Shown here piece after piece: positions 1 to 64,000 of a stretch of 64,000 nt of DNA (position 1 is the stretch's first letter; every line of letters starts with the position of its first letter). The notes under the pieces were generated by a model. It worked only from the letters and a program-made list of their open reading frames with translations, did not search any database and was not told where the DNA came from. The position numbers and the translations under genes were made by a program. This DNA comes from Micromonospora chersina (GTDB lineage Bacteria; Actinomycetota; Actinomycetes; Mycobacteriales; Micromonosporaceae), in assembly GCF_900091475.1 (NCBI RefSeq), contig NZ_FMIB01000002.1, positions 4,216,001 through 4,280,000 of the forward strand. Reading direction: 5' to 3'.

Positions 1-329
1 GCCTCGGTCTCGGCCTGGGAGACCAGCAGCGCGTACGGGTAGCGGGACGGCAACCTGTCGAAGGGGACGGTGAGCAGCACCCGGTCCCGCTCGCGGACGG
101 TGAACCGCCTCGACGGCAGCCCGCGGGCGGCCAGCGGGGCGGCGACGCCGATCCGGTCCAGCACCTCCAGGGTGCCGGCGTGCACCACGGCGGCCCGTGA
201 GGTGACCGGCGGGGTGGCGAGCCGGTCCACCACTGTCGCGGTGACGCCGTGCCCCGCCAGGGTGGCGGCCACGGCCAGGCCGGTCGGCCCGGCACCCACC
301 ACGAGGACATCGGTGCGCTCGGGAAGCAT
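1..329 (-). CDS. FAD-dependent monooxygenase-type oxidoreductase, N-terminal part (runs off the window)
   Basis: This reading frame is open from an ATG at 329 to the window edge, so only about 109 N-terminal residues are present. Residues 8-16 (VLVVGAGPT) form a Rossmann FAD-binding glycine motif, followed by a second beta strand ending in TVVDR, the usual ribose-binding acidic position. A segment with VVHAGTLEVLDRIG is typical of aromatic-ring hydroxylase-like FAD monooxygenases (PheA/TfdB family). It is divergent from a TetR gene across a 104-bp gap that carries inverted repeats, so it is probably that regulator's target. The substrate cannot be told from this fragment. Confidence 0.8.
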   Translation of the reverse strand, partial: MLPERTDVLVVGAGPTGLAVAATLAGHGVTATVVDRLATPPVTSRAAVVHAGTLEVLDRIGVAAPLAARGLPSRRFTVRERDRVLLTVPFDRLPSRYPYALLVSQAETE

Positions 330-344
330 CGTCCCACCTCCAGC

Positions 345-420
345 TATGTCAACAACTGTTTGCCAACACTTGTTGACGACGGTAGGCGCGGCGCGGCTTC
401 TATGTCAACGCTTGTTGGCC
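345..420. promoter_or_regulatory. Divergent promoter with TetR-type inverted repeats
   Basis: The gap between the monooxygenase and the TetR gene has unusually low GC for this window. It holds GTCAACAA at 348-355 facing TTGTTGAC at 370-377, and a second half-symmetric element, GTCAACGCTTGTTGGC, at 404-419. On the minus strand TTGACA (complement of 403-408) lies 18 bp from TACCGT (complement of 379-384), a plausible promoter for the monooxygenase that overlaps both repeats. Inference: the repeats are operators for the adjacent TetR protein, acting on both genes. Confidence 0.6.
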
Positions 421-433
421 TACAGTTGTGGGC

Positions 434-1009
434 ATGACCGACACGGCACCCCGCGCCCGCCGCTCGGACGCCACCCGGGCCGCCATCCTGCGCGCCGCCC
501 GGGAGCGGTTCGCCGCCGACGGCTACGAGCGGGCCACCATCCGGGCCATCGCCGCCGAGGCCCGGATCGACCCGTCCATGGTGATGCGCTACTACGGCAG
601 CAAGGAGGGGCTCTTCGCCGCGGCCGCCGAGTTCGACCTGCGCCTGCCGGACCTGACCGCCGTGCCGCCGGACAACCTCGGCGAGACGCTGGTGCGGCAC
701 TTCCTCCGCCGCTGGGAGGGCGACGAGACGCTCGCCGCCCTGCTCCGGGCCGCCAGCACCAACCCGGGAGCGGCCGAGCGGATGCGCCTCCTCTTCGCCG
801 ACCAGCTCGCCGCGGCCGTGGCCGGCTTCGGCACCGACCCGGCGTCCACCGCCCGCCGGGCCGGCCTCGTGGCCAGCCAGACCCTCGGCCTGGCCTTCAC
901 CCGGTACATCGTCCGCCTGCCGCCGGTCGTGGAGATGACGCCGGACGAGCTCGTCGCCTGGGTCGCACCGACCCTCCAGCGCTACCTCACCGGCCGGCCC
1001 GAGAGCTGA
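434..1009 (+). CDS. TetR/AcrR-family transcriptional regulator
   Basis: The protein has 191 residues. The N-terminal 55 residues form the TetR helix-turn-helix: AILRAARERFAADGYERATI, then an A-x3-A-x-I recognition region ending in MRYYGSKEGLFAAA. The rest is a helical ligand-binding domain with the TetR_C pattern (TRYIVRLPPV near the end). I took the ATG at 434 because MTDTAPRARRSD leads naturally into the HTH; an in-frame GTG lies at 428. It is probably autoregulated and a repressor of the divergent flavin monooxygenase through the repeats between them. The ligand is unknown. Confidence 0.88.
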   Translation: MTDTAPRARRSDATRAAILRAARERFAADGYERATIRAIAAEARIDPSMVMRYYGSKEGLFAAAAEFDLRLPDLTAVPPDNLGETLVRHFLRRWEGDETLAALLRAASTNPGAAERMRLLFADQLAAAVAGFGTDPASTARRAGLVASQTLGLAFTRYIVRLPPVVEMTPDELVAWVAPTLQRYLTGRPES

Positions 1010-1032
1010 CCCACCCGGCCCGGAAACGGAAA

Positions 1033-1064
1033 GGTCCCCGCGGGCGACACGCCACGCGGGGACC
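1033..1064. terminator. Bidirectional terminator hairpin
   Basis: GGTCCCCGCG at 1033-1042 pairs exactly with CGCGGGGACC at 1055-1064 around a 12-nt loop. It lies between two convergent genes, so it can serve both. No U-tract is visible, which is common in high-GC actinobacteria. Confidence 0.7.
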
Positions 1065-1075
1065 GGCCGGCCGGG

Positions 1076-1978
1076 TCAGCCGTTGATGCTGCCCGGCTCG
1101 TCGCCCCGCACGACGGGGGCCCGGACCAGGTTGCCCCACTCGGTCCACGAGCCGTCGTAGTTGCGCACCCTCGGGAACCCGAGCAGGTGCTGCAGCACGA
1201 ACCAGGTGTGGCTGGACCGCTCGCCGATCCGGCAGTACGCCACCACGTCGTCGGACGGGCTCAGGCCGAGCTGGTCCTGATAGATGGCACGCAGCTCGTC
1301 GACCGGCTTGAAGGTGCCGTCGTCGTTGGCGGCGGCCTTCCACGGCTTGCTCAGCGCCCCCGGGATGTGCCCGCCGCGCAGCGCGCCCTCCTGCGGGTAC
1401 GCCGCCATGTGCAGCATCTCGCCCGTGTACTCCCCCGGCGACCGCACGTCGACGAGCGGCCGGCCGGCGGCCACGTGCGCCATCACCTCGTCGCGGAACG
1501 CCCGGATCGGCGCGTCGTTCCGCTCCGGCACCGGGTAGTCGGCGCGCGGCCGGGTCACCTTGTCCTTGGACATCTCGCGCCCCTCGGCGACCCACTTCAT
1601 CCGGCCGCCGTCGAGCAGCCGGACGTCGGCGTGCCCGAAGAGCTTGAACACCCAGAGGGCGTACGCGGCCCACCAGTTGAAGTTGTCGCCGTAGAAGACC
1701 ACCGTGTCGTCGCGGCCGATGCCCTTGGCGGCGCACAGCTCGGCGAAGCTCTTGGCGTCCAGGTAGTCCCGGCTCACCTGGTCGTTCAGCTCGGTGTGCC
1801 AGTCGACCTTCACGGCGCCGGGGATGTGGCCGGTGTCGTAGAGCAGGACGTCCTCGTCGGACTCGACCACCACGAGGCCCTCGTCGCCCAGGTGCTCGGC
1901 CAGCCACTCCGTGGTGACCAGGCGCTGCGGGTCGGCGTACGACTGGAAGTGCGGATTCGGATCACTCGGCACAGGCAT
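1076..1978 (-). CDS. Sulfurtransferase with two rhodanese domains
   Basis: The protein has 300 residues, normal for tandem rhodaneses of the thiosulfate sulfurtransferase/CysA2-SseA type. The N-terminal inactive domain covers about residues 15-140 ([16 protein letters not shown]) and the catalytic domain about 160-290. The active-site loop [12 protein letters not shown] starts at Cys249, the persulfide-carrying residue. I chose the ATG at 1978 because [11 protein letters not shown] begins at the conserved N-terminus; the longer open frame upstream is low-quality sequence. It probably supplies sulfane sulfur for thiolation or Fe-S reactions. SufE, a common partner, is encoded about 14 kb away and not adjacent. 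Confidence 0.9.
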
Positions 1979-2059
1979 GAGCCCCAAGGTACGCCGGATC
2001 GGCGGGTCGCGACCGGGCATCCCGCATCGGGGTCGCCGGAGGTGGCGGCCCACACACGA

Positions 2060-2093
2060 CCGGCCCACCACCCGGGCGAGGGTGGTGGGCCGG
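2060..2093. terminator. Terminator hairpin after the large secreted protein
   Basis: CCGGCCCACCACCC at 2060-2073 pairs perfectly with GGGTGGTGGGCCGG at 2080-2093 around a 6-nt loop. It lies 20 bp downstream of the minus-strand gene ending at 2113. Confidence 0.75.
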
Positions 2094-2112
2094 CCGGCTC
2101 GGTCGAGGGGCG

Positions 2113-5052
2113 TCAGCCCTGGACCACGAACCAGTAGTACGCGTAGTCCGAGCGGTTGCCCGCCTTGTCGACCGCGTACACCGAGATCGGGTACCAGCGC
2201 GCCTCGGTCGGCGTGAGGGTCACCGAGGCGGTGCCGTCGGCGCCCGCCGGGACGGTCACCTCGGGCCCGTTGTCGAACTGGTAGACGTACGTCTCCACGT
2301 CGGGCATGCGCGGGGCGAAGGTGAAGACGCCCGGCACACCCACCCCGCCGGCGGCCTCACCCGACGGGTAGGTCGTCGAGCTGACGGTCGGAGCGGTGCT
2401 GACCATGAAGGAGTAGGTGGCCTCCGGCGACAGCTCACCGGCGGCCGAGCGGGCCCGGACCGTCAGCGTGTTCCGGAAGCCCCGGTCCGGGGTGACGGTC
2501 AGCTCGGCGGCCGTGCCGTCGGTCACCGCCACGGTCTGCTCCGGCCCGTCGTTGAGCCGGTAGACGAACGCCACGGTGTCCGGCAGCTCGGAGTCGAAGC
2601 GGAAGCCACCGGCCACGCCGATCCCGCCCTGCGGGTCGTACTCGTTGTAGAGGTACGAGATGATCGTCGGCTTCGGCTCGCGGACGGTGAAGGCGTACTC
2701 GCGCGGCTGGGTCACCGTGCCGTCGCCGGTCTCGCCGCGCACGGTCAGCATCTGCCAGCCGGAGCGCTCGGGCGTCCAGGTGATCGAGGCGGTCCCGTCG
2801 GCCGCCGCGTCGATCGTCTTCTCCTCCTCGCCGTAGAAGGCGTAGTGGTACTTCACCACGTCCGGCCGCTGCGGCGTGACGGTGAAGACCCCGGCCACGC
2901 CGGGCAGGCCGCTGTTGGTGTCCTTCGGGTACTGCGCCGACGCGACAAGCGGCGCGTCGTTCACCAGGAAGGTGAACGTCCGCTCCGGGGACACGGTGCC
3001 GTCCGCGGTGACGCCGCGGGCGACCAGGGTGTGGGTGCCGCCCTGGTCGGGCGTCCAGCTGACCGTGGCGTAGCCGTTGCCGTCGGCGTCGACGCTCTGC
3101 TCGGCGCCGCCGTCGAAGCGGTAGCGGAAGGACACCGTCTCGGGCACCTCGGAGCTGAACCGGAACTCGCCGGCCTGGCCCGGCCCGCCGGCCCACCAGT
3201 TCGCGTTGTACGGGTCACCGGAGATGCCGGGCAGCAGGTCCCGCACGGTGAAGTACCAGGTCGCCGCCTCGGACTCGGTGCCGTCACGGCTGACGCTCCA
3301 CACCGCCAGATTGGTCCAGCCGGCCTCCTTCGGCGCCCAGGTCACCGACGCGGTGCCGTCGGCGTTCGCGGCTACCGTGGCCTCCTCGCCGTTGAACTGG
3401 TAGCGGTAGCTGACCGTGTCCGGCAGGCGCGGGGTGAAGGTGAAGACGCCGGGCACGCCCTGGCCGCCGCCGAAGCCGTACTCCTCGTAGACCGTGGCCG
3501 AGATCCTGGGCTCGGTGAGCAGCGTGAAGCTGCGCGTCGCGGTGGCCGTCACCCCGGCGGCGGTGAGGCTGGTGACGGAGAGCGTCCGGTAGCCGCCCCG
3601 GGTGGCGGTGACGGTGATCGAGGCGGTGCCGTCGGCGGCCGCGTCGACGGTCTGCTCCGGGTCGCCGTCGAGGCCGAAGCGGTAGCGCGCCACCCCGTCC
3701 ATCCGCGGCCGCACCTGGAAGGTCGTCGCCACCCCGACCTCGGTCAGGGTGCCGTCGACGATCGGCGACACGTCGCTGGCGCGGAAGTCGTACGTGGTGG
3801 TCGCCGACCGGTTGCCGGCCGCGTCGAGGCTCCACACGCGCAGGTAGTTGATGCCGGCCCGCGGGGTCACCGCGACGGTGGCCGTGCCGCCCGGCCGGTC
3901 CGCGGCAACCGACTTGTCGAGCTGGTCGTTCAGCGAGTAGCCGAAGCCGACCGCGTCGGCGGCGCCGTTGGCGCCGAAGGTGAACTCGCCGGCCAGGGCC
4001 GGCGGCCAGCCGTCCTGGGGGAAGTCCGTGGAGGTGACCGTCGGCGCCGTGGCGGGACCCTGGAAGTCGGTCCGGAAGTAGCAGACCGGGCTCCACTCGC
4101 CGGTGGCCCGGCTGTCCGCCGCGCGCATCTGCCAGGCGTACGTCCGGTCGTGCTGGAACAGGTCGTAGCTGAACCGGCCGACGGCGCGCTGGCCGTCCCA
4201 GGCGGTGTCGGTCCGCTCGATCCGGGCGTCCGGCTGGTCGACCGGCCAGAGCGCGACGGTCGCGGTGAGCTGGTCGGTGCCGCCGGAGTCGTTGCGGTCC
4301 TTGTCGTGCAGGATCGCCGACAGGCCCAGGTCGCCCCGGCGGACCAGCTGGTACGGCTCGGCCGTGGTGCAGGCCTTGCCGTTGGTCTGCGGATCGGTCG
4401 GCACGCCGGGCCGGAAGTTGTGGTCGACGGAGAGGCCGGCCCGGCTGGCGTACCTGCGGGCCAGCGTCGGGTCCGCCTCCACGGCGGCGGGCAGCCGCAG
4501 CGACAGGGTCAGCGTCGACAGGCCCTCGGCGAGCGCCTGGCGCAGCCCCTCGGTGGCGTCGAAGCCCACGTAGGGAGCGGGACACCTGGACTGGTCCGGC
4601 AGCCTTGTCGTGTCGATGCGGGCCAGGTCGGCCGGCGGCTTCAACCAGCTCGACTTGACCGTGTAGGGCGCGGTGCGCCACAGCTCGATCTCCGGGCGCT
4701 TCGCGCAGTCCGGCGCCGCGGTCTCCTTCACGTCGAGCTTGGCGGACTCGATGTCCGCCCCCCGGTAGCGGGAGATGTCGAAGGTGAAGTAGGCGCGTGA
4801 GGTGTGCGGGTGGCCCTCGCTGTCCGGCCACGTGCCGACGGGCACCTCACCGGCCCGGTCGATGTTGTTCTTGCTGGGCAGCCTGGAGTCGGTCCACGCC
4901 CAGGAGGTGTTGGTCTCGTAGCGCACGTCGTAGGCGGCGGCCGGCGCGGCGGTCGCGACGACCGTGCCGGCACCGACCACCATGGACAGGGCGGCGGCGA
5001 GCAGACTTCGGCCACCGGCGCGGGACGGATTTCGTGCAGGCATGAGGGTCAT
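2113..5052 (-). CDS. Large secreted protein: DNRLRE-type domain plus Ig-like repeats
   Basis: The protein has 979 residues. Residues 1-40 form a signal peptide: basic start, hydrophobic [18 protein letters not shown] and an APAAA cleavage site before YDVRY. Residues about 40-210 resemble the DNRLRE domain, with RAYFTFDIS and [12 protein letters not shown] marking a jelly-roll strand pattern. The rest is a chain of about 95-residue beta-sandwich modules, each with a form of [10 protein letters not shown] and ending in TYxFxV; at least six are recognisable. No catalytic motif or sorting signal is seen and it ends in VVQG. It is probably an extracellular adhesive or structural protein. The start at 5052 has AGGTGG upstream; an in-frame ATG at 5043 is an alternative. 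Confidence 0.82.
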
Positions 5053-5239
5053 CCCTCATCCACCTTTCCCCGATTTCACCCCGGACACGATCGCCGGGGG
5101 CAGCGGATGCTATCCGGCGGGGAAGACATTCGGCGATCCCGATTCCGACGCGGCACCCCACATTGGACGTGCCGGCGTGCAGATTCACCCGTTGGGCCGG
5201 TCGGCACGCCGGCCGATCGTCGGTCGGGAGGGTCGCCGG

Positions 5240-5686
5240 TCAGGCGCGGCGGTGCACCAGCCGGCCGGCCACCACGGTGGCCAGGCAGGTGCCGTCGGCG
5301 CCGAAGACGGCCACGTCGGCCCGGCCGCCGACCACCAGTGCCGGCGGGCGGGCGGCGGGCAGCACCGCCACGTCGTTGCGCGCGGCGGCGGCCCGCAGCG
5401 CCGGGTCCGTGACATGGTCGGCGAGCACCGCGGCGGCCCCGAGCCGGAACAGGGCGTGCACCCGCTCGCGCGGCGTCGGCGCGGGCGGCAGGGGCCCGTC
5501 GTGCACCAGCGCCGGCCCGAGGGTGCCGGCCCACCGCCGCACCCGCACCTCGGGGTACGCCCCGGTCAGCTCCTCCAGCGGCGCGACGGCCTCGACCCGG
5601 TCGCCGGTCACCAGGACGGCGTGCCCCGGCCGGGGCTCGTCGTCGAGGGTGAGCCGCAGCAGGGACGCGGCGTGCAGGGTCCGCAC
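5240..5686 (-). CDS. Imidazolonepropionase-like (HutI-type composite domain) protein
   Basis: The protein has 148 residues. Its beta-rich N-terminus (TLHAASLLRL) and C-terminal GGRADVAVFGADGTCLATVVAGRLVHRR match the composite beta domain that flanks amidohydrolase barrels, but the barrel and its metal ligands are absent. This short stand-alone form is often labelled imidazolonepropionase-like in actinomycetes. The GTG at 5686 was chosen because it lies 2 bp after the SGNH hydrolase stop, which implies translational coupling; upstream residues in the same frame are antisense-like filler. Its function is unknown and a catalytic role is unlikely without the barrel. Confidence 0.65.
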   Translation of the reverse strand: MRTLHAASLLRLTLDDEPRPGHAVLVTGDRVEAVAPLEELTGAYPEVRVRRWAGTLGPALVHDGPLPPAPTPRERVHALFRLGAAAVLADHVTDPALRAAAARNDVAVLPAARPPALVVGGRADVAVFGADGTCLATVVAGRLVHRRA

Positions 5687-5688
5687 CG

Positions 5689-6456
5689 TCAGTCGGTGAT
5701 CGGCCCGAGCACCGGTCGCTTGGCGGTGACGAAGTCGCCGGAGGAACGGCCGGTGAGCCGGCGCTTGAGCCACGGGGCCAGGTGCTGGCCGGCCCAGCGC
5801 AGGTCGGCCGCCCGGGCGGCCAGCCAGGGGGTGGGGGCCGGGTGCGGCGGCACCATCAGCCACTCCTCGTCACAGCCCACGCCGAGCGCGCTGAGCACCT
5901 GCCCGGCGACCCGCCGGTGCCCGGCCGCCGACAGGTGCAGCCGGTCGGTGCTCCAGAGCATCGGGTTGAGGTAGGTGGCGTCGGCGTACAGGTCGACGAG
6001 GATGGCGCCGTGCCGCTCGGCGACCTCGCCGACCACCCGGTTGAGCAGGGTCACCCGGGGAGCCACCAGCCGCTGCCCGGGCAGCCGGGCCATCACGTCG
6101 GCGAACCGGAACAGCACCACGTCGGCGCCGCTGGAGCGCAGCCGGCCGACCACCGCGTCGAAGCGCGGCACGAAGGAATCCGGGTCGAAGGTGCGGCGCA
6201 GCACGTCGTTGCCGCCGGCCGCGAAGCTGATCAGATCGGGCTTCATGGCCAGCGCGGCCGGCACCTGCTCGGCCACGACGTTCGGGAACAGACGGCCCCG
6301 GATGGCCAGGTTGGCGTACCCGAAATCCGGGCCGGCCTCGGCGGCGAGCCGGGTGGCGACCAGGTCGGCCCAGCCCCGGTAGGTGCCGTCCGGGTACGCG
6401 TCGTCCATCCCCTCGGTGAAGCTGTCGCCCACCGCCACGAAGTTGCGCCAGCGCAC
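5689..6456 (-). CDS. SGNH/GDSL-family hydrolase
   Basis: The protein has 255 residues. The SGNH blocks are visible: GDSF near residue 10 (nucleophile Ser), a Gly block near GYANLAIRGR, AGGND with the oxyanion Asn, and DRLHLSAAGHR carrying the catalytic Asp and His. The GTG at 6456 starts directly before the conserved RWRNFVAVGDSF and has GGGAGG 4-5 bases upstream. There is no signal peptide, so a cytoplasmic esterase/lipase-like role is likely; the substrate is unknown. The next gene begins 2 bp after its stop. Confidence 0.9.
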   Translation of the reverse strand: MRWRNFVAVGDSFTEGMDDAYPDGTYRGWADLVATRLAAEAGPDFGYANLAIRGRLFPNVVAEQVPAALAMKPDLISFAAGGNDVLRRTFDPDSFVPRFDAVVGRLRSSGADVVLFRFADVMARLPGQRLVAPRVTLLNRVVGEVAERHGAILVDLYADATYLNPMLWSTDRLHLSAAGHRRVAGQVLSALGVGCDEEWLMVPPHPAPTPWLAARAADLRWAGQHLAPWLKRRLTGRSSGDFVTAKRPVLGPITD

Positions 6457-6555
6457 TGCGCCTCCCTCTGACCGACCCGCAGAGCTGCGTCGGCCAGTCT
6501 CGCACCGACCGGCCGCCCACCGCCCAACCCCCGCGCCGGACGTGGCGGAGGTCAT

Positions 6556-6571
6556 CGGGACAAATGTCCCG
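6556..6571. promoter_or_regulatory. 16-bp palindromic operator-like site
   Basis: CGGGACAAATGTCCCG is a perfect inverted repeat with two central bases. It lies between the divergent SGNH hydrolase and protease-like genes. The core GGGAC-N4-GTCCC resembles the DosR/DevR dormancy box. That link is inference, as no response regulator is encoded nearby. Confidence 0.5.
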
Positions 6572-6692
6572 CTTGATGGATCCGGGGCAGAAACCGCCCT
6601 GCGGATTGTGGATGATGTTGCCCGTCATCCGGTCCGGGGGCGGGAGGCGCCCGCCGCCGCGGCTGCCCACCGACGGCGCGAACGAGGCACGC

Positions 6693-8234
6693 ATGACCCA
6701 GGGACATCCGGCCGCCCACCCGGGCGACGGTCAGCCGCACCCGCCGGTCCAGGCGTACCCGGCCGCACCGCCGGGCTTTCCCGCCGCACCCGGCTACCGG
6801 CCCCCGGGGGCGTACCCGGTCGGTCCGGGGCAGCCGGGGTTCGGGCCGTACCCGCCGGTCCCGCCGCCGCGGCCGAAGTCCCGGCGCGGCCTCTGGATCG
6901 GGATCGGCGCCGGGGTGCTGGTGCTGACCCTCTGCGCCGGCACGGCCGTCGGCGTGGGGGTCGGGCTGAGCGAGCGCGGCGAGGACGCGGCCCCGAAGGC
7001 CGCCGCCGCGGCCAACGGGGTGACCGTCACCCAGCAGGAACTGGACGACCTGCTGGCCCGGCACAGCAAGGCCCTCGCCGACAAGGACCTTAAGGCTTAC
7101 CTGGCCCCGTTCGACCCGGCCCGCAAGGACCTGGTCGCCGGGCAGACCCGGCTCTTCACCAACCTGGGCAAGCTGCCCCTCGCCGTCGGCCGGTACCGCA
7201 CCGTCGCCCAGCAGGGCCGCACCACCGACAGCTTCGGCCGCGGGGTCAGCTTCCAGCTCGACGTGTCCTTCGTGCACCAGTTCGAGGGGTACGACCTCAC
7301 CCCGGTCGCCGAGTGGTACCGCTGGACCGTCGTCCGCGAGACCCGGGGCGCACCGCTCAAGGTCACCGCGGTCACCGGGGCGCCCGCCGCGCTGGGCAAC
7401 TCGAAGACCGTCTACTACCCCGGCCCCTGGGACAAGTGGGGCGACATCCACGTCGAGCGCACCGCGCACACCCTCGTCATCACGGACGCCGCGCTGGCCG
7501 CCGAGGCGAAGCGGTACGCGCGGGTCGCCGAGGCGGCGGTGGCCGACGACTTCGCCGCCTGGCAGGCGGGCGGGGTGACCGCCGACATCCCGAAGGGCTT
7601 CGTCATCAGCCTCGTCAAGGGGAAGGCGGACCTCGGCTCGCTCTACCGGGTCAACAAGGAGGAGACCACCGAGGCCGGTGTCTCGATCGGCATGGTCTCC
7701 ACCGAGCGGCAGAACGGTGTCGACATCGGTGGCAGTCGGATCGTCGTCGACGTGGGCGACCGGTCGTTCTTCGCCCCCGGCGACACGAAGGGTCCGCGCG
7801 AGATCTTCCGGCACGAGGTGGGCCACTCGCTGGTCGCCAGCCTGGAGGACGCCGACAAGCAGGACTTCTTCGACGGCATCGAGAACTGGATCGTGGAGGG
7901 CTTCGCCGAGTACCTGGCCCACCGGGGCGAGCCGCTGCGCGCCAGCGACCGCACCGCCCAGGCCCGGTCACTCGTCCGCTCCGGCGACTGGGACGGGACG
8001 CTGCCGAGCAACGTCGACTGGGACTCCCCGGGGCGGGTCAGCTTCCACTACTGGCTCGGACACGCGGCGATGACCCACCTGGCGGAGAAGTACGGCGAGC
8101 AGAAGCTGTTCCAGTTCGTGACCGCCCGCTACCGGGGTGCCACCGCCGACCAGGCCAGCCAGCAGGTGCTCGGCATCCCGCTGGCCCAGTTCCAGTCCGG
8201 CTGGACGGCGTACGTGCGGGCGCAGGCGCGGTGA
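6693..8234 (+). CDS. Membrane-anchored gluzincin-type metallopeptidase-like protein
   Basis: The protein has 513 residues. Residues 1-65 are Pro/Gly/Tyr-rich and cytoplasmic. One membrane helix (about residues 70-95, LWIGIGAGVLVLTLCAG) follows a basic PKSRR. Residues 110-250 form an NTF2-like or beta-rich region. The C-terminus carries HEVGH at 374-378 and, 24 residues on, VEGFAEY with Glu402 as likely third zinc ligand, matching the peptidase MA/gluzincin layout. The ATG at 6693 starts the Pro-rich head MTQGHPAAHP. The next gene, 22 bp downstream, has the same head-plus-helix architecture and is probably co-transcribed. A protease role outside the membrane is inferred. Confidence 0.78.
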   Translation: MTQGHPAAHPGDGQPHPPVQAYPAAPPGFPAAPGYRPPGAYPVGPGQPGFGPYPPVPPPRPKSRRGLWIGIGAGVLVLTLCAGTAVGVGVGLSERGEDAAPKAAAAANGVTVTQQELDDLLARHSKALADKDLKAYLAPFDPARKDLVAGQTRLFTNLGKLPLAVGRYRTVAQQGRTTDSFGRGVSFQLDVSFVHQFEGYDLTPVAEWYRWTVVRETRGAPLKVTAVTGAPAALGNSKTVYYPGPWDKWGDIHVERTAHTLVITDAALAAEAKRYARVAEAAVADDFAAWQAGGVTADIPKGFVISLVKGKADLGSLYRVNKEETTEAGVSIGMVSTERQNGVDIGGSRIVVDVGDRSFFAPGDTKGPREIFRHEVGHSLVASLEDADKQDFFDGIENWIVEGFAEYLAHRGEPLRASDRTAQARSLVRSGDWDGTLPSNVDWDSPGRVSFHYWLGHAAMTHLAEKYGEQKLFQFVTARYRGATADQASQQVLGIPLAQFQSGWTAYVRAQAR

Positions 8235-8256
8235 ACGGGACCCCGAGGAGCGCACG

Positions 8257-9759
8257 ATGACGAACCCGCAGTCCCCCTGGCAGCCGCAGCCCGGGGCGCA
8301 GGTCCCGCCGCCGGTCCAGGGCGGGCACCCGGGCTGGCCGCCGGCCCCGCAGGCCGGTCAGCCGGCGTACCCCGTGGCCGGTCAGCCGGCGTACCCGCCG
8401 CAGGGTTGGCCGGGGGCGGCGCCGCAGCCGCCGGCGGCCCGTAAGCGGCGCGGGCGTCTCGCGCTGCTGATCGCCGGTGGGCTGGTGGCCGTGCTGGCCG
8501 TCGGGGCCGGCACCGCCTGGGGCGTCTCCCGGCTGGTCAGCGGCGGCTCGGGCGACGACGGCGAGCTGGCGACCGCCTGGGTGCTGGACTTCCCCGAGCG
8601 GCAGGACACCGGCCTGACCACCTACGACCAGCAGGACATGTTCGGCGCCTGGCTGGCCGGTGACACGGTGGTCCGGGCGCAGGGCGACGGGCTGCTCGCC
8701 TACCGGCTCTCCGACGGCGGGCAGGCGTGGGGCGCGCCCGCACCGGAGGGCACCTCGCTCTGCGTCGCCGCGCAGGCGGTGACCGAGGGCCGGGGCGCGG
8801 TGGCGGCCGGCTCCGACCGGTCCTGCGACACCGTCGCCGGCTTCGACCTGGCCAGCGGCAAGCTGACCTGGCAGGCGAAGTTCCCGGCGCCGGCCCGCGA
8901 GGGCCGGGACGCCCTGGCCGCGCCGGACCTCTCCGTCGCCGGCCAGCAGGTGATCGTCCGCTCCGGCGACACGATGATCGGGTTCTCCCTCGCCGACGGG
9001 AAGCAGTTGTGGCGCACCACCGGAGAGAAGCTGCTGCCGGGGCGCGGCTGCGGGTTCAAGGACATGCGGGCCGCCGCCGACCTGGTCGTGGTCACCTACG
9101 GCTGCTCGATCGGCGGTGAGGTCGACGGCGTCGACCCGGCGACCGGCAAGGTGCGGTGGCGGCAGCGGCTGCCCGAGACGAAGGTCACCGACGGCGTGCT
9201 GAGCGTGCGGCCGCTCATCAGCCTGCCCGGGCTGGGGCACGAGAGCTACACCGTGCGGGACCCGCGGACCGGCCGGCAGACCGGCTCGTTCACCGACCCG
9301 GTCGACGGCACCGAACTGTGGGACGTGCCGCCCAACCGGTCCAACGCGATCGACGGCCCGGCCGTCTACCAGTTCCTCGCCGACGACGACACGCTCTACT
9401 ACCCGACGTTCCCGAAGAACGTGCCGAACTCGGGCCGGTCGGCCAACCAGATCATCGCCATCGACCTGGCCACCGGCAAGCGGCGCTGGGTCTCGTCGGG
9501 GCACAGCGCCAGCAAGGTCGAACTGATCCGCCGGGACGAGCAGGGCCTGCTGGCCTGGGAGACCGGCGACCGGCGGAAGCTGCCGCCCCGGCTGGTCCGC
9601 ATCGACCCCGCCACCGGCACGGTCAGCCCGGTGGCGAAGGGGCCGCTGTCGGCCGGCTTCGAGGGCGAGGAGGCCAAGGTCATGGAGCGGGACGGGGTCG
9701 TCGTGATCGTGCCCTGGAAGCACGTCGTGGCCGACCGGGCGATCACCGTGCTGCGCTGA
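8257..9759 (+). CDS. Membrane-anchored PQQ-like beta-propeller protein
   Basis: The protein has 500 residues. A proline-rich cytoplasmic head contains two copies of GQPAYP, then RKRRGR and a single membrane helix (LALLIAGGLVAVLAVGAGTA). The extracytoplasmic part has repeated PQQ/quinoprotein-like blades such as DLASGKLTWQAKF, LADGKQLWRTTG, DPATGKVRWRQR and DLATGKRRWVS. It lacks the catalytic residues of quinoprotein dehydrogenases, so a scaffold or binding role is likelier than an enzyme. The start ATG at 8257 has GAGGAG 6 bases upstream. It probably forms an operon with the preceding metallopeptidase-like gene. Confidence 0.82.
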   Translation: MTNPQSPWQPQPGAQVPPPVQGGHPGWPPAPQAGQPAYPVAGQPAYPPQGWPGAAPQPPAARKRRGRLALLIAGGLVAVLAVGAGTAWGVSRLVSGGSGDDGELATAWVLDFPERQDTGLTTYDQQDMFGAWLAGDTVVRAQGDGLLAYRLSDGGQAWGAPAPEGTSLCVAAQAVTEGRGAVAAGSDRSCDTVAGFDLASGKLTWQAKFPAPAREGRDALAAPDLSVAGQQVIVRSGDTMIGFSLADGKQLWRTTGEKLLPGRGCGFKDMRAAADLVVVTYGCSIGGEVDGVDPATGKVRWRQRLPETKVTDGVLSVRPLISLPGLGHESYTVRDPRTGRQTGSFTDPVDGTELWDVPPNRSNAIDGPAVYQFLADDDTLYYPTFPKNVPNSGRSANQIIAIDLATGKRRWVSSGHSASKVELIRRDEQGLLAWETGDRRKLPPRLVRIDPATGTVSPVAKGPLSAGFEGEEAKVMERDGVVVIVPWKHVVADRAITVLR

Positions 9760-9799
9760 GCCGGGGCGGGCCGGTGGCCCGCCCCGTCCACACACGACG

Positions 9800-9832
9800 A
9801 CCGGCCCCCAGCACCAGGTGCTGAGGGCCGGT
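9800..9832. terminator. Bidirectional terminator hairpin
   Basis: The segment from ACCGGCCC to GGGCCGGT folds into a long hairpin with one mismatch and the inner stem CAGCACC/GGTGCTG. It lies between convergent genes ending at 9759 and 9846. Confidence 0.7.
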
Positions 9833-9845
9833 GGAGGTCCGCGGC

Positions 9846-11009
9846 TCAGGGGACGTAGGCGAGAAGCCTCATGGCCCGTACCGGAGCGGACTCGGTGACC
9901 GTGCCGAGCGGCGTGAAGCTGCTGTCCAGCACGGTGATGCCCGCCGCCCGCTTGACGATGACCTTGTTGTCGACCGTGAACATGATGCTGCGGATGTCAC
10001 CGCTGCCCGGCAGGTCGACCACCTTGCTCGTGGTGGTGTCGACCACCGCGAAACTGTCGTCGTGGCGGGACGGGTCGGTGCCTTCCCAACCGACAGACAC
10101 GTAGCGGCCGTCCAGCGAGACGCTTCGGGCCTCCCAGCCACCCCAGTGCGCGGCCTCCTCCTGCGGCGGCGTGTAGGTGTACTCGTAGGTCCGCTCCCCA
10201 TCGGTAACGAACGGCTTGTAGCTCTTGTCCTCCGTCGACACGGCCATCCACGTCCCGTCCGCGGACCAGACGCGGCTGTCCGCCATGTCGTCAGTTCGGC
10301 CAGCCGGCCTCTCCAGGCTCGGGTCACCGTTGATCCGCCTGTTGGCCGCCACGTCGATCAGCACCGGCTCGCGGGTCTTCTTGTGCACCAACAGCTGGCC
10401 GCTGTTCTTCCAGACGAGCGGCCTGGTGCCGAGGCAGTTGACGTCGTCCAGGAGCCTGGTCGCACCCGGCTTCCCGATCGTGGCGGCCAGGAGCACACCA
10501 CTGGTGCCGTTGTCGGTGCTGTTCTGCACCCAGGCCACCCGCTTGCCGTCCGGGGAGATGGTGATGGTGTTCGGCTCGCATCCGTACCTGGCGTACGAAA
10601 TCTGGTGGACCACCTGGTCGGAGCCGGACCGGACCGCGTGGATCCGCGCCCTGGTGTCCGTCATCTCCAGGTAGTACCGGGTGCCGGGGAGAACGGCCGG
10701 CGGTCGTGCCGGGCTTCCTGTGGGCGAGGTGGTCGCCGACCGCTCCGGCGTCGGGGTGACCTCGACCGGAGGCGCGGTGGTGGTCACCGACGGGCCGGCC
10801 GGGGCGGGCGCCGGACCCTGGCCGTTGGGGCGGATGGCGAGGGCGGTGCCGGTCGCGGCCGCCAGCACCACGAGGGCGGCGGCCGAGGTGGCGACGGCAC
10901 GCTGGATGCCGAGCCGGCGGGACGTACGCAGGGCGCGGTCCCGCAGGTCCACCGGGGTGACCTCCTCGGCCAGCCCGGCCAGGTCGAGTCGAAGGCGATC
11001 CTGGTTCAT
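9846..11009 (-). CDS. Membrane protein with TolB/WD40-like propeller, coupled to an ECF sigma factor
   Basis: The protein has 387 residues. The cytoplasmic N-terminus (MNQDRLRLDLAGLAEEVTPV) is followed by a membrane helix near residues 40-62 and a Pro/Thr linker. A propeller-like domain contains ITISPDGKRVAWVQN, VWSADGTWMAVS and SVSLDGRYVSVGW. The ATG at 11009 overlaps the sigma-factor stop as ATGA, so translation is coupled. Position and topology suggest an anti-sigma or signal-sensing partner, but no zinc-binding anti-sigma motif (HxxxCxxC) is present. The role is therefore inferred from context only. Confidence 0.72.
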   Translation of the reverse strand: MNQDRLRLDLAGLAEEVTPVDLRDRALRTSRRLGIQRAVATSAAALVVLAAATGTALAIRPNGQGPAPAPAGPSVTTTAPPVEVTPTPERSATTSPTGSPARPPAVLPGTRYYLEMTDTRARIHAVRSGSDQVVHQISYARYGCEPNTITISPDGKRVAWVQNSTDNGTSGVLLAATIGKPGATRLLDDVNCLGTRPLVWKNSGQLLVHKKTREPVLIDVAANRRINGDPSLERPAGRTDDMADSRVWSADGTWMAVSTEDKSYKPFVTDGERTYEYTYTPPQEEAAHWGGWEARSVSLDGRYVSVGWEGTDPSRHDDSFAVVDTTTSKVVDLPGSGDIRSIMFTVDNKVIVKRAAGITVLDSSFTPLGTVTESAPVRAMRLLAYVP

Positions 11010-11536
11010 CGGGCGCTTCCTTCCGTGACGTAGAGCTGGGCGAGTTCCGGGGCGACGGTGCGCAACTTGGCCAGGGCCTTCGAGGTCTGGCTCTTGACGG
11101 TGCCGACGGTGACGCCGAGCAGGTCGGCGGCCTCGGTCTCGGTGCGGTCCTCGAAGAACCGCAGCACCAGCACGGCCCGCTGCTTGGCGGAGAGCTTCGC
11201 CAGCGCGGCCCGGAGGGTCAGCCGGAGCGTGGTCTGCTGGGCGTGGTCGGGAGCCGAGTCGCCTCCGCGCGGCTCGGGCAGATCGCCCGGCATCGACTCG
11301 GCCACCCGGCGGCGCCGCCACCAGGAGACCTGCAGGTGATACATGATCTTGCGGGTGTACGCCTCGGCGTTGCCGCTGTCGTGCAGCCGGCTCCACGAGC
11401 GGTGCGTCCGGGCCAGGGCGGACTGGACGAGGTCCTCGGCCAGGTGCTGGTCACCGGTCAGCAGGTAGGCCGACCGCAGTAAGGCGGGGGTACGGGTTCG
11501 CACGAACGAGTCGAACTCATTCAGGAGAGGGTCCAC
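11006..11536 (-). CDS. SigE-family ECF RNA polymerase sigma factor
   Basis: The protein has 176 residues. Region 2 covers about residues 10-75 (LLRSAYLLTGDQHLAEDLVQ, then YTRKIMYHLQVSWWRRRR) and region 4 about 110-165 (LSAKQRAVLVLRFFEDRTETEAADLLGVTVGTVKSQTSKAL). The pattern fits the actinobacterial SigE-type ECF subgroup, in which the adjacent gene often encodes a propeller or membrane regulator. The stop overlaps the next gene's ATG. The ATG at 11536 gives MDPLLNEFDSFV, a normal start for the family. The stimulus is unknown. Confidence 0.88.
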   Translation of the reverse strand: MDPLLNEFDSFVRTRTPALLRSAYLLTGDQHLAEDLVQSALARTHRSWSRLHDSGNAEAYTRKIMYHLQVSWWRRRRVAESMPGDLPEPRGGDSAPDHAQQTTLRLTLRAALAKLSAKQRAVLVLRFFEDRTETEAADLLGVTVGTVKSQTSKALAKLRTVAPELAQLYVTEGSAR

Positions 11537-11714
11537 ACGAGCCGATCCTTGGGGTCAGGTGGTGCATTCATCGTGACGCCCTCCCAGACGTCACCCCGCC
11601 ACGCCATGGTTGCCGGCGGGGTCACTGATTTTGAACAATCCCCTTCCGGTACGTCCGCAGCGAGGCACTGTTTCGGCGACCGTCGGTCGAGCTGATGAAG
11701 GAAGTGATGACCTC

Positions 11715-11909
11715 ATGGAGCTGATCGGCGCCACGTGGCGCAAGGCCACTCGAAGCGCTCAGAGCGACTGTGTCGAGGTGGCCGACAACCTGCCCGGCGT
11801 GGTAGGCGTCCGGGACAGCAAGGACCCCGCCGGCCCGGTCCTCACCTTCACCCCTGACGCCTGGCGCGCCTTCATCACCCACGCCTCCGAGGGCCGCGCG
11901 TCGCGGTGA
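11715..11909 (+). CDS. DUF397-domain small protein, orphan
   Basis: The protein has 64 residues and matches DUF397: WRKATRSAQSDCVEVADNL, then VVGVRDSKDPAGPVLTFTPDAWRAFI. In actinomycetes this family usually sits directly after an XRE/HTH regulator gene as a BldD-like or toxin/antitoxin-like pair. No HTH gene precedes it here: upstream is the divergent ECF sigma factor. The last 35 bp overlap the convergent methyltransferase gene. The start was set at the ATG preceding ELIGATWRK. Confidence 0.82.
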   Translation: MELIGATWRKATRSAQSDCVEVADNLPGVVGVRDSKDPAGPVLTFTPDAWRAFITHASEGRASR

Positions 11910-12660
11910 TCAGCACGGTGTGCTTGCGTACCCGGTAGGTGCCCTCGGCGTCGATGCGGGCCTGGACAAGATCGCGGACCGCCGCTTCCTGCCCGGCGGT
12001 GAGCGGTTGCTCGGCCATGCTGGCGAGGTAGTCGAGGACCGGTGCCACGGTGGGGATCTCCAGGTCGCAGGGGTAGCGCTCGACCGTGACGTCGGTGAAG
12101 TACGCCGCCACCCGGGCGGGTGCGGTCTCGGCGGTGACGTCGTTCTGGTGGAAGCCGATCACCAGGTCGGGCTGGCCGATGGCCGGGCCGATCGCGTTCA
12201 GTTCGGCGAGGTGGTCGCTGCCGTTGACCGCGGCGGCGAGCCGCCCACCGGGACGGAGCACGCGGGCGAACTCGCGCAGTGCGGCGACAGGTTCCTCCAG
12301 GTGGTAGAGCATGTGGTTGGCGATGACGGTGTCGAAGCTGGCGTCGGCGAACGGGAGCCGGGTGGCATCGCACCGCTCGACCCGGGCGCCGGGGACCTCG
12401 CGCAGCCGCGCGCACATCGCCGCCGAGAAGTCGGTCAGGGTGAGCCGCAGCCCTCGGCCGCGGTGGTCCACCTGGCTCCACAGCCGGCCCGTGCCGGCGC
12501 CCACCTCGAGGACGTCCCCGGTCAGCGGTAGCCGCTCGTCCAGCCAGGCGAACCAGCCCTGCGGGTTCGTGCCGTGGTCATGCAGGGCGATCCGGGCGGT
12601 GAGGTTGCCGGTGGTCGTCGCGTACTGGCTGACGGCCCGGGCCGACGGAGTGACGGTCAT
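11875..12660 (-). CDS. Class I SAM-dependent methyltransferase
   Basis: The protein has 261 residues. SAM motif I is DVLEVGAGTGRL near residue 50. The acidic ribose-binding strand follows as LRLTLTDFS, then RCDATRLPFADASFDTVIANHMLYH, typical of UbiE/Methyltransf_11 proteins, and RVLRPGGRLAAAVNG. The methyl acceptor cannot be inferred. The C-terminus ends in VRKHTVLITATRGPRRRG. The gene overlaps the convergent DUF397 gene by 35 bp. Confidence 0.88.
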   Translation of the reverse strand: MTVTPSARAVSQYATTTGNLTARIALHDHGTNPQGWFAWLDERLPLTGDVLEVGAGTGRLWSQVDHRGRGLRLTLTDFSAAMCARLREVPGARVERCDATRLPFADASFDTVIANHMLYHLEEPVAALREFARVLRPGGRLAAAVNGSDHLAELNAIGPAIGQPDLVIGFHQNDVTAETAPARVAAYFTDVTVERYPCDLEIPTVAPVLDYLASMAEQPLTAGQEAAVRDLVQARIDAEGTYRVRKHTVLITATRGPRRRG

Positions 12661-12688
12661 GACGGGAGCCTAGGCCGCTCGCCGCTGT

Positions 12689-13063
12689 TCAGAGGTACAG
12701 GCAGAACGGGTGGCCGGCCGGGTCGAGGTGGACGCGGACGTCGTCCTGGGGCTGGAAGTCCGCCACCGTGGCGCCCAGGGACACCGCGTACGCCGACGCC
12801 GCGTCGAGGTCGTCGACCTTGATGTCGAGGTGCGCCATCATCCGCGGATCTCCCGGGCCGGCCGGCCAGACCGGCCGCACGTACGCCGGCTCGGTCTGGA
12901 ATGCCAGCCCGGCACCCCCACCAGACGCGGCCAGGACGACCCAGTCCGGCTCGTCCTCGTCGCGGGACCAGCCGAGCAGCCGTTCGTAGAACCCGGCCAG
13001 CTCCCGCGCGTCGGGCGCGTCCAGGACTGTCGTCGTCAGCGTCATCCGCGGCCTCTCATCCAT
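12689..13063 (-). CDS. VOC (glyoxalase/bleomycin-resistance-like) protein
   Basis: The protein has 124 residues. It has a betaalphabetabetabeta fold pattern: [26 protein letters not shown], then [23 protein letters not shown] and [13 protein letters not shown], carrying the usual His/Glu metal-ligand positions. The ATG at 13063 has GGAGGA 5-6 bases upstream; a second ATG at 13045 is possible. It is divergent from proS. The family covers isomerases, dioxygenases and drug-binding proteins, and no specific role is assigned. Confidence 0.82.
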
Positions 13064-13155
13064 GTTCTTCCTCCTACCCCACACGACGGCATCCTCCACC
13101 CCGGACAGTGGCGAATCCGATCGCCTGCCGGGTCGGTCCGCCGTACGCTGCGGCA

Positions 13156-14925
13156 ATGCTGCTGCGCATGTCGACCCTGCTGCTCCGGACCCTGCGCGAG
13201 GACCCGGCCGACGCCGAGGTGCCGAGCCACCGGCTCCTGCTCCGCGCCGGCTACGTACGCCGCGCCGCACCGGGCGGCTACACCTGGCTGCCGCTGGGCA
13301 AGCTGGTGCTGGACCGGGTGACCGAGATCGTCCGCGCCGAGATGGCGGCGATCGGCGACCAGGAGGTGCACTTCCCGGCGCTGCTGCCGGCGGAGCCGTA
13401 CCGGACCAGCGGGCGGTGGACGGAGTACGGCGACGACATCTTCACCCTCGAAGACCGGAAGGGCGCCGAGCACCTGCTCGCCCCGACCCACGAGGAGATG
13501 GCCGCGCTGCTGGTGAAGGACCTGTTCAGCTCGTACCGGGACTTCCCGGTGACGCTGTTCCAGATCCAGACGAAGTTCCGGGACGAGGCGCGGCCCCGGG
13601 CCGGGCTGCTGCGCGGGCGCGAGTTCCTCATGAAGGACGCCTACTCGTTCGACCTGGACGAGGCGGGGCTCCAGGCCGCCTACGACCGGCACCGCGACGC
13701 GTACCAGCGGATCTTCACCCGGCTCGGGCTGGACTTCACCGTGGTGCGCGCGATGTCCGGGGCGATGGGCGGCTCGGCGTCGGAGGAGTTCCTGGCCGCC
13801 ACGCCGGTCGGCGAGGACACCTACGTCGGCTGCACCACCTGCGACTACGCCGCCAACACGGAGGCCGTGGTGACCCGCGCGCCGGCGGCCGGCGACCCGG
13901 ACGCGCACCCGGCCCTGGAGGTGCACGACACCCCGGAGACGCCGACCATCGCGTCCCTTGTCGACCTGGCCAACGCCCGCGCGCTCGGCGGCCGGACCGG
14001 CTGGACCGCCGCGGACACCTTGAAGAACGTCGTCCTGGCCGTGCGCCGGCCCGGTGCCGAGCAGGCGGAGCTGCTGGTGATCGGCCTGCCGGGGGACCGG
14101 GAGGTGGACCTGAAGCGGGTCGAGGCGGCGCTGCACCCGGCCACCGTGACGGTCTTCGAGGACTGGGCGGCGCATCCGGAGCTGGTCCGCGGCTATCTGG
14201 GGCCGCAGATCCTGGCGAAGCACGGGGTCCGCTACCTGGTCGACCCGCGGGTGGTCACCGGCACCGCCTGGTTGACCGGGGCGAACGAGCCGGGCCGGCA
14301 CGCCACCGACGTGGTGTGCGGGCGCGACTTCGTGCCGGACGGCACCATCGAGGCGGCCGAGGTGCGCCCGGGCGACAGCTGCCCGGCCTGCGGCGACGGG
14401 GAGCTGACCATGCGACGCGGCATCGAGGTGGGCCACATCTTCCAGCTCGGCCGCCGGTTCACCGATGCCTTCGCGGTCGACGTGCTCGGCCCGGAGGGCA
14501 AGCCGGTCCGGCCGACCATGGGCTGCTACGGCATTGGCGTCTCACGGGCCGTCGCGTCGGTGGCCGAGCAGCACCACGACGACCGGGGGCTGGTGTGGCC
14601 GGCCGAGGTCGCGCCGTGCGACGTACACCTCGTGGCGGCCGGGAAGGGTCCGCAGCTCGACGCGGCGCTGGACCTCGGCGGGCGCCTCTCCGCGGCGGGC
14701 CTGCGGGTGCTGGTCGACGACCGCACCCACGTCTCGGCCGGGGTGAAGTTCACCGACGCGGAGCTGATCGGCATCCCGCGCGCCGTCGTGGTCGGTCGCC
14801 GCCTGGCCGAGGGGTACGTCGAGCTGCGCGACCGGGCCTCCGGCGAGCGGATCGAGTTGCCGGTGGACGGCCTGGTCGAGCGCCTGCTCGACGAGGCGCG
14901 CGGGGCGCGCCGCGGCGGGGTGTAG
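13156..14925 (+). CDS. proS: Prolyl-tRNA synthetase, bacterial type
   Basis: The protein has 589 residues, the length of bacterial ProRS with an editing insertion. The class II catalytic core includes motif 1 around [15 protein letters not shown], motif 2 as [25 protein letters not shown] and motif 3 as [21 protein letters not shown]. The INS editing domain lies between about residues 220 and 400. The C-terminal anticodon-binding domain begins near [12 protein letters not shown]. The ATG at 13156 gives [16 protein letters not shown]; the ATG at 13168 matches the more common [11 protein letters not shown] start. It charges tRNA-Pro in the cytoplasm. Downstream genes are not obviously linked. 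Confidence 0.96.
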
Positions 14926-14980
14926 CGGACGCGCCACGGGGTACCGCAGTCGGATCGACCGAGGTGTTTCGGAGGCTCTC

Positions 14981-15400
14981 ATGTACCGGGTCAGTGACGT
15001 GATGACCAAGCAGGTGGTCTACCTGCCCGCGGAGACTCCCCTGGACGAGGCGGCCAGGGTGATGAAGGAGTCCGACATCGGCGACGTGGTGGTCACCGAC
15101 GGGGCCACCCTCGCCGGCATGCTGACCGACCGCGACATCGTGGTCCGGGCGGTGGCCGAGCGGGCCGACCCGACGAGCACGACGATCGGTTCGATCGTCA
15201 CCCGCGAGGTGGTGATGATCGAGCAGCACTGCACCGCGGGCGAGGCGGCCGCGCTGATGCGCGAGCGCAACATCCGGCGGGTGCTGGTCTGCGACAACGA
15301 GCGCAAGCTGGTGGGCATCGTCTCCCTCGGCGACCTGGCGATGCAGCTCGACCCGAACTCCGCGCTGAGCGACATCAGCGAGGCCGCCCCGAACCTGTGA
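14981..15400 (+). CDS. CBS-pair domain protein
   Basis: The protein has 139 residues and consists of one CBS pair. CBS1 is VVYLPAETPLDEAARVMKESDIGDVVVTDGATLAGMLTDRDIVVRAV. CBS2 is VVMIEQHCTAGEAAALMRERNIRRVLVCDNERKLVGIVSLGDLA. CBS pairs bind adenine nucleotides, but this stand-alone form has no known effector. The ATG at 14981 has GGAGG 7 bases upstream. A second CBS-pair gene of the same architecture lies at 26356-26781. Confidence 0.9.
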   Translation: MYRVSDVMTKQVVYLPAETPLDEAARVMKESDIGDVVVTDGATLAGMLTDRDIVVRAVAERADPTSTTIGSIVTREVVMIEQHCTAGEAAALMRERNIRRVLVCDNERKLVGIVSLGDLAMQLDPNSALSDISEAAPNL

Positions 15401-15404
15401 AAGC

Positions 15405-15452
15405 AGGGGCCCCTTCTTAACGCCTGCGGTAGAGGAGGGGCCCCTTCTTAAC
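15405..15452. repeat. Two tandem copies of AGGGGCCCCTTCTTAAC
   Basis: The 17-bp sequence occurs at 15405-15421 and again at 15436-15452, 31 bp apart, in the gap between the CBS and SufE genes. Each copy contains GGGGCCCC, so each can form a small hairpin. It resembles an intergenic repeat type I associate with Micromonosporaceae, but no other copy was noticed in this window. Confidence 0.65.
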
Positions 15453-15497
15453 CGGCCGGCTCGGACGGCGACGCTGCGCTGCGGATAGCCTCGGGGA

Positions 15498-15923
15498 ATG
15501 TCCGAGATGCCGAGCAAGCTGGCCGAGATCGTCGACGAGTTCGCCGCCGCCCCACGTGACCTGGTGCTGGAGATGCTGCTGGAGTTCTCCGACGTGATCC
15601 CGCCGCTGCCCGAGGGCGTGGACCGGGAGGACCTGGAGCAGGTCCCGGAGTGCCAGACCGCGTTCTTCCTGCGCGCCGAGGTCAACCCGGACAAGACGGT
15701 GAGCACGATCTTCGACTGCCCGCCGGAGGCGCCGACCACCCGGGCGTTCGCCGGCATCCTGGCGGAGGGGCTGGCCGGGGCCAGCGCCGAGGAGGTGCTG
15801 GCCGTGCCGGACGACCTCTACCAGCGGATGGGCCTGGCCCAGGCGATCAGCCCGCTACGCGTACGCGGGGGCACGGCCATTCTGGCGCGGTTGAAGCGCC
15901 AGGTCCGGGAACAGATCTCCTGA
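15498..15923 (+). CDS. sufE: SufE-family cysteine desulfuration protein
   Basis: The protein has 141 residues with the SufE fold signature: PSKLAEIVDEFAAAPRDLVLEMLLEFSD at the start, the sulfur-acceptor loop VPECQTAFFL with Cys52, and LSPLR-like ISPLRVRGGTAILARLKRQV near the end. SufE accepts sulfur from the desulfurase SufS and enhances Fe-S assembly. No suf cluster is present. In many actinobacteria SufE is paired with a rhodanese; the rhodanese in this window is far away at 1076-1978. The FrnE-type gene follows after 20 bp. Confidence 0.9.
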   Translation: MSEMPSKLAEIVDEFAAAPRDLVLEMLLEFSDVIPPLPEGVDREDLEQVPECQTAFFLRAEVNPDKTVSTIFDCPPEAPTTRAFAGILAEGLAGASAEEVLAVPDDLYQRMGLAQAISPLRVRGGTAILARLKRQVREQIS

Positions 15924-15943
15924 TCGACGGGTTGTCGCTGGTC

Positions 15944-16576
15944 ATGGAGATCGAGATCTACGCCGACGTGGTCTGCCCCTGGTGCTGGATCGGCAAGCGC
16001 CGGCTGGAGCAGGCCCTCGCGGGCTACGACGGCGAGGCGACCGTCCGGTTCCGGCCGTTCCAACTCGACCCGACGCCGGTGACCGAGCCGAAGCCGCTCA
16101 TCGAGGCGCTGGGCGCGAAGTTCGGCGGCCGCGACAAGGCCGAGGGCATGGCCGCCCACGTCACCCAGGTCGCCAAGGGCGCGGGGATCGACATGCGGTT
16201 CGACCGCGCGGTGGCCGCGAACACCTTCGAGGCGCACCGGCTGGTCCGGTTCGCCACCGAGCGGGGCCGGGCCGCCGAGCTGGTCGAGCGGCTCTACCGG
16301 GCGCACTTCCAGGACGGGATCGACGTCGGGTCGACCGACGCGCTGGCGAAGCTCGCCGGCGAGGTGGGCCTGGACGAGGCCGAGGCCCGGGACTACCTGG
16401 AGTCGAACCTCGGCCGGCGGGAGGTGGCCGCGGACCTGAGCGCCGCACACCAGCTCGGCGTCTCCAGCGTGCCGACCTTCGTGCTGGCCGGCAAGTACGC
16501 CGTGACCGGCGCCCAGGAGCCGGAGACCCTGCTGGCCGCCCTGCACGAGGTGGCGCAGCGCGAAGCCGCCGCGTGA
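15944..16576 (+). CDS. DsbA-family (FrnE-type) thiol oxidoreductase
   Basis: The protein has 210 residues. The thioredoxin-fold active site is VVCPWCWIGKRRL with CPWC at residues 11-14. A helical insertion follows and then the cis-Pro loop SSVPTFVLAGKYAVTGAQ. There is no signal peptide, so it is cytoplasmic, as FrnE proteins are. FrnE members act as disulfide isomerase/oxidoreductases linked to stress or polyketide tailoring. The ATG at 15944 starts directly at the first strand, MEIEIYADVVC. A parS-like site begins one base after its stop codon. Confidence 0.9.
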   Translation: MEIEIYADVVCPWCWIGKRRLEQALAGYDGEATVRFRPFQLDPTPVTEPKPLIEALGAKFGGRDKAEGMAAHVTQVAKGAGIDMRFDRAVAANTFEAHRLVRFATERGRAAELVERLYRAHFQDGIDVGSTDALAKLAGEVGLDEAEARDYLESNLGRREVAADLSAAHQLGVSSVPTFVLAGKYAVTGAQEPETLLAALHEVAQREAAA

Positions 16577-16592
16577 TGTTTCACGTGGAACA
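16577..16592. promoter_or_regulatory. parS-like site with one mismatch (outlying)
   Basis: TGTTTCACGTGGAACA matches the 16-bp ParB target TGTTTCACGTGAAACA at 15 of 16 positions. It lies between the FrnE-type stop and the convergent YbaK gene, about 39 kb from the main parS cluster. One arm base is changed, so ParB affinity may be lower. Confidence 0.75.
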
Positions 16593-16612
16593 AGATCGAT
16601 GCGAGTGATGGC

Positions 16613-17164
16613 CTAGGCCGGTCGGGCCAGGTCCTCCACCACAGTTGCCCCGGGCAGGGCGCCCAGCGCCGGCCCGGGCAACGCGATCTTGCTGTGCCGT
16701 ACGCCGGACCCGATGATCACGTGCGGCACGGCGATCACCCGCGAGTCGACAAGGATCGGCCAGTCCTCGGGGAGCCCGATCGGGGTGATCCCGCCGTACT
16801 CCATCCCGGTCAGCTCGACCGCGTCGGCCATCGGCGCGAAGCTCGCCTTGCGCACGTCGAGCATCCGGCGGACCACGCCGTTCACGTCGGCGCGGGTGGT
16901 GGCGAGCACCATGCAGGCCGCGTACCGGATCTCGCCGCCCCGCTTGCCGGCGACCACCACGCAGTTGGCCGACTCCTCCAGCCCCACCTCGTACGCCGCG
17001 CAGAACGCCGCCGTGTCGGCCAGCTCGGCGTCGATCGGGGCGACCAGCACGTCGTCCACGTCCACCGGCGCCTCGGCCGGCCACCGCTCGATCGCCGCGG
17101 CGACCGGCGCCGCCAGCAGGTCCAGCCGGGTACGGGCGGGCTCGGTCTTCAGCGTCCCCATCAC
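16613..17164 (-). CDS. YbaK/EbsC-type aminoacyl-tRNA deacylase-like protein
   Basis: The protein has 183 residues. It has the YbaK fold: ANCVVVAGKRGGEIRYAACMVLATTRADVNGVVRRMLDVRKASFA, then EYGGITPIGLPEDWPILVDSRV and VIIGSGVRHSKIALPG. The GGITPIG loop and the Lys of the RKASFA motif mark the Cys-tRNA(Pro) deacylase superfamily. It may hydrolyse mischarged tRNA-Pro, complementing proS encoded 2 kb away. There are two adjacent ATGs and an in-frame GTG at 17167, so the exact start is uncertain by one or two codons. Confidence 0.85.
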   Translation of the reverse strand: MMGTLKTEPARTRLDLLAAPVAAAIERWPAEAPVDVDDVLVAPIDAELADTAAFCAAYEVGLEESANCVVVAGKRGGEIRYAACMVLATTRADVNGVVRRMLDVRKASFAPMADAVELTGMEYGGITPIGLPEDWPILVDSRVIAVPHVIIGSGVRHSKIALPGPALGALPGATVVEDLARPA

Positions 17165-17232
17165 GGGTGCGATCCTCGCACCCGCCGGGCGGCGCCGCTC
17201 GCCGACGTCCCGGCCGGCCCGGATGCCGGACG

Positions 17233-17427
17233 TCAGCTGCCGGTGAGGAAGGCGTTCTCGCGGGCGAAGGTGCGGTCCTGGTGGGCCGCCAGCTCCTCGG
17301 CCCGCACCTGGTTGACGCGGTGGGTCTCCACGTCCTCGATGCCGTGCCGGACCCCGAGCCGGATCACGCCGTAGAGGAAGACGAAGCCGAAGACGTACAG
17401 GATCACGGTGGTGACGAAGACCAGCAT
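17233..17427 (-). CDS. Small single-pass membrane protein, unknown
   Basis: The protein has 64 residues. One membrane helix (VTTVILYVFGFVFLYGVIRL, about residues 4-25) is followed by a charged cytoplasmic tail ending in RENAFLTGS. No family is recognised. The start ATG at 17427 puts the helix right at the N-terminus. It lies between the YbaK and epimerase genes on the same strand as both. Confidence 0.6.
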   Translation of the reverse strand: MLVFVTTVILYVFGFVFLYGVIRLGVRHGIEDVETHRVNQVRAEELAAHQDRTFARENAFLTGS

Positions 17428-17464
17428 GCGGCCACGGTAGGGCGGCCCGGAACCGCAGAAGGTT

Positions 17465-18244
17465 TCATCTCCGGCCGGTTCCCCCGTACGTGTCGGCCAG
17501 GTGGTCGGCCCAGGTGCGGGTGCCGGTCGGCGTGGCGGTGGTGGTGAGCCCGCCGGCACGCAACTCGCGGCCGAGCCGCCCTGGGATCCGGACCGGCAGG
17601 AGTGGGCGTCGCGATCCTCTGGCCGCGCGCCAGGCGCGGACCGCCTCGTCGTAGCGCAGCACCTCCGGGCCGCCGAACTCCTCGATCCGGCCGGTCGGGC
17701 CGGCGGCCAGCATCGCGGTGAGCCGGCCCGCCACCTCGCCGGGGTCGACCGGCTGGGCGAGCACCGCCCGGTCCCCGACCACCGGGCCGAGCCGGCTCGC
17801 GGACCGCAGCAGCTCGTCCAGGAACTCCGGGAACTGCGTCGCCCGCAGCACGCTCCACGGCACCGGCCCGGCCGCCACCACCTGCTCGGCCGCCAGCTTG
17901 TGCCGGTAGTAGCCGAGCGGCACGCGGTCGACGCCGACGATCGAGACGTACACGAGGTGGCCCACCCCGGCGTGCCCGGCGGCCAGCACCAGCCGGCGGG
18001 TGCCCAGCACGTCGATCTGGTGGGTGCGCCGGTCGGGCGAGGAGGCCAGGTGCAGCACCGCCTCGACCCCGTCGACCGCCGCGGCCAGCCCCTCACCGGT
18101 GGCCAGGTCGGCCGCCACCCACTCCACACCCGCGTCGCTCCGGGCCCGGCGGCTCACCGCTCGCACGGTGTGCCCCTCGTCGCGCAGCCGCGGCAGCGCC
18201 ACCCGTCCGAGCCGTCCGGTCGCCCCGGTCACCAGCACCCGCAC
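17465..18244 (-). CDS. NAD(P)-binding SDR/NmrA-like oxidoreductase
   Basis: The protein has 259 residues. The N-terminal glycine motif is VLVTGATGRLGR and the next segment carries RRARSD, favouring NADP. VLHLASSPDRR and VYVSIVGVDRVPLGYYRHKLAAEQVV match atypical extended SDRs of the NmrA/YwnB type, in which the Tyr-x-x-x-Lys-like YRHK is partial. The GTG at 18244 was chosen because AAGGAGG lies 6 bases upstream. The substrate is unknown and the protein is cytoplasmic. Confidence 0.82.
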   Translation of the reverse strand: MRVLVTGATGRLGRVALPRLRDEGHTVRAVSRRARSDAGVEWVAADLATGEGLAAAVDGVEAVLHLASSPDRRTHQIDVLGTRRLVLAAGHAGVGHLVYVSIVGVDRVPLGYYRHKLAAEQVVAAGPVPWSVLRATQFPEFLDELLRSASRLGPVVGDRAVLAQPVDPGEVAGRLTAMLAAGPTGRIEEFGGPEVLRYDEAVRAWRAARGSRRPLLPVRIPGRLGRELRAGGLTTTATPTGTRTWADHLADTYGGTGRR

Positions 18245-18320
18245 AGCGTCCTCCTTCTCCACGCACTCACACCCCCGTCGACGGGGACCCCCGGCCCGAC
18301 GTGACCGGCTGTGCGCCGGT

Positions 18321-18986
18321 TCACCCCCGGCGGCTCGACTCCACGAGGTCGAGGACGGTCACCAGCGCGAAGAACGCGATGACCACCTCGCTGACCACCC
18401 AGCCGTGCCTGTCGGTCCAGGCCCGAAGGCGGGGCAGCGCCGTCGCGGCCCGCCCGCGGGCCAGCAGCAGGATGAGCAGGGGCACGGCGAGCAGCCCGAG
18501 GGTCAGCAGGACGAACGGCAGCAGGTGCCACCACGCCAGGTCGTGCCGGGCCACGCTGGCGCCGACGGCAGCCATCGTGAGGTCGTCGGTCGGAGCGGTG
18601 GCGACGAGCACCACCCCGAGCCGCAGGGCGTATCCGGGATCCGCCCGCCGCAGCCGGCCCATCCAGCGGGGCGGGCCGGTCCGGTGCCGGCGCAGGTAGA
18701 CGATCACCGCCAGGACGGCCAGCAGCGCCAGCACCGCCCAGTCGATCCGGCTCGCGGTCCGTTCGAACCGGACGACGTCGGTCTCCGCTCTCGCCTCCGG
18801 ACCACGGAGCGCCCTGGTCAGCAGCCAACTCAGCGTCACCCCTGTGACGACCACCGCTCCCGCACCGGCCAGGTACCCGAGCGACGCGGCCCGAGGCTGC
18901 TCGGCCGAGGCGAGGAGCACCGCGGCGACCACCTGCGTACCGGCCACCATCACCACGGCCAGCGGCAGGATGGTCAGGAAGTTCAT
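18321..18986 (-). CDS. GAP/Sap-family polytopic membrane protein
   Basis: The protein has 221 residues and about six membrane helices (FLTILPLAVVMVAGTQVVAAVLL; LAGAGAVVVTGVTLSWLL; WAVLALLAVLAVIVYL; a central helix; LLPFVLLTLGLLAVPLLILLLA; VVSEVVIAFFALVTVLDLV). This fits the GAP (Sap, sulfolipid-addressing) family. Members support export of glycolipids in mycobacteria, but no such cargo is evident here. It lies between the SDR and MFS genes on the same strand. Confidence 0.75.
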   Translation of the reverse strand: MNFLTILPLAVVMVAGTQVVAAVLLASAEQPRAASLGYLAGAGAVVVTGVTLSWLLTRALRGPEARAETDVVRFERTASRIDWAVLALLAVLAVIVYLRRHRTGPPRWMGRLRRADPGYALRLGVVLVATAPTDDLTMAAVGASVARHDLAWWHLLPFVLLTLGLLAVPLLILLLARGRAATALPRLRAWTDRHGWVVSEVVIAFFALVTVLDLVESSRRG

Positions 18987-19009
18987 CGCCCGCCCATCCT
19001 CCCGGCGCG

Positions 19010-20407
19010 TCAGCCGGCCCGGGCCGCTTTCGCCCGATCACCGGTCAGCACCACCCGGCCGGCGAGCAGCACGCCGAGCAGCCCGCAGCCGGCCGCCACG
19101 GCCAGGGTGGTCGCGTAGCTCGCCCGGCCGGGCGCCGAACCGGCGGCCAGCACGGCCCCGGTCAGCGCCAGCACGGTGGCGGCCGAGAGCGAGTCGCCCA
19201 GTTGCAGCGCCGAACTGTTCCGGCCCTGCTCGGCGGGGGCGGACAGGTCCAGGGTGAGCACCGACAGCGACGGGTAGAGCAGCCCCATGCCGAGTCCGGC
19301 GACCGCCCAGGCCAGCACCGCGAGCGCCACCGGAAGGGCCGGCAGGAGGGCCAGCGCCACGCCGGCCGTGCCGACGGCGATGCAGGTCAGCCCGACCCGG
19401 GGCAGCGTGGCGGCCGAGCGCGGCGCGGCGATCCGGCCCTGGATCCAGGAGCCCACCGACCAGGAGAGCGCGCCGACCGTCAGCACCAGCCCGGCCGCCG
19501 TCGGCGAGAAGCCCCGCTCCCGCGACAGCATCAACGGGATCACCACCTCGGCCCCGGCGAACGCCGCCGACGCCAGGCCACGCAGCCCGATCACGGTCGG
19601 CAGGCCGCGCGCGGCCCGCAGGAACCCGGCCGGCAGCAGCCGCGGCACGCAGGCCAGCAGCCCGACCAGCGCCGCGGCGATCAGCCCGGCGGCGAGCACG
19701 CCGCGCTGCTGCCCCCCGTAGTGCAGCAGTGCGGCGCTCGCCCCCGCCCCGCAGGCCCAGCCGATCCGGGCCAGCGCGCCGGCCGGCGGCCGGGTCGGCA
19801 CCGCCGCGCCCAGCGCCCGCAGGCCCGGCTGGATCAGCAGCACCGCCGGCACCGCGACCGCCGGCACCGCGAGGAACACCCAGCGCCAGCCCAGGTGCTC
19901 GACGATCAGCCCGGCCACGGCCGGACCCACGAGCGACGGGACCACCCACGCGGCGGCGAACGCGGCGAACACCCGCCGCCGCAACTCCTCCGGGTACGCC
20001 TGCGCCACGATCACGTAGAGCGCCACGGAGAGCAGGCCGGAGCCGAAACCCTGCACGACCCGCCCGACGACAAGTACCTCCATGGTGGGCGCGGCGCCCG
20101 CCACCAGGAGGCCCGCCACGAACCACGCCACGCCGTGCCACATGGCCGGGCGGGGACCCCGCGCGTCGCACCAGATGCCGGAGGCGACCATGGCCACGAC
20201 CCCGGAGGCGAACGGGCCGCCGAAGGCCAGGGCGTAGAGGCCGAGCCCGTCCAGGGTGCGGGCGACCGTGGGCATCGCCGTGCCCACCGCCAGTGCCTCG
20301 AAGGCGAGCAGCGACACGAGGGCGACGCTGCCCACGGTCATGGCCCGCAGGCGCGGCGACCAGAGGTGTGCGGGCGGGGCCGGCGGTGCGGCGGTGGCGG
20401 TCGACAT
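19010..20407 (-). CDS. MFS drug-efflux-type transporter
   Basis: The protein has 465 residues with 12-14 predicted membrane helices. The loop after helix 2 reads GIWCDARGPRPAMW, a variant of the MFS motif A, and GFGSGLLSVALYVIVAQAYPEELR is typical of the DHA2/EmrB-like branch. It probably exports a toxic or signalling compound. Its upstream region carries a MerR-type promoter with a 19-bp spacer, implying induction by a ligand-sensing MerR regulator, yet no merR gene is adjacent. Confidence 0.88.
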   Translation of the reverse strand: MSTATAAPPAPPAHLWSPRLRAMTVGSVALVSLLAFEALAVGTAMPTVARTLDGLGLYALAFGGPFASGVVAMVASGIWCDARGPRPAMWHGVAWFVAGLLVAGAAPTMEVLVVGRVVQGFGSGLLSVALYVIVAQAYPEELRRRVFAAFAAAWVVPSLVGPAVAGLIVEHLGWRWVFLAVPAVAVPAVLLIQPGLRALGAAVPTRPPAGALARIGWACGAGASAALLHYGGQQRGVLAAGLIAAALVGLLACVPRLLPAGFLRAARGLPTVIGLRGLASAAFAGAEVVIPLMLSRERGFSPTAAGLVLTVGALSWSVGSWIQGRIAAPRSAATLPRVGLTCIAVGTAGVALALLPALPVALAVLAWAVAGLGMGLLYPSLSVLTLDLSAPAEQGRNSSALQLGDSLSAATVLALTGAVLAAGSAPGRASYATTLAVAAGCGLLGVLLAGRVVLTGDRAKAARAG

Positions 20408-20414
20408 GGGCTCA

Positions 20415-20445
20415 AGCCTCGGGCCTCAACCGGGGTTGAGGTCAA
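20415..20445 (-). promoter_or_regulatory. MerR-type promoter with 19-bp spacer before the MFS gene
   Basis: CCTCAACCGGGGTTGAGG at 20424-20441 is a perfect 18-bp palindrome. On the minus strand it fills the spacer between TTGACC (complement of 20440-20445) and GAGGCT (complement of 20415-20420), exactly 19 bp apart. An over-long spacer with a central palindrome is the hallmark of MerR-family activation by DNA distortion. Transcription would start only a few bases before the ATG at 20407. Confidence 0.75.
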
Positions 20446-20462
20446 CGGTGAGCCCCGTCTCG

Positions 20463-20723
20463 TCAGGCCGACTCCAGCGCCTCGCCCACGCCCTTCACCA
20501 GGCCCGAGTAGTGCTGGTCGGCCAGGAGGTGCCCGGCGGTGACGACCAGGGCCAGCGGCCACTCGATGACCTGGAACGCGGCCAGCACGCCCAGCCCCGC
20601 GTAGTAGGCCAGCTTGTCCGGCGGGGGCACCGCCACCTCGCCCAGGACCGGGATCTCCACCCGCCGGCAGTACGTCTTCATCATCTCCCGCGACCCGCTG
20701 AGGTTCCGTGTCAGCGTGCTCAT
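20463..20723 (-). CDS. Small helical protein, unknown (possible membrane-associated)
   Basis: The protein has 86 residues. A conserved-looking stretch reads PPPDKLAYYAGLGVLAAFQVIEWPLALVVTAGHLLADQ, with one or two hydrophobic helices, and the tail GLVKGVGEALESA. No named family is recognised. The ATG at 20723 has GGGAGG 4 bases upstream. It is divergent from the giant P-type ATPase gene and may share regulation with it. In-frame codons upstream lack a credible start signal. Confidence 0.6.
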   Translation of the reverse strand: MSTLTRNLSGSREMMKTYCRRVEIPVLGEVAVPPPDKLAYYAGLGVLAAFQVIEWPLALVVTAGHLLADQHYSGLVKGVGEALESA

Positions 20724-20950
20724 GGGGCCTCCCGGTTCCGACGACGACATCGCTGTCCGTGCGGCATTCCACCGGCCTGCCCGTCCATGCCCCGGGCAGT
20801 GCGGAAACTTCCCCCGCTCGAGGGGCATAACGGACGCCGCGCCGGGAAGTCGGGCCGCCGGGACGAGGCCGCGGGAGGCGAGATGGCGTACGGCTACGAC
20901 GACGGCGGGAGCACCGGGGAGCGGGGCCGGCAGCCCGGCCGTACGCCTCG

Positions 20951-23900
20951 ATGACCTCGCTGGGCCGTGTCGCCGGCCTCCTCCTGTCGCCGGCCGCCGT
21001 GCCGGACGCCGTGGCCCGGGTCGCCCGCGGGGTCGCCACCGCCCTGCCGGACACCGCCCGTACCGTCGGATCCGCCCTGCCGGGCACGGCCCGGAACGCC
21101 GTGCCGGGAAGCGTGGCCGAGGCGGCGGGAAGCGTGGGCGCGGCGGCGACCCGGCTGGCCCGGCTGGCCGGGCTGACCCGGCGCCGGGTCTGGTCCCGCG
21201 ACGGCCGGCACCACATCGAGGTGCACGGCGTCTGCCAGGACGGCGGGGACCGGCTGGCCCGGCAGGTCGAGGCGGCGCTGGAGGCGCTGCCCGGCGTGGC
21301 GTGGGCCCGGGTCAACGCGCCGTCGGGCCGGGTGATCGTGGCGGTCGAGGAGCCGAAGCCGAAGCTGCGCGACCTGATCGCCACCGTGGCGCGGACCGAG
21401 CGGGTGTGCCCGCACGAGCCGGACCCGGAGATCCCGCCGCCGCACCCGCCCGAGGAGGGGCCGCGCACGCCCCGTGCCCTGGGGGCGCTGGCGTCCGACG
21501 CGCTCGGCCTGACCATCTCGGCCGCCACCCGGATCCTGCCGTTCACCCCGGTGCCCGGCGAGGTGGCCGGCTTCCTCGCCGCGGTCGACCTGCACCCGAA
21601 GCTGCACGCGCTCGCCGACCGGGGCCTGCGGGCCGACCCCCGCGCCGAACTGATCTTCCCGCTCGCCGAGGCGGTGGTCCAGGGGCTCACCGGCGGCTGG
21701 GCGGGCATCGTGCTCGACGGCGCGCAGCGGGTGGTGCGGTGGGGCGAGGCGCAGGCCCAGCTCGCCGCCTGGACGAAGGCCGAGCCGAGGTTGACGGGCG
21801 ACCCGGACCGGGCGGTCGCCCGGGTGCCGGACGGCGAGCGGCCCTGCCCGGTCCCGGACGGTCCGGCCGAACGCTATGTGAGCCGGATGCTGGCCGCGGG
21901 CGCGGCGGCCGGGGCGGCCGCGGTGCCGGTGGCCGGCGGGAAACGGGCCGCCGCGCTGGCCCTGTCGTCACTGCCGAAGGCGCCGGGCAGCGGCCGCGAG
22001 GGGTACGCCGCCCAGCTCGGCCGGATGCTCGGCCGGCGGGGCGTGATCGCCATGGACCGCAGCGTGCTGCGCGAGCTGGACCGGATCGACACGGTGCTGC
22101 TGGACGCCGCGGTGCTCGGCTCCGACCGGGGCGTGCTGGCCGACCTGGCGCCGCTGGCCGGTGCGGACACCGGTCAGGTGGCCGCCCGGTCGTTCGCCCT
22201 GTTCGACCCGGCCGCCCCGGACGCGGTCCGGAACGCGGACGGCTGGCGGCTCGGTCCGCTGGACCGGATGGACGTGACGGACCCGGGGGACACCCCGGAC
22301 AGCGCGCGGCTGCGCTCCGACGGCGGGCGGCTGCTCGGGCTGGCCGAGGGCGGCCGGCTCGCCGCCGTGCTGCGGGTCGAGCCGGAGCCCGTCCCGGGGG
22401 TGGACGCCCTGGCCACCGCGGCCCGCCACGCCGGCCTGCGGCTCGTGGTCGCCGGTGACGACGACGGCCGGTACGACTTCGCCGACGCCCTCGTGCCCGG
22501 CGGTTCCCGCCTCGCCGAATCGGTCCGTGAGCTGCAACGCGAGGGCGCGGTGGTGATGGTGGTCTCCGGTGACCGGGCCGCGCTCGGCGCCGCGGACTGC
22601 GGGCTGGGGGTCTCCGGCCCGGAGGACCTGCCACCCTGGGGCGCACACCTGCTGGTGGGTGACGACCTGCGGATTCCCGCGCTGCTCATCGACGCGACCG
22701 GGGTGGCCCGGCGGATGACCCGGCAGAACATCCGGATCTCCATGGCCGGCACGGGGCTGGGAGCGCTCGGCGCGTTCACGGCCGAGCGGGAGCGGCTGCC
22801 CGGCCGGGCCCTCGGCGCGGTGAACGGCGCCGCCGCCCTCGCCTTCGCACACGGCGTCTGGCGGGCCCGGCGGCTGCCCGACCGGACCCGTACGCCGGCG
22901 CCCGCACTCACCGCCTGGCACCTGATGCCGGTGGACACCGTCCTCGACCAGCTCGGCACCCACGCGGAGGGGTTGACCGGCGAGGAGGCGGCCCGCCGCC
23001 GGCGTGCCGTCACCGGCGACGGCCAGGGCCCGCCCGGGCTGCTCCGCGCGTTCGTCGACGAGCTGTCGAACCCGCTCACCCCGGTGCTCGCCGCCGGGGC
23101 GGTGCTCTCCGCCACGTTCGGCTCGCTTGTCGACGCCGCGCTGGTCGGCGGGGTGGTGGGCGGCTCGGCGCTGATCGGTGCGGTGCACCAGCACAACACC
23201 GAGCGGTCGCTGGCCGAGTTGCTGTCCCGCTCGGCGGTGACCGCCCGGGTGCTGCGCGACGGCGCGGAGCAGGTGGTGGCCGCGGAGGAACTGGTGGCCG
23301 GCGACGTGGTCGCGGTGGGGCCGGGCGACGCCATCCCGGCCGACTGCCGGGTGCTGACCAGCGACGGGCTGGAGACCGACGAGTCGTCGCTGACCGGCGA
23401 GTCGCTGCCGGTGGGCAAGACCGCCGAGCCGGTGGTGGCCGCCGCGGTGGCCGAGCGGCACTCGATGCTCTACGAGGGCACCACTGTCGCGGCCGGCCAC
23501 GGCACCGCCGTGGTGGTGGCCACCGGCCAGGAGACCGAGGCGGGGCGGAGCCTCGCCCTGGCCCGGGAGGCGCCCCCGGCCAGCGGGGTGGAGACCCGGC
23601 TCGGGAAGCTGACCAGCGCCGCCGTGCCGCTGGCCGCCGGCTCGGCGATCGCGGTGGCCGGGGCGGGACTGCTCCGGGGCGTACCCCTGGCGGAGACGGC
23701 GGCGACCGCCGCGAACCTGGCCGTGGCGTCGGTGCCGGAGGGGCTGCCGTTCCTGGTCAGCGCCGCGCAGCTGGCGGCGGCGCGGCGGCTCGCCGAGCAC
23801 GGCGCGCTGGTCCGCAACCCGCGGACCATCGAGGCGCTGGGCCGGGTCGACGTGCTCTGCTTCGACAAGACCGGCACCCTCACCGAGGGGAAGCTGCTGC

Positions 23901-25513
23901 TGGCCGGGGTGGGCGGCGGCGACGACCGGTACGCCCCACCGGACCGGCTGGACGAGCCGCTGCGGCTGACCCTGGCCGCGGCGCTGCGGGCCACTCCCGC
24001 GGCGACCGACCCGGACGAGCTGCCCCAGCAGACCGACCGTGCGGTGCGCCGCGGCGCGGGCACGGCCGGCGTGCTGGAGTGGACCGGCGCACCGGACTGG
24101 ACGGCGGTGGGCGGGCTGCCGTTCGAGCCGTCCCGGGGCTACCACGCCACGGTCGGCCGGACCGCCGGCGGGCTGCTGCTCAGCGTGAAGGGCGCGCCCG
24201 AGTCGGTGCTGCCGCGCTGCGCGGCGCGGCGGACCGCCCAGGGCGACATGCCGCTGGATCGGGCCGGCCGGGACGCGCTGCACGCGATGCTCGCCGAACG
24301 CGCCGGGGCCGGGCACCGCATCCTGGCCGTGGCCGAGTGCCCGGTGGGCGCCGAGTCGGTGACCGACGAGCAGGTCGACGGGATGGTCTTCGTCGGCTTC
24401 CTGGCCCTCGCCGACGGGGTGCGGGAGAGCGCCGCGCCCGCGGTGCGGCGGATCCGGCAGGCCGGCGTGCACACCATCATGATCACCGGGGACCACCCGG
24501 CCACCGCCGAGGCGATCGCCGCCACCATCAGCCCCGACCACGGCGAGCAGCGGGTGGTCACCGCCACCGAGCTGAACCGGCTCGACGACGAGGCCCTCGC
24601 GGAACGGCTCATGGCCACCGACGTGGTGGCCCGCTGCACCCCGGCGCACAAGGTGCGGATCATCCAGGCGCTGCAACGCCGGGGGCGGACCGTGGCGATG
24701 ACCGGCGACGGCGCCAACGACGCGCCGGCCATCCGGCTCGCCGACGTGGGCATCGCGCTCGGCCAGCGGGGCACCCCGGCGGCCCGCGCCGCCGCCGACC
24801 TGGTGGTCACCGACGACCGGCTGGAGACCATCATCGCGACCCTGGTGGAGGGTCGGGCCATGTGGTCGTCGGTCCGCCACGCGCTGAGCATCCTGGTGGG
24901 CGGCAACCTCGGCGAGATCGCGTTCAGCGTGCTGACCGCCGCCAGCACCGGCCGGTCGGCGCTCACCGGCCGGCAACTGCTCCTGGTCAACCTGCTCACC
25001 GACCTGGTGCCGGCGCTGGCCATCGCGGTCCGCCCGCCCGCCGCCGACGGGGCCGACCACCTGCTGCGGGAGGGACCGGACACCTCGCTCGGCGAGACGC
25101 TGACCCGGGAGATCGCGCTGCGGGCCGGCGCCACCACGCTGGGGGCGACCGCCGGCTGGACGCTCGCCCGGTGGACCGGCCGGGAGCGGCGGGCGGGCAC
25201 CGTCGCGCTCGCCTCGCTTGTCGGCACCCAGCTCGGGCAGACCGTGCTGGCCGGCGGCACCAGCCCCACCGTGCTGGCCTCCACGGCCGCGTCGATCGGC
25301 GTCCTGGTCGCCGTCGTGCAGACGCCCGGGGTCAGCCAGTTCTTCGGCTGCACCCCGCTCGGCCCGGTGGGCTGGACCATCGCCGCCGGCTCCGCGCTGG
25401 GCGCCACCTTCGCCAACGGCGCGCTGACCCGGCTGGTCGACCGCCTCCCGCAGCGCGGCGCCGCTCTGCATGGGGAAACCGATCAGGGGTACGGCGAGGA
25501 GCATGACGCCTGA
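20951..25513 (+). CDS. Giant P-type cation ATPase (CtpI-like) with degenerate N-terminal half
   Basis: The protein has 1,520 residues, about twice a normal P-type ATPase. An HMA-like betaalphabeta domain spans about residues 80-140 (HHIEVHGVC; PSGRVIVAVEE). The catalytic half is complete: TGES near 815, FDKTGT with phosphorylated Asp972, the nucleotide-binding domain, and TGDGAND with Asp1253 and Asp1257, then six C-terminal helices. The first half repeats the same order in ruined form: LDRIDTVLLDAAV (Asp385) where DKTGT would be and VVSGDRAALGAADCGLGV (about 540) where GDGANDAP would be. This fits the mycobacterial CtpI type. The transported ion is unknown. The MBL gene overlaps its 3' end by 11 bp. 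Confidence 0.9.
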   Translation: MTSLGRVAGLLLSPAAVPDAVARVARGVATALPDTARTVGSALPGTARNAVPGSVAEAAGSVGAAATRLARLAGLTRRRVWSRDGRHHIEVHGVCQDGGDRLARQVEAALEALPGVAWARVNAPSGRVIVAVEEPKPKLRDLIATVARTERVCPHEPDPEIPPPHPPEEGPRTPRALGALASDALGLTISAATRILPFTPVPGEVAGFLAAVDLHPKLHALADRGLRADPRAELIFPLAEAVVQGLTGGWAGIVLDGAQRVVRWGEAQAQLAAWTKAEPRLTGDPDRAVARVPDGERPCPVPDGPAERYVSRMLAAGAAAGAAAVPVAGGKRAAALALSSLPKAPGSGREGYAAQLGRMLGRRGVIAMDRSVLRELDRIDTVLLDAAVLGSDRGVLADLAPLAGADTGQVAARSFALFDPAAPDAVRNADGWRLGPLDRMDVTDPGDTPDSARLRSDGGRLLGLAEGGRLAAVLRVEPEPVPGVDALATAARHAGLRLVVAGDDDGRYDFADALVPGGSRLAESVRELQREGAVVMVVSGDRAALGAADCGLGVSGPEDLPPWGAHLLVGDDLRIPALLIDATGVARRMTRQNIRISMAGTGLGALGAFTAERERLPGRALGAVNGAAALAFAHGVWRARRLPDRTRTPAPALTAWHLMPVDTVLDQLGTHAEGLTGEEAARRRRAVTGDGQGPPGLLRAFVDELSNPLTPVLAAGAVLSATFGSLVDAALVGGVVGGSALIGAVHQHNTERSLAELLSRSAVTARVLRDGAEQVVAAEELVAGDVVAVGPGDAIPADCRVLTSDGLETDESSLTGESLPVGKTAEPVVAAAVAERHSMLYEGTTVAAGHGTAVVVATGQETEAGRSLALAREAPPASGVETRLGKLTSAAVPLAAGSAIAVAGAGLLRGVPLAETAATAANLAVASVPEGLPFLVSAAQLAAARRLAEHGALVRNPRTIEALGRVDVLCFDKTGTLTEGKLLLAGVGGGDDRYAPPDRLDEPLRLTLAAALRATPAATDPDELPQQTDRAVRRGAGTAGVLEWTGAPDWTAVGGLPFEPSRGYHATVGRTAGGLLLSVKGAPESVLPRCAARRTAQGDMPLDRAGRDALHAMLAERAGAGHRILAVAECPVGAESVTDEQVDGMVFVGFLALADGVRESAAPAVRRIRQAGVHTIMITGDHPATAEAIAATISPDHGEQRVVTATELNRLDDEALAERLMATDVVARCTPAHKVRIIQALQRRGRTVAMTGDGANDAPAIRLADVGIALGQRGTPAARAAADLVVTDDRLETIIATLVEGRAMWSSVRHALSILVGGNLGEIAFSVLTAASTGRSALTGRQLLLVNLLTDLVPALAIAVRPPAADGADHLLREGPDTSLGETLTREIALRAGATTLGATAGWTLARWTGRERRAGTVALASLVGTQLGQTVLAGGTSPTVLASTAASIGVLVAVVQTPGVSQFFGCTPLGPVGWTIAAGSALGATFANGALTRLVDRLPQRGAALHGETDQGYGEEHDA

Positions 25514-26291
25514 GGTCACCTTCATCGGTACGGCCACGACGGTCCTGCGGCTCGGCGGGTTCACGCTGCTCACCGACCCGAACTTCCTGCACCGGGGCCA
25601 GCGGGCCTACCTCGGCAAGGGGCTCTGGTCGAAGCGGAGCACCGACCCGGCGCTGACGATTCCCGAGCTGCCCGCGCTGGACGCCGTGGTCCTGTCCCAC
25701 CTGCACGGCGACCACTTCGACCGGGTGGCCCGGCGCGGCCTGGACCGCGCCCTGCCGATCGTCACCACGCCGCAGGCGGAACGGAAGCTGCGGCGCTGGG
25801 GTTTCCGGGCGGCGGAGGGGCTGCCCACCTGGCGCTCGCACGAGCTGCGCCGCGGGGACGAGACGCTGCGGCTGACCGCCCTGCCCGGCCAGCACGGGCC
25901 CGGCGTGCTGGACCGGCTGCTGCCCGACGTGATGGGCACCCTGCTCGACCTGGAACGCGCCGGCGAGCGCCGGTTCCGGCTCTACGTCACCGGGGACACC
26001 CTGCGCCGGCCGCAGCTCGCCCAGATCCCCGAACGGTTCCCGGACATCGACGCCATGCTGATCCACCTCGGCGGCACGAAGGTCGCCGGCATCCTGCTCA
26101 CCATGGACGCCCGGCAGGGCGCCGACGTGGTGGAGCTGATCCGGCCCCGGCTCACCGTGCCGATCCACTACGACGACTACCCGGTGTTCCGCTCCCCGCT
26201 GCGGCACTTCGTCGAGGAGGCCCGGCGGCGCGGCTTCGTCCGGCAGGTCCGCACCATCCACCGGGGCGAGACCGTGCCGCTGACCCCCTGA
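25503..26291 (+). CDS. MBL-fold metal-dependent hydrolase
   Basis: The protein has 262 residues. The metal motif is LSHLHGDHFDR with His66, His68, Asp70 and His71. Further ligands are expected in LPGQHGPG (His), VTGDT (Asp) and VPIHYDDYPVF (His), all present. It resembles UlaG/RomA-type beta-lactamase-fold hydrolases (FIGTATTVLRLGGFTLLTDPNFL at the start). The ATG at 25503 overlaps the ATPase stop, so the two are probably co-translated. No substrate can be named. Confidence 0.9.
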   Translation: MTPEVTFIGTATTVLRLGGFTLLTDPNFLHRGQRAYLGKGLWSKRSTDPALTIPELPALDAVVLSHLHGDHFDRVARRGLDRALPIVTTPQAERKLRRWGFRAAEGLPTWRSHELRRGDETLRLTALPGQHGPGVLDRLLPDVMGTLLDLERAGERRFRLYVTGDTLRRPQLAQIPERFPDIDAMLIHLGGTKVAGILLTMDARQGADVVELIRPRLTVPIHYDDYPVFRSPLRHFVEEARRRGFVRQVRTIHRGETVPLTP

Positions 26292-26298
26292 CGCGGCT

Positions 26299-26334
26299 CG
26301 CCGCCCTCCCCGGCGCGGGCCGGAGAGGACGGCG
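26299..26334. terminator. Terminator hairpin between convergent genes
   Basis: CGCCGCCCTCCCCGG at 26299-26313 faces CCGGAGAGGACGGCG at 26320-26334 with two mismatches. It lies between the MBL gene and the convergent CBS gene. Confidence 0.6.
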
Positions 26335-26355
26335 AACGGTCGTCGGCGGCTACGG

Positions 26356-26781
26356 TCAGGAGCGCTCGGAGATCGCCTCGATGAGGTCGCCCACCGGGCG
26401 TTCCGGCAGCGACCGGGCCACGTCGGCGACGGCCACGATGCCGACGAGGTCGTGCCCGTCGATCACCGGCAGCCGGCGTACCTTGTGCTGGCCCATGGTC
26501 CGCAGGATCTCGGCCGCGTCGTCGTCCGCGCCGATGGTCACGGCCTCACCCTGGGCCAGCTCACCGGCGGTCACGCTGGCCGGGTCCTTGCCCTGGGCCA
26601 GCACCTTCACCACGATGTCGCGGTCGGTCACCATGCCCTTGAGGCGGTTGTCGTCGCCGCAGATGGGCAGCGAGCCCACCCCGAGCTCGGCCATCCGCCG
26701 GGCGGCGGTCCGGAGGTCGTCCTGCTCCCGGACACAGCTCACGTCGCTGGTCATGATCTCGCGTGCGGTCGGCATTGGCAT
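26356..26781 (-). CDS. CBS-pair domain protein
   Basis: The protein has 141 residues. CBS1 is VSCVREQDDLRTAARRMAELGVGSLPICGDDNRLKGMVTDRDIV. CBS2 is AVTIGADDDAAEILRTMGQHKVRRLPVIDGHDLVGIVAVADVARSL. It has the same architecture as the protein at 14981-15400, so the two are likely paralogues. The ligand and partner are unknown. The start may be the ATG at 26781 or the one at 26775. Confidence 0.9.
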   Translation of the reverse strand: MPMPTAREIMTSDVSCVREQDDLRTAARRMAELGVGSLPICGDDNRLKGMVTDRDIVVKVLAQGKDPASVTAGELAQGEAVTIGADDDAAEILRTMGQHKVRRLPVIDGHDLVGIVAVADVARSLPERPVGDLIEAISERS

Positions 26782-26894
26782 GACACCTCACTTTCGGGGG
26801 GTTGTTACCCGTACCTCCTACCCCCGGCGGCCGGCGCCATGCCGCCGACATGGACGGCGGACCGGTGGGAACACGGCCGGTGGAGGTGATGGAG

Positions 26895-27185
26895 ATGCCG
26901 TTCGTGCAGGTCGTCGAGTACCAGACGGACCGCCCCGACGAGGTGCGCCGGCTCAGCGAGGAGTGGACGCGCGAGCACCCGTCCCCCGGGCCCGCCCGGG
27001 TGACCTTCGCCGAGGACCGGGAGCGGCCCGGCCATTTCGTCATCGTCGCCGAGTTCGACAGCTACGAGCAGGCCATGGCGCACAGCGGCCGCCCGCAGAC
27101 CGGCGAGTACGCCGAGCGCATCCGCCAACTCGCCAGCGGCGAACCGCGGTACCTCAACCTGGACGTGACGCAGCAGCAGACGTGA
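26895..27185 (+). CDS. Small ferredoxin-like alpha-beta protein (ABM/Dabb-like)
   Basis: The protein has 96 residues. The pattern of beta strand (FVQVVEYQT), helix (DEVRRLSEEWTREH), strands and the helix SYEQAMAHSGRPQTGEYAERIRQL resembles the dimeric alpha-beta-barrel group that includes antibiotic-biosynthesis monooxygenases. No catalytic residue set is recognised. The ATG at 26895 was chosen for its GGAGG at 8 bases; an ATG at 26889 would be too close to it. Confidence 0.6.
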   Translation: MPFVQVVEYQTDRPDEVRRLSEEWTREHPSPGPARVTFAEDRERPGHFVIVAEFDSYEQAMAHSGRPQTGEYAERIRQLASGEPRYLNLDVTQQQT

Positions 27186-27190
27186 CCGGG

Positions 27191-27221
27191 CGGGCCGGCC
27201 GGCAGCGCGCCGGCCGGCCCG
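27191..27221. terminator. Strong terminator hairpin
   Basis: CGGGCCGGCCGGC at 27191-27203 pairs perfectly with GCCGGCCGGCCCG at 27209-27221 around a 5-nt loop, 6 bp after the preceding gene's stop. Confidence 0.75.
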
Positions 27222-27339
27222 CGGTACGGCCGCCGAGCGACGGATTGACTACCTTGTGTGGGTGGTCCACGACGAGCAGCACCCGCTCCCGTCTCCCGCG
27301 CCCGGTGTGGGATCGGGCCCGGCTGGAAAAGGTGACGTC

Positions 27340-28821
27340 GTGTCGCGACGTCTGCTGAGTGGCCGGTACCAGTCCGAGGAGCTGCTGGGCAGCGGCGGCA
27401 TGGGTGAGGTGTGGCGGGGCCGGGACCTGCGGCTGGACCGGCCGGTCGCGATCAAGGTGCTCACGGCGGCCGGCGTGCGGGAACCGATGGCCGCGGAACG
27501 CTTCGACCGCGAGGCCCGCACGGCGGCCCGGCTGACCCACCCGCACATCGTCGGCGTCTACGACTTCGGCACCGAGGACGACCACTCCTACCTGGTCATG
27601 GAGCTGGTGGAGGGTCGGACGGTCGGCGACCTGGTCGCCGCGGGCCCGCTGCCGGTCGACCAGGCGCTGTCGATCGCCGTGCAGACCTGCGACGGGATCG
27701 CCGCCGCGCACGCCGCCGGGGTGGTGCACCGGGACATCAAGCCGGGCAACCTCATCGTCACCCCGGCCGGCACCGTGAAGATCTGCGACTTCGGCATCGC
27801 CCGGCTGCCCCGGCTGGCCGGGCAGAACACCCTCACCGGCCCGGCGACCAAGCTCGGGACCAGCTCGTACATGTCCCCGGAGCAGGCGCTCGGCGGTCCC
27901 GTGGACCCCCGCACCGACCTGTACGGCCTGGGTTGCACTCTCTACGCGATGCTCACCGGCGCCCCGCCGTTCGCCGGCGACCCGCTCAGCGTGCTGCACC
28001 AGCACGTCAACGAGCCACCCCCGCCGCTGCGGGACCGCCGGCCGGACGTACCTGTGGAACTCGACGCCCTGGTGTCCGAACTGCTCGCGAAGGACCCGGC
28101 CGACCGGCCCACCGACGCCGGCGTGGTCCGGGAGCGCCTCGCGGCCCTGCTGCCCCGCGCCGGCACGCCGCTCGCGGTCGTCGCGGTGGACGCCGCGCCG
28201 GCCGGGCCTGAGCCGCCGCCCGCACCCGGACCGGCCGCGCCGGTCGCGGCTCCCGGCGACCGGTCGGCCCGGTCCCGACGCAACCCGCTGCTGGTGCTGG
28301 CCGGGCTGGTCGGCCTCGCGCTGCTCGCCCTGGCCGGTGTCACGCTGCTGGACCGGGACGGCGGGAAGCCGCTGGCCGCACCGACCGCCCCGGCCACCAC
28401 CACCACCGCGGCCGCGCCGAGCGCGCCCGTGGTGCCGGTCACCGTGGCGCCGACCACGCCCCGCCCGCGGACGGTGGCGCCCACGACCCGCAGCCCGGTG
28501 GCCACACCCGAGCCCAGCCCGTCGCTCGCCTCGGCAACGCCGAGCGCCGTCCCGCCCCGGGACCCGATCGTCGCCCTGCGGCTGTCGATCCAGGAGCAGG
28601 TGGACGCCGGGCAGCTGAACCCGGACGCGGCCAAGGACCTGCACGCCAAGGTGGACGCGATCGCCAAGGAGACCGCCGAGGGCGACACCGATCAGGCGCA
28701 GGAGCAGATCAAGAAGCTCCGCGACAAGCTGAGCGAGTTGCTCCGGGGCGGCAAGCTCACCGCCGGCGGCTACGACGCGCTCAGCGCGGACGTCGACCGG
28801 GTCGCCGCCGAGCTGACCTGA
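27340..28821 (+). CDS. Membrane Ser/Thr protein kinase (PknB-type, no PASTA)
   Basis: The protein has 493 residues. The kinase domain covers residues 10-275: glycine loop LLGSGGMGEVWRG, Lys39 in VAIKVL, HRDIKPGN with catalytic Asp132, DFG, and GTSSYMSPEQAL in the P+1 region. A Pro/Ala linker follows, then a membrane helix at 315-337 and a Thr/Pro-rich stalk. The extracytoplasmic end is a small helical domain (about 410-493, rich in Lys/Asp/Gln), not PASTA. The GTG at 27340 was chosen for its position 10 residues before the kinase fold and a purine-rich stretch upstream. The signal sensed is unknown. Confidence 0.92.
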   Translation: MSRRLLSGRYQSEELLGSGGMGEVWRGRDLRLDRPVAIKVLTAAGVREPMAAERFDREARTAARLTHPHIVGVYDFGTEDDHSYLVMELVEGRTVGDLVAAGPLPVDQALSIAVQTCDGIAAAHAAGVVHRDIKPGNLIVTPAGTVKICDFGIARLPRLAGQNTLTGPATKLGTSSYMSPEQALGGPVDPRTDLYGLGCTLYAMLTGAPPFAGDPLSVLHQHVNEPPPPLRDRRPDVPVELDALVSELLAKDPADRPTDAGVVRERLAALLPRAGTPLAVVAVDAAPAGPEPPPAPGPAAPVAAPGDRSARSRRNPLLVLAGLVGLALLALAGVTLLDRDGGKPLAAPTAPATTTTAAAPSAPVVPVTVAPTTPRPRTVAPTTRSPVATPEPSPSLASATPSAVPPRDPIVALRLSIQEQVDAGQLNPDAAKDLHAKVDAIAKETAEGDTDQAQEQIKKLRDKLSELLRGGKLTAGGYDALSADVDRVAAELT

Positions 28822-28863
28822 AACCGGTCGAGTCCGGTGCGGCCCGGCGGCCAGGGTGCCGCC

Positions 28864-29322
28864 GTGCCGTCACCACGTCTCGAAGAGATCACCCCCGACA
28901 ACGTCCTGGCCGCCTGCGCGATCGCCGTCCGTCCCGACCAGGAGGGGCTGGTCGCCCCGGTGGCCCGGTCGCTCGCCGAGGCGTACGCCCAGCCGGCGGT
29001 CGCCTGGCCCCGGCTCATCGTCGACGGCGACCGCCCGGTGGGCTTCCTCATGGGCTTCCTCGACATCAAGTGGGGTCAGGACCCGGCGGACGTCCGGTCC
29101 GGCCTGTGGCGGCTGAACATCGCCGCGGACCAGCAGGGCCGGGGCTACGGGCGGTTCGCCGTGGCGGCGCTCGCCGACGAGTTGCGTCGCCGGGGTGCGG
29201 ACCGGATGTTCGTCACCTGGGCGCCCGGCCCGCACGGCCCGGAACGCTTCTACGGCCGCCTCGGCTTCCGGCTCACCGGTGAGCGCAGCGGCGACCAGGT
29301 GGTCGGCGAACTGGCCCTCTGA
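28864..29322 (+). CDS. GNAT-family N-acetyltransferase
   Basis: The protein has 152 residues. The acetyl-CoA motif A reads LNIAADQQGRGYGRFAVAALADELRRRG, and APGPHGPERFYGRLGFRLTG is the C-terminal motif B region. The overall pattern is close to spermine/spermidine acetyltransferase-like GNATs (EITPDNVLAACAIAVRPDQEGLVAP; GFLMGFLDIKW). The start is uncertain: the GTG at 28864 is preferred because it directly precedes PSPRLEEIT, and the ATG at 28837 is an alternative. It is convergent with tsaC, 4 bp away. Confidence 0.85.
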   Translation: MPSPRLEEITPDNVLAACAIAVRPDQEGLVAPVARSLAEAYAQPAVAWPRLIVDGDRPVGFLMGFLDIKWGQDPADVRSGLWRLNIAADQQGRGYGRFAVAALADELRRRGADRMFVTWAPGPHGPERFYGRLGFRLTGERSGDQVVGELAL

Positions 29323-29326
29323 CGGG

Positions 29327-30298
29327 TCAGCGCCAGGTGGCGGCCGCCCGCCGCAGCCGGTCGTTTATCGCCCGGCCCACGCCGACCTCGGGAACGGGCT
29401 CGGCCACGATCTCGGTCACCCCTGTCGCGTCGAGCCGGTGCAGGGCGTCGAAGAGCCGCGCGGCCGCCGCCGTCAGGTCACCCTCGGGCGACAGCACCTC
29501 CACCGCCGCCCAGTCACCACCAGCGGGCCGCTCCCGGAAGGCCAGGAATCCCCGCCGGCCGCCGTCCCCCTCGGCCGCCGCGCCCAACCGCAGAGGGGTA
29601 CGCGGGGCGTAGTGCGCGGCCAGCGTCCCGGGCGCCACCGGCTGGCCCGAGTTGCCCTGGCGTACCTCCACCGGGCCGACCGCGTCGACCAGCGCCTCCA
29701 CCGGCAGCGCGCCCAGCCGGAGCACCACGGGCCGCTCGCCGCGCGCGTCCACGATTGTCGACTCGATCCCGCACCGGGTCGGCCCGCCGTCGAGCACCAC
29801 TTCCACGGCCCCGCCCAGCCCGGCCACCACGTGCTCGGCGCGGGTGGGGCTGAGCTGCCCGAACCGGTTGGCGCTCGGCGCGGCCACCGGCACCCCGGCG
29901 GCGGCGATCAACGCCCGCGCGGACGGCTCGTCCGGCACCCGGACCGCCATGGTGTCCAGGCCGGACGTGACGATCGGCGGGATCACCGCCGGCCGGTCCA
30001 CGATCAGCGTGAGCGGGCCGGGCCAGAAGCGCTCCACCAGCGCGGCCACCGCCGGCGGCACCGCGCCGACCAGACCGGGCAGGTCGGCGGCGTCGGCCAG
30101 GTGGCTGATCAGCGGGTCAAAGCTGGGTCGGGCCTTCGCCTCGAAGATCCGGGCCGCGGCGCGGGCGTCCAGCGCGTTCGCGCCCAACCCGTAGACCGTC
30201 TCGGTGGGGAAGGCGACCAGCCCGCCGGAGCGCAGGACGGCGGCGGCCTCGGCGATGCCGCTCTCGGCCGGCAGGACGCGCGGGGATCCGGTGCTCAC
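29327..30298 (-). CDS. tsaC: L-threonylcarbamoyladenylate synthase (Sua5 type)
   Basis: The protein has 323 residues, the long Sua5/YwlC form. The YrdC domain spans about residues 15-205: FPTETVYGLGANALD, KARPSFDPLISHL, WPGPLTLI, AVRVPDEPSARALI, and SANRFGQLSPTRAEHV. The C-terminal Sua5 domain follows, with QPVAPGTLAAHYAP in the linker. The enzyme makes threonylcarbamoyl-AMP for the t6A37 tRNA modification. The GTG at 30298 starts just before the conserved N-terminus. It usually neighbours prmC/hemK and atp genes in actinobacteria; here it is isolated. Confidence 0.93.
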   Translation of the reverse strand: MSTGSPRVLPAESGIAEAAAVLRSGGLVAFPTETVYGLGANALDARAAARIFEAKARPSFDPLISHLADAADLPGLVGAVPPAVAALVERFWPGPLTLIVDRPAVIPPIVTSGLDTMAVRVPDEPSARALIAAAGVPVAAPSANRFGQLSPTRAEHVVAGLGGAVEVVLDGGPTRCGIESTIVDARGERPVVLRLGALPVEALVDAVGPVEVRQGNSGQPVAPGTLAAHYAPRTPLRLGAAAEGDGGRRGFLAFRERPAGGDWAAVEVLSPEGDLTAAAARLFDALHRLDATGVTEIVAEPVPEVGVGRAINDRLRRAAATWR

Positions 30299-30644
30299 GC
30301 ACCCGACGCTAGCCTGCCGGGGACGCCGCCCCGGCACTACCCTGCCCCACGTCGACCGTCACCGCCCCGGCCGCCGGCAACTACCGCCTCACCTGCCGGC
30401 TCGATCCCGACGCGCCCGGCCAGCAGCAGGCCGTGACCCGGGAACCGGACCGCCGGCTCGCCCTGCGCCTGCGGCTGGCCCGGTGGCGGGGCCCGCCACC
30501 GGCAGGCGCCGCCACCGGCTGGCCCGGTGGCGGGGCCCGCCGGTGGCGGCGCTGCCGGGCGGCCTGGTGCTCTCGGCATGACGCTCACCTGGCGCCGCCG
30601 GCCGGACTGAACTCGTTTGCGGCCCGTGCCGGGGCCGATCCAGG
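30299..30644. other. Gene-free gap with a 25-bp direct repeat
   Basis: No convincing gene fills these 346 bp. A 25-bp sequence beginning GGCTGGCCCGGTGGCGGG occurs at 30473-30497 and again at 30517-30541, separated by 19 bp, in a very G/C-rich stretch. Short open frames exist but have no start signal or recognisable fold. It could be a decayed gene. Confidence 0.45.
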
Positions 30645-31559
30645 ATGGTCGCCGTGATCCGGACGAAGATGCACGCCGACGAGGTGCTGACCGACGCCGA
30701 CCTGGTCCGGCGGCTGCTCGCCGGGCAGTTCCCGCACTGGGCCGACCGACCGCTCCGCCTCGTTCCCTCGTACGGGACGGACCACGACATCTACCGGCTC
30801 GGCGACGACCTCGCGGTACGGCTGCCCCGGATCGGCTGGGCCACGAGGCAGGCGGCCCGGGAGGCCGAGTGGCTGCCCCGGCTGGCCCCGCACCTGCCGC
30901 TCGCGCTGCCCGTGCCGGTGGCCATGGGCCGCCCCGCCGAGGGCTACCCCTTCGACTGGTCGGTCTGCGAGTGGCTGCCGGGAGAGAACGCCAGCACCGC
31001 CCGGTTCGACCCGGACACGGCGGCGGTCGACCTGGCCGCCTTCGTCGCCGCGCTGCGGCGGATCGACACCACCGACGCGTACCCCCGGCCGCCCCGCGCC
31101 CGGGGCGCCGACCTCGCCGAGTTGGACGACGGGGTCCGGGACGCGGTACGCCGGCTCGGCGACCGGGTCGACGGCGGCGCGGTGCTGCGGGCCTGGCAGG
31201 AGTCACTGGACGCGCCGGCCTGGGACGGGCCGGGGGTCTGGGTGCACGGCGACCTGCTGCCCGGCAACCTGCTGGTGGTCGACGGCCGGCTCTCGGCGGT
31301 CATCGACTTCGGCGGGCTGAACGTGGGGGACCCGGCCTGCGACCTCCAGCCGGCGTGGAATGTCTTCGCCGGTCCCAGTCGCGCCCGGTTCCGCACGGAA
31401 CTGGCGGTGGACGACGCCTCCTGGCTGCGCGGCCGGGGCTGGGCGCTGCTCCAGGCGGTGATCGCCCTGCCCTACTACTGGGACACCAACCCGGGGATCG
31501 TCCGGCAGACCTCCCACGCGCTGCGCGAGGTGCTGGCCGACGCGGCCGGCGGCTACTGA
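30645..31559 (+). CDS. Aminoglycoside-phosphotransferase-family kinase (APH fold)
   Basis: The protein has 304 residues. The APH kinase motifs are VWVHGDLLPGNLLVVDG with His201 and Asp203 of the catalytic loop, and AVIDFGGLNVGDPACDL with Asp221 as metal ligand. The N-lobe starts with DADLVRRLLAGQFPHWADRPLRLV. Family members phosphorylate aminoglycosides, macrolides or small metabolites; this sequence type is the common Streptomyces/Micromonospora housekeeping form and resistance should not be assumed. The start ATG at 30645 has no clear SD. It overlaps the convergent regulator gene by 7 bp. Confidence 0.88.
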   Translation: MVAVIRTKMHADEVLTDADLVRRLLAGQFPHWADRPLRLVPSYGTDHDIYRLGDDLAVRLPRIGWATRQAAREAEWLPRLAPHLPLALPVPVAMGRPAEGYPFDWSVCEWLPGENASTARFDPDTAAVDLAAFVAALRRIDTTDAYPRPPRARGADLAELDDGVRDAVRRLGDRVDGGAVLRAWQESLDAPAWDGPGVWVHGDLLPGNLLVVDGRLSAVIDFGGLNVGDPACDLQPAWNVFAGPSRARFRTELAVDDASWLRGRGWALLQAVIALPYYWDTNPGIVRQTSHALREVLADAAGGY

Positions 31560-32182
31560 CCGCCGTCCCGGTCGGCCGGATCCCGGTCGGCCGGGTCACG
31601 GGCGGCCGGGTCGCGGTCGGTGTCCGGGAGGGTGGGCGCGTCGGTGGGGTAGAGGCCGGCGACGAAGCCGTACACCTGGTCTCCGGACCGGGGGATCTGG
31701 GCGAAGCGGCGGGCGAGCGCCTGCACCTCCGCCCAGAACGTCCGCACCTCCTCGATGGGGATGCGCGCGTGGACGAGCGTGCACCGCAGGTCGTCGGCGG
31801 CGTGGGCCGGCGCGGCCTCGGCGGCCGCCTCGGCGAGGCCGTTGATGCGCGCCACGACCTGCTTGTCCTCGGGCCGGTTGAGCACGCCGACGTAGAAGGT
31901 GCGGGCGACCCGGCCGTAGAACCGCTCCTCGATCGCGCGGACCCGCCGGGTCCGCACCACCTGGAGCAGGCCGGCGTCGACCAGCAGGTTCACGTGATAG
32001 GCCACGCTGCTCTTGGGGCGCTCGACCGCCCGGGCCATCTCGTTCACCGTGGCGGCCCGCTCCAGGAGCAGCTCCAGGAGGGTGGCGCGCAGCGGGTCGG
32101 CCAGCGCCCGCAACTGTTCGGGCGCGGTGACCACGAGCATTTCGTCGAGGTCGTAGTCCGGGATCTGCTGATTGACCGACAT
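31553..32182 (-). CDS. ArsR-like winged-helix transcriptional regulator
   Basis: The protein has 209 residues. The winged helix is TAPEQLRALADPLRATLLELLLERAATVNEMARAVERPKSSVAYHVNLLVDAGLLQVV. A C-terminal effector domain of about 100 residues has no metal-binding Cys/His cluster. The tail contains near-repeats of DPADRD, probably disordered and encoded by a GC-rich repeat. It is divergent from the dienelactone-hydrolase-like gene, which it probably controls. Confidence 0.85.
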   Translation of the reverse strand: MSVNQQIPDYDLDEMLVVTAPEQLRALADPLRATLLELLLERAATVNEMARAVERPKSSVAYHVNLLVDAGLLQVVRTRRVRAIEERFYGRVARTFYVGVLNRPEDKQVVARINGLAEAAAEAAPAHAADDLRCTLVHARIPIEEVRTFWAEVQALARRFAQIPRSGDQVYGFVAGLYPTDAPTLPDTDRDPAARDPADRDPADRDGGQ

Positions 32183-32245
32183 TTCTCGACCGTTCTAGAA
32201 TTCTGGATCATTCGATCGCTCTGGTTCGTTGACAGGAGTCTAGAG
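32183..32245. promoter_or_regulatory. Divergent promoter/operator region
   Basis: This 63-bp gap is AT-rich for the window and contains the nested palindromes TTCTAGAA and AGAATTCT around 32193-32204, then ATCATTCGATC. Such short symmetric AT-rich sites between an ArsR-like gene and its divergent neighbour are likely operators. AGGAG at about 32234 serves the plus-strand gene. Confidence 0.5.
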
Positions 32246-32836
32246 ATGGCCGACGTCGTTCTCTTCCACCACATCCAGGGGCTCACCGACGGCGTGCGGG
32301 CTCTGGCCGACCAGTTGCGCGCCGGCGGGCACACCGTGCACACCCCCGACCTGTTCGACGGCGAGCGGCCGTCGACCATCGACGAGGGTGCCGCGCTGAC
32401 CCGGCGCATCGGCGGGGAGGTGCTCGACGAGCGCGCCGACCGGGCCGTGGCCGACCTGCCGACGGACCTCGTCTACGCCGGCGTCTCCTGGGGTGCCGCC
32501 ACCGCGCAGCGGCTCGCCCAGACCCGGCCCGGCGCCCGTGGCGCCCTGCTCTACGAGTCCTGCCTGCCGGTCACCGGCGAGTGGGCCGTCGGCCCGTGGC
32601 CCGAGGGCGTCCCGGTGCAGATCCACGGCATGGACAAGGACCCGTTCTTCGCCTTGGAGGGCGACATCGACTCCGCCCGCGAGCTGGTCGGGATCGTCGG
32701 GCCCGAGCGGGGCGAGCTGTTCGTCTACCCGGGCGACGCGCACCTGTTCACCGACAGCACCCTGCCGTCCTACGACGCGGACGCGACGGCACTGGTGGTA
32801 CGGCGTTCCCGGGAGTTCCTCGACCGGCTGGGCTGA
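32246..32836 (+). CDS. Dienelactone hydrolase-family protein
   Basis: The protein has 196 residues of alpha/beta-hydrolase type. The strand-turn VVLFHHIQGLTDGVRALADQLRAGGHTVHTPDLFDG is the family opening. In this group the nucleophile elbow is GVSWGAATAQRLA, with Ser in place of the Cys of true dienelactone hydrolases. FVYPGDAHLFTDS supplies the His. The ATG at 32246 has AGGAG upstream. It is divergent from the ArsR-like regulator. The substrate is unknown. Confidence 0.85.
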   Translation: MADVVLFHHIQGLTDGVRALADQLRAGGHTVHTPDLFDGERPSTIDEGAALTRRIGGEVLDERADRAVADLPTDLVYAGVSWGAATAQRLAQTRPGARGALLYESCLPVTGEWAVGPWPEGVPVQIHGMDKDPFFALEGDIDSARELVGIVGPERGELFVYPGDAHLFTDSTLPSYDADATALVVRRSREFLDRLG

Positions 32837-32866
32837 GCCGTCAGCGCCAGCGGCCTCTTCCCGGTC

Positions 32867-33334
<468 letters not shown>

Positions 33335-33402
33335 GAGGGGAGGTCCTTTCCTCGGTGCCCGAGGCGCCGGCCTTGGACGGGCGGGACGGATGACCGGACG
33401 GG

Positions 33403-33813
33403 TCAGCGAAGCTCCTGGATGCGGACCAGATTGCCGGCCGGGTCGCGGAAGGCGCAGTCGCGGATGCCGTACGGCTGCTCGGTCGGCTCCTGGACGACCT
33501 CGGCGTCGCTGGCCTGCACCTTCTCGAAGGTGTCGTCGAGGTTGCGGGTGGCCAGCAGGATCCAGCCGTAGGTGCCCTTCGCCATCATCTCGGCGATGGT
33601 GCGGCGCTCGTCGTCGGTGATCCCGGGATCGACGGCCGGCGGCGCCAGGAGGATGGACGTGTCGGGCTGGCCGGCGGGGCCGACCGTGATCCAGCGCATC
33701 TTGCCCCGGCCGACGTCGTTGCGGACCTCGAAGCCGAGGACGTCGCGGTAGAAGGCCAGCGACTCGTCCGGGTCGACGTGCGGCAGGAAGCTCGTGTGGA
33801 TGGTGATGTCCAT
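33403..33813 (-). CDS. VOC-family protein
   Basis: The protein has about 136 residues. It consists of two betaalphabetabetabeta halves: MDITIHTSFLPHVDPDESLAFYRDVLGFEVRNDVG, then GWILLATRNLDDTFEKVQASDAEVVQEPTEQPYGIRDCAFRDPAGNLVRIQEL. His, Glu and the RDPAGNLVR strand match the glyoxalase-like family. Several ATG starts lie close together (33831, 33822, 33813) with no clear SD; the one nearest the first strand was used. It precedes the AraC-type regulator by 68 bp. Confidence 0.82.
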   Translation of the reverse strand: MDITIHTSFLPHVDPDESLAFYRDVLGFEVRNDVGRGKMRWITVGPAGQPDTSILLAPPAVDPGITDDERRTIAEMMAKGTYGWILLATRNLDDTFEKVQASDAEVVQEPTEQPYGIRDCAFRDPAGNLVRIQELR

Positions 33814-33942
33814 GACGATCATGCTAGGCACGGCGTCGTGCCCGGGCTTCTTGATTCCTGATCGATCCGCCCCGGTGTTTCGCCGAACGGCCCGACGGAA
33901 CCGCCCTGCGGACGGCTCCTCCCGCCGGCCCTGGTGACGCGA

Positions 33943-33970
33943 ATGGTGGAGCCCCGGAGACCTGACCGCC
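33943..33970. repeat. Degenerate copy of the tRNA-Ala 3' end (att-like)
   Basis: Aligned without gaps to the tRNA-Ala 3' end and flank at 36158-36185, this stretch matches at 23 of 28 bases and begins with 12 identical bases, ATGGTGGAGCCC. The tRNA-Ala T-stem could not form from this copy, so it is not a second tRNA. The direct orientation and the intervening 2.2 kb suggest an integration scar. Confidence 0.55.
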
Positions 33971-34000
33971 TCCCGCGCTCCGGATCCCTATTCTCGGAAC

Positions 34001-34294
34001 GTGGCGGATGACGACGCGGAGCTGCTGACCCTGTTCCGGAACGCCGTTCGGCGGGTCCGCCAGGCCGCGGTGCGACACGAGGACGAGGAGTTGCACCGGG
34101 CCGCCGCGGAGATCGGCTACGCGGTGTGCACCGTACGGCGCGGTCATGGGCAGCCCTGCCTGGCGCCCGAGGACATGTGCGACTGCCCGGTCTGCGGCGC
34201 TCACCCGGGCCAGAACTGCGTCTCCCTCCCGGGCCATCCCCTGGGTGACCGGCCGTTCCACACCGAGCGGCAGCACCAGTGGGAGAAGGATTAG
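34001..34294 (+). CDS. Small zinc-finger-like protein
   Basis: The protein has 97 residues. An N-terminal helical half is followed by CDCPVCGAHPGQNCVSLPG and FHTERQHQ, the Cys-x2-Cys-Gly-Ala-x-Pro-Gly-x2-Cys ... His pattern of a common actinobacterial zinc-binding module. DNA or tRNA binding is possible but unproven. The GTG at 34001 is the only plausible start. It is the first gene inside the segment bounded by the tRNA-Ala-like repeats. Confidence 0.7.
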   Translation: MADDDAELLTLFRNAVRRVRQAAVRHEDEELHRAAAEIGYAVCTVRRGHGQPCLAPEDMCDCPVCGAHPGQNCVSLPGHPLGDRPFHTERQHQWEKD

Positions 34295-34316
34295 GCCCTC
34301 CCGCGGCAGCGGCGGC

Positions 34317-34694
34317 TCAGCGGTCCGGCACCAGTGCCGCTCGCGGTCGATCCGACGGCGCTCCGGCCGAGGCGCGCCACCAGCGGCGCGACGCCAGCGA
34401 GGCCAGCCCGGCGCCGGCGGTGTTGAGCAGCACGTCATCCACAGAGGACACCCGGCCCAGCCGCAGGGCGTACTGCGCGACCTCGACCAGGACCGAGCAG
34501 CCGGCCGCGAGCGCCAGGATCCGCGGCACCGACGCCAGCGCCGCGAACCGCAGCGTGGCGAGGAACCCCAGCGCCGCGAACACCAGCAGGTTGCCGACGA
34601 TCTGGACCGTCACCGTCAGCGGCCCGGCCCCGAGGATCGTGAACAGATCCCGCCCGTTGAACGTGCCGAGCCAGCCGTGCCAGCCCCGGACCAT
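34317..34694 (-). CDS. VanZ-like membrane protein, short form
   Basis: The protein has 125 residues. Helices VTVQIVGNLLVFAALGFLATL, ILALAAGCSVLVEVAQYALRL and DDVLLNTAGAGLASLA, with the acidic VEVAQY and RVSSVDDVLLNTAG motifs, match VanZ. Normal VanZ has an additional N-terminal helix, so this copy is short at the front or the start lies upstream. It is not evidence of glycopeptide resistance on its own. It is convergent with the zinc-finger gene, 22 bp apart. Confidence 0.78.
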   Translation of the reverse strand: MVRGWHGWLGTFNGRDLFTILGAGPLTVTVQIVGNLLVFAALGFLATLRFAALASVPRILALAAGCSVLVEVAQYALRLGRVSSVDDVLLNTAGAGLASLASRRWWRASAGAPSDRPRAALVPDR

Positions 34695-34812
34695 GCCACC
34701 CCCGCTTGCGGTGCCCGTCTGCACTCGGATCGTACTGGTTGATCTAGCAGCCGTACTCGGCCTGACCGTGGCGCACCTCTGGTTGTTGCAAGCGCGGGCC
34801 ACAATCCAGCAC

Positions 34813-35499
34813 GTGGCACCGTCGCGCTCCCACCCCGGCACCGCGCGTCGCCACCGGCTTTCCCTGATCGCATGCTTCACGGCGCCCGGCGCGGTCGCGG
34901 CGCTCACCAGCCTGTTCGCCTGGTCGGGGTGGCTGGCCATCATCTCGTCGGTCGTAGCACTGGTGATTGCCAGCCAACTCGTGTTGACCCAAACCATGTG
35001 GCAGCGGGCCTCGCTCGCGGTGAAGGCCGTGGCGATGGCCGCCTTCGTCGCGTCGCTCTTCTGGGTCATCGCCATGATGTTCGCCCCTCGGCTCACGGTG
35101 CTGGATCTGCGGGGGCAGCCGGTGGTGGCGACAGTCGTGGACCACGACGTCAACCGCTACCACGGCCGTGGGGGCAAACAGGAAGAGCACTGCTACCGCC
35201 TACAGCGCACCGATGCCAGCCCCGTCTTCGGCAAGATCTGCCGGGACTGGGATGAATTCGCCGTAGGCGAGACGCTGACGGTGCTGGTCGACCCCAGCGG
35301 CCTCATCGCATCCGAGACCCCGGGCGAGGTTGCCGCCGCGCGCTTCTGGCAGATCCCCGGGCTCGTGAGTCTCGTCGCGACCCTCGTCCTGTGCTGGGTG
35401 ACCGGCGGACTCACACCCCGTGTGGCCAACGGTCACCTCGTTCGACGGCGACTCCCTCGTCCACCACGATCCAGGCATCGCAGCAGGTACGAGCTCTGA
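34813..35499 (+). CDS. Polytopic membrane protein, unknown
   Basis: The protein has about 228 residues. Probable helices are LIACFTAPGAVAALTSLF, WLAIISSVVALVIASQLVL, VKAVAMAAFVASLFWVIAMMF and, after an extracytoplasmic beta-rich loop with two Cys (HCYRL; ICRDW), IPGLVSLVATLVLCWVTG. No family is recognised. The start is uncertain: the GTG at 34813 was used and a GTG at 34768 is also in frame. Base composition is visibly lower in GC than neighbouring genes, consistent with acquisition. Confidence 0.6.
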   Translation: MAPSRSHPGTARRHRLSLIACFTAPGAVAALTSLFAWSGWLAIISSVVALVIASQLVLTQTMWQRASLAVKAVAMAAFVASLFWVIAMMFAPRLTVLDLRGQPVVATVVDHDVNRYHGRGGKQEEHCYRLQRTDASPVFGKICRDWDEFAVGETLTVLVDPSGLIASETPGEVAAARFWQIPGLVSLVATLVLCWVTGGLTPRVANGHLVRRRLPRPPRSRHRSRYEL

Positions 35500-35585
35500 T
35501 CAATCACTGCTCGCACAGAGTCTGGTGGATGTCCGCGACGATGCTCTGACCCTCGCGCTTGCCCGCGATCGTTACCGTCCAGCCT

Positions 35586-36131
35586 GTGGTCGACGTCCAG
35601 GAAACCTACCGGCGGCTGGAGCCGGTGCATCTGGTGTTCGCCCTCGTGTGGGGCTTGGGCATGTCGTTGCCGATAGCGGCCCACTGGTCCACGGGACCTG
35701 CCATGGTGGCCTCCTTGTTCGCCCTGGACGCTGCCGGCCTCGCCCTGGTGCACCTGAGCGGCCCAGCGGCCTCGATCGTCGTCACGCCGAGACACGTGAT
35801 CGTCAGGAACCCCTTCCGGCGATACGTCATCCCCCGCTCCCTGGTCGAGGGCGTGGACACCGACACCCACTTCACCCCGCATCTTCTGGTGCGCGACGCA
35901 CGTTCGATCCGGCTCGCAGCTCTCAACCTCAACCTGCCCCGGGGCTACCAGATGAACGCAGGGCGCCACCAACGGCAGGGGGTGACGTCCATGCTTGACC
36001 GAGTCCCCGAGGAGCCGAACGGCGGCCCGGTGGAGCGCTGCATCCGCTACGGGTACCTCGTCCTGGCCGTAGCCGCAGTGGGTTCCGCAGTAGCCGCATG
36101 TCGCTACCTGCTGTCGATCGACCCGATGTAG
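35586..36131 (+). CDS. PH-domain-like membrane protein, unknown
   Basis: The protein has about 181 residues. Two N-terminal helices (VHLVFALVWGLGMSLPIA; PAMVASLFALDAAGLALVHL) are followed by a bacterial PH-like beta segment (ASIVVTPRHVIVRNPFRRYVIPRSLVEGVD) and a last helix, YLVLAVAAVGSAVAACRYLL. The GTG at 35586 is a guess, since no SD is seen. It ends 27 bp before the tRNA-Ala 3' end, so it abuts the probable integration boundary. Confidence 0.55.
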   Translation: MVDVQETYRRLEPVHLVFALVWGLGMSLPIAAHWSTGPAMVASLFALDAAGLALVHLSGPAASIVVTPRHVIVRNPFRRYVIPRSLVEGVDTDTHFTPHLLVRDARSIRLAALNLNLPRGYQMNAGRHQRQGVTSMLDRVPEEPNGGPVERCIRYGYLVLAVAAVGSAVAACRYLLSIDPM

Positions 36132-36158
36132 GACCGAACCGCAGGTGCGGAGTGAAGA

Positions 36159-36234
36159 TGGTGGAGCCCAGGGGACTTGAACCCCTAACCCCTGCCTTGC
36201 AAAGGCAGTGCTCTGCCAGTTGAGCTAGGGCCCC
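36159..36234 (-). tRNA. tRNA-Ala(TGC)
   Basis: The acceptor stem GGGGCCC/GGGCTCC has one G-U pair. The D arm contains AGCTCAACTGG, the anticodon loop reads CTTTGCAAG with anticodon TGC, and the T arm GGTTCAAGTCC closes the structure. The CCA end is encoded (complement of 36159-36161). The gene's 3' side carries the probable attachment core of the 33943-36185 segment. Confidence 0.95.
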
Positions 36235-36279
36235 GAGACGGGCGGAGTCGCCCGGTGCCGGCAGTCGGAGGAGGCGCGG

Positions 36280-36408
36280 TCAGCGCAGGTCGGGCGCGGT
36301 GGTCGCCTCGTGCCAGAGAGCGCGCTCGTCGTTCGAGGCCTTGATCTTCTTGGCCACGACGGCGGCCACGCCGACGACGCCGACCAGGATCAGGAGCTTC
36401 TTGAACAT
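36280..36408 (-). CDS. DLW-39-type small membrane protein
   Basis: The protein has 42 residues: one N-terminal helix LLILVGVVGVAAVVAKKIKA followed by a short charged tail ending in TTAPDLR, with ALW where DLW is usual. The family is a short actinobacterial protein found near gyrA and tRNA genes, and its function is unknown. It lies between tRNA-Ile and tRNA-Ala on the same strand. The start is the ATG at 36408. Confidence 0.75.
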   Translation of the reverse strand: MFKKLLILVGVVGVAAVVAKKIKASNDERALWHEATTAPDLR

Positions 36409-36451
36409 GGGCTTGACCCCTCGCGCTCGACTATCGTCGGACGATGTGCGG

Positions 36452-36525
36452 TGGGGCTAGCTGGAATCGAACCAGCGACCTCAGAGTTATCAGCTCTGCG
36501 CTCTAACCGACTGAGCTATAGCCCC
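36452..36525 (-). tRNA. tRNA-Ile(GAT)
   Basis: The acceptor stem GGGGCTA/TAGCCCC is fully paired and followed by discriminator A. The anticodon loop reads CTGATAA with anticodon GAT, and the T arm carries GGTTCGATTCC. CCA is not encoded (CCG follows). It lies downstream of the gyrB-gyrA-DUF3566 genes, the usual actinobacterial position. Confidence 0.96.
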
Positions 36526-36629
36526 GCGTAGCGACGAGCAAGGTTAACCCATCGCCGCCGTGGCTCCCAAATCGGGGGGCCCGTGGCGGCGCGGCTCACC
36601 CACGCCACCTTCGAACCTACCCGGACACG

Positions 36630-36669
36630 CGACGCCGGGGCGACCGCTTTACGCGGTGCCCCGGCGTCG
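36630..36669 (-). terminator. Terminator after the gyr operon
   Basis: CGACGCCGGGGC and GCCCCGGCGTCG form the outer stem, with ACCGC/GCGGT inside and one bulge, 6 bp after the DUF3566 stop. It probably ends the gyrB-gyrA-DUF3566 transcript before the tRNA genes. Confidence 0.7.
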
Positions 36670-36675
36670 TCGGGT

Positions 36676-37593
36676 TCAGTCGCGCTCGGCGAGCGTCAGC
36701 TCGATCCCGCCGACCAGGTCGGCGCAGACGTTGTAGACGAACGCGCCCAGCGTGGCCAGCGCGGTGAAGAGCACCACGTTGACCAGGCCGATCAGCGCCG
36801 AGCTGAGGATCACGCCCTTGGCGGTGATCCGGAAGCCGCCGCCGCCCTGCCCGCCGCCGGCGTTCACCAGGTCGGTGAGGCTGTCGTTGACGCTCTTGAA
36901 CACGCCCATGGCGTCCAGCGCCAGGTAGAGCACGGAGGTGGCGACGACAACCACGATGAAGAGCACCACGGAGACCGCGAACGCGAACTTCATCACGGAC
37001 CACGGGTCGATCCGCTTGAGGTTCAGCCGGGCCCGGCGCGGCCCGCGCGACGCGGCCGAACTGACCGAGGTACGCGCGGCGCGTACCGCCTCACCCACGC
37101 GGGCGGCCCCGACGGCCGCGGCACCGCTGATGCCCGGCGGCAAGCCGCCCCCGTTGGCGGGGCGGCCCGGGGTGCCGGGACGCGCGCCGTCCGGCGACGG
37201 CTTCGGTGCCGTGCCGAGGCCGGCGCCGACACGCGGCTGGGTACCGGTGGTGCCGGTGGACGGCCGGGCGGCCGCCGCCGGCTTGGCCGGCTGCGGGGTC
37301 GTGGCGGTCGTGGCGGGCTTCGCCGCCGCCGGGGCGGCCAGGCCGTCGGCCGACGTCGGGGCGTCGACCTTCGTCTCGGCCTGGTCGGACGGCCGCGAGT
37401 CCTCGCCGGGCTTGTCCGGTGGCGGTGCCATGCCGGGGGCCCGGGTGAACTTCGGGGCAGGCGCGTCGGCGGGGACGGTGGCCCGGCCCACGGCCGCGCG
37501 GCCGGTCGCTGGTGTACCGCCCTGTGCGGCCTCCTCGTCGACCGGGTTGGCCGAGGTCCCCTTGTTCCCCGACTTCGCCTGTGTCTCCGTCAT
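36676..37593 (-). CDS. DUF3566 membrane protein
   Basis: The protein has about 305 residues. A long disordered Ala/Pro/Thr-rich N-terminus (about 1-195) precedes a DUF3566 domain: RARLNLKRIDPWSVMKFAFAVSVVLFIVVVVATSVLYLALDAMGVF, a glycine-rich turn, and LIGLVNVVLFTALATLGAFVYNVCADLVGGIELTLAE. There are two membrane helices. The gene directly follows gyrA in most actinobacteria and its function is unknown. I used the ATG at 37593, just after the gyrA stop; a TTG precedes it. Confidence 0.9.
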   Translation of the reverse strand: MTETQAKSGNKGTSANPVDEEAAQGGTPATGRAAVGRATVPADAPAPKFTRAPGMAPPPDKPGEDSRPSDQAETKVDAPTSADGLAAPAAAKPATTATTPQPAKPAAAARPSTGTTGTQPRVGAGLGTAPKPSPDGARPGTPGRPANGGGLPPGISGAAAVGAARVGEAVRAARTSVSSAASRGPRRARLNLKRIDPWSVMKFAFAVSVVLFIVVVVATSVLYLALDAMGVFKSVNDSLTDLVNAGGGQGGGGFRITAKGVILSSALIGLVNVVLFTALATLGAFVYNVCADLVGGIELTLAERD

Positions 37594-37596
37594 CAA

Positions 37597-40122
37597 CTAG
37601 TCCTGTTCGTCAGGCTCGTCGGCATTGCGAGCAATCGCCACGATAGTCACGCCGTCCGGGAGGTCCATCAGCTTGACCCCCATTGTGTTCCGGTCCCGCG
37701 TACGGCGTACAGGCTTCACCGGAGTCCGGATGACGCCACCGTTGCTGGTGATGGCGAACAGCTCGTCGTCCGGGCTGATCACCACGGCACCGACCAGACC
37801 ACCGCGTCGCTCGGTGATCTTCGCAGTCAGCACGCCCTTACCTCCCCGGCCCTGGACCGGGTATTCCTCGATCGGGGTACGTTTCGCGTATCCCCCGTTC
37901 GTCGCGACCAGCACGTCCATTTCCATGCCCTCGCGGACGACCTCCATCGCGAGCAGGACATCCTCCTCGCTGAACCGCATGCCGATCACACCCGAGGTGG
38001 CCCGGCCCATCGGGCGCAGCGCCTCGTCGCTGGCGTTGAAGCGGATCGCCTGGGCGTTCTTGGAGACCAGCAGCAGGTCGTCGGTCGGGGCGACGAGGGC
38101 AGCACCGACCAGCTCGTCCTCATCGCGCAGGTTGATCGCGATGACTCCGCCGGAACGGTTGGAGTCGAACTCCTCGAGCCGCGTCTTCTTCACCAGGCCG
38201 TTCTTCGTGGCCAGTACCAGGTAGGGCGCCACCTGGTAGTTCGGAATTTCGATGATCTGCGCGATCTGCTCGTCCGCTTGGAAGGCGAGCAGATTGGCCA
38301 CGTGCTGGCCCTTGGCCACCCTACTGGCTTCGGGAAGCTCGTAGGCCTTGGCCCGGTAGACCCGGCCCTTGTTCGTGAAGAACAGGATCCAGTCGTGGGT
38401 GGAGCATACGAAGAAGTGGCTGACGATGTCGTCCTGCCGCAGTGTCGCCCCGCTGACGCCCTTGCCGCCGCGCCGCTGCGAGCGGTAGAGGTCGACCTTG
38501 GTGCGCTTGGCGTATCCGGTGCGCGTGATCGTGACGACCACGTCCTCGCGGGCGATGAGGTCCTCCATCGAGACCTCGCCGTCGAACGGCACGATCTTGG
38601 TGCGCCGGTCGTCGCCCCACTTGGCGACGATCTCGCCCAGCTCCTCGGAGACGATCCGCCGCTGCCGCTCCGGCTTGGCCAGGATGTCCTTGAGGTCCGC
38701 GATCTCCAGCTCCAGCTTGGCCAGGTCGTCGAGGATCCGCTGGCGCTCCAGGGCGGCCAGCCGGCGCAGCTGCATGTCGAGGATCGCGGTCGCCTGGACC
38801 TCGTCGATCTCCAGCAGCCGGATGAGGCCCTGGCGGGCGTCCTCGACCGTGGGCGAGCGCCGGATGAGGGCGATCACCTCGTCGAGGGCGTCCAGCGCCT
38901 TGGCCAGACCCCGCAGGATGTGCGCCCGCTCCTCGGCCTTGCGCAGCCGGAACGCGGTCCGCCGGCGGATGACCTCGATCTGGTGCTCGACGTAGTAGCG
39001 GATGAACTGGGCCAGGTTGAGCGTGCGCGGCACGCCGTCGACAAGCGCCAGCATGTTGGCGCCGAAGGTCTCCTGGAGCTGGGTGTGCTTGTAGAGGTTG
39101 TTCAGCACCACCTTGGCGACCGCGTCGCGCTTGAGCACGAGCACGATCCGCATGCCGGTGCGCCCGGAGGACTCGTCGCGGATGTCGGCGATCCCGCCGA
39201 GCTTGCCCTCCTTGATCAGCTCGGCGATGCGCTCGGCCAGGTTGTCCGGGTTGACCTGGTAGGGCAGCTCGCTGACCACCAGCGCCGGGCGGCCGCGCTT
39301 GTCCTCCTCGACCTCGACCACGGCGCGCATCCGGATCGAGCCACGCCCGGTCCGGTAGGCGTCCTGGATGCCGGCCTGGCCGACGATCAGGCCGTGGGTC
39401 GGGAAGTCCGGGCCCTTGACGATCTCCAGCAGCGCCTCGAGGGTGGTGGCCTCGTCGGCCTCCGGGTTCTCCAGGCACCACTGCACGGCCGCGCCGATCT
39501 CGCGCAGGTTGTGCGGCGGGATCTTGGTGGCCATGCCGACCGCGATGCCCTCGGAGCCGTTGATCAGCAGGTTGGGGATGCGGGACGGCAGGATGGTGGG
39601 CTCCTTGGCCCGGCCGTCGTAGTTGTCCTGGAGGTCGACGGTGTCCTCGTCGATGTCCCGGAGCATCTCCATGGCCAGCGGGTCGAGCTTGCACTCGGTG
39701 TACCGCATGGCCGCGGCCGGGTCGTTGCCCGGCGAGCCGAAGTTGCCGTTGCCGTCGACCAGGGGGTAGCGCAGCGACCAGGGCTGCGCCATCCGCACCA
39801 GCGCGTCGTAGATGGCCGAGTCGCCGTGCGGGTGGAACTGACCCATGACGTCGCCGACGACGCGGGAGCACTTCACGTAGCCGCGGTCCGGCCGGTAGCC
39901 GGAGTCGAACATGGCGTAGAGGATCTTGCGGTGGACCGGCTTGAGCCCGTCCCGGACGTCCGGCAGGGCCCGCCCGACGATCACGCTCATCGCATAGTCG
40001 AGGTAGGAGCGCTGCATCTCGACCTCGAGCCCGACCGGCTCGATCCGGTCGTGCGCGACGACCGCGGCGAGTGTCTCCGGGGTCTCCGGCTCGTTCGGCG
40101 TGGACTCGGGAGTATCGGTCAC
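37597..40122 (-). CDS. gyrA: DNA gyrase subunit A
   Basis: The protein has 841 residues. It breaks and rejoins DNA with GyrB to add negative supercoils. The catalytic tyrosine is Tyr141 in [11 protein letters not shown]. The quinolone region reads [17 protein letters not shown] with Ser102 and Asp106, aligned to E. coli Ser83 and Asp87, so the wild-type residues are present. The C-terminal wrapping domain carries the GyrA box QRRGGKG. The start is a GTG at 40122 (TDTPESTPN) with no obvious SD. It is followed 3 bp later by DUF3566. Confidence 0.97.
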
Positions 40123-40158
40123 TGTTAACCCTTATCAGACTCAGAGTCGTTTTCGTGC

Positions 40159-40198
40159 TGTGGATAACCGCTGTGGAAACCGGCCAGACTGTGGATAA
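40159..40198 (-). promoter_or_regulatory. Two perfect DnaA boxes between gyrB and gyrA
   Basis: TGTGGATAA, the complement of the consensus TTATCCACA, occurs exactly at 40159-40167 and 40190-40198, with weaker TGTGGAAAC and TGTGGACCG nearby. They lie in the 130-bp gap upstream of gyrA, about 8 kb from oriC. They could titrate DnaA or regulate gyrA. Confidence 0.7.
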
Positions 40199-40252
40199 CT
40201 CTGTGGACCGCCGGGCCGGCCGGTGGATCTCCGGCCGACCCGGCCCGGTCCG

Positions 40253-42199
40253 TCAGATGTCCAGGAACCGCACGTCCTTGGCGTTGCGCTGGATGAACGA
40301 CCGGCGCGCCTCGACGTCCTCGCCCATCAACACGCTGAACAGCTCGTCGGCGGTTGCGGCGTCGTCGAGGGTCACCTGGCGCAGGGTGCGGGTCGCCGGG
40401 TTCATCGTGGTCTCCCACAGCTCGGGATAGTTCATCTCGCCGAGACCCTTGAACCGCTGGATGTCGTCCGGCCGGGCGTTGGGCTTCTTCTGCTGGCGCA
40501 GCGCGATGAGCCCGTCCCGCTCCCGGTCCGAGTACGCGTACTGCGCGTCGTCGCCCTTCTTGTTCCACTTGATCTTGTAGAGCGGCGGGGCGGCCAGGTA
40601 GACGTGCCCCAGCTCGACGAGCGGTCGCATGAAGCGGAAGAGCAGGGTGAGCAGCAGCGTCTGGATGTGCTGGCCGTCGACGTCGGCGTCGGCCATCAGC
40701 ACGATCTTGTGGTAGCGCAGCTTCTCGATGTCGAAGTCGTCGTGGATGCCGGTGCCCAGGGCGGTGATGAGCGCCTGGACCTCGTTGTTCTTCAGCACCC
40801 GGTCGATCCGGGCCTTCTCCACGTTCAGGATCTTGCCGCGGATCGGCAGGATCGCCTGGGTACGCGGGTCACGCCCCTGCTTGGCCGAGCCGCCGGCGGA
40901 GTCACCCTCGACGATGAACACCTCGGACTCGCGCGGGTCGGTGGACTGGCAGTCGGCCAGCTTGCCCGGCATCGAGCCGGACTCCAGCAGCGACTTGCGC
41001 CGGGCCAGCTTGCGGGCCTGCTGGGCGGCGATGCGGGCCCGGGCCGCCTGGGACGCCTTCTGGATGATGGTCTTCGCCTCGGCCGGGTTCCGGTCGAACC
41101 AGTCGACCAGCCGGTCGTTGCAGACCCGCTGCACGAAGCTCTTCACCGGGGTGTTGCCCAGCTTCGTCTTCGTCTGGCCCTCGAACTGCGGGTTGGTCAG
41201 CTTGACCGAGATGATCGCGGCGAGGCCCTCGCGGATGTCCTCCCCGGAGAGCTTCTCGTCGCCCTTGAGCAGCTTCTTCTCCGCGCCGTAGCGGTTGACC
41301 ACGCTGGTCAGCGCGGCCCGGAAGCCCTCCTCGTGGGTGCCGCCCTCGTGGGTGTTGATGTTGTTGGCGAAGGTGTAGACCGACTCGCCGTACGACTCGT
41401 TCCACTGCATGGCGATCTCGACCGACATGCCCTCCTCCTCGGCGCCGAACTCGACCACCGTCTTGTGGATCGGGTTCTTGGAGGCGTTGAGGTGCCGGAC
41501 GAAGTCGGCGATGCCGCCCTCGTAGTGGAAGGTCACCTCGCGCGGCTTGCCCTCCTCGTCCTCGGCGACCCGCTCGTCGAGCAGGTGGATGGTGAGGCCA
41601 CGGGTGAGGAAGGCCATCTCCTGGAGGCGCCGGTAGATGGTCTGGAAGTCGAAGTCGACGGTCTCGAAGACGTCGGCGTCGGGCCAGAAGGAGACCGCCG
41701 AGCCGGTCCGGTCGGTCGCCTCGCCCTTCTCCAGCGGGGTGGGCTTGGAGTTGTGGTATTCCTGGCGCCAGACGAAGCCGTCCTTGTGGATCTCCACGGC
41801 CATCTTGGTGGACAGCGCGTTCACCACCGACACGCCGACGCCGTGCAGGCCGCCGGAGACCGCGTACGCCTTGCCGTCGAACTTGCCGCCCGCGTGCAGC
41901 ACGGTCAGCGCGACCTCGACACCCGGCTTCTTCAGCTTGGGGTGGAGGTCGACCGGGAAGCCGCGACCGTTGTCGGTGACCCGGACGCCACCGTCGGCCA
42001 GCAGCACCACGTCGATGGTGTCGCAGAAGCCGGCCAGCGCCTCGTCCACCGCGTTGTCGACGACCTCCCACACGAGGTGGTGCAGGCCGCGTTCACCGGT
42101 GGACCCGATGTACATACCGGGCCGCTTCCGGACCGCCTCCAGGCCCTCGAGAACGGTGATCGACTCGGCGCCGTACTTCTTGTTGTCCTCCGCTGCCAC
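40253..42199 (-). CDS. gyrB: DNA gyrase subunit B
   Basis: The protein has 648 residues. The GHKL ATPase domain is clear: [59 protein letters not shown]. The TOPRIM domain contains [20 protein letters not shown] and [10 protein letters not shown], and the C-terminus ends in [19 protein letters not shown]. The length matches actinobacterial GyrB. The start is GTG at 42199 before [13 protein letters not shown]. It precedes gyrA with a 130-bp gap containing DnaA boxes. Confidence 0.97.
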
Positions 42200-42779
42200 C
42201 CTCGGCCACTTTCTCGCACCGGCCGCGCCAGGGCGCGGGGCGCGGGTTCGGCGGACAGGACGCGACGTCGGCGCGCACGGACCGGTCCCCGGATGTCCAG
42301 GTCACGGATCGCGTACGCCGGTCGCCGCGGTTGCCCGCGGATCGCGATCGGCTCGACCCGATGCGGGACAATGATCAAGGGCCCTGGGGCCCTTGTCCGC
42401 CGCTCCGTGTCGGGTCTTTCGTCTCGCGGTCAATCTTACTCTGCGCAGCCGACCAAACCGCCACTCGGCACCCCCTCCGGGGCGGCTGAGAATGCCGTAG
42501 CGGCCCGAACCGCTCTGTCCGCGACTCCCCCTACACGCGACCGAGGGCTTCCGGTCGCGGCGCGGCATCAGACCCGTCGAGCTGAAGTCGTCGTTGCCCT
42601 GATCGAGGGCGCGGCCGGCACGGATCGGTACCGGCCGGTGACCGACCGGGGGTCGCGGTGGGACCTGCCGTGCCGTACCTTTTGCGGCGCCGCCGCCTGC
42701 GGTCTTGATCTTTCGGGGACGGAACCGGGACGATCGACCCGACCGGTCGGACAACGTGCTTGCTGAGAGGTGACGCCAG
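42200..42779. promoter_or_regulatory. Divergent promoter region of gyrB and a hypothetical gene
   Basis: These 580 bp carry no gene. They hold a short symmetric element, CAAGGGCCC at 42376-42384 facing GGGCCCTTG at 42387-42395, and less GC-rich stretches suited to promoters, including TAAGAT on the minus strand (complement of 42433-42438). The gyrB leader of more than 200 nt leaves room for supercoiling-sensitive control. No specific site is proven. Confidence 0.45.
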
Positions 42780-43334
42780 ATGGGGCTGGACAACGTCGCG
42801 GTGCACTGGCCGCGGACCGGCCGCTTCTACGACCCGGTCGCTCCGGCCGAGTTCGTCGACTTCGGCGAGATCGTGGACATGCCACGCATCTCGGCACCGA
42901 CCGCCGCGCTCGCCGAGCTGATCGCGAAGACCGGCACGGTGCGGGCGACCGCGTACACCGAGCTGGTCGACCTCATCCTCGGGCTGGAGAATGTGCTCTA
43001 CGCCACGGAGAACTCCGCCGAGGACGAGGACCCGGTGATCGACCCGGACGGCTGCTCCTGGATCGCCGAGGGTGTGGAGAAGTTCGTGGCCCGGCACCGC
43101 CCGTTCGGCGAGGCGGTCACCTTCGAGTCGGTCAGCGAGGTGCTGCGCTCGCTGCTCGGCGACGGGCGCCTGGCCGAGCAGCAGCTCCGCTGGCTCGACA
43201 GCCGACTCGACAAGCTGCGCGACGAGAGCGGCGAGCCGCCGCAGTGGAACTTCACCTGCGCCGAGCTGAGCGTGCTCGCCGCCTTCTACCGGCGCTGCGC
43301 CGAGCGTGGCTTCGCGGTCTACGCCGACGCCTGA
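42780..43334 (+). CDS. Conserved hypothetical protein
   Basis: The protein has 184 residues and is not recognised. It is acidic and mostly helical (LAELIAKTGTVRATAYTELVDLILGLENVLYATE) with an EDEDPVIDPDGCSWIAEGVEKFV segment and a C-terminus rich in Arg/Cys (CAELSVLAAFYRRCAERGF). There is no membrane helix or signal peptide. GAGAGG lies 8-9 bases before the ATG. It is convergent with the MarR-type gene, overlapping by 16 bp. It interrupts the dciA-gyrB neighbourhood. Confidence 0.7.
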   Translation: MGLDNVAVHWPRTGRFYDPVAPAEFVDFGEIVDMPRISAPTAALAELIAKTGTVRATAYTELVDLILGLENVLYATENSAEDEDPVIDPDGCSWIAEGVEKFVARHRPFGEAVTFESVSEVLRSLLGDGRLAEQQLRWLDSRLDKLRDESGEPPQWNFTCAELSVLAAFYRRCAERGFAVYADA

Positions 43335-43813
43335 CCCGGCTGCCCGGCGGCGCCGGGCTCGGCCGTCGCGGCCCGGTTGGCCGCCGCGATCACCTCGGTG
43401 AGCACCGTGTGCAGGTGCCGCAGGTCCGCCAGCGGCAGGCCGAGCCGCTGCACGATCGCCGGGGGGATCCGCTCGGCCTGCTCCCGGAGGGCCTGCCCGC
43501 TGGCGGTGAGCGAGACGGCCAGGCTGCGCTCGTCCGAGGCGTCCCGCTCGCGCCGCACGTAGCCGGCCGCTTCGAGGCGCTTGAGCAGCGGCGACAGCGT
43601 GCCGGGGTCGAGCTGGAGCAGGCGGCTCAGCTCCCGCACGGACAGCGGCGCGTACTGCCAGAGCGCCAGCATGACCAGGTACTGCGGATGGGTGAGCCCC
43701 ATCGGCTCCAGGAGCGGCCGGTAGACCGCGACGACGCCGCGCGCGGCCACGGAGAGCGCGAAGCACACCTGCTGCTCCAGCGCCAGGGGATCGCCCTCGA
43801 GCTGGTCGGCCAC
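43319..43813 (-). CDS. MarR-family transcriptional regulator
   Basis: The protein has 164 residues. Its winged helix is SVRELSRLLQLDPGTLSPLLKRLEAAGYVRRERDASDERSLAVSLTASGQAL, close to the OhrR branch of MarR. Cys near residue 16 (EQQVCFALSVAARGVVAVYRPLLEPMGLTHPQYLVMLALW) sits where OhrR carries its peroxide-sensing Cys. It may thus sense organic peroxide, but no ohr gene is adjacent. The GTG at 43813 gives ADQLEGDPLALEQQVCFAL. Operator repeats lie upstream. Confidence 0.85.
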   Translation of the reverse strand: MADQLEGDPLALEQQVCFALSVAARGVVAVYRPLLEPMGLTHPQYLVMLALWQYAPLSVRELSRLLQLDPGTLSPLLKRLEAAGYVRRERDASDERSLAVSLTASGQALREQAERIPPAIVQRLGLPLADLRHLHTVLTEVIAAANRAATAEPGAAGQPGQASA

Positions 43814-43831
43814 CCTCGTCCTCCTCGTCGT

Positions 43832-43879
43832 CGTTGCGATCGTAGCAACGATTGGTGTACCAATTATTGGCGTACCAAT
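43832..43879. promoter_or_regulatory. Double MarR operator
   Basis: ATTGGTGTACCAAT at 43851-43864 and ATTGGCGTACCAAT at 43866-43879 are near-identical inverted repeats 15 bp apart, preceded by CGTTGC/GCAACG at 43832-43850. They lie between the MarR gene and a divergent small gene. A tandem ATTGG-N4-CCAAT pair is what a MarR dimer array would occupy. Confidence 0.75.
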
Positions 43880-43911
43880 CATGCCTGGTCGGTGAGGGAG
43901 AGTGCGGGCGG

Positions 43912-44139
43912 ATGAGCGACGACGAGCAGGTGGGCGACGCCTCCGGCAAGGGCGGCCGCCTCATGGGCTGGGTGTTCCGCAACCTCGCCGGCCCCTCCCA
44001 GGTGCAGGGCGCCGTGCAGGGCGGCTCGCAGCTGGCGCGCGAGGCGTGGAAGCAGGACCTGGAGCGGCGCAAGCAGTGGAGCCGCGAGCAGCGGGAGCTC
44101 AAGCGCGCCCAGCGGGAGGCACGCCGCGGCGACCGGTGA
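43912..44139 (+). CDS. Small charged hypothetical protein
   Basis: The protein has 75 residues. The sequence is acidic at the start, then GRLMGWVFRNLAGPSQVQGAVQGGSQLAREAWKQDLERRKQWSREQRELKRAQREARRG, a strongly basic helical tail probably forming a coiled coil. No family is recognised. The ATG at 43912 has a purine-rich GAGGGAGAG upstream. It is convergent with dciA, 3 bp apart, and divergent from the MarR gene, so it may be under its control. Confidence 0.65.
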   Translation: MSDDEQVGDASGKGGRLMGWVFRNLAGPSQVQGAVQGGSQLAREAWKQDLERRKQWSREQRELKRAQREARRGDR

Positions 44140-44142
44140 CGG

Positions 44143-44757
44143 TCAGCCGTAGGTGTCGCGGGGGCCGCGGCCGCGCACCCGCCGTGGACCGCGCGACCAG
44201 GACGGCGCGGCCGGGCCGTGGATGTGCAGCTTGCGCACCACGTTGTGGCCCACCTCGCTGGCGATCTGCTTGAGCAGCGAGCCGGCGAGCAGCCGCAACT
44301 GGGTGGCCCAGGCCGTCGAGCGCGCCTCCACGGTCAGCTCACCGTTCTCCAGCTTCACCGGTCGGCTGTGCTGCGCCACCTCGGGCCCGACCACCCGCTC
44401 CCAGGCGCCGAAGACCGTCGCCTCGGCCGCCGGCTGCTGCCAGCCACGGGCCTTCACCAGCTTGTCCAGCACGGCGCCGAGCGGCTGCGGGTCGCGCGGG
44501 TCCGGCCCCGGGCCGGAGTAGCCGCGCAGCCGCTTCTCACCGTCGCCCCGCACCGCGCTGCGCCGCCGGGTGCCGGCGGCCGCCTGCCGCCGGGCCTTCG
44601 CGGCGTCCAGCACCGCCCGGGCCAGCTCCGGCCCGGCCGCACCCTCCGGCAGGCCCGCACCGGCCTCACCGCCCGGCTTCGCCTCCGGCCCCTCAGGGGT
44701 ACGCCCACCGCGTCCCGGCCCCAGCCGTGCGGGCGGGAGCTGCACCTCATCCGACAC
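44143..44757 (-). CDS. dciA: DciA-family helicase-loader-like protein (DUF721)
   Basis: The protein has 204 residues. The C-terminal DUF721/DciA domain reads [73 protein letters not shown]. DciA is the ancestral helper that loads the replicative helicase in bacteria lacking DnaC, as expected here. The N-terminal 90 residues are Pro/Gly/Arg-rich and disordered. Its start overlaps the recF stop by 11 bp, so it is part of the recF operon. Confidence 0.9.
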
Positions 44758-45880
44758 GGCGTACCGTCCCCTCGCCCACCGCGTACCGGGTGCCCCGCAG
44801 GGTCGCCGGCACGTCGTCGTCCACCGCGCACGTCACCAGGAGCTGGCTCGCGCCGCCCACCAGCTCGGCCAGCCGCTCCCGCCGGCCGGCATCCAGCTCG
44901 GCGAAGACGTCGTCCAGCACCAGCACCGGCTCGATACCGTCGGCGCGCAGCAGGTCGTACCCGGCCAGCCGCAGCGCCAGCGCGTAGGACCAGGACTCGC
45001 CGTGGCTGGCGTAGCCCTTGGCGGGCAGCGGGCCGAGGCTGAGCGCCAGGTCGTCGCGGTGCGGGCCGACCAGGGTGGTGCCCCGCTCGATCTCCGCCGA
45101 CCGGCTCGCGGTCAGCGCCGCGGCGAGCGCCTCCACCAGCGCCGCCCGGTCCGTGGTCGACTCGGGCAGCTCCACCGACGGCCGGTACGCGATCCCCGCC
45201 GCGCCCCGGCCCGCCGCCACCGCGTCGTACGCCTTGGCCACGTGCGGGGTGAGTGCGGCGACCAGCTCCAGCCGGCCGGCCAGCAGCTCCGCCCCGTGGT
45301 GCGCCAGGTGGGTGTCCCAGACCGCGAGGGTGGACAGGTCCCCGCCCCGCGAGCCGCCCGTCTTCCGGGCCAGGTACGCCGTCCGCAGCAGCGCGTTGCG
45401 CTGCTTCACCACCCGCTCGTAGTCGGCGCGCACCCCGGCGTACCGGGGCTGGCGGGTCACCAGCAGGTCGTCCAGATAGCGGCGGCGCTCCGCCGGGTCG
45501 CCACGGACCAGCTCCAGGTCCTCCGGGGCGAAGAGCACCAGCCGCAGCGCGCCCAGCACGTCCCGGGCGCGGCGGGCCGGGGAACGGCCCAGCCGGGCCC
45601 GGTTGGCCTTGCCCGGGACGATCTCCAGCTCGATCAGGAGTTCCCGGCCCTCGTGCACCACCGCGCAGCGGATCACCGCCGAGACGGCGCCCATCCGAAC
45701 CAGTGGGGCGTCCGTGGCGACCCGGTGCGAGTCCAGGGTCGCCACGTAGCCCAACGCCTCGACCAGGTTGGTCTTGCCGACGCCGTTCGCGCCGACCAGC
45801 ACGTTCGGGCCCGGCTCCAGGTCGACGCCGACCCGCTCGTACGAGCGGAAGTCGACAAGTTCGAGCCGGCGGACGTACAC
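44747..45880 (-). CDS. recF: Recombination/repair ATPase RecF
   Basis: The protein has 377 residues. It acts at ssDNA gaps with RecO and RecR. It has an SMC-like ABC fold with Walker [10 protein letters not shown] at residues 30-38, the RecF-specific [11 protein letters not shown] start, and signature/Walker B positions near the C-terminus ([23 protein letters not shown]). The start is a GTG at 45880, read as MYVRRLELV. It sits between gnd and dciA, as in other actinobacteria. Confidence 0.95.
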
Positions 45881-45896
45881 AGGCTGTGGATACCGG

Positions 45897-46769
45897 TCAG
45901 CGCTTGTGGACGGCGTGGCCGCCGAACTGCTGGCGCAGCGCGGCGACGGCCTTCATGGCGGGCGAGTCGTCCTGCCGGGAGGCGAACCGGGCGAACAGCG
46001 AGGCGGTGATGACGTTGAGCGGCACGGCGAGCCGGACCGCCTCGTCGACCGTCCACCGGCCCTCGCCGGTGTCCTCGGTGTAGCCGCTCAGCTCGGCCAG
46101 CTCCGGGTCCTCGTCCAGCGCCCGGTCCAGCAGGTCGAGCAGCCAGGACCGGACCACCGTGCCCTCGCGCCAGGACTTGAAGACGCCCGGCACGTTTGTC
46201 ACCAGCTCCGAGGCGGCCAGCAGCTCGTAGCCCTCGGCGTAGGCGTGCATCAGGCCGTACTCGATGCCGTTGTGCACCATCTTCGCGTAGTGGCCGGCGC
46301 CGACCGGGCCGGCGTGCACGAAGCCGAACTCGCCCGCCGGCTTGAGCGCCTCGAAGATCGGCATGAGGCGCTCGACGTGCTCCTGGGCGCCGCCGACCAT
46401 CAGGGCGTACCCGTTCTGCTTGCCCCAGACGCCGCCGGAGACGCCGACGTCGATGTAGCCGATGCCCTGCTCGTTGAGGCGCTCGGCGCGCGGGGCGTCG
46501 TCGCTGAACCGGGAGTTGCCGCCGTCGATGATGATGTCGCCCTCGCCGAGCACGCCGGCGAGCTCGTCGATGGTGGCGTCGGTGACACCGGCCGGGACCA
46601 TCACCCAGACCGCGCGGGGCGACTCCAGCTTGTCGGCCAGCTCCGCGAGGCTCGCGACGTCGCTCAGCTCCGCGTTGCGGTCGTAACCGACCACCTCGTG
46701 ACCGGCGGCGCGCAACCGCTCGCGCATGTTGCCGCCCATCCGGCCGAGTCCTACCAGGCCGAGCTGCAT
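45897..46769 (-). CDS. gnd: 6-phosphogluconate dehydrogenase, decarboxylating (Gnd, short type)
   Basis: The protein has 290 residues. It makes ribulose 5-phosphate and CO2 with NAD(P)H. The Rossmann motif is [12 protein letters not shown], followed by substrate motifs [34 protein letters not shown] and [17 protein letters not shown] with the catalytic Lys and Asn. The length fits the short YqeC-type enzyme, not the 470-residue form. The location between dnaN and recF is typical of actinobacterial origins. Confidence 0.94.
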
Positions 46770-46809
46770 CTGCTCCTACCTCCGTACGTCTGGGTGGTGC
46801 TGCCGTCGA

Positions 46810-47943
46810 TCAGCGGGACACGCGGATCGGCATGATGAGGTACCGGTACCCCGGGATGACCTCGCCATCCTCGCCCGCCGGGGAAATCACCGCGGGCTTG
46901 AAGGCGTCGACGAACGCCAGCTGGGCGAACTGGGCGCCCAGGTTGCTGAGGCCGTCGATCAGGTACTGCGGGTTGAAGCCGATGGTCAGCGGGTCGCCCG
47001 TGAAGGTCGCCTCCATGGCCTCGCTGGCCCGGGCCTCCTCGGTGCCGCCGGCCTCGACCACCAGGCCGTCGGAGCTGAAGCTGAGCAGCACCGGGGTGGT
47101 GCGCTCGGCGACCAGGGCCACCCGCTTGACCACCTCGATGAGCGTGGCGACCGGGACCCGGGCCTCGGCGTTGTGGCTGGCCGGGAAGAGCGAGCGCACC
47201 GGCGGGTAGTTGGCCCCGTCGAGCAGCCGGCTGGTGGTCCGGCGGGTGCCGCCGGAGAAGCCGATCATGCCCTCGCCGGCGCCGCCCTGAGACAGCGCCA
47301 TGGTGACGTGGCCGCCGAGCGGGCCGAGGGCCTTGGCGGTGTCGTGCAGCGTGCGGGCGGGCACCAGCGCGTTGAGGCTGATCTCCGGGTCGTCCGGGTT
47401 CCACTCCATCTCGCGCAGGGCCAGGCGGTAGCGGTCGGTGGCGAGCATCGCCAGCGTGCTGCCGGACAGCTCGATCCGGACGCCGGTCATCATCGGCAGC
47501 GTCTCGTCGCGGCCGGCGGCCACGGCCACCTGGGCCACCGCGGCGGCGAACGCGGCCGCGTCGACGGTGCCGGCGCTCTCCGGCATCTCGGGCAGGGTCG
47601 GGTAGTCCTCGACCGGCATGGTCGGCAGGGTGAACCGGGCGCTGCCGCAGACCAGTTCCAGGTGCGCGCCGACGGCGGCGATGTCCACCGGCTTGGCCGG
47701 GAGCGCCTTGGTGATCTCGGCGAGCAGCCGGCCGGAGACCAGGGCGGCGCCGTCGGCGTCACCCTGCACCTCGACGGTGACCTGGCTGGAGACCTCGTAG
47801 TCGAAACCGGAGACCTGGAGGTTGCCGTCGGTGACGCGGAGCATCACCCCGGCCAGCACCGGTACGGAGGGTCGGTTGGGCAGGCTCTTGGCGGTCCACG
47901 CGACCGCCTCGGCGAGCGCGTCGCGCTCCACTCGGAACTTCAT
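46810..47943 (-). CDS. dnaN: DNA polymerase III sliding clamp (beta)
   Basis: The protein has 377 residues, the usual beta clamp length, with three similar domains. The start MKFRVERDALAEAVAWTAKSLPNRPSVPVLAGVML and the C-terminal end YRYLIMPIRVSR are characteristic; the latter forms part of the clamp-binding pocket. The ATG at 47943 is fixed by the conserved N-terminus. It lies immediately left of oriC. Confidence 0.97.
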   Translation of the reverse strand: MKFRVERDALAEAVAWTAKSLPNRPSVPVLAGVMLRVTDGNLQVSGFDYEVSSQVTVEVQGDADGAALVSGRLLAEITKALPAKPVDIAAVGAHLELVCGSARFTLPTMPVEDYPTLPEMPESAGTVDAAAFAAAVAQVAVAAGRDETLPMMTGVRIELSGSTLAMLATDRYRLALREMEWNPDDPEISLNALVPARTLHDTAKALGPLGGHVTMALSQGGAGEGMIGFSGGTRRTTSRLLDGANYPPVRSLFPASHNAEARVPVATLIEVVKRVALVAERTTPVLLSFSSDGLVVEAGGTEEARASEAMEATFTGDPLTIGFNPQYLIDGLSNLGAQFAQLAFVDAFKPAVISPAGEDGEVIPGYRYLIMPIRVSR

Positions 47944-48655
47944 CAATGCCTCCGCGTCGACGTCAGCGACAACTCTCTCATGCCGACCGCTGCCACCCGT
48001 CCCGCCCGACCGTGCGGGTACCCATCGCACCTTAGGGCGCGTGGGCATCGGCTGTGCGCCCGACCCCGTGGATCCAGGTGCCCGGGCGACTGCCGGCGGC
48101 AGTGCTCCGGCCCGATCCACAGGAAGTCCAACGGTGATGATTGGTTTTTGTTGTTTAGAAGAGATAACTCATCGTCTTCATCGCACCTGTGCAAACTGTG
48201 GAGAACCAGCGTCCGCCCAGGTCAGACAGGTTATCCACCGGTGGTTTCGCTGTGGAGAACCAGGGGTACAACCCGTGTCCGGGTCCACAGCCGTCGCCAG
48301 CCGCCGGGTTTTCCACGGCTGTCCACCGGTTGTCCACCGCTAATCCACCGGGTTTCTCCCCAGTGTTGTGGACAGCGCCGACGCCGTCGACCGTCGTCGT
48401 CCCCAGAACCTTCAACAGGCCACCCACAGGCCGACCGTCGTCGGTGGACAACCCGACCGTCGTCCCCAGGCGTCCACAGCCTCGTCCCCAGGGGTTGTCC
48501 ACAGTCTGTGGGTAACCGGACCGGAACCGAGCGTGGTTATCCACCGCCTGTGACACAGGGGATGTGGACAAGCGGACCGAGTTGTGGATGAACACGACTC
48601 TGATCGTGGGCCCTGAACCGGGTCGAGGGTCAAGCCCCGGCTGTGCACAGGCACG
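47944..48655. other. Replication origin oriC between dnaN and dnaA
   Basis: About 700 bp without genes carry many DnaA-box-like nonamers. Examples are TTATCCACC at 48231-48239 and 48537-48545, TTGTCCACC at 48330-48338, TAATCCACC at 48341-48349, TGTGGACAG at 48367-48375, GGTGGACAA at 48443-48451, TTGTCCACA at 48495-48503, TGTGGACAA at 48563-48571 and TGTGGATGA at 48583-48591, in both orientations. An AT-rich stretch at 48135-48173 (TTTTTGTTGTTTAGAAG) on the dnaN side is a likely unwinding element. The layout matches the chromosomal origin of actinobacteria. Confidence 0.92.
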
Positions 48656-48685
48656 AAAAAGCCCGGCCGGTGAGCCCGGCCGGGC
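48656..48685 (-). terminator. Rho-independent terminator of dnaA
   Basis: On the minus strand GCCCGGCCGG pairs with CCGGCCGGGC around a 5-nt loop and is followed by five U (AAAAA at 48656-48660). It lies 18 bp after the dnaA stop. Confidence 0.88.
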
Positions 48686-48703
48686 GTCGTGTCGGCGTAC
48701 GGA

Positions 48704-50530
48704 TCAGGTGGTCTGCTTGATCCGGTTGGTCAGCTCGGCGATCTGGTTGTAGAGCGAGCGCCGCTCCGCCATCTGCTGGCGGATCTTCCGGTCGGCGTGC
48801 ATGACCGTCGTGTGGTCCCGACCGCCGAACGCCTGCCCGATCCGGGGCAACGACAGGTCGGTCAGCTCCCGGCACAGGTACATGGCCACCTGGCGGGCGT
48901 TGACCAGCACCCGGGACCGGGAGTGGCCGCGCAGGTCCTCCAGGCTCACTCCGAAGTAGTCCGCGGTGGAGACCATGATCTGGTCGGCGGTGATCTCCGG
49001 GCCGGCGCCGTCCGGGATGAAGTCCCGCAGCACCTCCTCGGCCAGCGACAGCTCCACCGACGAGCGGGTGAGGCTGGCGAACGCGGTGACCCGGATCAGC
49101 GCGCCCTCGAGTTCCCGGATCGAGTTCGACACCCGGGAGGCGATGAACTCCAGCACGTCCGGCGGGGCGAACAGCCGCTCCTGCGCCGCCTTCTTCTGGA
49201 GGATCGCGATCCGGGTCTCCAGGTCCGGCGGCTGGATGTCGGCGAGCAGGCCCCACTCGAAGCGGGTCCGCAGCCGGTCCTCCAGCGTCGCCAGCTGCTT
49301 GGGCGAACGGTCCGAGGTGATCACGATCTGCTTGTTGGCGTTGTGCAGGGTGTTGAAGGTGTGGAAGAACTCCTCCTGGGTCCGCTCCCGGTTCTCCAGG
49401 AACTGGATGTCGTCGATCAGGAGGATGTCCACGTCCCGGTAGCGGCGCTGGAACGCGCTCGTCTTGTCGTCCCGCAGCGAGTTGATGAAGTCGTTCGTGA
49501 ACTCCTCGGTCGAGACGTACCGGACCGAGCGGGCGTTGCCCAGCGTCGTGGCGTAGTGCCCGATGGCGTGCAGCAGGTGGGTCTTGCCCAGCCCGGAGCT
49601 GCCGTAGATGAACAGCGGGTTGTACGCCTTCGCCGGCGACTCGGCCACCGCCACGCTCGCCGCGTGGGCGAAGCGGTTGGACGAACCGATGACGAACGTC
49701 TCGAACATGTACTTCGGGTTGAGCCGGTTGCCACCGCTCTCCGCACCGCCGGGCAGCCGCCGGTCGGACTGGCCGCCGGGACGGTGGTCGGGGGCGCCGC
49801 GACCCGGGCCGCTGTCCGTGGCGCCGTCGCGGGGCAGGCCGCGCAGCGGCGGGGCGTCGGCCGGGCCGGCCGCCTCCCGGTAGCGGGGCTCGTAGCCACC
49901 GGCGTCGGGGGCGGGCGCCTCGACCCGGGCCCGCTCGTCGAAGGCCCGGCGCTCGGGGGCGGCGCGCAGCGGTTCGGCGAAGGCAGCGCTGAAGAGCGTG
50001 TCCTGCCCGTCGCGGCTGGCCGGGATGAGCTGGGGGCGGGCGCCGTCGGCGGTGCGCTGCCGGGGGGCGGGCTCCTCGGCCGGCGGCTCCGGGCGCGGGT
50101 CGGCGTACGCGGGGGCCTCCGGCCGGGCCGGCGGGAAGCCCAGGTCGGGGAAGCCCGGAGCGGTGTCCGCCGGAGCGGGCTGCTCGAAGCCGGCGAGCAG
50201 GTCCGCGGGGCCGGCCAGGGGCTCCGGGCCGCTGCGGTAGACGGTGCCGGCCGGACGGCCGCCCGGATCCTCGGCGACGCGCACGGTGACGGCGACCTGG
50301 ATGGGCCGGCCGAGCCGGCGGCTCAACGCCTCGGTGATGGCCGGGCGGAGGCGGGACTCGATCACGTCCCGGGTGAACGCGTCCGGTACGGAGAGGAGCG
50401 CGGTGTCCTCGACGATCGCCCGGAGCCGGGTCAACCGGAGGTACGCCCGCTGCTGCGCGGAGATGATCTCGTCGGCGAGCTCGTCGGTCGTCGCCGTCCA
50501 CACCGCGGCAAGGTCGTTCGATCCGGTCAC
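48704..50530 (-). CDS. dnaA: Chromosomal replication initiator DnaA
   Basis: The protein has 608 residues, longer than E. coli DnaA (467) because of an extended disordered domain II (about 90-265). Domain I covers 1-85. The AAA+ domain has Walker A GSSGLGKT at 310-317 and Walker B LLIDDIQF at 370-377. The C-terminal HTH contains the DnaA-box signature [14 protein letters not shown]. The start is GTG at 50530 with GAGGGGG some distance upstream. Perfect DnaA boxes upstream suggest autoregulation. Confidence 0.97.
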
Positions 50531-51107
50531 CGTCGTGCCACCCCCTCGCCTCTCCTCACGCCCGCCCGGACGGCTGACCGGTCGTCATCCACAAGTTATC
50601 CACAGCCTGTGTGTACCGACCGATTGTGGCCGCCCACCGGACGCGGGTCGGACCTGCCCCCCTGGTTTCCGGAGGCGCTGAAGCGGGTTCACCGTGCCGA
50701 ACGATTCACTACCTTGTCCGGTCTTGCCGGTCAGCGACAAACTCGGACCCCCCGACGCTGACCGCAATCGGGCACGCTAACAGCGCGGACCCCGCGCCAT
50801 CAACCGTCGACACCGGGGCAGCCTTGTCAACATCAGTGAAAACCGCCCCTTCGGTCGCGCTTCCCGCGCTGGTCGGGGCCCGGGTGTGAGGTTTGACGGT
50901 CATTGCCGCCCTGCGTAGGCTGGAGCGGCTGCTCTCTCGCCCTCTGCTAGGGTGATGGGTGCTTGCTGTCCGCGGTCGCTTCCCCGCATCGCCGAGGTCC
51001 CGCGCCGCCGGGCAGCACCGATCGGAGGCCACCCCCGAGGTGGCCTGGACCACCACACGACCCCGGGCGATCCCCCGCGCGGGGCGTACGACAACGGAGA
51101 GCCTGAC
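50531..51107. promoter_or_regulatory. dnaA-rpmH divergent control region
   Basis: The 577-bp gap contains TCATCCACA at 50585-50593 and a perfect DnaA box, TTATCCACA, at 50596-50604, about 55 bp upstream of dnaA. For the plus strand, TTGACG at 50893-50898 and TAGGCT at 50916-50921 are 17 bp apart, a consensus-like promoter for rpmH. No gene is seen between, and no further origin-like cluster. Confidence 0.75.
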
Positions 51108-51245
51108 GTGAGCAAGCGCACCTACCAGCCGAACAACCGCCGGCGCGCGAAGACCCACGGCTTCCGGCTGCGCATGCGCACCCGTGCCGGCCGCGCCATC
51201 ATCTCGACCCGTCGCGCCAAGGGCCGCGCCCGCCTGTCGGCCTGA
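51108..51245 (+). CDS. rpmH: 50S ribosomal protein L34
   Basis: The protein has 45 residues with the invariant L34 sequence [18 protein letters not shown] followed by [21 protein letters not shown]. The start is a GTG at 51108 with ACGGAGAG upstream. A promoter with a 17-bp spacer lies about 190 bp upstream. It is followed by rnpA, as in nearly all bacteria. Confidence 0.98.
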
Positions 51246-51279
51246 GGCCGACCGGTCCGGTCCGGGGACGTGGGCAGTC

Positions 51280-51693
51280 GTGCTGGCCGCCGCGCAACGA
51301 CTGCGGCGCAGTAGCGACTTCGCCGCAGCGGTTCGGGGTGGCCGCCGCGTCGGCCGTGGCGCCGTCGTGGTCCACCTGACGCTCCCCACGCAGACCGGAT
51401 CCACCGCGACACCCTCGCCGGAGCCGGCGCGGAGAAGCGGTGCGGATACCTCCGCACCCCGCCGCGCCGGCTTCGTCGTGTCCAAGGCCGTCGGCAACGC
51501 CGTGGTCCGGAACAAGGTCCGCCGCCGGCTCCGCCACCTGGTCCGCGAGCGGCTGGCCGACCTGCCCGCCGGCAGCACCCTCGTGGTACGCGCACTGCCC
51601 CCGGCCGCCGACGCGTCGTACGCCCGGCTCGGCGCCGACCTGGACGCCGCCCTCGCCGCCGCGCGCTCCCCCCGGGGTCGGCGGTCCCGGTGA
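51280..51693 (+). CDS. rnpA: Ribonuclease P protein component
   Basis: The protein has 137 residues. It binds the 5' leader of pre-tRNA with RNase P RNA. The RNR motif is [18 protein letters not shown], preceded by [15 protein letters not shown] stretch of about 24 residues ([18 protein letters not shown]) is inserted before it, longer than in most RnpA. The GTG at 51280 starts just before the conserved [12 protein letters not shown]. The stop overlaps the yidD start by 4 bp. Confidence 0.95.
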
Positions 51694-51974
51694 CCGAACA
51701 CACTGCCGCGCCGCGGCCCACCACCGGTGCCCGCATGCTGCTGGCGCCCATCATCGCGTACCGTCGGTGGATAAGTCCGGCACTGCCGGCCCGCTGCCGG
51801 TTCTACCCGTCGTGCAGTGCCTACGCCGTCGAGGCGGTGTCCCGGCACGGTGCGCTGCGGGGAGCCTGGCTGACGGTCCGGCGGCTGTCGCGCTGCCACC
51901 CCTTCCACCCAGGTGGACACGACCCGGTGCCGGAGCCGGGCGACCGCCGCCGTTCCGACGTGACTGGAGCCTGA
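51690..51974 (+). CDS. yidD: Membrane protein insertion efficiency factor YidD
   Basis: The protein has 94 residues. Conserved features are [61 protein letters not shown], including CxFxPSCSxYA and RCHPFHPGG. It helps membrane protein insertion with YidC. The start GTG at 51690 overlaps the rnpA stop and the stop abuts the yidC GTG. Confidence 0.96.
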
Positions 51975-52973
51975 GTGTTTAGTCTCGACTGGATCTACTA
52001 CGCGATCTCGTGGATCCTGCTGACCTGGCACTCGGCCTGGGACGCCATCGGGGTCTCGGTCGACGCCGTGATCGGCACGAACTGGGCCTGGATCCTCTCC
52101 ATCATCTTCCTGGTGGTGACGGTCCGGGTGATCCTGTTCCCGGTCTTCGTCAAGCAGATCAAGTCGCAGCGGGCCATGCAGGCGCTCCAGCCCAAGGTCA
52201 AGGAGCTGCAGGAGAAGCACAAGGGTGACCGGGAGACGCTCCAGAAGGAGATGATGGAGCTCTACCGGAAGGAAAAGGCCAACCCGCTCATGGGCTGCCT
52301 TCCGATGTTCCTCCAGATCCCGGTCTTCCTCGGCCTGTTCCACACGCTCAAGCGGCTCAACCCCGACAACCAGGGCAAGACCCTGTACGGCTGGACCGTC
52401 GAGCAGTTCAACAGCGCCTCGAACGCGAAGCTCTTCTCCGCCCCGATCTCCGGGAAGTTCGGCTCCACGGCCGCCGAGATGGCGTCGCTCGGCGCGAACC
52501 TCACCACCGTGAAGATCGTCGCCGGCGTGCTGGTCTGCATCATGATCGCCACGACCTACCTGACCAGCCGGCAGATGATCCTCAAGACCGGTTGGGCGGA
52601 GGACCCGCAGCAGCGCATGGTGCAGCGGCTGATGCTCTACGGCATCCCGTTCTCGCTGCTCATCTCCGGCGCCATCTTCCCGATCGGTGTGATCATCTAC
52701 TGGGTCACCAACAACCTCTTCACCCTCGGCCAGCAGCAGTGGGTGCTGCGGAAGTTCCCGCCGCTGGTGCCGCCGAAGAGCAGCACCGCCGGGAAGGCCA
52801 CGGCCGGCAAGACCGCCCAGCCGGCCAAGGCCGGTGGCCTGCTCGGCCGCAAGACCGCCCAGCCGGCCGTCAAGGCCCCGGCCGCCGCCCCCAAGGTGGC
52901 CGGCCCGAAGCCCGGCGCCAAGCCGGTCAACCCGAAGAAGAGCGGCGGCCGCCCCGCCAAGCGACAGGGCTGA
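51975..52973 (+). CDS. yidC: Membrane protein insertase YidC (Oxa1 type)
   Basis: The protein has 332 residues. It inserts and folds inner-membrane proteins, alone or with SecYEG. It has five membrane helices: N-terminal WIYYAISWILLTWHS, WILSIIFLVVTVRVILFPVFV, LPMFLQIPVFLGLFHTL, IVAGVLVCIMIATTYL and FSLLISGAIFPIGVIIYWVTNNLFTL. A cytoplasmic coiled segment and a basic C-tail (KKSGGRPAKRQG) that may touch ribosomes are present. The GTG at 51975 abuts the yidD stop. Confidence 0.96.
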   Translation: MFSLDWIYYAISWILLTWHSAWDAIGVSVDAVIGTNWAWILSIIFLVVTVRVILFPVFVKQIKSQRAMQALQPKVKELQEKHKGDRETLQKEMMELYRKEKANPLMGCLPMFLQIPVFLGLFHTLKRLNPDNQGKTLYGWTVEQFNSASNAKLFSAPISGKFGSTAAEMASLGANLTTVKIVAGVLVCIMIATTYLTSRQMILKTGWAEDPQQRMVQRLMLYGIPFSLLISGAIFPIGVIIYWVTNNLFTLGQQQWVLRKFPPLVPPKSSTAGKATAGKTAQPAKAGGLLGRKTAQPAVKAPAAAPKVAGPKPGAKPVNPKKSGGRPAKRQG

Positions 52974-52980
52974 GCCCACC

Positions 52981-53010
52981 GGGCCGCCGCCGGAGATCCG
53001 GTGGCGGCCC
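52981..53010. terminator. Hairpin between yidC and jag
   Basis: GGGCCGCC-G-CCGG faces CCGG-T-GGCGGCCC around AGAT, forming a nearly perfect 13-bp stem 8 bp after the yidC stop. It may attenuate read-through into jag, or act as an mRNA-stabilising element. Confidence 0.6.
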
Positions 53011-53189
53011 GTTCCGGCCCCCGAGCTGCCACCGAGAGGTCGGCGCCGGGCCGGAACCGCCGCGCGGAGCGCGGTCACGGGCGAAACTGGCCCGTACAGA
53101 CGTGCCCGAGGGCACCGGCGAAACCTCCCGCCGGCCCCGGGAGACCAGCGGACCCGACGGTCCGGCCGAGCGAGTACGGAGATGAGACC

Positions 53190-53774
53190 GTGACCGACAC
53201 CAGCATCCCCAGCGCCGACCAGTCCCTGGACGAGGAGAACGCGCCGGCCGCCACCCCCGAGGAGGCCGAGGAGACCCAGGGCGAGGCCCGGGAGAAGAAG
53301 GCCCCCGCCGACAGCGACCTGTTCCGCCAGAGCGAGATCGCCGCCGACTACGTCGAGGGCCTGCTCGACATCCTCGACTACGACGGGGACATCGACGAGC
53401 TGGTCTCCGGCGGCCGCCCGGTCGTCGAGGTGGTCGGTGGCCGCCTCCAGAACCTGGTCGGCCAGCGCGGCGCCACCCTGGAGGCGCTGCAGGAGCTGGC
53501 CCGGCTCGCGGTGTTCCGGCAGACCGGTTCGCCGAGCCGCCTGCTGCTCGACGTCGGTGGCTACCGCGCCGCCCGGCGCAAGGAGCTGGCCGCCGTCGCC
53601 AAGAACGCGGTGGAGAAGGTCAAGGAGTACGGCGAGCCCGTCCGCCTGGAGCCGATGTCCGCCTTCGAGCGCAAGTGCGTGCACGACGTGGTCAACGCGA
53701 TGAGCGGCGTGGAGAGCGAGTCCGAGGGCGTCGAGCCGAACCGCCGGATCGTGGTCCGGCCGGTGGCGGACTGA
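53190..53774 (+). CDS. jag: Jag/KhpB-type RNA-binding protein with R3H
   Basis: The protein has 194 residues. An acidic disordered N-terminus (1-45) precedes a KH-like domain (DGDIDELVSGGRPVVEVVGGRLQNLVGQRGATLEALQELARLAV) and an R3H domain (YRAARRKELAAVAKNAVEKVKEYGEPVRLEPMSAFERKCVHDVV). It likely binds RNA and affects cell-envelope or division gene expression. The GTG at 53190 was chosen for its link to the conserved start TDTSIPSAD. rsmG starts 5 bp after its stop. Confidence 0.94.
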   Translation: MTDTSIPSADQSLDEENAPAATPEEAEETQGEAREKKAPADSDLFRQSEIAADYVEGLLDILDYDGDIDELVSGGRPVVEVVGGRLQNLVGQRGATLEALQELARLAVFRQTGSPSRLLLDVGGYRAARRKELAAVAKNAVEKVKEYGEPVRLEPMSAFERKCVHDVVNAMSGVESESEGVEPNRRIVVRPVAD

Positions 53775-53778
53775 GCGG

Positions 53779-54939
53779 GTGGCTTCCGACGAGACGACGG
53801 CGGATGCCGTGACCGGCCCGGGCGGCGCGCCGCCCGGGCCGTCGCCTGTTCATCCCGACCCGGCCGTCGACCCCGTCTTCTCCGCCGGCGAGGTCGCGGC
53901 CGATCCGTCGGTGCCGGCGGGACCCGCGACCCCGGCGGATCCGACCTTCTCCGGCGAGTCCGGTCCGGAGCCGGTCGTGGCGGCGGACCCGGCGGTGGAG
54001 GTGACTCCGGCTTTCCTCAGCGAGCCCCTGCCGGCGGGTGGGACCCCGGCACCGGAGCCGGCCGCACCGGGCGGACCTGTCGACCCGGTGTTCGCCGAGC
54101 CGACCGCCGCCGCTGGGCCGCCCTCCGGTGACCGGGGCGCCGCAGCGGGACAGTCCTTCATGGACGGTGCGGACCGGTCCGCCGGTGAGCAGCCATCCCC
54201 GGCGGGGGCGACGTTGCCGCCCGAGTTGGCGGACGCCGCCCGTACCCTCTTCGGCGACCGGCTCGACCTGGCCGCCGCGTACGCCGAACTGCTGGCCACG
54301 GACGGGGTGGTGCGCGGCCTGATCGGCCCCCGCGAGACGCCCCGGCTCTGGGACCGCCACCTGCTCAACTGTGCGGCCATGGCCGAGCGGATCCCGGAGG
54401 GCGCCAGCGTCATCGACGTCGGCTCCGGGGCGGGCTTGCCCGGTCTGGTGCTGGCCATCGCGCGCCCCGACCTCACGGTGACCCTGGTCGAGCCGCTCGC
54501 CCGGCGGACCTCCTTCCTGATCGAGGCGGTGCAGCACCTCGGGCTGACCCGATCGGTCCGGGTGTTCCGCGGACGTGCCGAGGAGGCCGCCACGGGGTCG
54601 CGCGACCGGGAACCGCTGAGCGCCGACATCGTCACCGCGCGAGCCGTGGCGGCGCTGGACCGGCTCGCCGCCTGGTGCCTCCCGCTGGCGGTGCCCGGCG
54701 GCCGGTTGGTGGCGCTCAAGGGCGCCTCCGCCGCCGAGGAGATGGCCGAGCACGCCGCGGCGGTGGCCCGGCTCGGTGGCGGCGAGCCGGAGTTGCACCG
54801 GTGCGGGGCCGACGTGATCGATCCGCCCGCCACGGTGATCGAGGTGGTCCGCGAACGGGTGGTCGGCCCGGCCAGGAAGAAGGGGCCGAAGCGCTCGCGG
54901 GGCGGGCGCCGCCGCGGCTCCCACGGTCGGGATCGCTGA
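53779..54939 (+). CDS. rsmG: 16S rRNA (guanine527-N7)-methyltransferase RsmG with long N-extension
   Basis: The protein has 386 residues. Residues about 145-386 are normal RsmG: LWDRHLLNCAAMAERIPEGASVIDVGSGAGLPGLVLAIARPDLTVTLVEPLARR, then VTARAVAALDRLAAWCLPL. It methylates G527 of 16S rRNA. The first 145 residues are Pro/Ala/Asp-rich with repeated DPVFSAGE, DPTFSGE and DPVFAEP, probably disordered and unlike other RsmG. If translation starts near 54162 (MDGADRSAG) the extension is not made. The C-terminus is very basic. Confidence 0.93.
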   Translation: MASDETTADAVTGPGGAPPGPSPVHPDPAVDPVFSAGEVAADPSVPAGPATPADPTFSGESGPEPVVAADPAVEVTPAFLSEPLPAGGTPAPEPAAPGGPVDPVFAEPTAAAGPPSGDRGAAAGQSFMDGADRSAGEQPSPAGATLPPELADAARTLFGDRLDLAAAYAELLATDGVVRGLIGPRETPRLWDRHLLNCAAMAERIPEGASVIDVGSGAGLPGLVLAIARPDLTVTLVEPLARRTSFLIEAVQHLGLTRSVRVFRGRAEEAATGSRDREPLSADIVTARAVAALDRLAAWCLPLAVPGGRLVALKGASAAEEMAEHAAAVARLGGGEPELHRCGADVIDPPATVIEVVRERVVGPARKKGPKRSRGGRRRGSHGRDR

Positions 54940-54958
54940 CGCGGCAAGGCTTTCCGCG

Positions 54959-54988
54959 CGCCCACCCGGTCGTTGGACCGGGTGGGCG
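54959..54988. terminator. Terminator between rsmG and parA
   Basis: CGCCCACCCGGTC at 54959-54971 pairs perfectly with GACCGGGTGGGCG at 54976-54988 around a 4-nt loop, 20 bp after the rsmG stop. It suggests parA has its own promoter. Confidence 0.78.
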
Positions 54989-55188
54989 TGAGCTGATCGA
55001 TCAGAACCCGACGTGGACCCGCTGCGCCCGTCGGCCGTAGGCTGGCCGCGCGTCGATAGTGTGGAGCGGCGGTGCCGGGCGGCACCCGAACCCGACCGTT
55101 CCCACCGGGCCGGTGACGCCGCGCGGTGAGCGTGGGGGCCTGAATGACGGGGTGCGGACCGACCATCCGGAGCGGGCAGGGATGACAG

Positions 55189-56556
55189 GTGCATGACGAC
55201 GGCAGGTACGACGATCGACGGGTGACCGGGCCTGGAGGGCAGCCCTCCGCCACCGGCCCCGTTTCACGTGAAACCACCTACCAGGGCTGGCCGGCGAGCG
55301 GCGAGCCCGACGACCCGTCCACGCGTCCCCCGGACTGCGATCCGGTGGTGCGCCGGGAGGCGCCGTCGACGGGTGCCGTGCGACCGGTCTCCTCCGTACC
55401 GGCGAACGTGCCGCTCGCCCGGGACCCGCACGACCCGAACGGCGGACCGGCGAACGCGCCCACCCCTCGTCCCGCCGCCGCGCGCGGGAACGCGGCGGTT
55501 CCCGCGCGCTACGAACCGCAGCCTCCGGTGGTAGCCGTGCCGCAGCAGCCCACCCCGGAAGCCGCGCCGGACGTGGCCGCGGGTGTGGCTGCCCCTGCCG
55601 ACACGCCACCGGCCGCCGGCTACGACGACGAACCCACCGCGAGCACGTACGTTTCACGTGAAACCCCGACGCGCGAAGAGGATGACCCACCGTTGGCTAT
55701 GGAGGCTATGCGCGCCGTGCAGATCCTGAATCCCAGTGGTGAGGTCACCATGCCCCGCCCCGAACGGACCCGGGTGATGTGCGTCGCCAACCAGAAGGGC
55801 GGCGTGGGCAAGACCACGACCACGGTGAACCTGGCGGTGGCGCTCGCCCTGCACGGCAACCGGGTGCTGGTGGTCGACCTCGACCCGCAGGGCAACGCCT
55901 CCACGGGGCTCAACGTGCCGCACCACACCGGGGTGCCGGACGTCTACGACTGCCTCATCGACAGCGTGCCGCTGGAGGAGGTGGCGCAGGCCGTCGAGGG
56001 CATCCCGAACCTGTGGTGCGTACCGGCCACCATCGACCTGGCGGGCGCGGAGATCGAACTGGTCTCGGTGGTCGCCCGGGAGTCCCGGCTGGCCCGGGCC
56101 ATCGCCGCGTACCCGGGGCACTTCGACTACGTCTTCATCGACTGCCCGCCGTCGCTCGGCCTGCTGACCGTCAACGCGCTGGTCGCCGCGCAGGAGGTGC
56201 TGATCCCCATCCAGTGCGAGTACTACGCGCTGGAGGGCCTCAACCAGTTGATCCAGAACATCAACCTGGTCCGGCAGCACCTCAACCCGAAGCTCGAGGT
56301 CTCCACCATCCTGCTCACCATGTACGACCGGCGTACCCGGTTGGCCGACGCCGTGGAACAGGACGTCCGGAACCACTTCGGGGACAAGGTGCTCCAAGCC
56401 GTGATCCCCCGGAACGTACGAGTCTCCGAGGCACCCAGCTACGGGCAGTCCGTGATGACCTACGATCCCGGTTCGCGGGGGGCCACGAGCTACTTCGAGG
56501 CCGCCCAGGAAATCGCCGAGCGAGGCGTCATGGAGCCGGTGAGCCGGAATGCGTAG
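55189..56556 (+). CDS. parA: Chromosome partitioning ATPase ParA (Soj)
   Basis: The protein has 455 residues from the GTG at 55189. Residues 188-455 form the deviant Walker ATPase: CVANQKGGVGKTTTTVNLAVAL with Lys203 and Lys208, then VVDLDPQGNASTGL and YVFIDCPPSLGLLTVNAL. It moves ParB-parS complexes along the nucleoid. The first 187 residues are disordered Pro/Ala-rich. Two parS sites lie inside them, each translated as VSRET. If the true start is at 55699 or 55750, the parS sites would be upstream control sites instead. The gene is followed 27 bp later by parB. Confidence 0.95.
   Translation: MHDDGRYDDRRVTGPGGQPSATGPVSRETTYQGWPASGEPDDPSTRPPDCDPVVRREAPSTGAVRPVSSVPANVPLARDPHDPNGGPANAPTPRPAAARGNAAVPARYEPQPPVVAVPQQPTPEAAPDVAAGVAAPADTPPAAGYDDEPTASTYVSRETPTREEDDPPLAMEAMRAVQILNPSGEVTMPRPERTRVMCVANQKGGVGKTTTTVNLAVALALHGNRVLVVDLDPQGNASTGLNVPHHTGVPDVYDCLIDSVPLEEVAQAVEGIPNLWCVPATIDLAGAEIELVSVVARESRLARAIAAYPGHFDYVFIDCPPSLGLLTVNALVAAQEVLIPIQCEYYALEGLNQLIQNINLVRQHLNPKLEVSTILLTMYDRRTRLADAVEQDVRNHFGDKVLQAVIPRNVRVSEAPSYGQSVMTYDPGSRGATSYFEAAQEIAERGVMEPVSRNA
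55260..55275. promoter_or_regulatory. parS site 1 (inside parA frame)
   Basis: The core GTTTCACGTGAAAC is perfect at 55261-55274, with C on each side in place of the outer T and A. It lies in the 5' part of the parA frame and encodes VSRET. Confidence 0.9.
55650..55665. promoter_or_regulatory. parS site 2 (inside parA frame)
   Basis: The perfect core GTTTCACGTGAAAC is at 55651-55664. It lies 34 bp before the ATG at 55699, one of the possible internal starts of parA, so ParB could also bind the promoter region of a shorter parA. Confidence 0.9.
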
Positions 56557-56583
56557 TGCGGAGAAGTCGCTGGGAGGCGTCGC

Positions 56584-57639
56584 ATGAAGAACCGTCCTCG
56601 CGGCGGACTGGGCCGGGGGCTCGGTGCCCTCATCCCCACCGGACCCGTGCCGGGCAGCACCCCGGCAGCCGCCGAGACCGAGAACGGTACGGCGACAGCC
56701 GTCCCGGTAGCCCCCGCCAGCGGTGCGGCGGCAGTCACGACCGGAGCCCTCGGCGCCGGTGAGGTGACCACCTCGGGTGCCCCGCCCGCGGAGCCGGAGC
56801 CGCAACTGAGCCCCGTCCCGGGTGCCCGCTTCGCCGAGATCCCGGTCGACAGCATCGTGCCGAACCCGAAGCAGCCCCGGCACGTCTTCGACGAGGAGGC
56901 GCTGGAGGAGCTGAAGACCTCGATCCAGGAGGTGGGTTTCCTCCAGCCGATCGTGGTCCGCCAGCTCGACAGCGAGAAGTACGAACTCGTCATGGGCGAG
57001 CGGCGCTGGCGTGCGGCCCAGGCGGTCGGCCGGGAGAACATCCCCGCCATCGTCCGGGACACCAAGGACGACGCGATGCTCCGGGACGCGCTGCTGGAGA
57101 ACATCCACCGGGCCAACCTCAACCCCCTGGAAGAGGCGGCCGCGTACCAGCAACTGCTGGAGGAGTTCGGCGCCACACACGAGGAGCTTGCCCGCCGGAT
57201 CGGCCGGAGCCGGCCGCAGATCTCCAACACCATCCGGCTGATGAACCTGCCCGCCCAGGTGCAGCGGCGGGTCGCCGCAGGGGTGCTGTCCGCCGGCCAC
57301 GCCCGTGCCCTATTGAGCCTCGACGACGCCGACGCGCAGGAGCAGCTCGCCAAGCGCATCGTCGCCGAGGGCATCTCCGTACGCGCCACCGAGGAACTCG
57401 TCGCGCTGGCACTCGCCGACGGCCCGGCGAAGACCCCGGCCGCGAAGCGCCGACCCAAGGCGCACGCGCCCGCGCTGACGGACCTCGCCGACCGGCTCTC
57501 CGACCGCTTCGACACCCGGGTGAAGGTCGACATCGGCCGGAGCAAGGGGAAGATCACGATCGAGTTCGCGACGGTCGACGACCTCGAGCGGATCGTCGGG
57601 ATCATCGGCGTGGGCCAGGAGGAGCAGCCTGGGGAGTGA
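56584..57639 (+). CDS. parB: Chromosome partitioning CTPase ParB
   Basis: The protein has 351 residues. It binds parS and slides as a CTP clamp. The N-terminus [17 protein letters not shown] is the ParA-interacting motif. The CTP pocket includes GERRWRA at 138-144 and [14 protein letters not shown]. The parS-binding HTH is [27 protein letters not shown] (about 196-222). The C-terminal dimer domain ends near [13 protein letters not shown]. The ATG has GGGAGG 7 bases upstream. Confidence 0.97.
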
Positions 57640-57650
57640 CTCCTTCCTGT

Positions 57651-57699
57651 CGGTCTCGGCCGCGTGGTCCCTGCGGGGGCGACGCGGCCGAGCCGTTTT
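57651..57699 (+). terminator. Terminator of the parAB operon
   Basis: CTCGGCCGCGT at 57655-57665 pairs with ACGCGGCCGAG at 57682-57692 and is followed by TTTT at 57696-57699, 16 bp after the parB stop. Confidence 0.8.
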
Positions 57700-57961
57700 G
57701 AGGGGCTCGCCGGCCGCTGCGGATCTCGTGGCCGGACCTCTCCCAGATGGTGCCGGGGCTCGGACTGTTGAGGCCCGGTTTGGAGGCCCGGGGCGCGAGC
57801 GGACGGCAGGGGCCGGGCGGGAGTCCTCCCGGCTTGCTCCCCCGTCGCGGTGCCGGGCCGAACGAGTGCTGTGTCTGGACCTACCTGGTGGTGCTGATGG
57901 GTTGTCGCGCGGGCTGCATGGTCGCGCGGCCCGATGCCGCTAAGAGTGCTGGCGCGCGGTG

Positions 57962-57977
57962 TGTTTCACGTGAAACG
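57962..57977. promoter_or_regulatory. parS site 3
   Basis: TGTTTCACGTGAAACG has a perfect 14-bp core at 57963-57976 and one outer mismatch. It lies about 320 bp after the parB stop. Confidence 0.92.
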
Positions 57978-58234
57978 GTGGCGGGGCGCTGGACTCGGTT
58001 CCACGAGGAATCCCCGCACCGGTCGTTCCGGCCGCTTCTCACTGCTGGTCATGGGGTGGCCCGCCTTCCCGGTCGCTGGGGGGTTGGCCGCTCATCGGCC
58101 AGGCCGGTGTCGACGGCCCCGTGGCGGCCTTCCCCGTTCTGCCGCCAGGCGGGGGTCCTGCCCCGGTGGCGCCGTTTGCCCGGCGGCGCGCCGGCTCGAT
58201 GAGGCTCTCGCCAGGGCGACACCGCGGTCTCTCT

Positions 58235-58480
58235 GGTGGCGCCGTTTCTCCGGTGGCCGTCCGTTCTCTGATGGCGTCGTCCTTCTGATGGCGCCGCCTC
58301 CGGTGGGACCGCCTGTTCGGTGGGACCGCCTCTCGGGTGGGACCGCCTGTCCGGTGGGACCGCCTCTCGGGTGGGACCGCCTGTCCGGTGGGACCGCCTG
58401 TCCGGTGGGACCGCCTGTCCGGTGGGACCGCCTCTCTGGTGGGACCGCCCCTCCATGGGACCGCCCCTCCGGTGGGACCA
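58235..58480. repeat. Tandem array A, 17-bp units
   Basis: Units of GGTGGGACCGCCTGTCC and variants ending TCTCG, TGTTC or CCTCC run head to tail: nine 17-mers from 58302 to 58454, one 16-mer at 58455-58470 and a partial unit to 58480. Decayed units of 15-18 bp (GGTGGCGCCGTTTCTCC, GATGGCGTCGTCCTTCT) extend it left to 58235. Units abut, with no spacers. Because 17 is not a multiple of three, the array is open in several frames, which creates false open frames on both strands. Confidence 0.9.
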
Positions 58481-59186
58481 ATGCGCCGGGCACTGTTACC
58501 TCCCCGATCCGCACTGCTGCCCCGGTGGTGTCCCCTGGCCGGCGGTGTCCCCTCCGCCGGCGGTGGCCCTTGCGCGGGTGTCAGTCGGCGCTCGGCGTCC
58601 TCGCCCTGGGCCGCAACCCACCGCGAAGGCTCATGACGATGTCGTCCGCTGGCGGGCGCCCGCTCGCTCGGGTCGCCGTCGCTCCTCCGCAGCTTCCGGG
58701 AATCGCCTCGTGTTCAGCAGACCACTCTTCCCGGGGCTGTGTGACCTTCTGAAGCCGTCCGTCGTCAGCCTTGGTGTCTGGCGAGTCCGTTCCCATCTGG
58801 AGCCGGCTCTGGGGCTCTGGACGGGCGCGAGGGCTCATCCCATGTCACCGCACTGCTCCGGCCTTTCGTTCGCGGTCCCGATGAGGCCGGGCCCGAGTCA
58901 ACGCGCCGAAAGGCCACGCGCCGCTTCATGCCTAGAAGGAGTCCGAACCGTGAGCCGAGACGGTGTGGCAGGTCCGCGGTCGACTTCCCGTCGCAAGCAA
59001 GGCGGCCGGTCCGGGTCCGAGGGATTCCCCGAGTGCACGGTGGATTGAGGCCGGTCCGCCGCCTTCGGATGATCCGGCCTCGATGAGCAGAAGAGGCGTC
59101 TCGGTCCATGAACAGAAGAGAGGTCTCGGTACCGGCGCCCCGGAGCGGGGTGGGCCTCTGGCCAACAAACCTCGCTGCCGCCTCGC

Positions 59187-59202
59187 TGTTTCACGTGAAA
59201 CA
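59187..59202. promoter_or_regulatory. parS site 4 (perfect)
   Basis: TGTTTCACGTGAAACA matches the ParB consensus at all 16 positions. It lies between the two repeat arrays. Confidence 0.95.
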
Positions 59203-59611
59203 CCGGAACCGCGCCTCCGCCAGCCGGTGAGCGGTCCTTCTGCTCGACGTGACCATCCGAGGCTGGACGGTCCGGACCGTGACCGGAGGGGGCGGCTGCC
59301 CGCTCGGACGAGCCTAGGAAAATCCGCTCCCCGGGAAGCCTCGCGGTTCGAACCGGTGGGTGTCCGCGGGTGCCTCACGCGGCTGCCCCGACTCCCCGCA
59401 ACCGCCCTGCCCGTCAGAGACGCCCGTCCCCCGGCCGGCATCGCGGGCCACGTGGGGTCAGGCCCTGCGGAAGATGTCTGCGCCGGAGGCCGCCCCGCCG
59501 GTCTGCGCCGGCCCGGAGGAGTCGCCGGTCGAGCAGTGGGCCGGTGAGGAGTCGGTCGGTCAAGGAGCGAACCAGTCCACCGGCGGGTTCGCCGAAAAGC
59601 GGCTTGGCCAA

Positions 59612-59900
59612 GCAGCGAGATCGGTCTGGTAGCGAGTCGGTCCGGTGGCAAGGGTCCATCGGGTGGCAGGTTCGGTCGGGTGGCAGGTTCGATCGGGTGG
59701 CCACCTCGGTCGGCAGCGGGCTCGGTCGGGTGGCGGGCTCCGTCGGCAGCGGCTCGGTCGGGTGGCGCGCTCGGTCGGCAGCGGGCTCGGTCGATAGCGG
59801 ATCCGTCGGACAGCGAGGTCGGTCGGACAGCCGAGGGCCGGGTCGAGAGCGGGGTCGATCGTGGGCCGGCCGAGGGTCGGCCGAGAGCGGATCGGTCGAC
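59612..59900. repeat. Array B, degenerate 15-17-bp units
   Basis: The unit GGGTGGCAGGTTCGGTC at 59661-59677 is followed by GGGTGGCAGGTTCGATC, GGGTGGCCACCTCGGTC, GGCAGCGGGCTCGGTC, GGGTGGCGGGCTCCGTC, GGCAGCGGCTCGGTC and so on to about 59900; similar units start near 59612. The length varies from 15 to 20 bp, with GG(G)TGG at the start and TCGGTC at the end. Array B shares period and GGTGG start with array A, but the rest differs. Confidence 0.82.
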
Positions 59901-60190
59901 AGACAGCCGGTTCGGCCGGCTGGGACGCGGCTGTTCGTCGGGATGCCAAGCGCACCGGAATTGCGGTCACCGCCGTCGACCGGGCCACCGCACCGCCGTC
60001 AACCAGGCCGCCGCGAGGCACGCACGGGCCGACGGCGGCCGGCGCGGTGACGACCCCGGAGCGGTGCGGGAGGGCTGAGACGAGCGCTACGGATTGCCTC
60101 CGCTGGAGTCCCGTCGATCCGCTCCTAGGCGACGAAGGACAATCGGCTGACGGCGACCCGGCGCTCCCACGAGCCCACCCCGGGAGGAAC

Positions 60191-60206
60191 CGTTTCACGT
60201 GAAACC
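60191..60206. promoter_or_regulatory. parS site 5
   Basis: The perfect core GTTTCACGTGAAAC is at 60192-60205, flanked by C on both sides. Confidence 0.92.
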
Positions 60207-60353
60207 GGCCCGCACCGCGGCGTTCCGATCCCTCCCGACGAGCGCCTCAATAAGAAGCCGGAGAGCCGAGAAGCAGGCCGGTGCGGATGGCCGGCTCGCT
60301 CGTTAGGAAGGAAGGACCGAGCCACCCCGCCCCCCCTGCACAGCCACCCGTCG

Positions 60354-60494
60354 TTATCCACAGCTGTTTTCCACAGGCCCTCACCGTTTCACGTGAAACA
60401 GCGCGCGAAAACCCTTGCTGAGCAGTGGATGACGCCGTGTGGTGGTGATCTCAGCGCCCTGTGGACAACGCGGTGGACAACCCGTTGTGGATCG
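60354..60494. promoter_or_regulatory. DnaA-box-like cluster beside parS
   Basis: A perfect DnaA box, TTATCCACA, at 60354-60362 is followed by TTTTCCACA at 60367-60375, TGTGGACAA at 60460-60468, GGTGGACAA at 60472-60480 and TGTGGATCG at 60486-60494. It overlaps parS site 6 and lies about 12 kb from oriC, upstream of the gene starting at 60564. Confidence 0.7.
60385..60400. promoter_or_regulatory. parS site 6
   Basis: CGTTTCACGTGAAACA has the perfect core at 60386-60399. It is embedded in the DnaA-box-like cluster. Confidence 0.92.
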
Positions 60495-60563
60495 ACGAGG
60501 AACGCTCGCCTGCCCGGCGGTCAGGTAGGGACAGGCGTCGCCAACTCGGTTAGGGTCAGCGTC

Positions 60564-61355
60564 GTGCAGGACACCCCTCCCTCAGTCCCGGACTTCACCC
60601 AGTGGCCCTCCTTTCCCTTCGAGGGCGATCTACGAGTCAAGCAGCTCGACGAGCCGGTCCCGGTCGAGCCTCCCCGCCGCGGCGAGGGGCACCGGGAATG
60701 CACCGCCTGCAACGCGCCGGACGAGGCGTACATCTGGGTGGGTGAGCGATGGCGGGTCCGGGCGATGGACCGACCCACCGGCCTCCCGATGGTGCTGATC
60801 CTGGAGTCCCGGTCGCACCTCGACCTCGGCGACCTGCCGAACCTGCTCGCCGCCGAGTTGGGCGTGATGACGGTGCGCCTGGAGCGGGCCATCCGCTCAC
60901 TGGACGGTGTGGCCCGAGTGCACGTCAACCGCTGGGGTGACGGGTCGGCGCACCTGCACATGTGGTTCCTGGCGCGGCCGTACGGGCGGCTGCAACTGCG
61001 GGGCACGTTCCTGTCCCTGTGGGACTCGATCCTGCCGCCGATCTCCGAGGCGCAGTGGCGGGAGAATCTGGCGATGGTCGCCGCGTGGCTCGCCGAGTTC
61101 GGTGGCCGTCCGCTGGCCGAGCCTCCCCGCATCCAATGGCAGGCGCCGTCGAGCCTTGCGGCGCAGTCGGCCGGCGAGGCCGTCGAGGAGCCGGAGGAGG
61201 AGACCGCCTCGGTGATCGAGGCAGCGGACGAGATTCCGGAGGCCGAAGTGGCGGAGGCGCCCGCGACCGAGGATCCGGCGAAGGCGAGCACACCGGGGGA
61301 GCCCGAGGAGCCGGAGGAGGCCGAGGAGCCGCGGCGGACCCAGGCGCCGACGTAG
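60564..61355 (+). CDS. Hypothetical protein with HIT-like motif and acidic tail
   Basis: The protein has 263 residues. A conserved-looking core of about 180 residues includes ECTACNAPDEAYIWVGERWRV and HVNRWGDGSAHLHMWFLARP, reminiscent of HIT-family histidine motifs. It continues with LRGTFLSLWDSILPPI and a disordered Glu/Pro-rich tail (PEEPEEAEEPRRTQAPT). The GTG at 60564 is directly preceded by TAGGGT at 60551-60556, so the mRNA may be leaderless. The function is unknown; its closeness to parAB is conserved-looking but untested. Confidence 0.7.
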   Translation: MQDTPPSVPDFTQWPSFPFEGDLRVKQLDEPVPVEPPRRGEGHRECTACNAPDEAYIWVGERWRVRAMDRPTGLPMVLILESRSHLDLGDLPNLLAAELGVMTVRLERAIRSLDGVARVHVNRWGDGSAHLHMWFLARPYGRLQLRGTFLSLWDSILPPISEAQWRENLAMVAAWLAEFGGRPLAEPPRIQWQAPSSLAAQSAGEAVEEPEEETASVIEAADEIPEAEVAEAPATEDPAKASTPGEPEEPEEAEEPRRTQAPT

Positions 61356-61427
61356 GCCGCACGGGTGGTTGCCGGCGGCGGGACAGCGGTGGCGGTCGTC
61401 GGTGCCGCGACGGCGGTCAGCCGGACG

Positions 61428-62426
61428 TCAGGGGCGGCGGGCGGCGGCGCGGGTGACGAGAGTGCCGAGCGCCCGCCCGAAGTCCAGCCCGGCCGCCTGG
61501 ACGGCGAGCGGGAGCAGTGAGGTCTCGGTCATCCCCGGGGAGACGTTGACCTCCAGCACGTGCGGCTGCCCCTCCGCGTCGACGATCAGGTCGACCCGGG
61601 AGAGGTCGCGCAGGCCGAGTGCGGTGTGCGCGGCGAGCGCCACCTCGGCCACCCGCTCGGTCGTCGCGGGGTCGAGCCGGGCCGGCGCGTGCCAGGTGGT
61701 GCGGCCGGCGGTGTAGCGGGCCGCGTAGTCGTAGACGCCGTTGCGGGGCACGATCTCGACCGGCGGGAGCGCCTGCGGGCCCTCGCCCAGGTCGAGCACG
61801 GAGACCGCCACGTCCATCCCGGGCACGTAGCGCTCCACGAGCGCGGTCTGGTCGTACGCGAAACAGCCGACCATGGCGGCCGGCAGCGACGCGGCGTCCC
61901 GGACCACGGCGGCGCCCAGCCCGGAGCCGCCCTGCGCGGGCTTGACCATCAGCGGCAGGCCGAGCCGGTCGGCGATCCGGTCCAGGACGGCCACCGCGCC
62001 GAGTTCGGAGAAGCGGTCGTGCGGGAGCGCCACCCAGTCGGGCGTGGGGATGCCGGCCTCGCGCAGCACCGTTTTGGCGGAGGGCTTGTCCCAGGCGAGC
62101 CGGGACGCGCGGGCGTCACAGCCCACGTAGGGCACGTCGCAGAGGTCGAGCACGCCGCGCAGCGAGCCGTCCTCGCCCGTGGCGCCGTGCAGGGCGATCA
62201 CCACGGCGTCCGGCGGGTCGGCGGCGAGAGCGGGCAGGAGCGCCACGTCGGCGTCCCGCAGTTCGGCCTCCACGCCGACGGCGCGCAGCGCGTCGAGCAC
62301 CCGCCGGCCGGACCGGAGCGAGACGTCCCGCTCGTAGGAGAGGCCGCCGGCGAGCACCAGCACGTGCAGTTCGTCGGTGGCGGCGGATCCGGTCACGGGA
62401 GTGTGTGCGGCAGGGCTGACGGCCAT
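61428..62426 (-). CDS. D-Ala-D-Ala-ligase-like ATP-grasp enzyme
   Basis: The protein has 332 residues. The N-domain reads LHVLVLAGGLSYERDVSLRSGRRVLDALRAVG. The ATP-grasp core has LPLMVKPAQGGSGLGAAVV, a central YTAGRTTWHAPARL and RVDLIVDAEGQPHVLEVNVSPGMTETSLLPLAVQAAGLDF, with the Glu/Asn metal ligands. This is typical of Ddl. The gene starts 7 bp after the aminotransferase stop and is probably co-transcribed with it. The main cell-wall ddl of actinobacteria is usually near leuCD/murA, so this copy may act on a different substrate. Confidence 0.88.
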   Translation of the reverse strand: MAVSPAAHTPVTGSAATDELHVLVLAGGLSYERDVSLRSGRRVLDALRAVGVEAELRDADVALLPALAADPPDAVVIALHGATGEDGSLRGVLDLCDVPYVGCDARASRLAWDKPSAKTVLREAGIPTPDWVALPHDRFSELGAVAVLDRIADRLGLPLMVKPAQGGSGLGAAVVRDAASLPAAMVGCFAYDQTALVERYVPGMDVAVSVLDLGEGPQALPPVEIVPRNGVYDYAARYTAGRTTWHAPARLDPATTERVAEVALAAHTALGLRDLSRVDLIVDAEGQPHVLEVNVSPGMTETSLLPLAVQAAGLDFGRALGTLVTRAAARRP

Positions 62427-62433
62427 GCGGGAA

Positions 62434-63747
62434 TCATGCCAAGTCGGGACCGGGCGCGTCCGAGCCGCCCTGCCGACGCCGCGGACCCGCGCCGCCGACC
62501 GCCCCGAAGACCTTGCGCATGGCGATCTCCTGCTCCATCACGCCGGCCAGCCGGCGGACGCCCTCCCGGATCCGCTCCGGGGGCGGGAAGGAGAAGTTGA
62601 GCCGCATGTTGCCGCTGCCGGTCCCGTCGGCGTAGAAGCCGGTGCCCGGCACGTACGCGACCCGGGCGGCGATCGCCCGCGGCATCATCGCCTTGGAGTC
62701 CAGGCCGTCGGGCAGGGTCGCCCAGACGAAGAGGCCGCCGGCCGGGGTGGTCCAGGTGGTGCCGTCCGGCATCAGGTCCGCGAGCGCGTCGAGCATGGCG
62801 TCGCGGCGCTCCCGGTAGACCTCCCGGTAGACCTTGAGCTGCTGCCGCCAGGGCATGGTGCCGAGGTACGTCGAGACGGCGGCCTGCGCGTAGCCGCTCG
62901 GGCAGAGGATCTGCGCCTCGCTGGCGATGACCAGCTTGTCGCGGACGGCGTGCGGGGCGAGGATCCAGCCGACCCGCAGGCCGGGCGCGAACGTCTTCGA
63001 GAAGGTGCTCAGGTAGAAGACACCGTCGCGGCGCCGGGCCCGCAGCGGCGCGGGCGCCTCGCCCTCGAAACCGAGCTGGCCGTACGGGTCGTCCTCCACC
63101 ACCAGCAGCCCGGCGCGCTCGCAGATGTCGAGCACCCGCTCGCGCCGCTCCTCGCTCAGCGTCACGCCGGTCGGGTTCTGGTAGGTGGGGATGGTGTAGA
63201 GGAACTTGACCCGCCGGCCGGCCCGGGCCAGGTCGGCGATGGCCGTCTCCAGCGCCTCCGGGATGAGCCCCTCGTCGTCCATCGGCACGTGCGCCACCTG
63301 GGCCTGGGCGGCCTGGAACACCCCGAGTGCGCCGACGTACGTCGGGCCCTCGGCGAGCACCACGTCCCCCGGGTCCAGGAAGAGGCGGGCCACCAGGTCG
63401 AGCGCCTGCTGGCCGCCGACGGTGACCACCACGTCCTCGGGCGAGGCGCCGCACGACGCGTCGATCCCGGAGAGCGCCATCACCTCGCAGATCCGCTCGC
63501 GCAGCTCCGGGGTGCCCTGGCCGATGCCGTACTGGAGGGTGGTGGCGCCGTGCTCGGCGCCGAGCCGGCCGAGCATCTCGCCGACCGCGTCGAGCGGCAG
63601 CGCCGCGATGTAGGGCGCCCCACCGGCGAGCGAGACGACCTCCGGCCGGCTGGCCACCGCGAACAGTGCCCGGATCTCGGAGGCCGTCATCCCCCGGACC
63701 CGCCGGGCGTACCGGTCGGTGTAGTCGTCGAGCGTCGTGCCGGTCAT
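62434..63747 (-). CDS. PLP-dependent aminotransferase (class I, LysN/AAT-like)
   Basis: The protein has 437 residues. The PLP-binding lysine is Lys251 in FSKTFAPGLRVGWI. Other motifs are VTVGGQQALDLVARLF, YTIPTYQNPTGVTLS and VVEDDPYGQLGFEG, typical of the AAT/2-aminoadipate transaminase group (no HTH, so not MocR). The start ATG at 63747 has GAGGTGATG upstream. It forms a two-gene operon with the D-Ala-D-Ala-ligase-like gene. The substrate could be an alpha-amino acid or 2-aminoadipate and is not deducible here. Confidence 0.9.
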   Translation of the reverse strand: MTGTTLDDYTDRYARRVRGMTASEIRALFAVASRPEVVSLAGGAPYIAALPLDAVGEMLGRLGAEHGATTLQYGIGQGTPELRERICEVMALSGIDASCGASPEDVVVTVGGQQALDLVARLFLDPGDVVLAEGPTYVGALGVFQAAQAQVAHVPMDDEGLIPEALETAIADLARAGRRVKFLYTIPTYQNPTGVTLSEERRERVLDICERAGLLVVEDDPYGQLGFEGEAPAPLRARRRDGVFYLSTFSKTFAPGLRVGWILAPHAVRDKLVIASEAQILCPSGYAQAAVSTYLGTMPWRQQLKVYREVYRERRDAMLDALADLMPDGTTWTTPAGGLFVWATLPDGLDSKAMMPRAIAARVAYVPGTGFYADGTGSGNMRLNFSFPPPERIREGVRRLAGVMEQEIAMRKVFGAVGGAGPRRRQGGSDAPGPDLA

Positions 63748-64000
63748 GACATCACCTCGATCGGGTGTCGGCGGGGCTGCCGCCCGGTGTGGTACCCGCG
63801 ATGCCGGCATCCATGGCGGCGCGCGGGACGCCGGTTGGTCGATCGTAGTCGCCGCCGTCCAGGACCGGGCCCACCATGTGGGTACGTCCACATCCCGGAC
63901 CGGCCGGCTGCCCGCCACGGGTGGGCGTTCGCGCGTCCACTCCCGTAGCGTCAGGTGGGGGCGTACGATCGCTCGTCGGGGGCAGGAAGGCGGCGGGTGA
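63748..64000. promoter_or_regulatory. Divergent promoter region at the right edge
   Basis: No gene is seen. GGAAGG at 63985-63990 followed by GTG at 63997 suggests that a plus-strand gene starts in the last bases of the window. TACGAT at 63964-63969 is a possible -10 element for it. Confidence 0.4.

What the first reader, a model, noticed from the sequence alone, without database searches (positions are those of the whole stretch)
57700..60563. Repeat- and parS-rich gene desert next to parAB, a candidate centromere-like region
About 2.9 kb with no credible gene carry four perfect-core parS sites, two different arrays with a period near 17 bp and a DnaA-box-like cluster. In most actinobacteria parS sites are spread among genes around the origin; a compact gene-free block with its own repeat arrays is unusual. 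The arrays could space ParB clamps, bind a second nucleoid protein or encode a structural RNA.
Basis: partly seen in the sequence, partly recalled or inferred. Interest (0 to 1): 0.75.

Follow-up and report, generated by a model that had tools for sequence, protein, structure and literature searches.

The report
Compact centromere with DnaA-parS composite site
Next to the chromosome-segregation genes of a Micromonospora lies a gene-free stretch whose sequence is not shared even with its closest sampled relatives, except for its ParB docking sites and one element in which docking sites for the replication starter DnaA sit at fixed distances from a ParB site, which suggests that starting replication and moving chromosomes apart are wired together there.

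Summary
Window 57640-60563 is gene-free DNA between parB and an uncharacterised HIT-like gene, with four perfect parS sites, two unrelated arrays of period near 17 and a DnaA-box cluster. Comparison changes the emphasis. The gap is in all 58 usable Micromonospora genomes (362-3034 bp), yet its middle 2.6 kb aligns to none of 83 other loci. Such gaps are rich in tandem arrays, but sequences and periods vary. Two things are kept. (1) parS: in 58 of 58 genomes every exact parS 14-mer (280 of 280) lies in parAB or this gap. (2) A composite element near the HIT-like gene: two direct DnaA boxes 13 bp apart, parS 17-19 bp after the second, usually an opposed box exactly 38 bp after the parS start. 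The geometry is in 95 of 103 Micromonosporaceae loci, in 11 turned round relative to the flanking genes; some genera lack it. I found no gene, no Rfam hit, no conserved fold. Best reading: a compact centromere whose DnaA-parS element couples DnaA to ParB loading, working like the DnaA-bound parS of Caulobacter. Binding and coupling are inferred. New variant of a known kind.

The parts
55189..56556 (+). parA ORF (455 aa; ParA-type ATPase domain from about residue 195); holds two exact parS sites in its N-terminal extension
   Evidence: Pfam AAA_31/CbiA; parS 55261, 55651
56584..57639 (+). parB
   Evidence: match in 61 of 61 Micromonospora genomes
57655..57692 (+). terminator-like inverted repeat just after parB, inside the only parB-side block (57643-57698) that aligns to relatives
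   Evidence: inverted repeat I8; block aligned in at most 6 of 83 loci
57640..60563 (.). gene-free parS region (the 'desert')
   Evidence: flat codon-position GC; gap lengths in relatives; middle part unalignable
57963..57976 (.). parS 1 (exact)
58298..58479 (+). tandem array 1, period 17, lineage-specific
   Evidence: aligns to none of 83 loci
59188..59201 (.). parS 2 (exact)
59637..59826 (+). tandem array 2, period about 16-17 with 32/48/65-bp higher orders, lineage-specific
   Evidence: aligns to none of 83 loci
60192..60205 (.). parS 3 (exact)
60354..60362 (+). DnaA box 1 of the composite element, TTATCCACA
   Evidence: TTATCCACA in 84 of 95 elements
60367..60375 (+). DnaA box 2, TTTTCCACA, 13 bp after box 1 (13 bp in 95 of 95 elements)
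60386..60399 (.). parS 4, the parS of the composite element, 19 bp after the start of box 2
60424..60432 (-). DnaA box 3 position (TCATCCACT here, degenerate; a TCCACA-core box exactly 38 bp from parS start in 75 of 95 elements)
60460..60468 (-). DnaA box 4, TTGTCCACA
60472..60480 (-). DnaA box 5, TTGTCCACC
60528..60556 (+). promoter-like GGGACA-N17-TAGGGT of the HIT-like gene, separate from the composite element
   Evidence: read from the sequence; a TAGRRT/TAGCGT word close to the start in 92 of 103 loci
60564..61355 (+). uncharacterised HIT-like gene that bounds the region (263 aa, H-x-H-x-W motif)
   Evidence: match in 216 of 220 family genomes; no Pfam hit below E 0.1, no NCBIfam or PDB hit; some sources name relatives Ap4A HIT-family hydrolase
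48197..48591 (.). presumed oriC: 11 DnaA-box-like sites between dnaA and dnaN, about 12 kb from the composite element
   Evidence: dnaN 46810-48120 (-); dnaA 48704-50530 (-)

Best explanation
The interval is the gene-free half of a compact chromosomal centromere. ParB clamps load at exact parS sites that all lie in about 5 kb (two inside the parA ORF, four in the gap here) and slide on a gene-free track closed off by a terminator-like repeat after parB and by the promoter of the HIT-like gene. The DNA between the parS sites, tandem arrays included, is fast-evolving filler. Near the HIT-like gene sits one composite element in which DnaA boxes flank a parS at fixed spacing, so DnaA and ParB bind side by side. 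DnaA occupancy there most likely controls ParB loading or sliding (or is controlled by it), tying DnaA activity or passage of the first replication fork to segregation, much as DnaA at the Caulobacter parS is proposed to do. Shown by sequence: parS confinement, gene-free turnover, element geometry and conservation. Inferred from motif identity: ParB and DnaA binding. Inferred without direct evidence: the coupling and its direction.
For: All 280 of 280 exact parS sites of 58 Micromonospora genomes lie in the 3.2 kb ending with parB (112) or in the gap (168). Only the first 56-bp block and the last about 290 bp of the gap align to any of 83 other loci; the HIT-proximal end aligns in 78 of 83. 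Element geometry in 95 of 103 loci (the 103 hold 95 distinct gap sequences; 87 distinct elements); box1-box2 exactly 13 bp in 95 of 95, opposed TCCACA-core box exactly 38 bp from parS start in 75, 37 bp in one, absent in 19. Mean information 1.2 bits in boxes 1-3, 0.78 and 0.74 in the two spacers next to parS, 0.24 in the tail. The element is inverted as a unit in 11 loci, so it is not tied to the direction of a neighbouring gene. The strict pattern is in 207 of 300 family genomes with 0 in the backward control; the related reverse pattern is in 2 of 396 phylum genomes, both Micromonospora. Circular-shift test: a box within 60 bp of a parS in 56 of 57 Micromonospora loci against 5.1 expected, and in 19 of 19 other family loci against 3.9.
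Against: No binding, transcription or segregation data exist here. Eight of 103 loci lack the geometry; six of these keep an opposed box pair but with parS outside it. Of 14 further family genomes picked mostly because their genus missed the strict pattern, one (L216) has the inverted element, four (L217-L220) have boxes near parS in other arrangements, L221 and L222 have no box in the gap, one (L229) ends too early, and six with ParB at 55-61% identity (L223-L228) lack the element, with a single one-mismatch box in one gap (L223); five of those six still have parS in the gap. So the centromere can work without the element. The spacers beside parS are themselves moderately conserved, so fixed spacing is partly shared descent. 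Window box 3 is degenerate. The high array content of the gaps is not explained by 'filler' alone unless slippage goes unchecked there. In B. subtilis ParA control of DnaA does not depend on parS location (PMC7614844, abstract and passages). Gap length varies about eightfold within the genus, so no exact track length is needed.
Confidence: 0.55

Rival explanations
1. DnaA reservoir: the boxes only titrate or convert DnaA near oriC (like datA/DARS of E. coli or the extra-oriC clusters of Streptomyces, both recalled) and sit by parS because both kinds of site cluster near oriC.
For: Perfect TTATCCACA box 1 in 84 of 95 elements; 12 kb from oriC; extra-oriC DnaA boxes also occur 3-4 kb beyond parB in several Pseudonocardiaceae and upstream of parA in four Streptomyces-like loci.
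Against: The spacing to parS is kept (17-19 bp and 38 bp) across genera and through inversion, which titration does not need; a box within 60 bp of parS is far above shifted positions.
Confidence: 0.22
2. Regulatory DNA of the HIT-like gene: DnaA and ParB together control its promoter.
For: In most loci the element's parS lies about 100-370 bp upstream of the start codon; in the window box 5 ends 83 bp before the start.
Against: Distance varies, the element's parS being 719 bp away in L200 and 2.2 kb in L203, and the unit is inverted in 11 loci, while a separate promoter-like word stays close to the start codon in 92 of 103 loci.
Confidence: 0.12
3. Auxiliary or bipartite replication origin: the boxes help open DNA or load helicase, alone or looped with the dnaA-dnaN origin.
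For: Boxes in both orientations; the stretch is less GC-rich (about 0.62 in 60340-60639 values), similar to 0.646 at 48000-48499.
Against: A dnaA-dnaN cluster with 11 sites exists 12 kb away; a parS among the boxes is not a feature of known origins as far as I recall; I saw no A+T-rich stretch in the elements by eye.
Confidence: 0.04
4. The tandem arrays are a functional part (clamp spacers, or a repeat-prone state that ParB or SMC needs), by period or by class and not by sequence.
For: Two different arrays share a period near 17 in this genome; 44 of 58 gaps have an array; arrays cover 7339 of 96208 gap bp against 333 and 453 bp in two equal-length controls, and 40 of 95 periods are 14-19 with mode 16.
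Against: Other periods range from 6 to 89 and no lag near 17 stands out in mean self-similarity; 14 of 58 gaps have none at score 50; the window's arrays align to none of 83 loci, although close relatives can share a similar unit (L059 and L066); gaps as short as 225-254 bp occur in other genera.
Confidence: 0.05
5. The interval holds an unrecognised gene or structural RNA.
For: Some gaps in other species hold coding-like windows: 11213 of 175198 bp, 20 of 77 gaps of 1 kb or more.
Against: The reversed control gives 4809 bp in 12 gaps and parAB gives 94%; window ORFs are flat; no NCBIfam or Rfam hit; the only consensus fold of 60 elements is the parS palindrome, with no covariation.
Confidence: 0.02

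Closest known systems
Caulobacter crescentus parS with DnaA boxes (Mera et al. 2014; not read, described from passages of PMC6399470, PMC4468827 and PMC6667618)
   Same: Replication initiator DnaA binds inside the centromere region, close to oriC (8 kb there, 12 kb here); ParABS present.
   Different: Unrelated phylum; there DnaA binding and DnaA-dependent movement were shown, here only sites are shown; here a frame of two direct boxes and usually one opposed box surrounds one parS and occurs in both orientations. Caulobacter spacing was not compared.
Vibrio cholerae chromosome II rctA/parS2 (passages of PMC6399470 and PMC4468827)
   Same: Initiator sites and a parS in one locus by the origin; crosstalk of replication and partition.
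   Different: Initiator is RctB, not DnaA; the locus represses replication by titration and ParB2 counters it.
Myxococcus xanthus 3-kb cluster of 22 parS (PMC3899335, abstract and passages)
   Same: parS sites packed in a few kb near parAB.
   Different: 22 sites, about 4 kb upstream of parA, parAB about 35 kb from oriC; no DnaA boxes mentioned in the passages seen.
Streptomyces centromere (PMC4852455, passages)
   Same: Same parS sequence, parAB synteny, actinomycete.
   Different: 16 parS within about 200 kb in S. venezuelae and 23 in the chromosome centre of S. coelicolor; in four Streptomyces-like loci no parS is within 60 bp of a box.
Extra-oriC DnaA-box clusters of Streptomyces (Smulczyk-Krawczyszyn et al. 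2006; only its reference entry seen, in PMC13152386; content recalled)
   Same: DnaA-box clusters away from oriC in the origin region.
   Different: No parS composite recalled; paper not held.

Membership tests
Chromosomal ParABS centromere | parS palindromes GTTTCACGTGAAAC next to parAB and near oriC | tested here: met
   Six exact sites within 55261-60399, oriC-like cluster at 48.2-48.6 kb; 58 of 58 congeners
Chromosomal ParABS centromere | ParB binds there and the region drives segregation | not testable with these tools
   needs ChIP-seq and imaging
DnaA-bound centromere (Caulobacter type) | DnaA boxes within the parS region | tested here: met
   above shifted controls
DnaA-bound centromere (Caulobacter type) | DnaA binds the parS region and DnaA-ATP starts segregation | not testable with these tools
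   no binding or cell data
DnaA-bound centromere (Caulobacter type) | common descent with, or same box spacing as, Caulobacter | not tested
   Caulobacter locus not fetched; the reverse pattern was found in no non-Micromonospora genome of the phylum sample (2 of 396 match)
DnaA titration or reactivation locus (datA, DARS) | cluster of DnaA boxes outside oriC | tested here: met
   60354-60480
DnaA titration or reactivation locus (datA, DARS) | changes DnaA-ATP level or initiation frequency | not testable with these tools
   needs flow cytometry or ori:ter ratio
Replication origin | DnaA-box array plus an A+T-rich unwinding element | tested here: inconclusive
   boxes present; no A+T-rich stretch seen by eye in the elements, though local GC is lower
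Protein-coding gene | codon-position bias and conserved product | tested here: not met
Structured RNA | conserved fold with covariation, or Rfam family | tested here: not met
   (fold test on 60 elements only; the middle of the gap cannot be aligned)
Functional satellite array | unit or period conserved in relatives | tested here: not met
   units not shared with the window, periods 6-89 with a loose mode at 14-19; array richness itself is above controls

The most novel reading that the evidence does not exclude
A bacterial centromere built like a regional centromere: a gene-free block of fast-changing, satellite-rich DNA (array content more than ten times that of equal lengths of neighbouring coding DNA) held only by its parS sites and by one DnaA-ParB switch with fixed geometry, so that the same initiator that fires oriC licenses ParB loading (or is released by it). 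It would be a widespread, independently evolved coupling of initiation and segregation in mycelial actinomycetes, with a weaker parallel in Pseudonocardiaceae (a DnaA box within 60 bp of a parS in 7 of 16 loci against 1.6 expected; group chosen after seeing the pattern).
Probability: 0.35. Interest if true: 0.85.

Novelty: new variant of a known kind. Interest (0 to 1): 0.6.

Why it matters
How replication start and chromosome segregation are coordinated is open in most bacteria. A DnaA-parS element with fixed geometry, kept in most sampled members of a large actinomycete family and found in both orientations, gives a short defined DNA target whose mutation would test directly whether DnaA acts at the centromere. 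The surrounding DNA turns over completely while parS number stays near three per gap (36 of 58), which separates what a bacterial centromere needs from what it does not.

Tried and rejected
Second nucleoid-protein motif: the 8-mer search of 72334 bp of variable gap DNA from 56 genomes gave only parS-like words above fourfold. Coding gene: rejected for the window; in relatives an excess over the reversed control remains (11213 against 4809 bp), so a few gaps may have gained a gene, L106 and L117 being candidates. RNA: no Rfam match at E 1, no covarying fold in the element. HIT identity: best Pfam hit E 0.18, no NCBIfam or PDB hit; the name HIT-like rests on the H-x-H-x-W motif and on names given by some sources. 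One search used the HIT-like gene in a wrong frame and is replaced. In one search the frame tested for dnaA was wrong (0 families); one search found DnaA at 48704-50530 (-). The full-family parB search failed and was not repeated as such. Print: of nine paper searches, sought DnaA sites with parS or in actinomycetes, and Streptomyces DnaA-box clusters; no listed title names this element, but lists were capped (20 of 166, 15 of 55, 12 of 14), the library lacks most subscription papers, and of the listed papers I saw only passages of eight.
Full report
What is there. The window is part of a Micromonospora-type chromosome: the closest protein relatives of the gene next to the interval are from M. 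chersina, and the named loci nearest by parB are Micromonospora. Gene order is yidC-jag-rsmG-parA-parB, then the gap 57640-60563, then an uncharacterised HIT-like gene, then Ddl and an aminotransferase on the other strand. A cluster of 11 DnaA-box-like sites lies at 48.2-48.6 kb between dnaA and dnaN, so the gap starts 9 kb, and its DnaA boxes lie 12 kb, from the presumed origin.

Check of the observation. The backward parS pattern gave 0 in 61 genomes. DnaA boxes are expected at 0.2 exact and 5.9 one-mismatch copies per 64 kb; four lie within 127 bp at 60354-60480. The 12 gap ORFs tested have flat GC by codon position, unlike the four neighbouring genes, and the nine given to NCBIfam have no match.

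Comparison within the genus. Of 60 congeners drawn with parB, 57 had DNA reaching the HIT-like gene in the pieces I fetched; G052 was not fetched further and G056 and G059 have contigs that end first, so these three were dropped. In all 57 plus the window the order parB - gap with parS - HIT-like gene is the same; gaps run from 362 to 3034 bp, median 1620. All 280 exact parS sites of these 58 genomes lie in the 3.2 kb that end with parB (112) or in the gap (168); 36 of 58 gaps have exactly three (genome totals). Gap length and parS number correlate weakly (Spearman 0.40). A one-mismatch site is in the window at 16578 and another in the genome about 94 kb beyond the gap, so only the exact sites are confined.

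What changes and what stays. Against the gaps of 83 other loci (blastn, E 1e-5), only 57643-57698 and 60276-60563 of the window gap align at all, the former in at most 6 and the latter's parS part in 78; the middle 2.6 kb aligns to none, including loci with 93% ParB identity. Tandem arrays are in 44 of 58 gaps. Taken together the 58 gaps hold 95 arrays over 7339 of 96208 bp, against 8 arrays (333 bp) in equal lengths of parAB-side DNA and 10 (453 bp) in Markov-3 sequence; 40 of 95 periods are 14-19, mode 16, the rest 6-89. So array richness is a real feature of these gaps, but neither unit nor period is fixed. In 72334 bp of variable gap DNA from 56 genomes, the 8-mers enriched fourfold or more are all parS-like. 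I read the arrays as slippage in little-constrained DNA; a looser role stays possible.

The composite element. Near the HIT-like gene two direct DnaA boxes 13 bp apart precede a parS, with opposed boxes beyond it. Over 103 Micromonosporaceae loci (95 distinct gap sequences), the geometry (box 2 starting 17, 18 or 19 bp before parS: 3, 23, 69) is in 95; box 1 is exactly 13 bp before box 2 in all 95, and an opposed box starts exactly 38 bp after the parS start in 75, 37 in one, and is missing in 19. The window belongs to the 19: its box 3 reads TCATCCACT, but boxes 4 and 5 follow. Boxes 1-3 carry about 1.2 bits per position, the spacers beside parS 0.78 and 0.74, the tail 0.24, so the spacers too keep part of their sequence. 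In L036 both halves of its parS are changed alike to GTTCCACGTGGAAC, still a palindrome and the core of the parS consensus reported for M. xanthus (PMC3899335). The eight loci without the geometry are L110, L111, L117, L153, L188, L189, L195, L201; six of them keep an opposed box pair 56-57 bp apart with parS outside it.

Spread. The strict box-box-parS pattern is in 207 of 300 family genomes and 17 of 44 genera. A reverse parS-box pattern is in 2 of 396 genomes of the phylum sample, both Micromonospora. In an order sample a TCCACA core within 30 bp before a parS is in 37 of 42 family members and 6 of 207 others. Fourteen more family genomes, mostly of genera that missed the strict pattern, were read: L216 has the inverted element; L217-L220 have boxes near a parS in other arrangements; L221 and L222 have no box in the gap (in L221 the HIT-like gene was not found in the piece); L229 ends too early; six unnamed genera with ParB at 55-61% identity (L223-L228) have the HIT-like gene 0.9-5.9 kb after parB, parS in that gap in five of six (none in L225, twelve in L224), and a single one-mismatch box in one gap (L223). 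So the parS-bearing gap is wider than the element. In four Streptomyces-like loci two DnaA boxes sit 97-154 bp from a parS upstream of parA, none within 60 bp. By circular shifts, a box within 60 bp of a parS is in 7 of 16 Pseudonocardiaceae loci against 1.6 expected (0.2% of shifts reach the observed number of such parS), in 2 of 29 other actinobacterial loci against 2.5, in 56 of 57 Micromonospora loci against 5.1, and in 19 of 19 other family loci against 3.9. The Pseudonocardiaceae group was formed after I had seen the pattern, and related loci are not independent, so these fractions are not significance values.

Mechanism. Shown: confinement of exact parS, gene-free turnover, conservation of the element and its spacing. 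Inferred from motif identity: ParB and DnaA bind. Inferred beyond that: with centres about two helical turns (box 2 to parS) and 3.4 turns (parS to box 3) apart, the two proteins should meet on the DNA; DnaA could gate ParB loading or block sliding, or ParB could displace DnaA after the element is replicated. In Caulobacter DnaA binds parS, and low DnaA allows segregation without replication (PMC6399470 and PMC4468827, passages), and in V. cholerae chromosome II the initiator RctB and ParB2 share the rctA/parS2 locus (same passages). Against a general need for such adjacency, B. subtilis ParA control of DnaA is independent of parS location (PMC7614844, abstract and passages).

Rivals. DnaA titration is the strongest rival; the kept spacing argues against it but only mutants can decide. 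Control of the HIT-like promoter is weakened by inversion and by distances up to 2.2 kb. Gene and RNA readings are poorly supported; the array reading is weak but not excluded.

Verdict. A real, compact centromere with a DnaA-parS composite element, widespread in the family but not universal in it: new variant of a known kind, interest 0.6.

Noticed in passing
window 55189-55698: The parA ORF has a long N-terminal extension with weak codon bias (0.79/0.65/0.79 GC by position against 0.69/0.41/0.94 in the core) that holds two exact parS sites; the true parA start may lie downstream and the leader may be a second parS-bearing non-coding stretch.
   Followed up: partly
window 40159-40198 and 50585-50604: Further DnaA boxes: two exact TTATCCACA between gyrA and gyrB, and a direct pair 11 bp apart just upstream of dnaA.
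   Followed up: no
window 60564-61355: The HIT-like gene has a match in 216 of 220 family genomes and follows parB in the loci I fetched with few exceptions, yet has no Pfam, NCBIfam or PDB relative by sequence.
   Followed up: partly
L224 (unnamed genus g26): A 5.9-kb stretch between parB and the HIT-like gene with 12 parS sites and no DnaA box; its coding content was not tested.
   Followed up: no
58 Micromonospora gaps: Tandem-array content far above two equal-length controls, with periods leaning to 14-19 (mode 16) but no shared unit; cause unknown.
   Followed up: partly
L131-L133, L136-L138 (Amycolatopsis, Saccharomonospora, Prauserella): A DnaA box lies between two parS sites in the stretch before rsmG, a possible independent DnaA-parS pairing.
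   Followed up: partly
L112, L115, L119, L120, L123-L125: Named Actinoplanes and Paractinoplanes contigs end 1.4-4.5 kb after parB, before any HIT-like gene, as if assemblies break in the gap.
   Followed up: no
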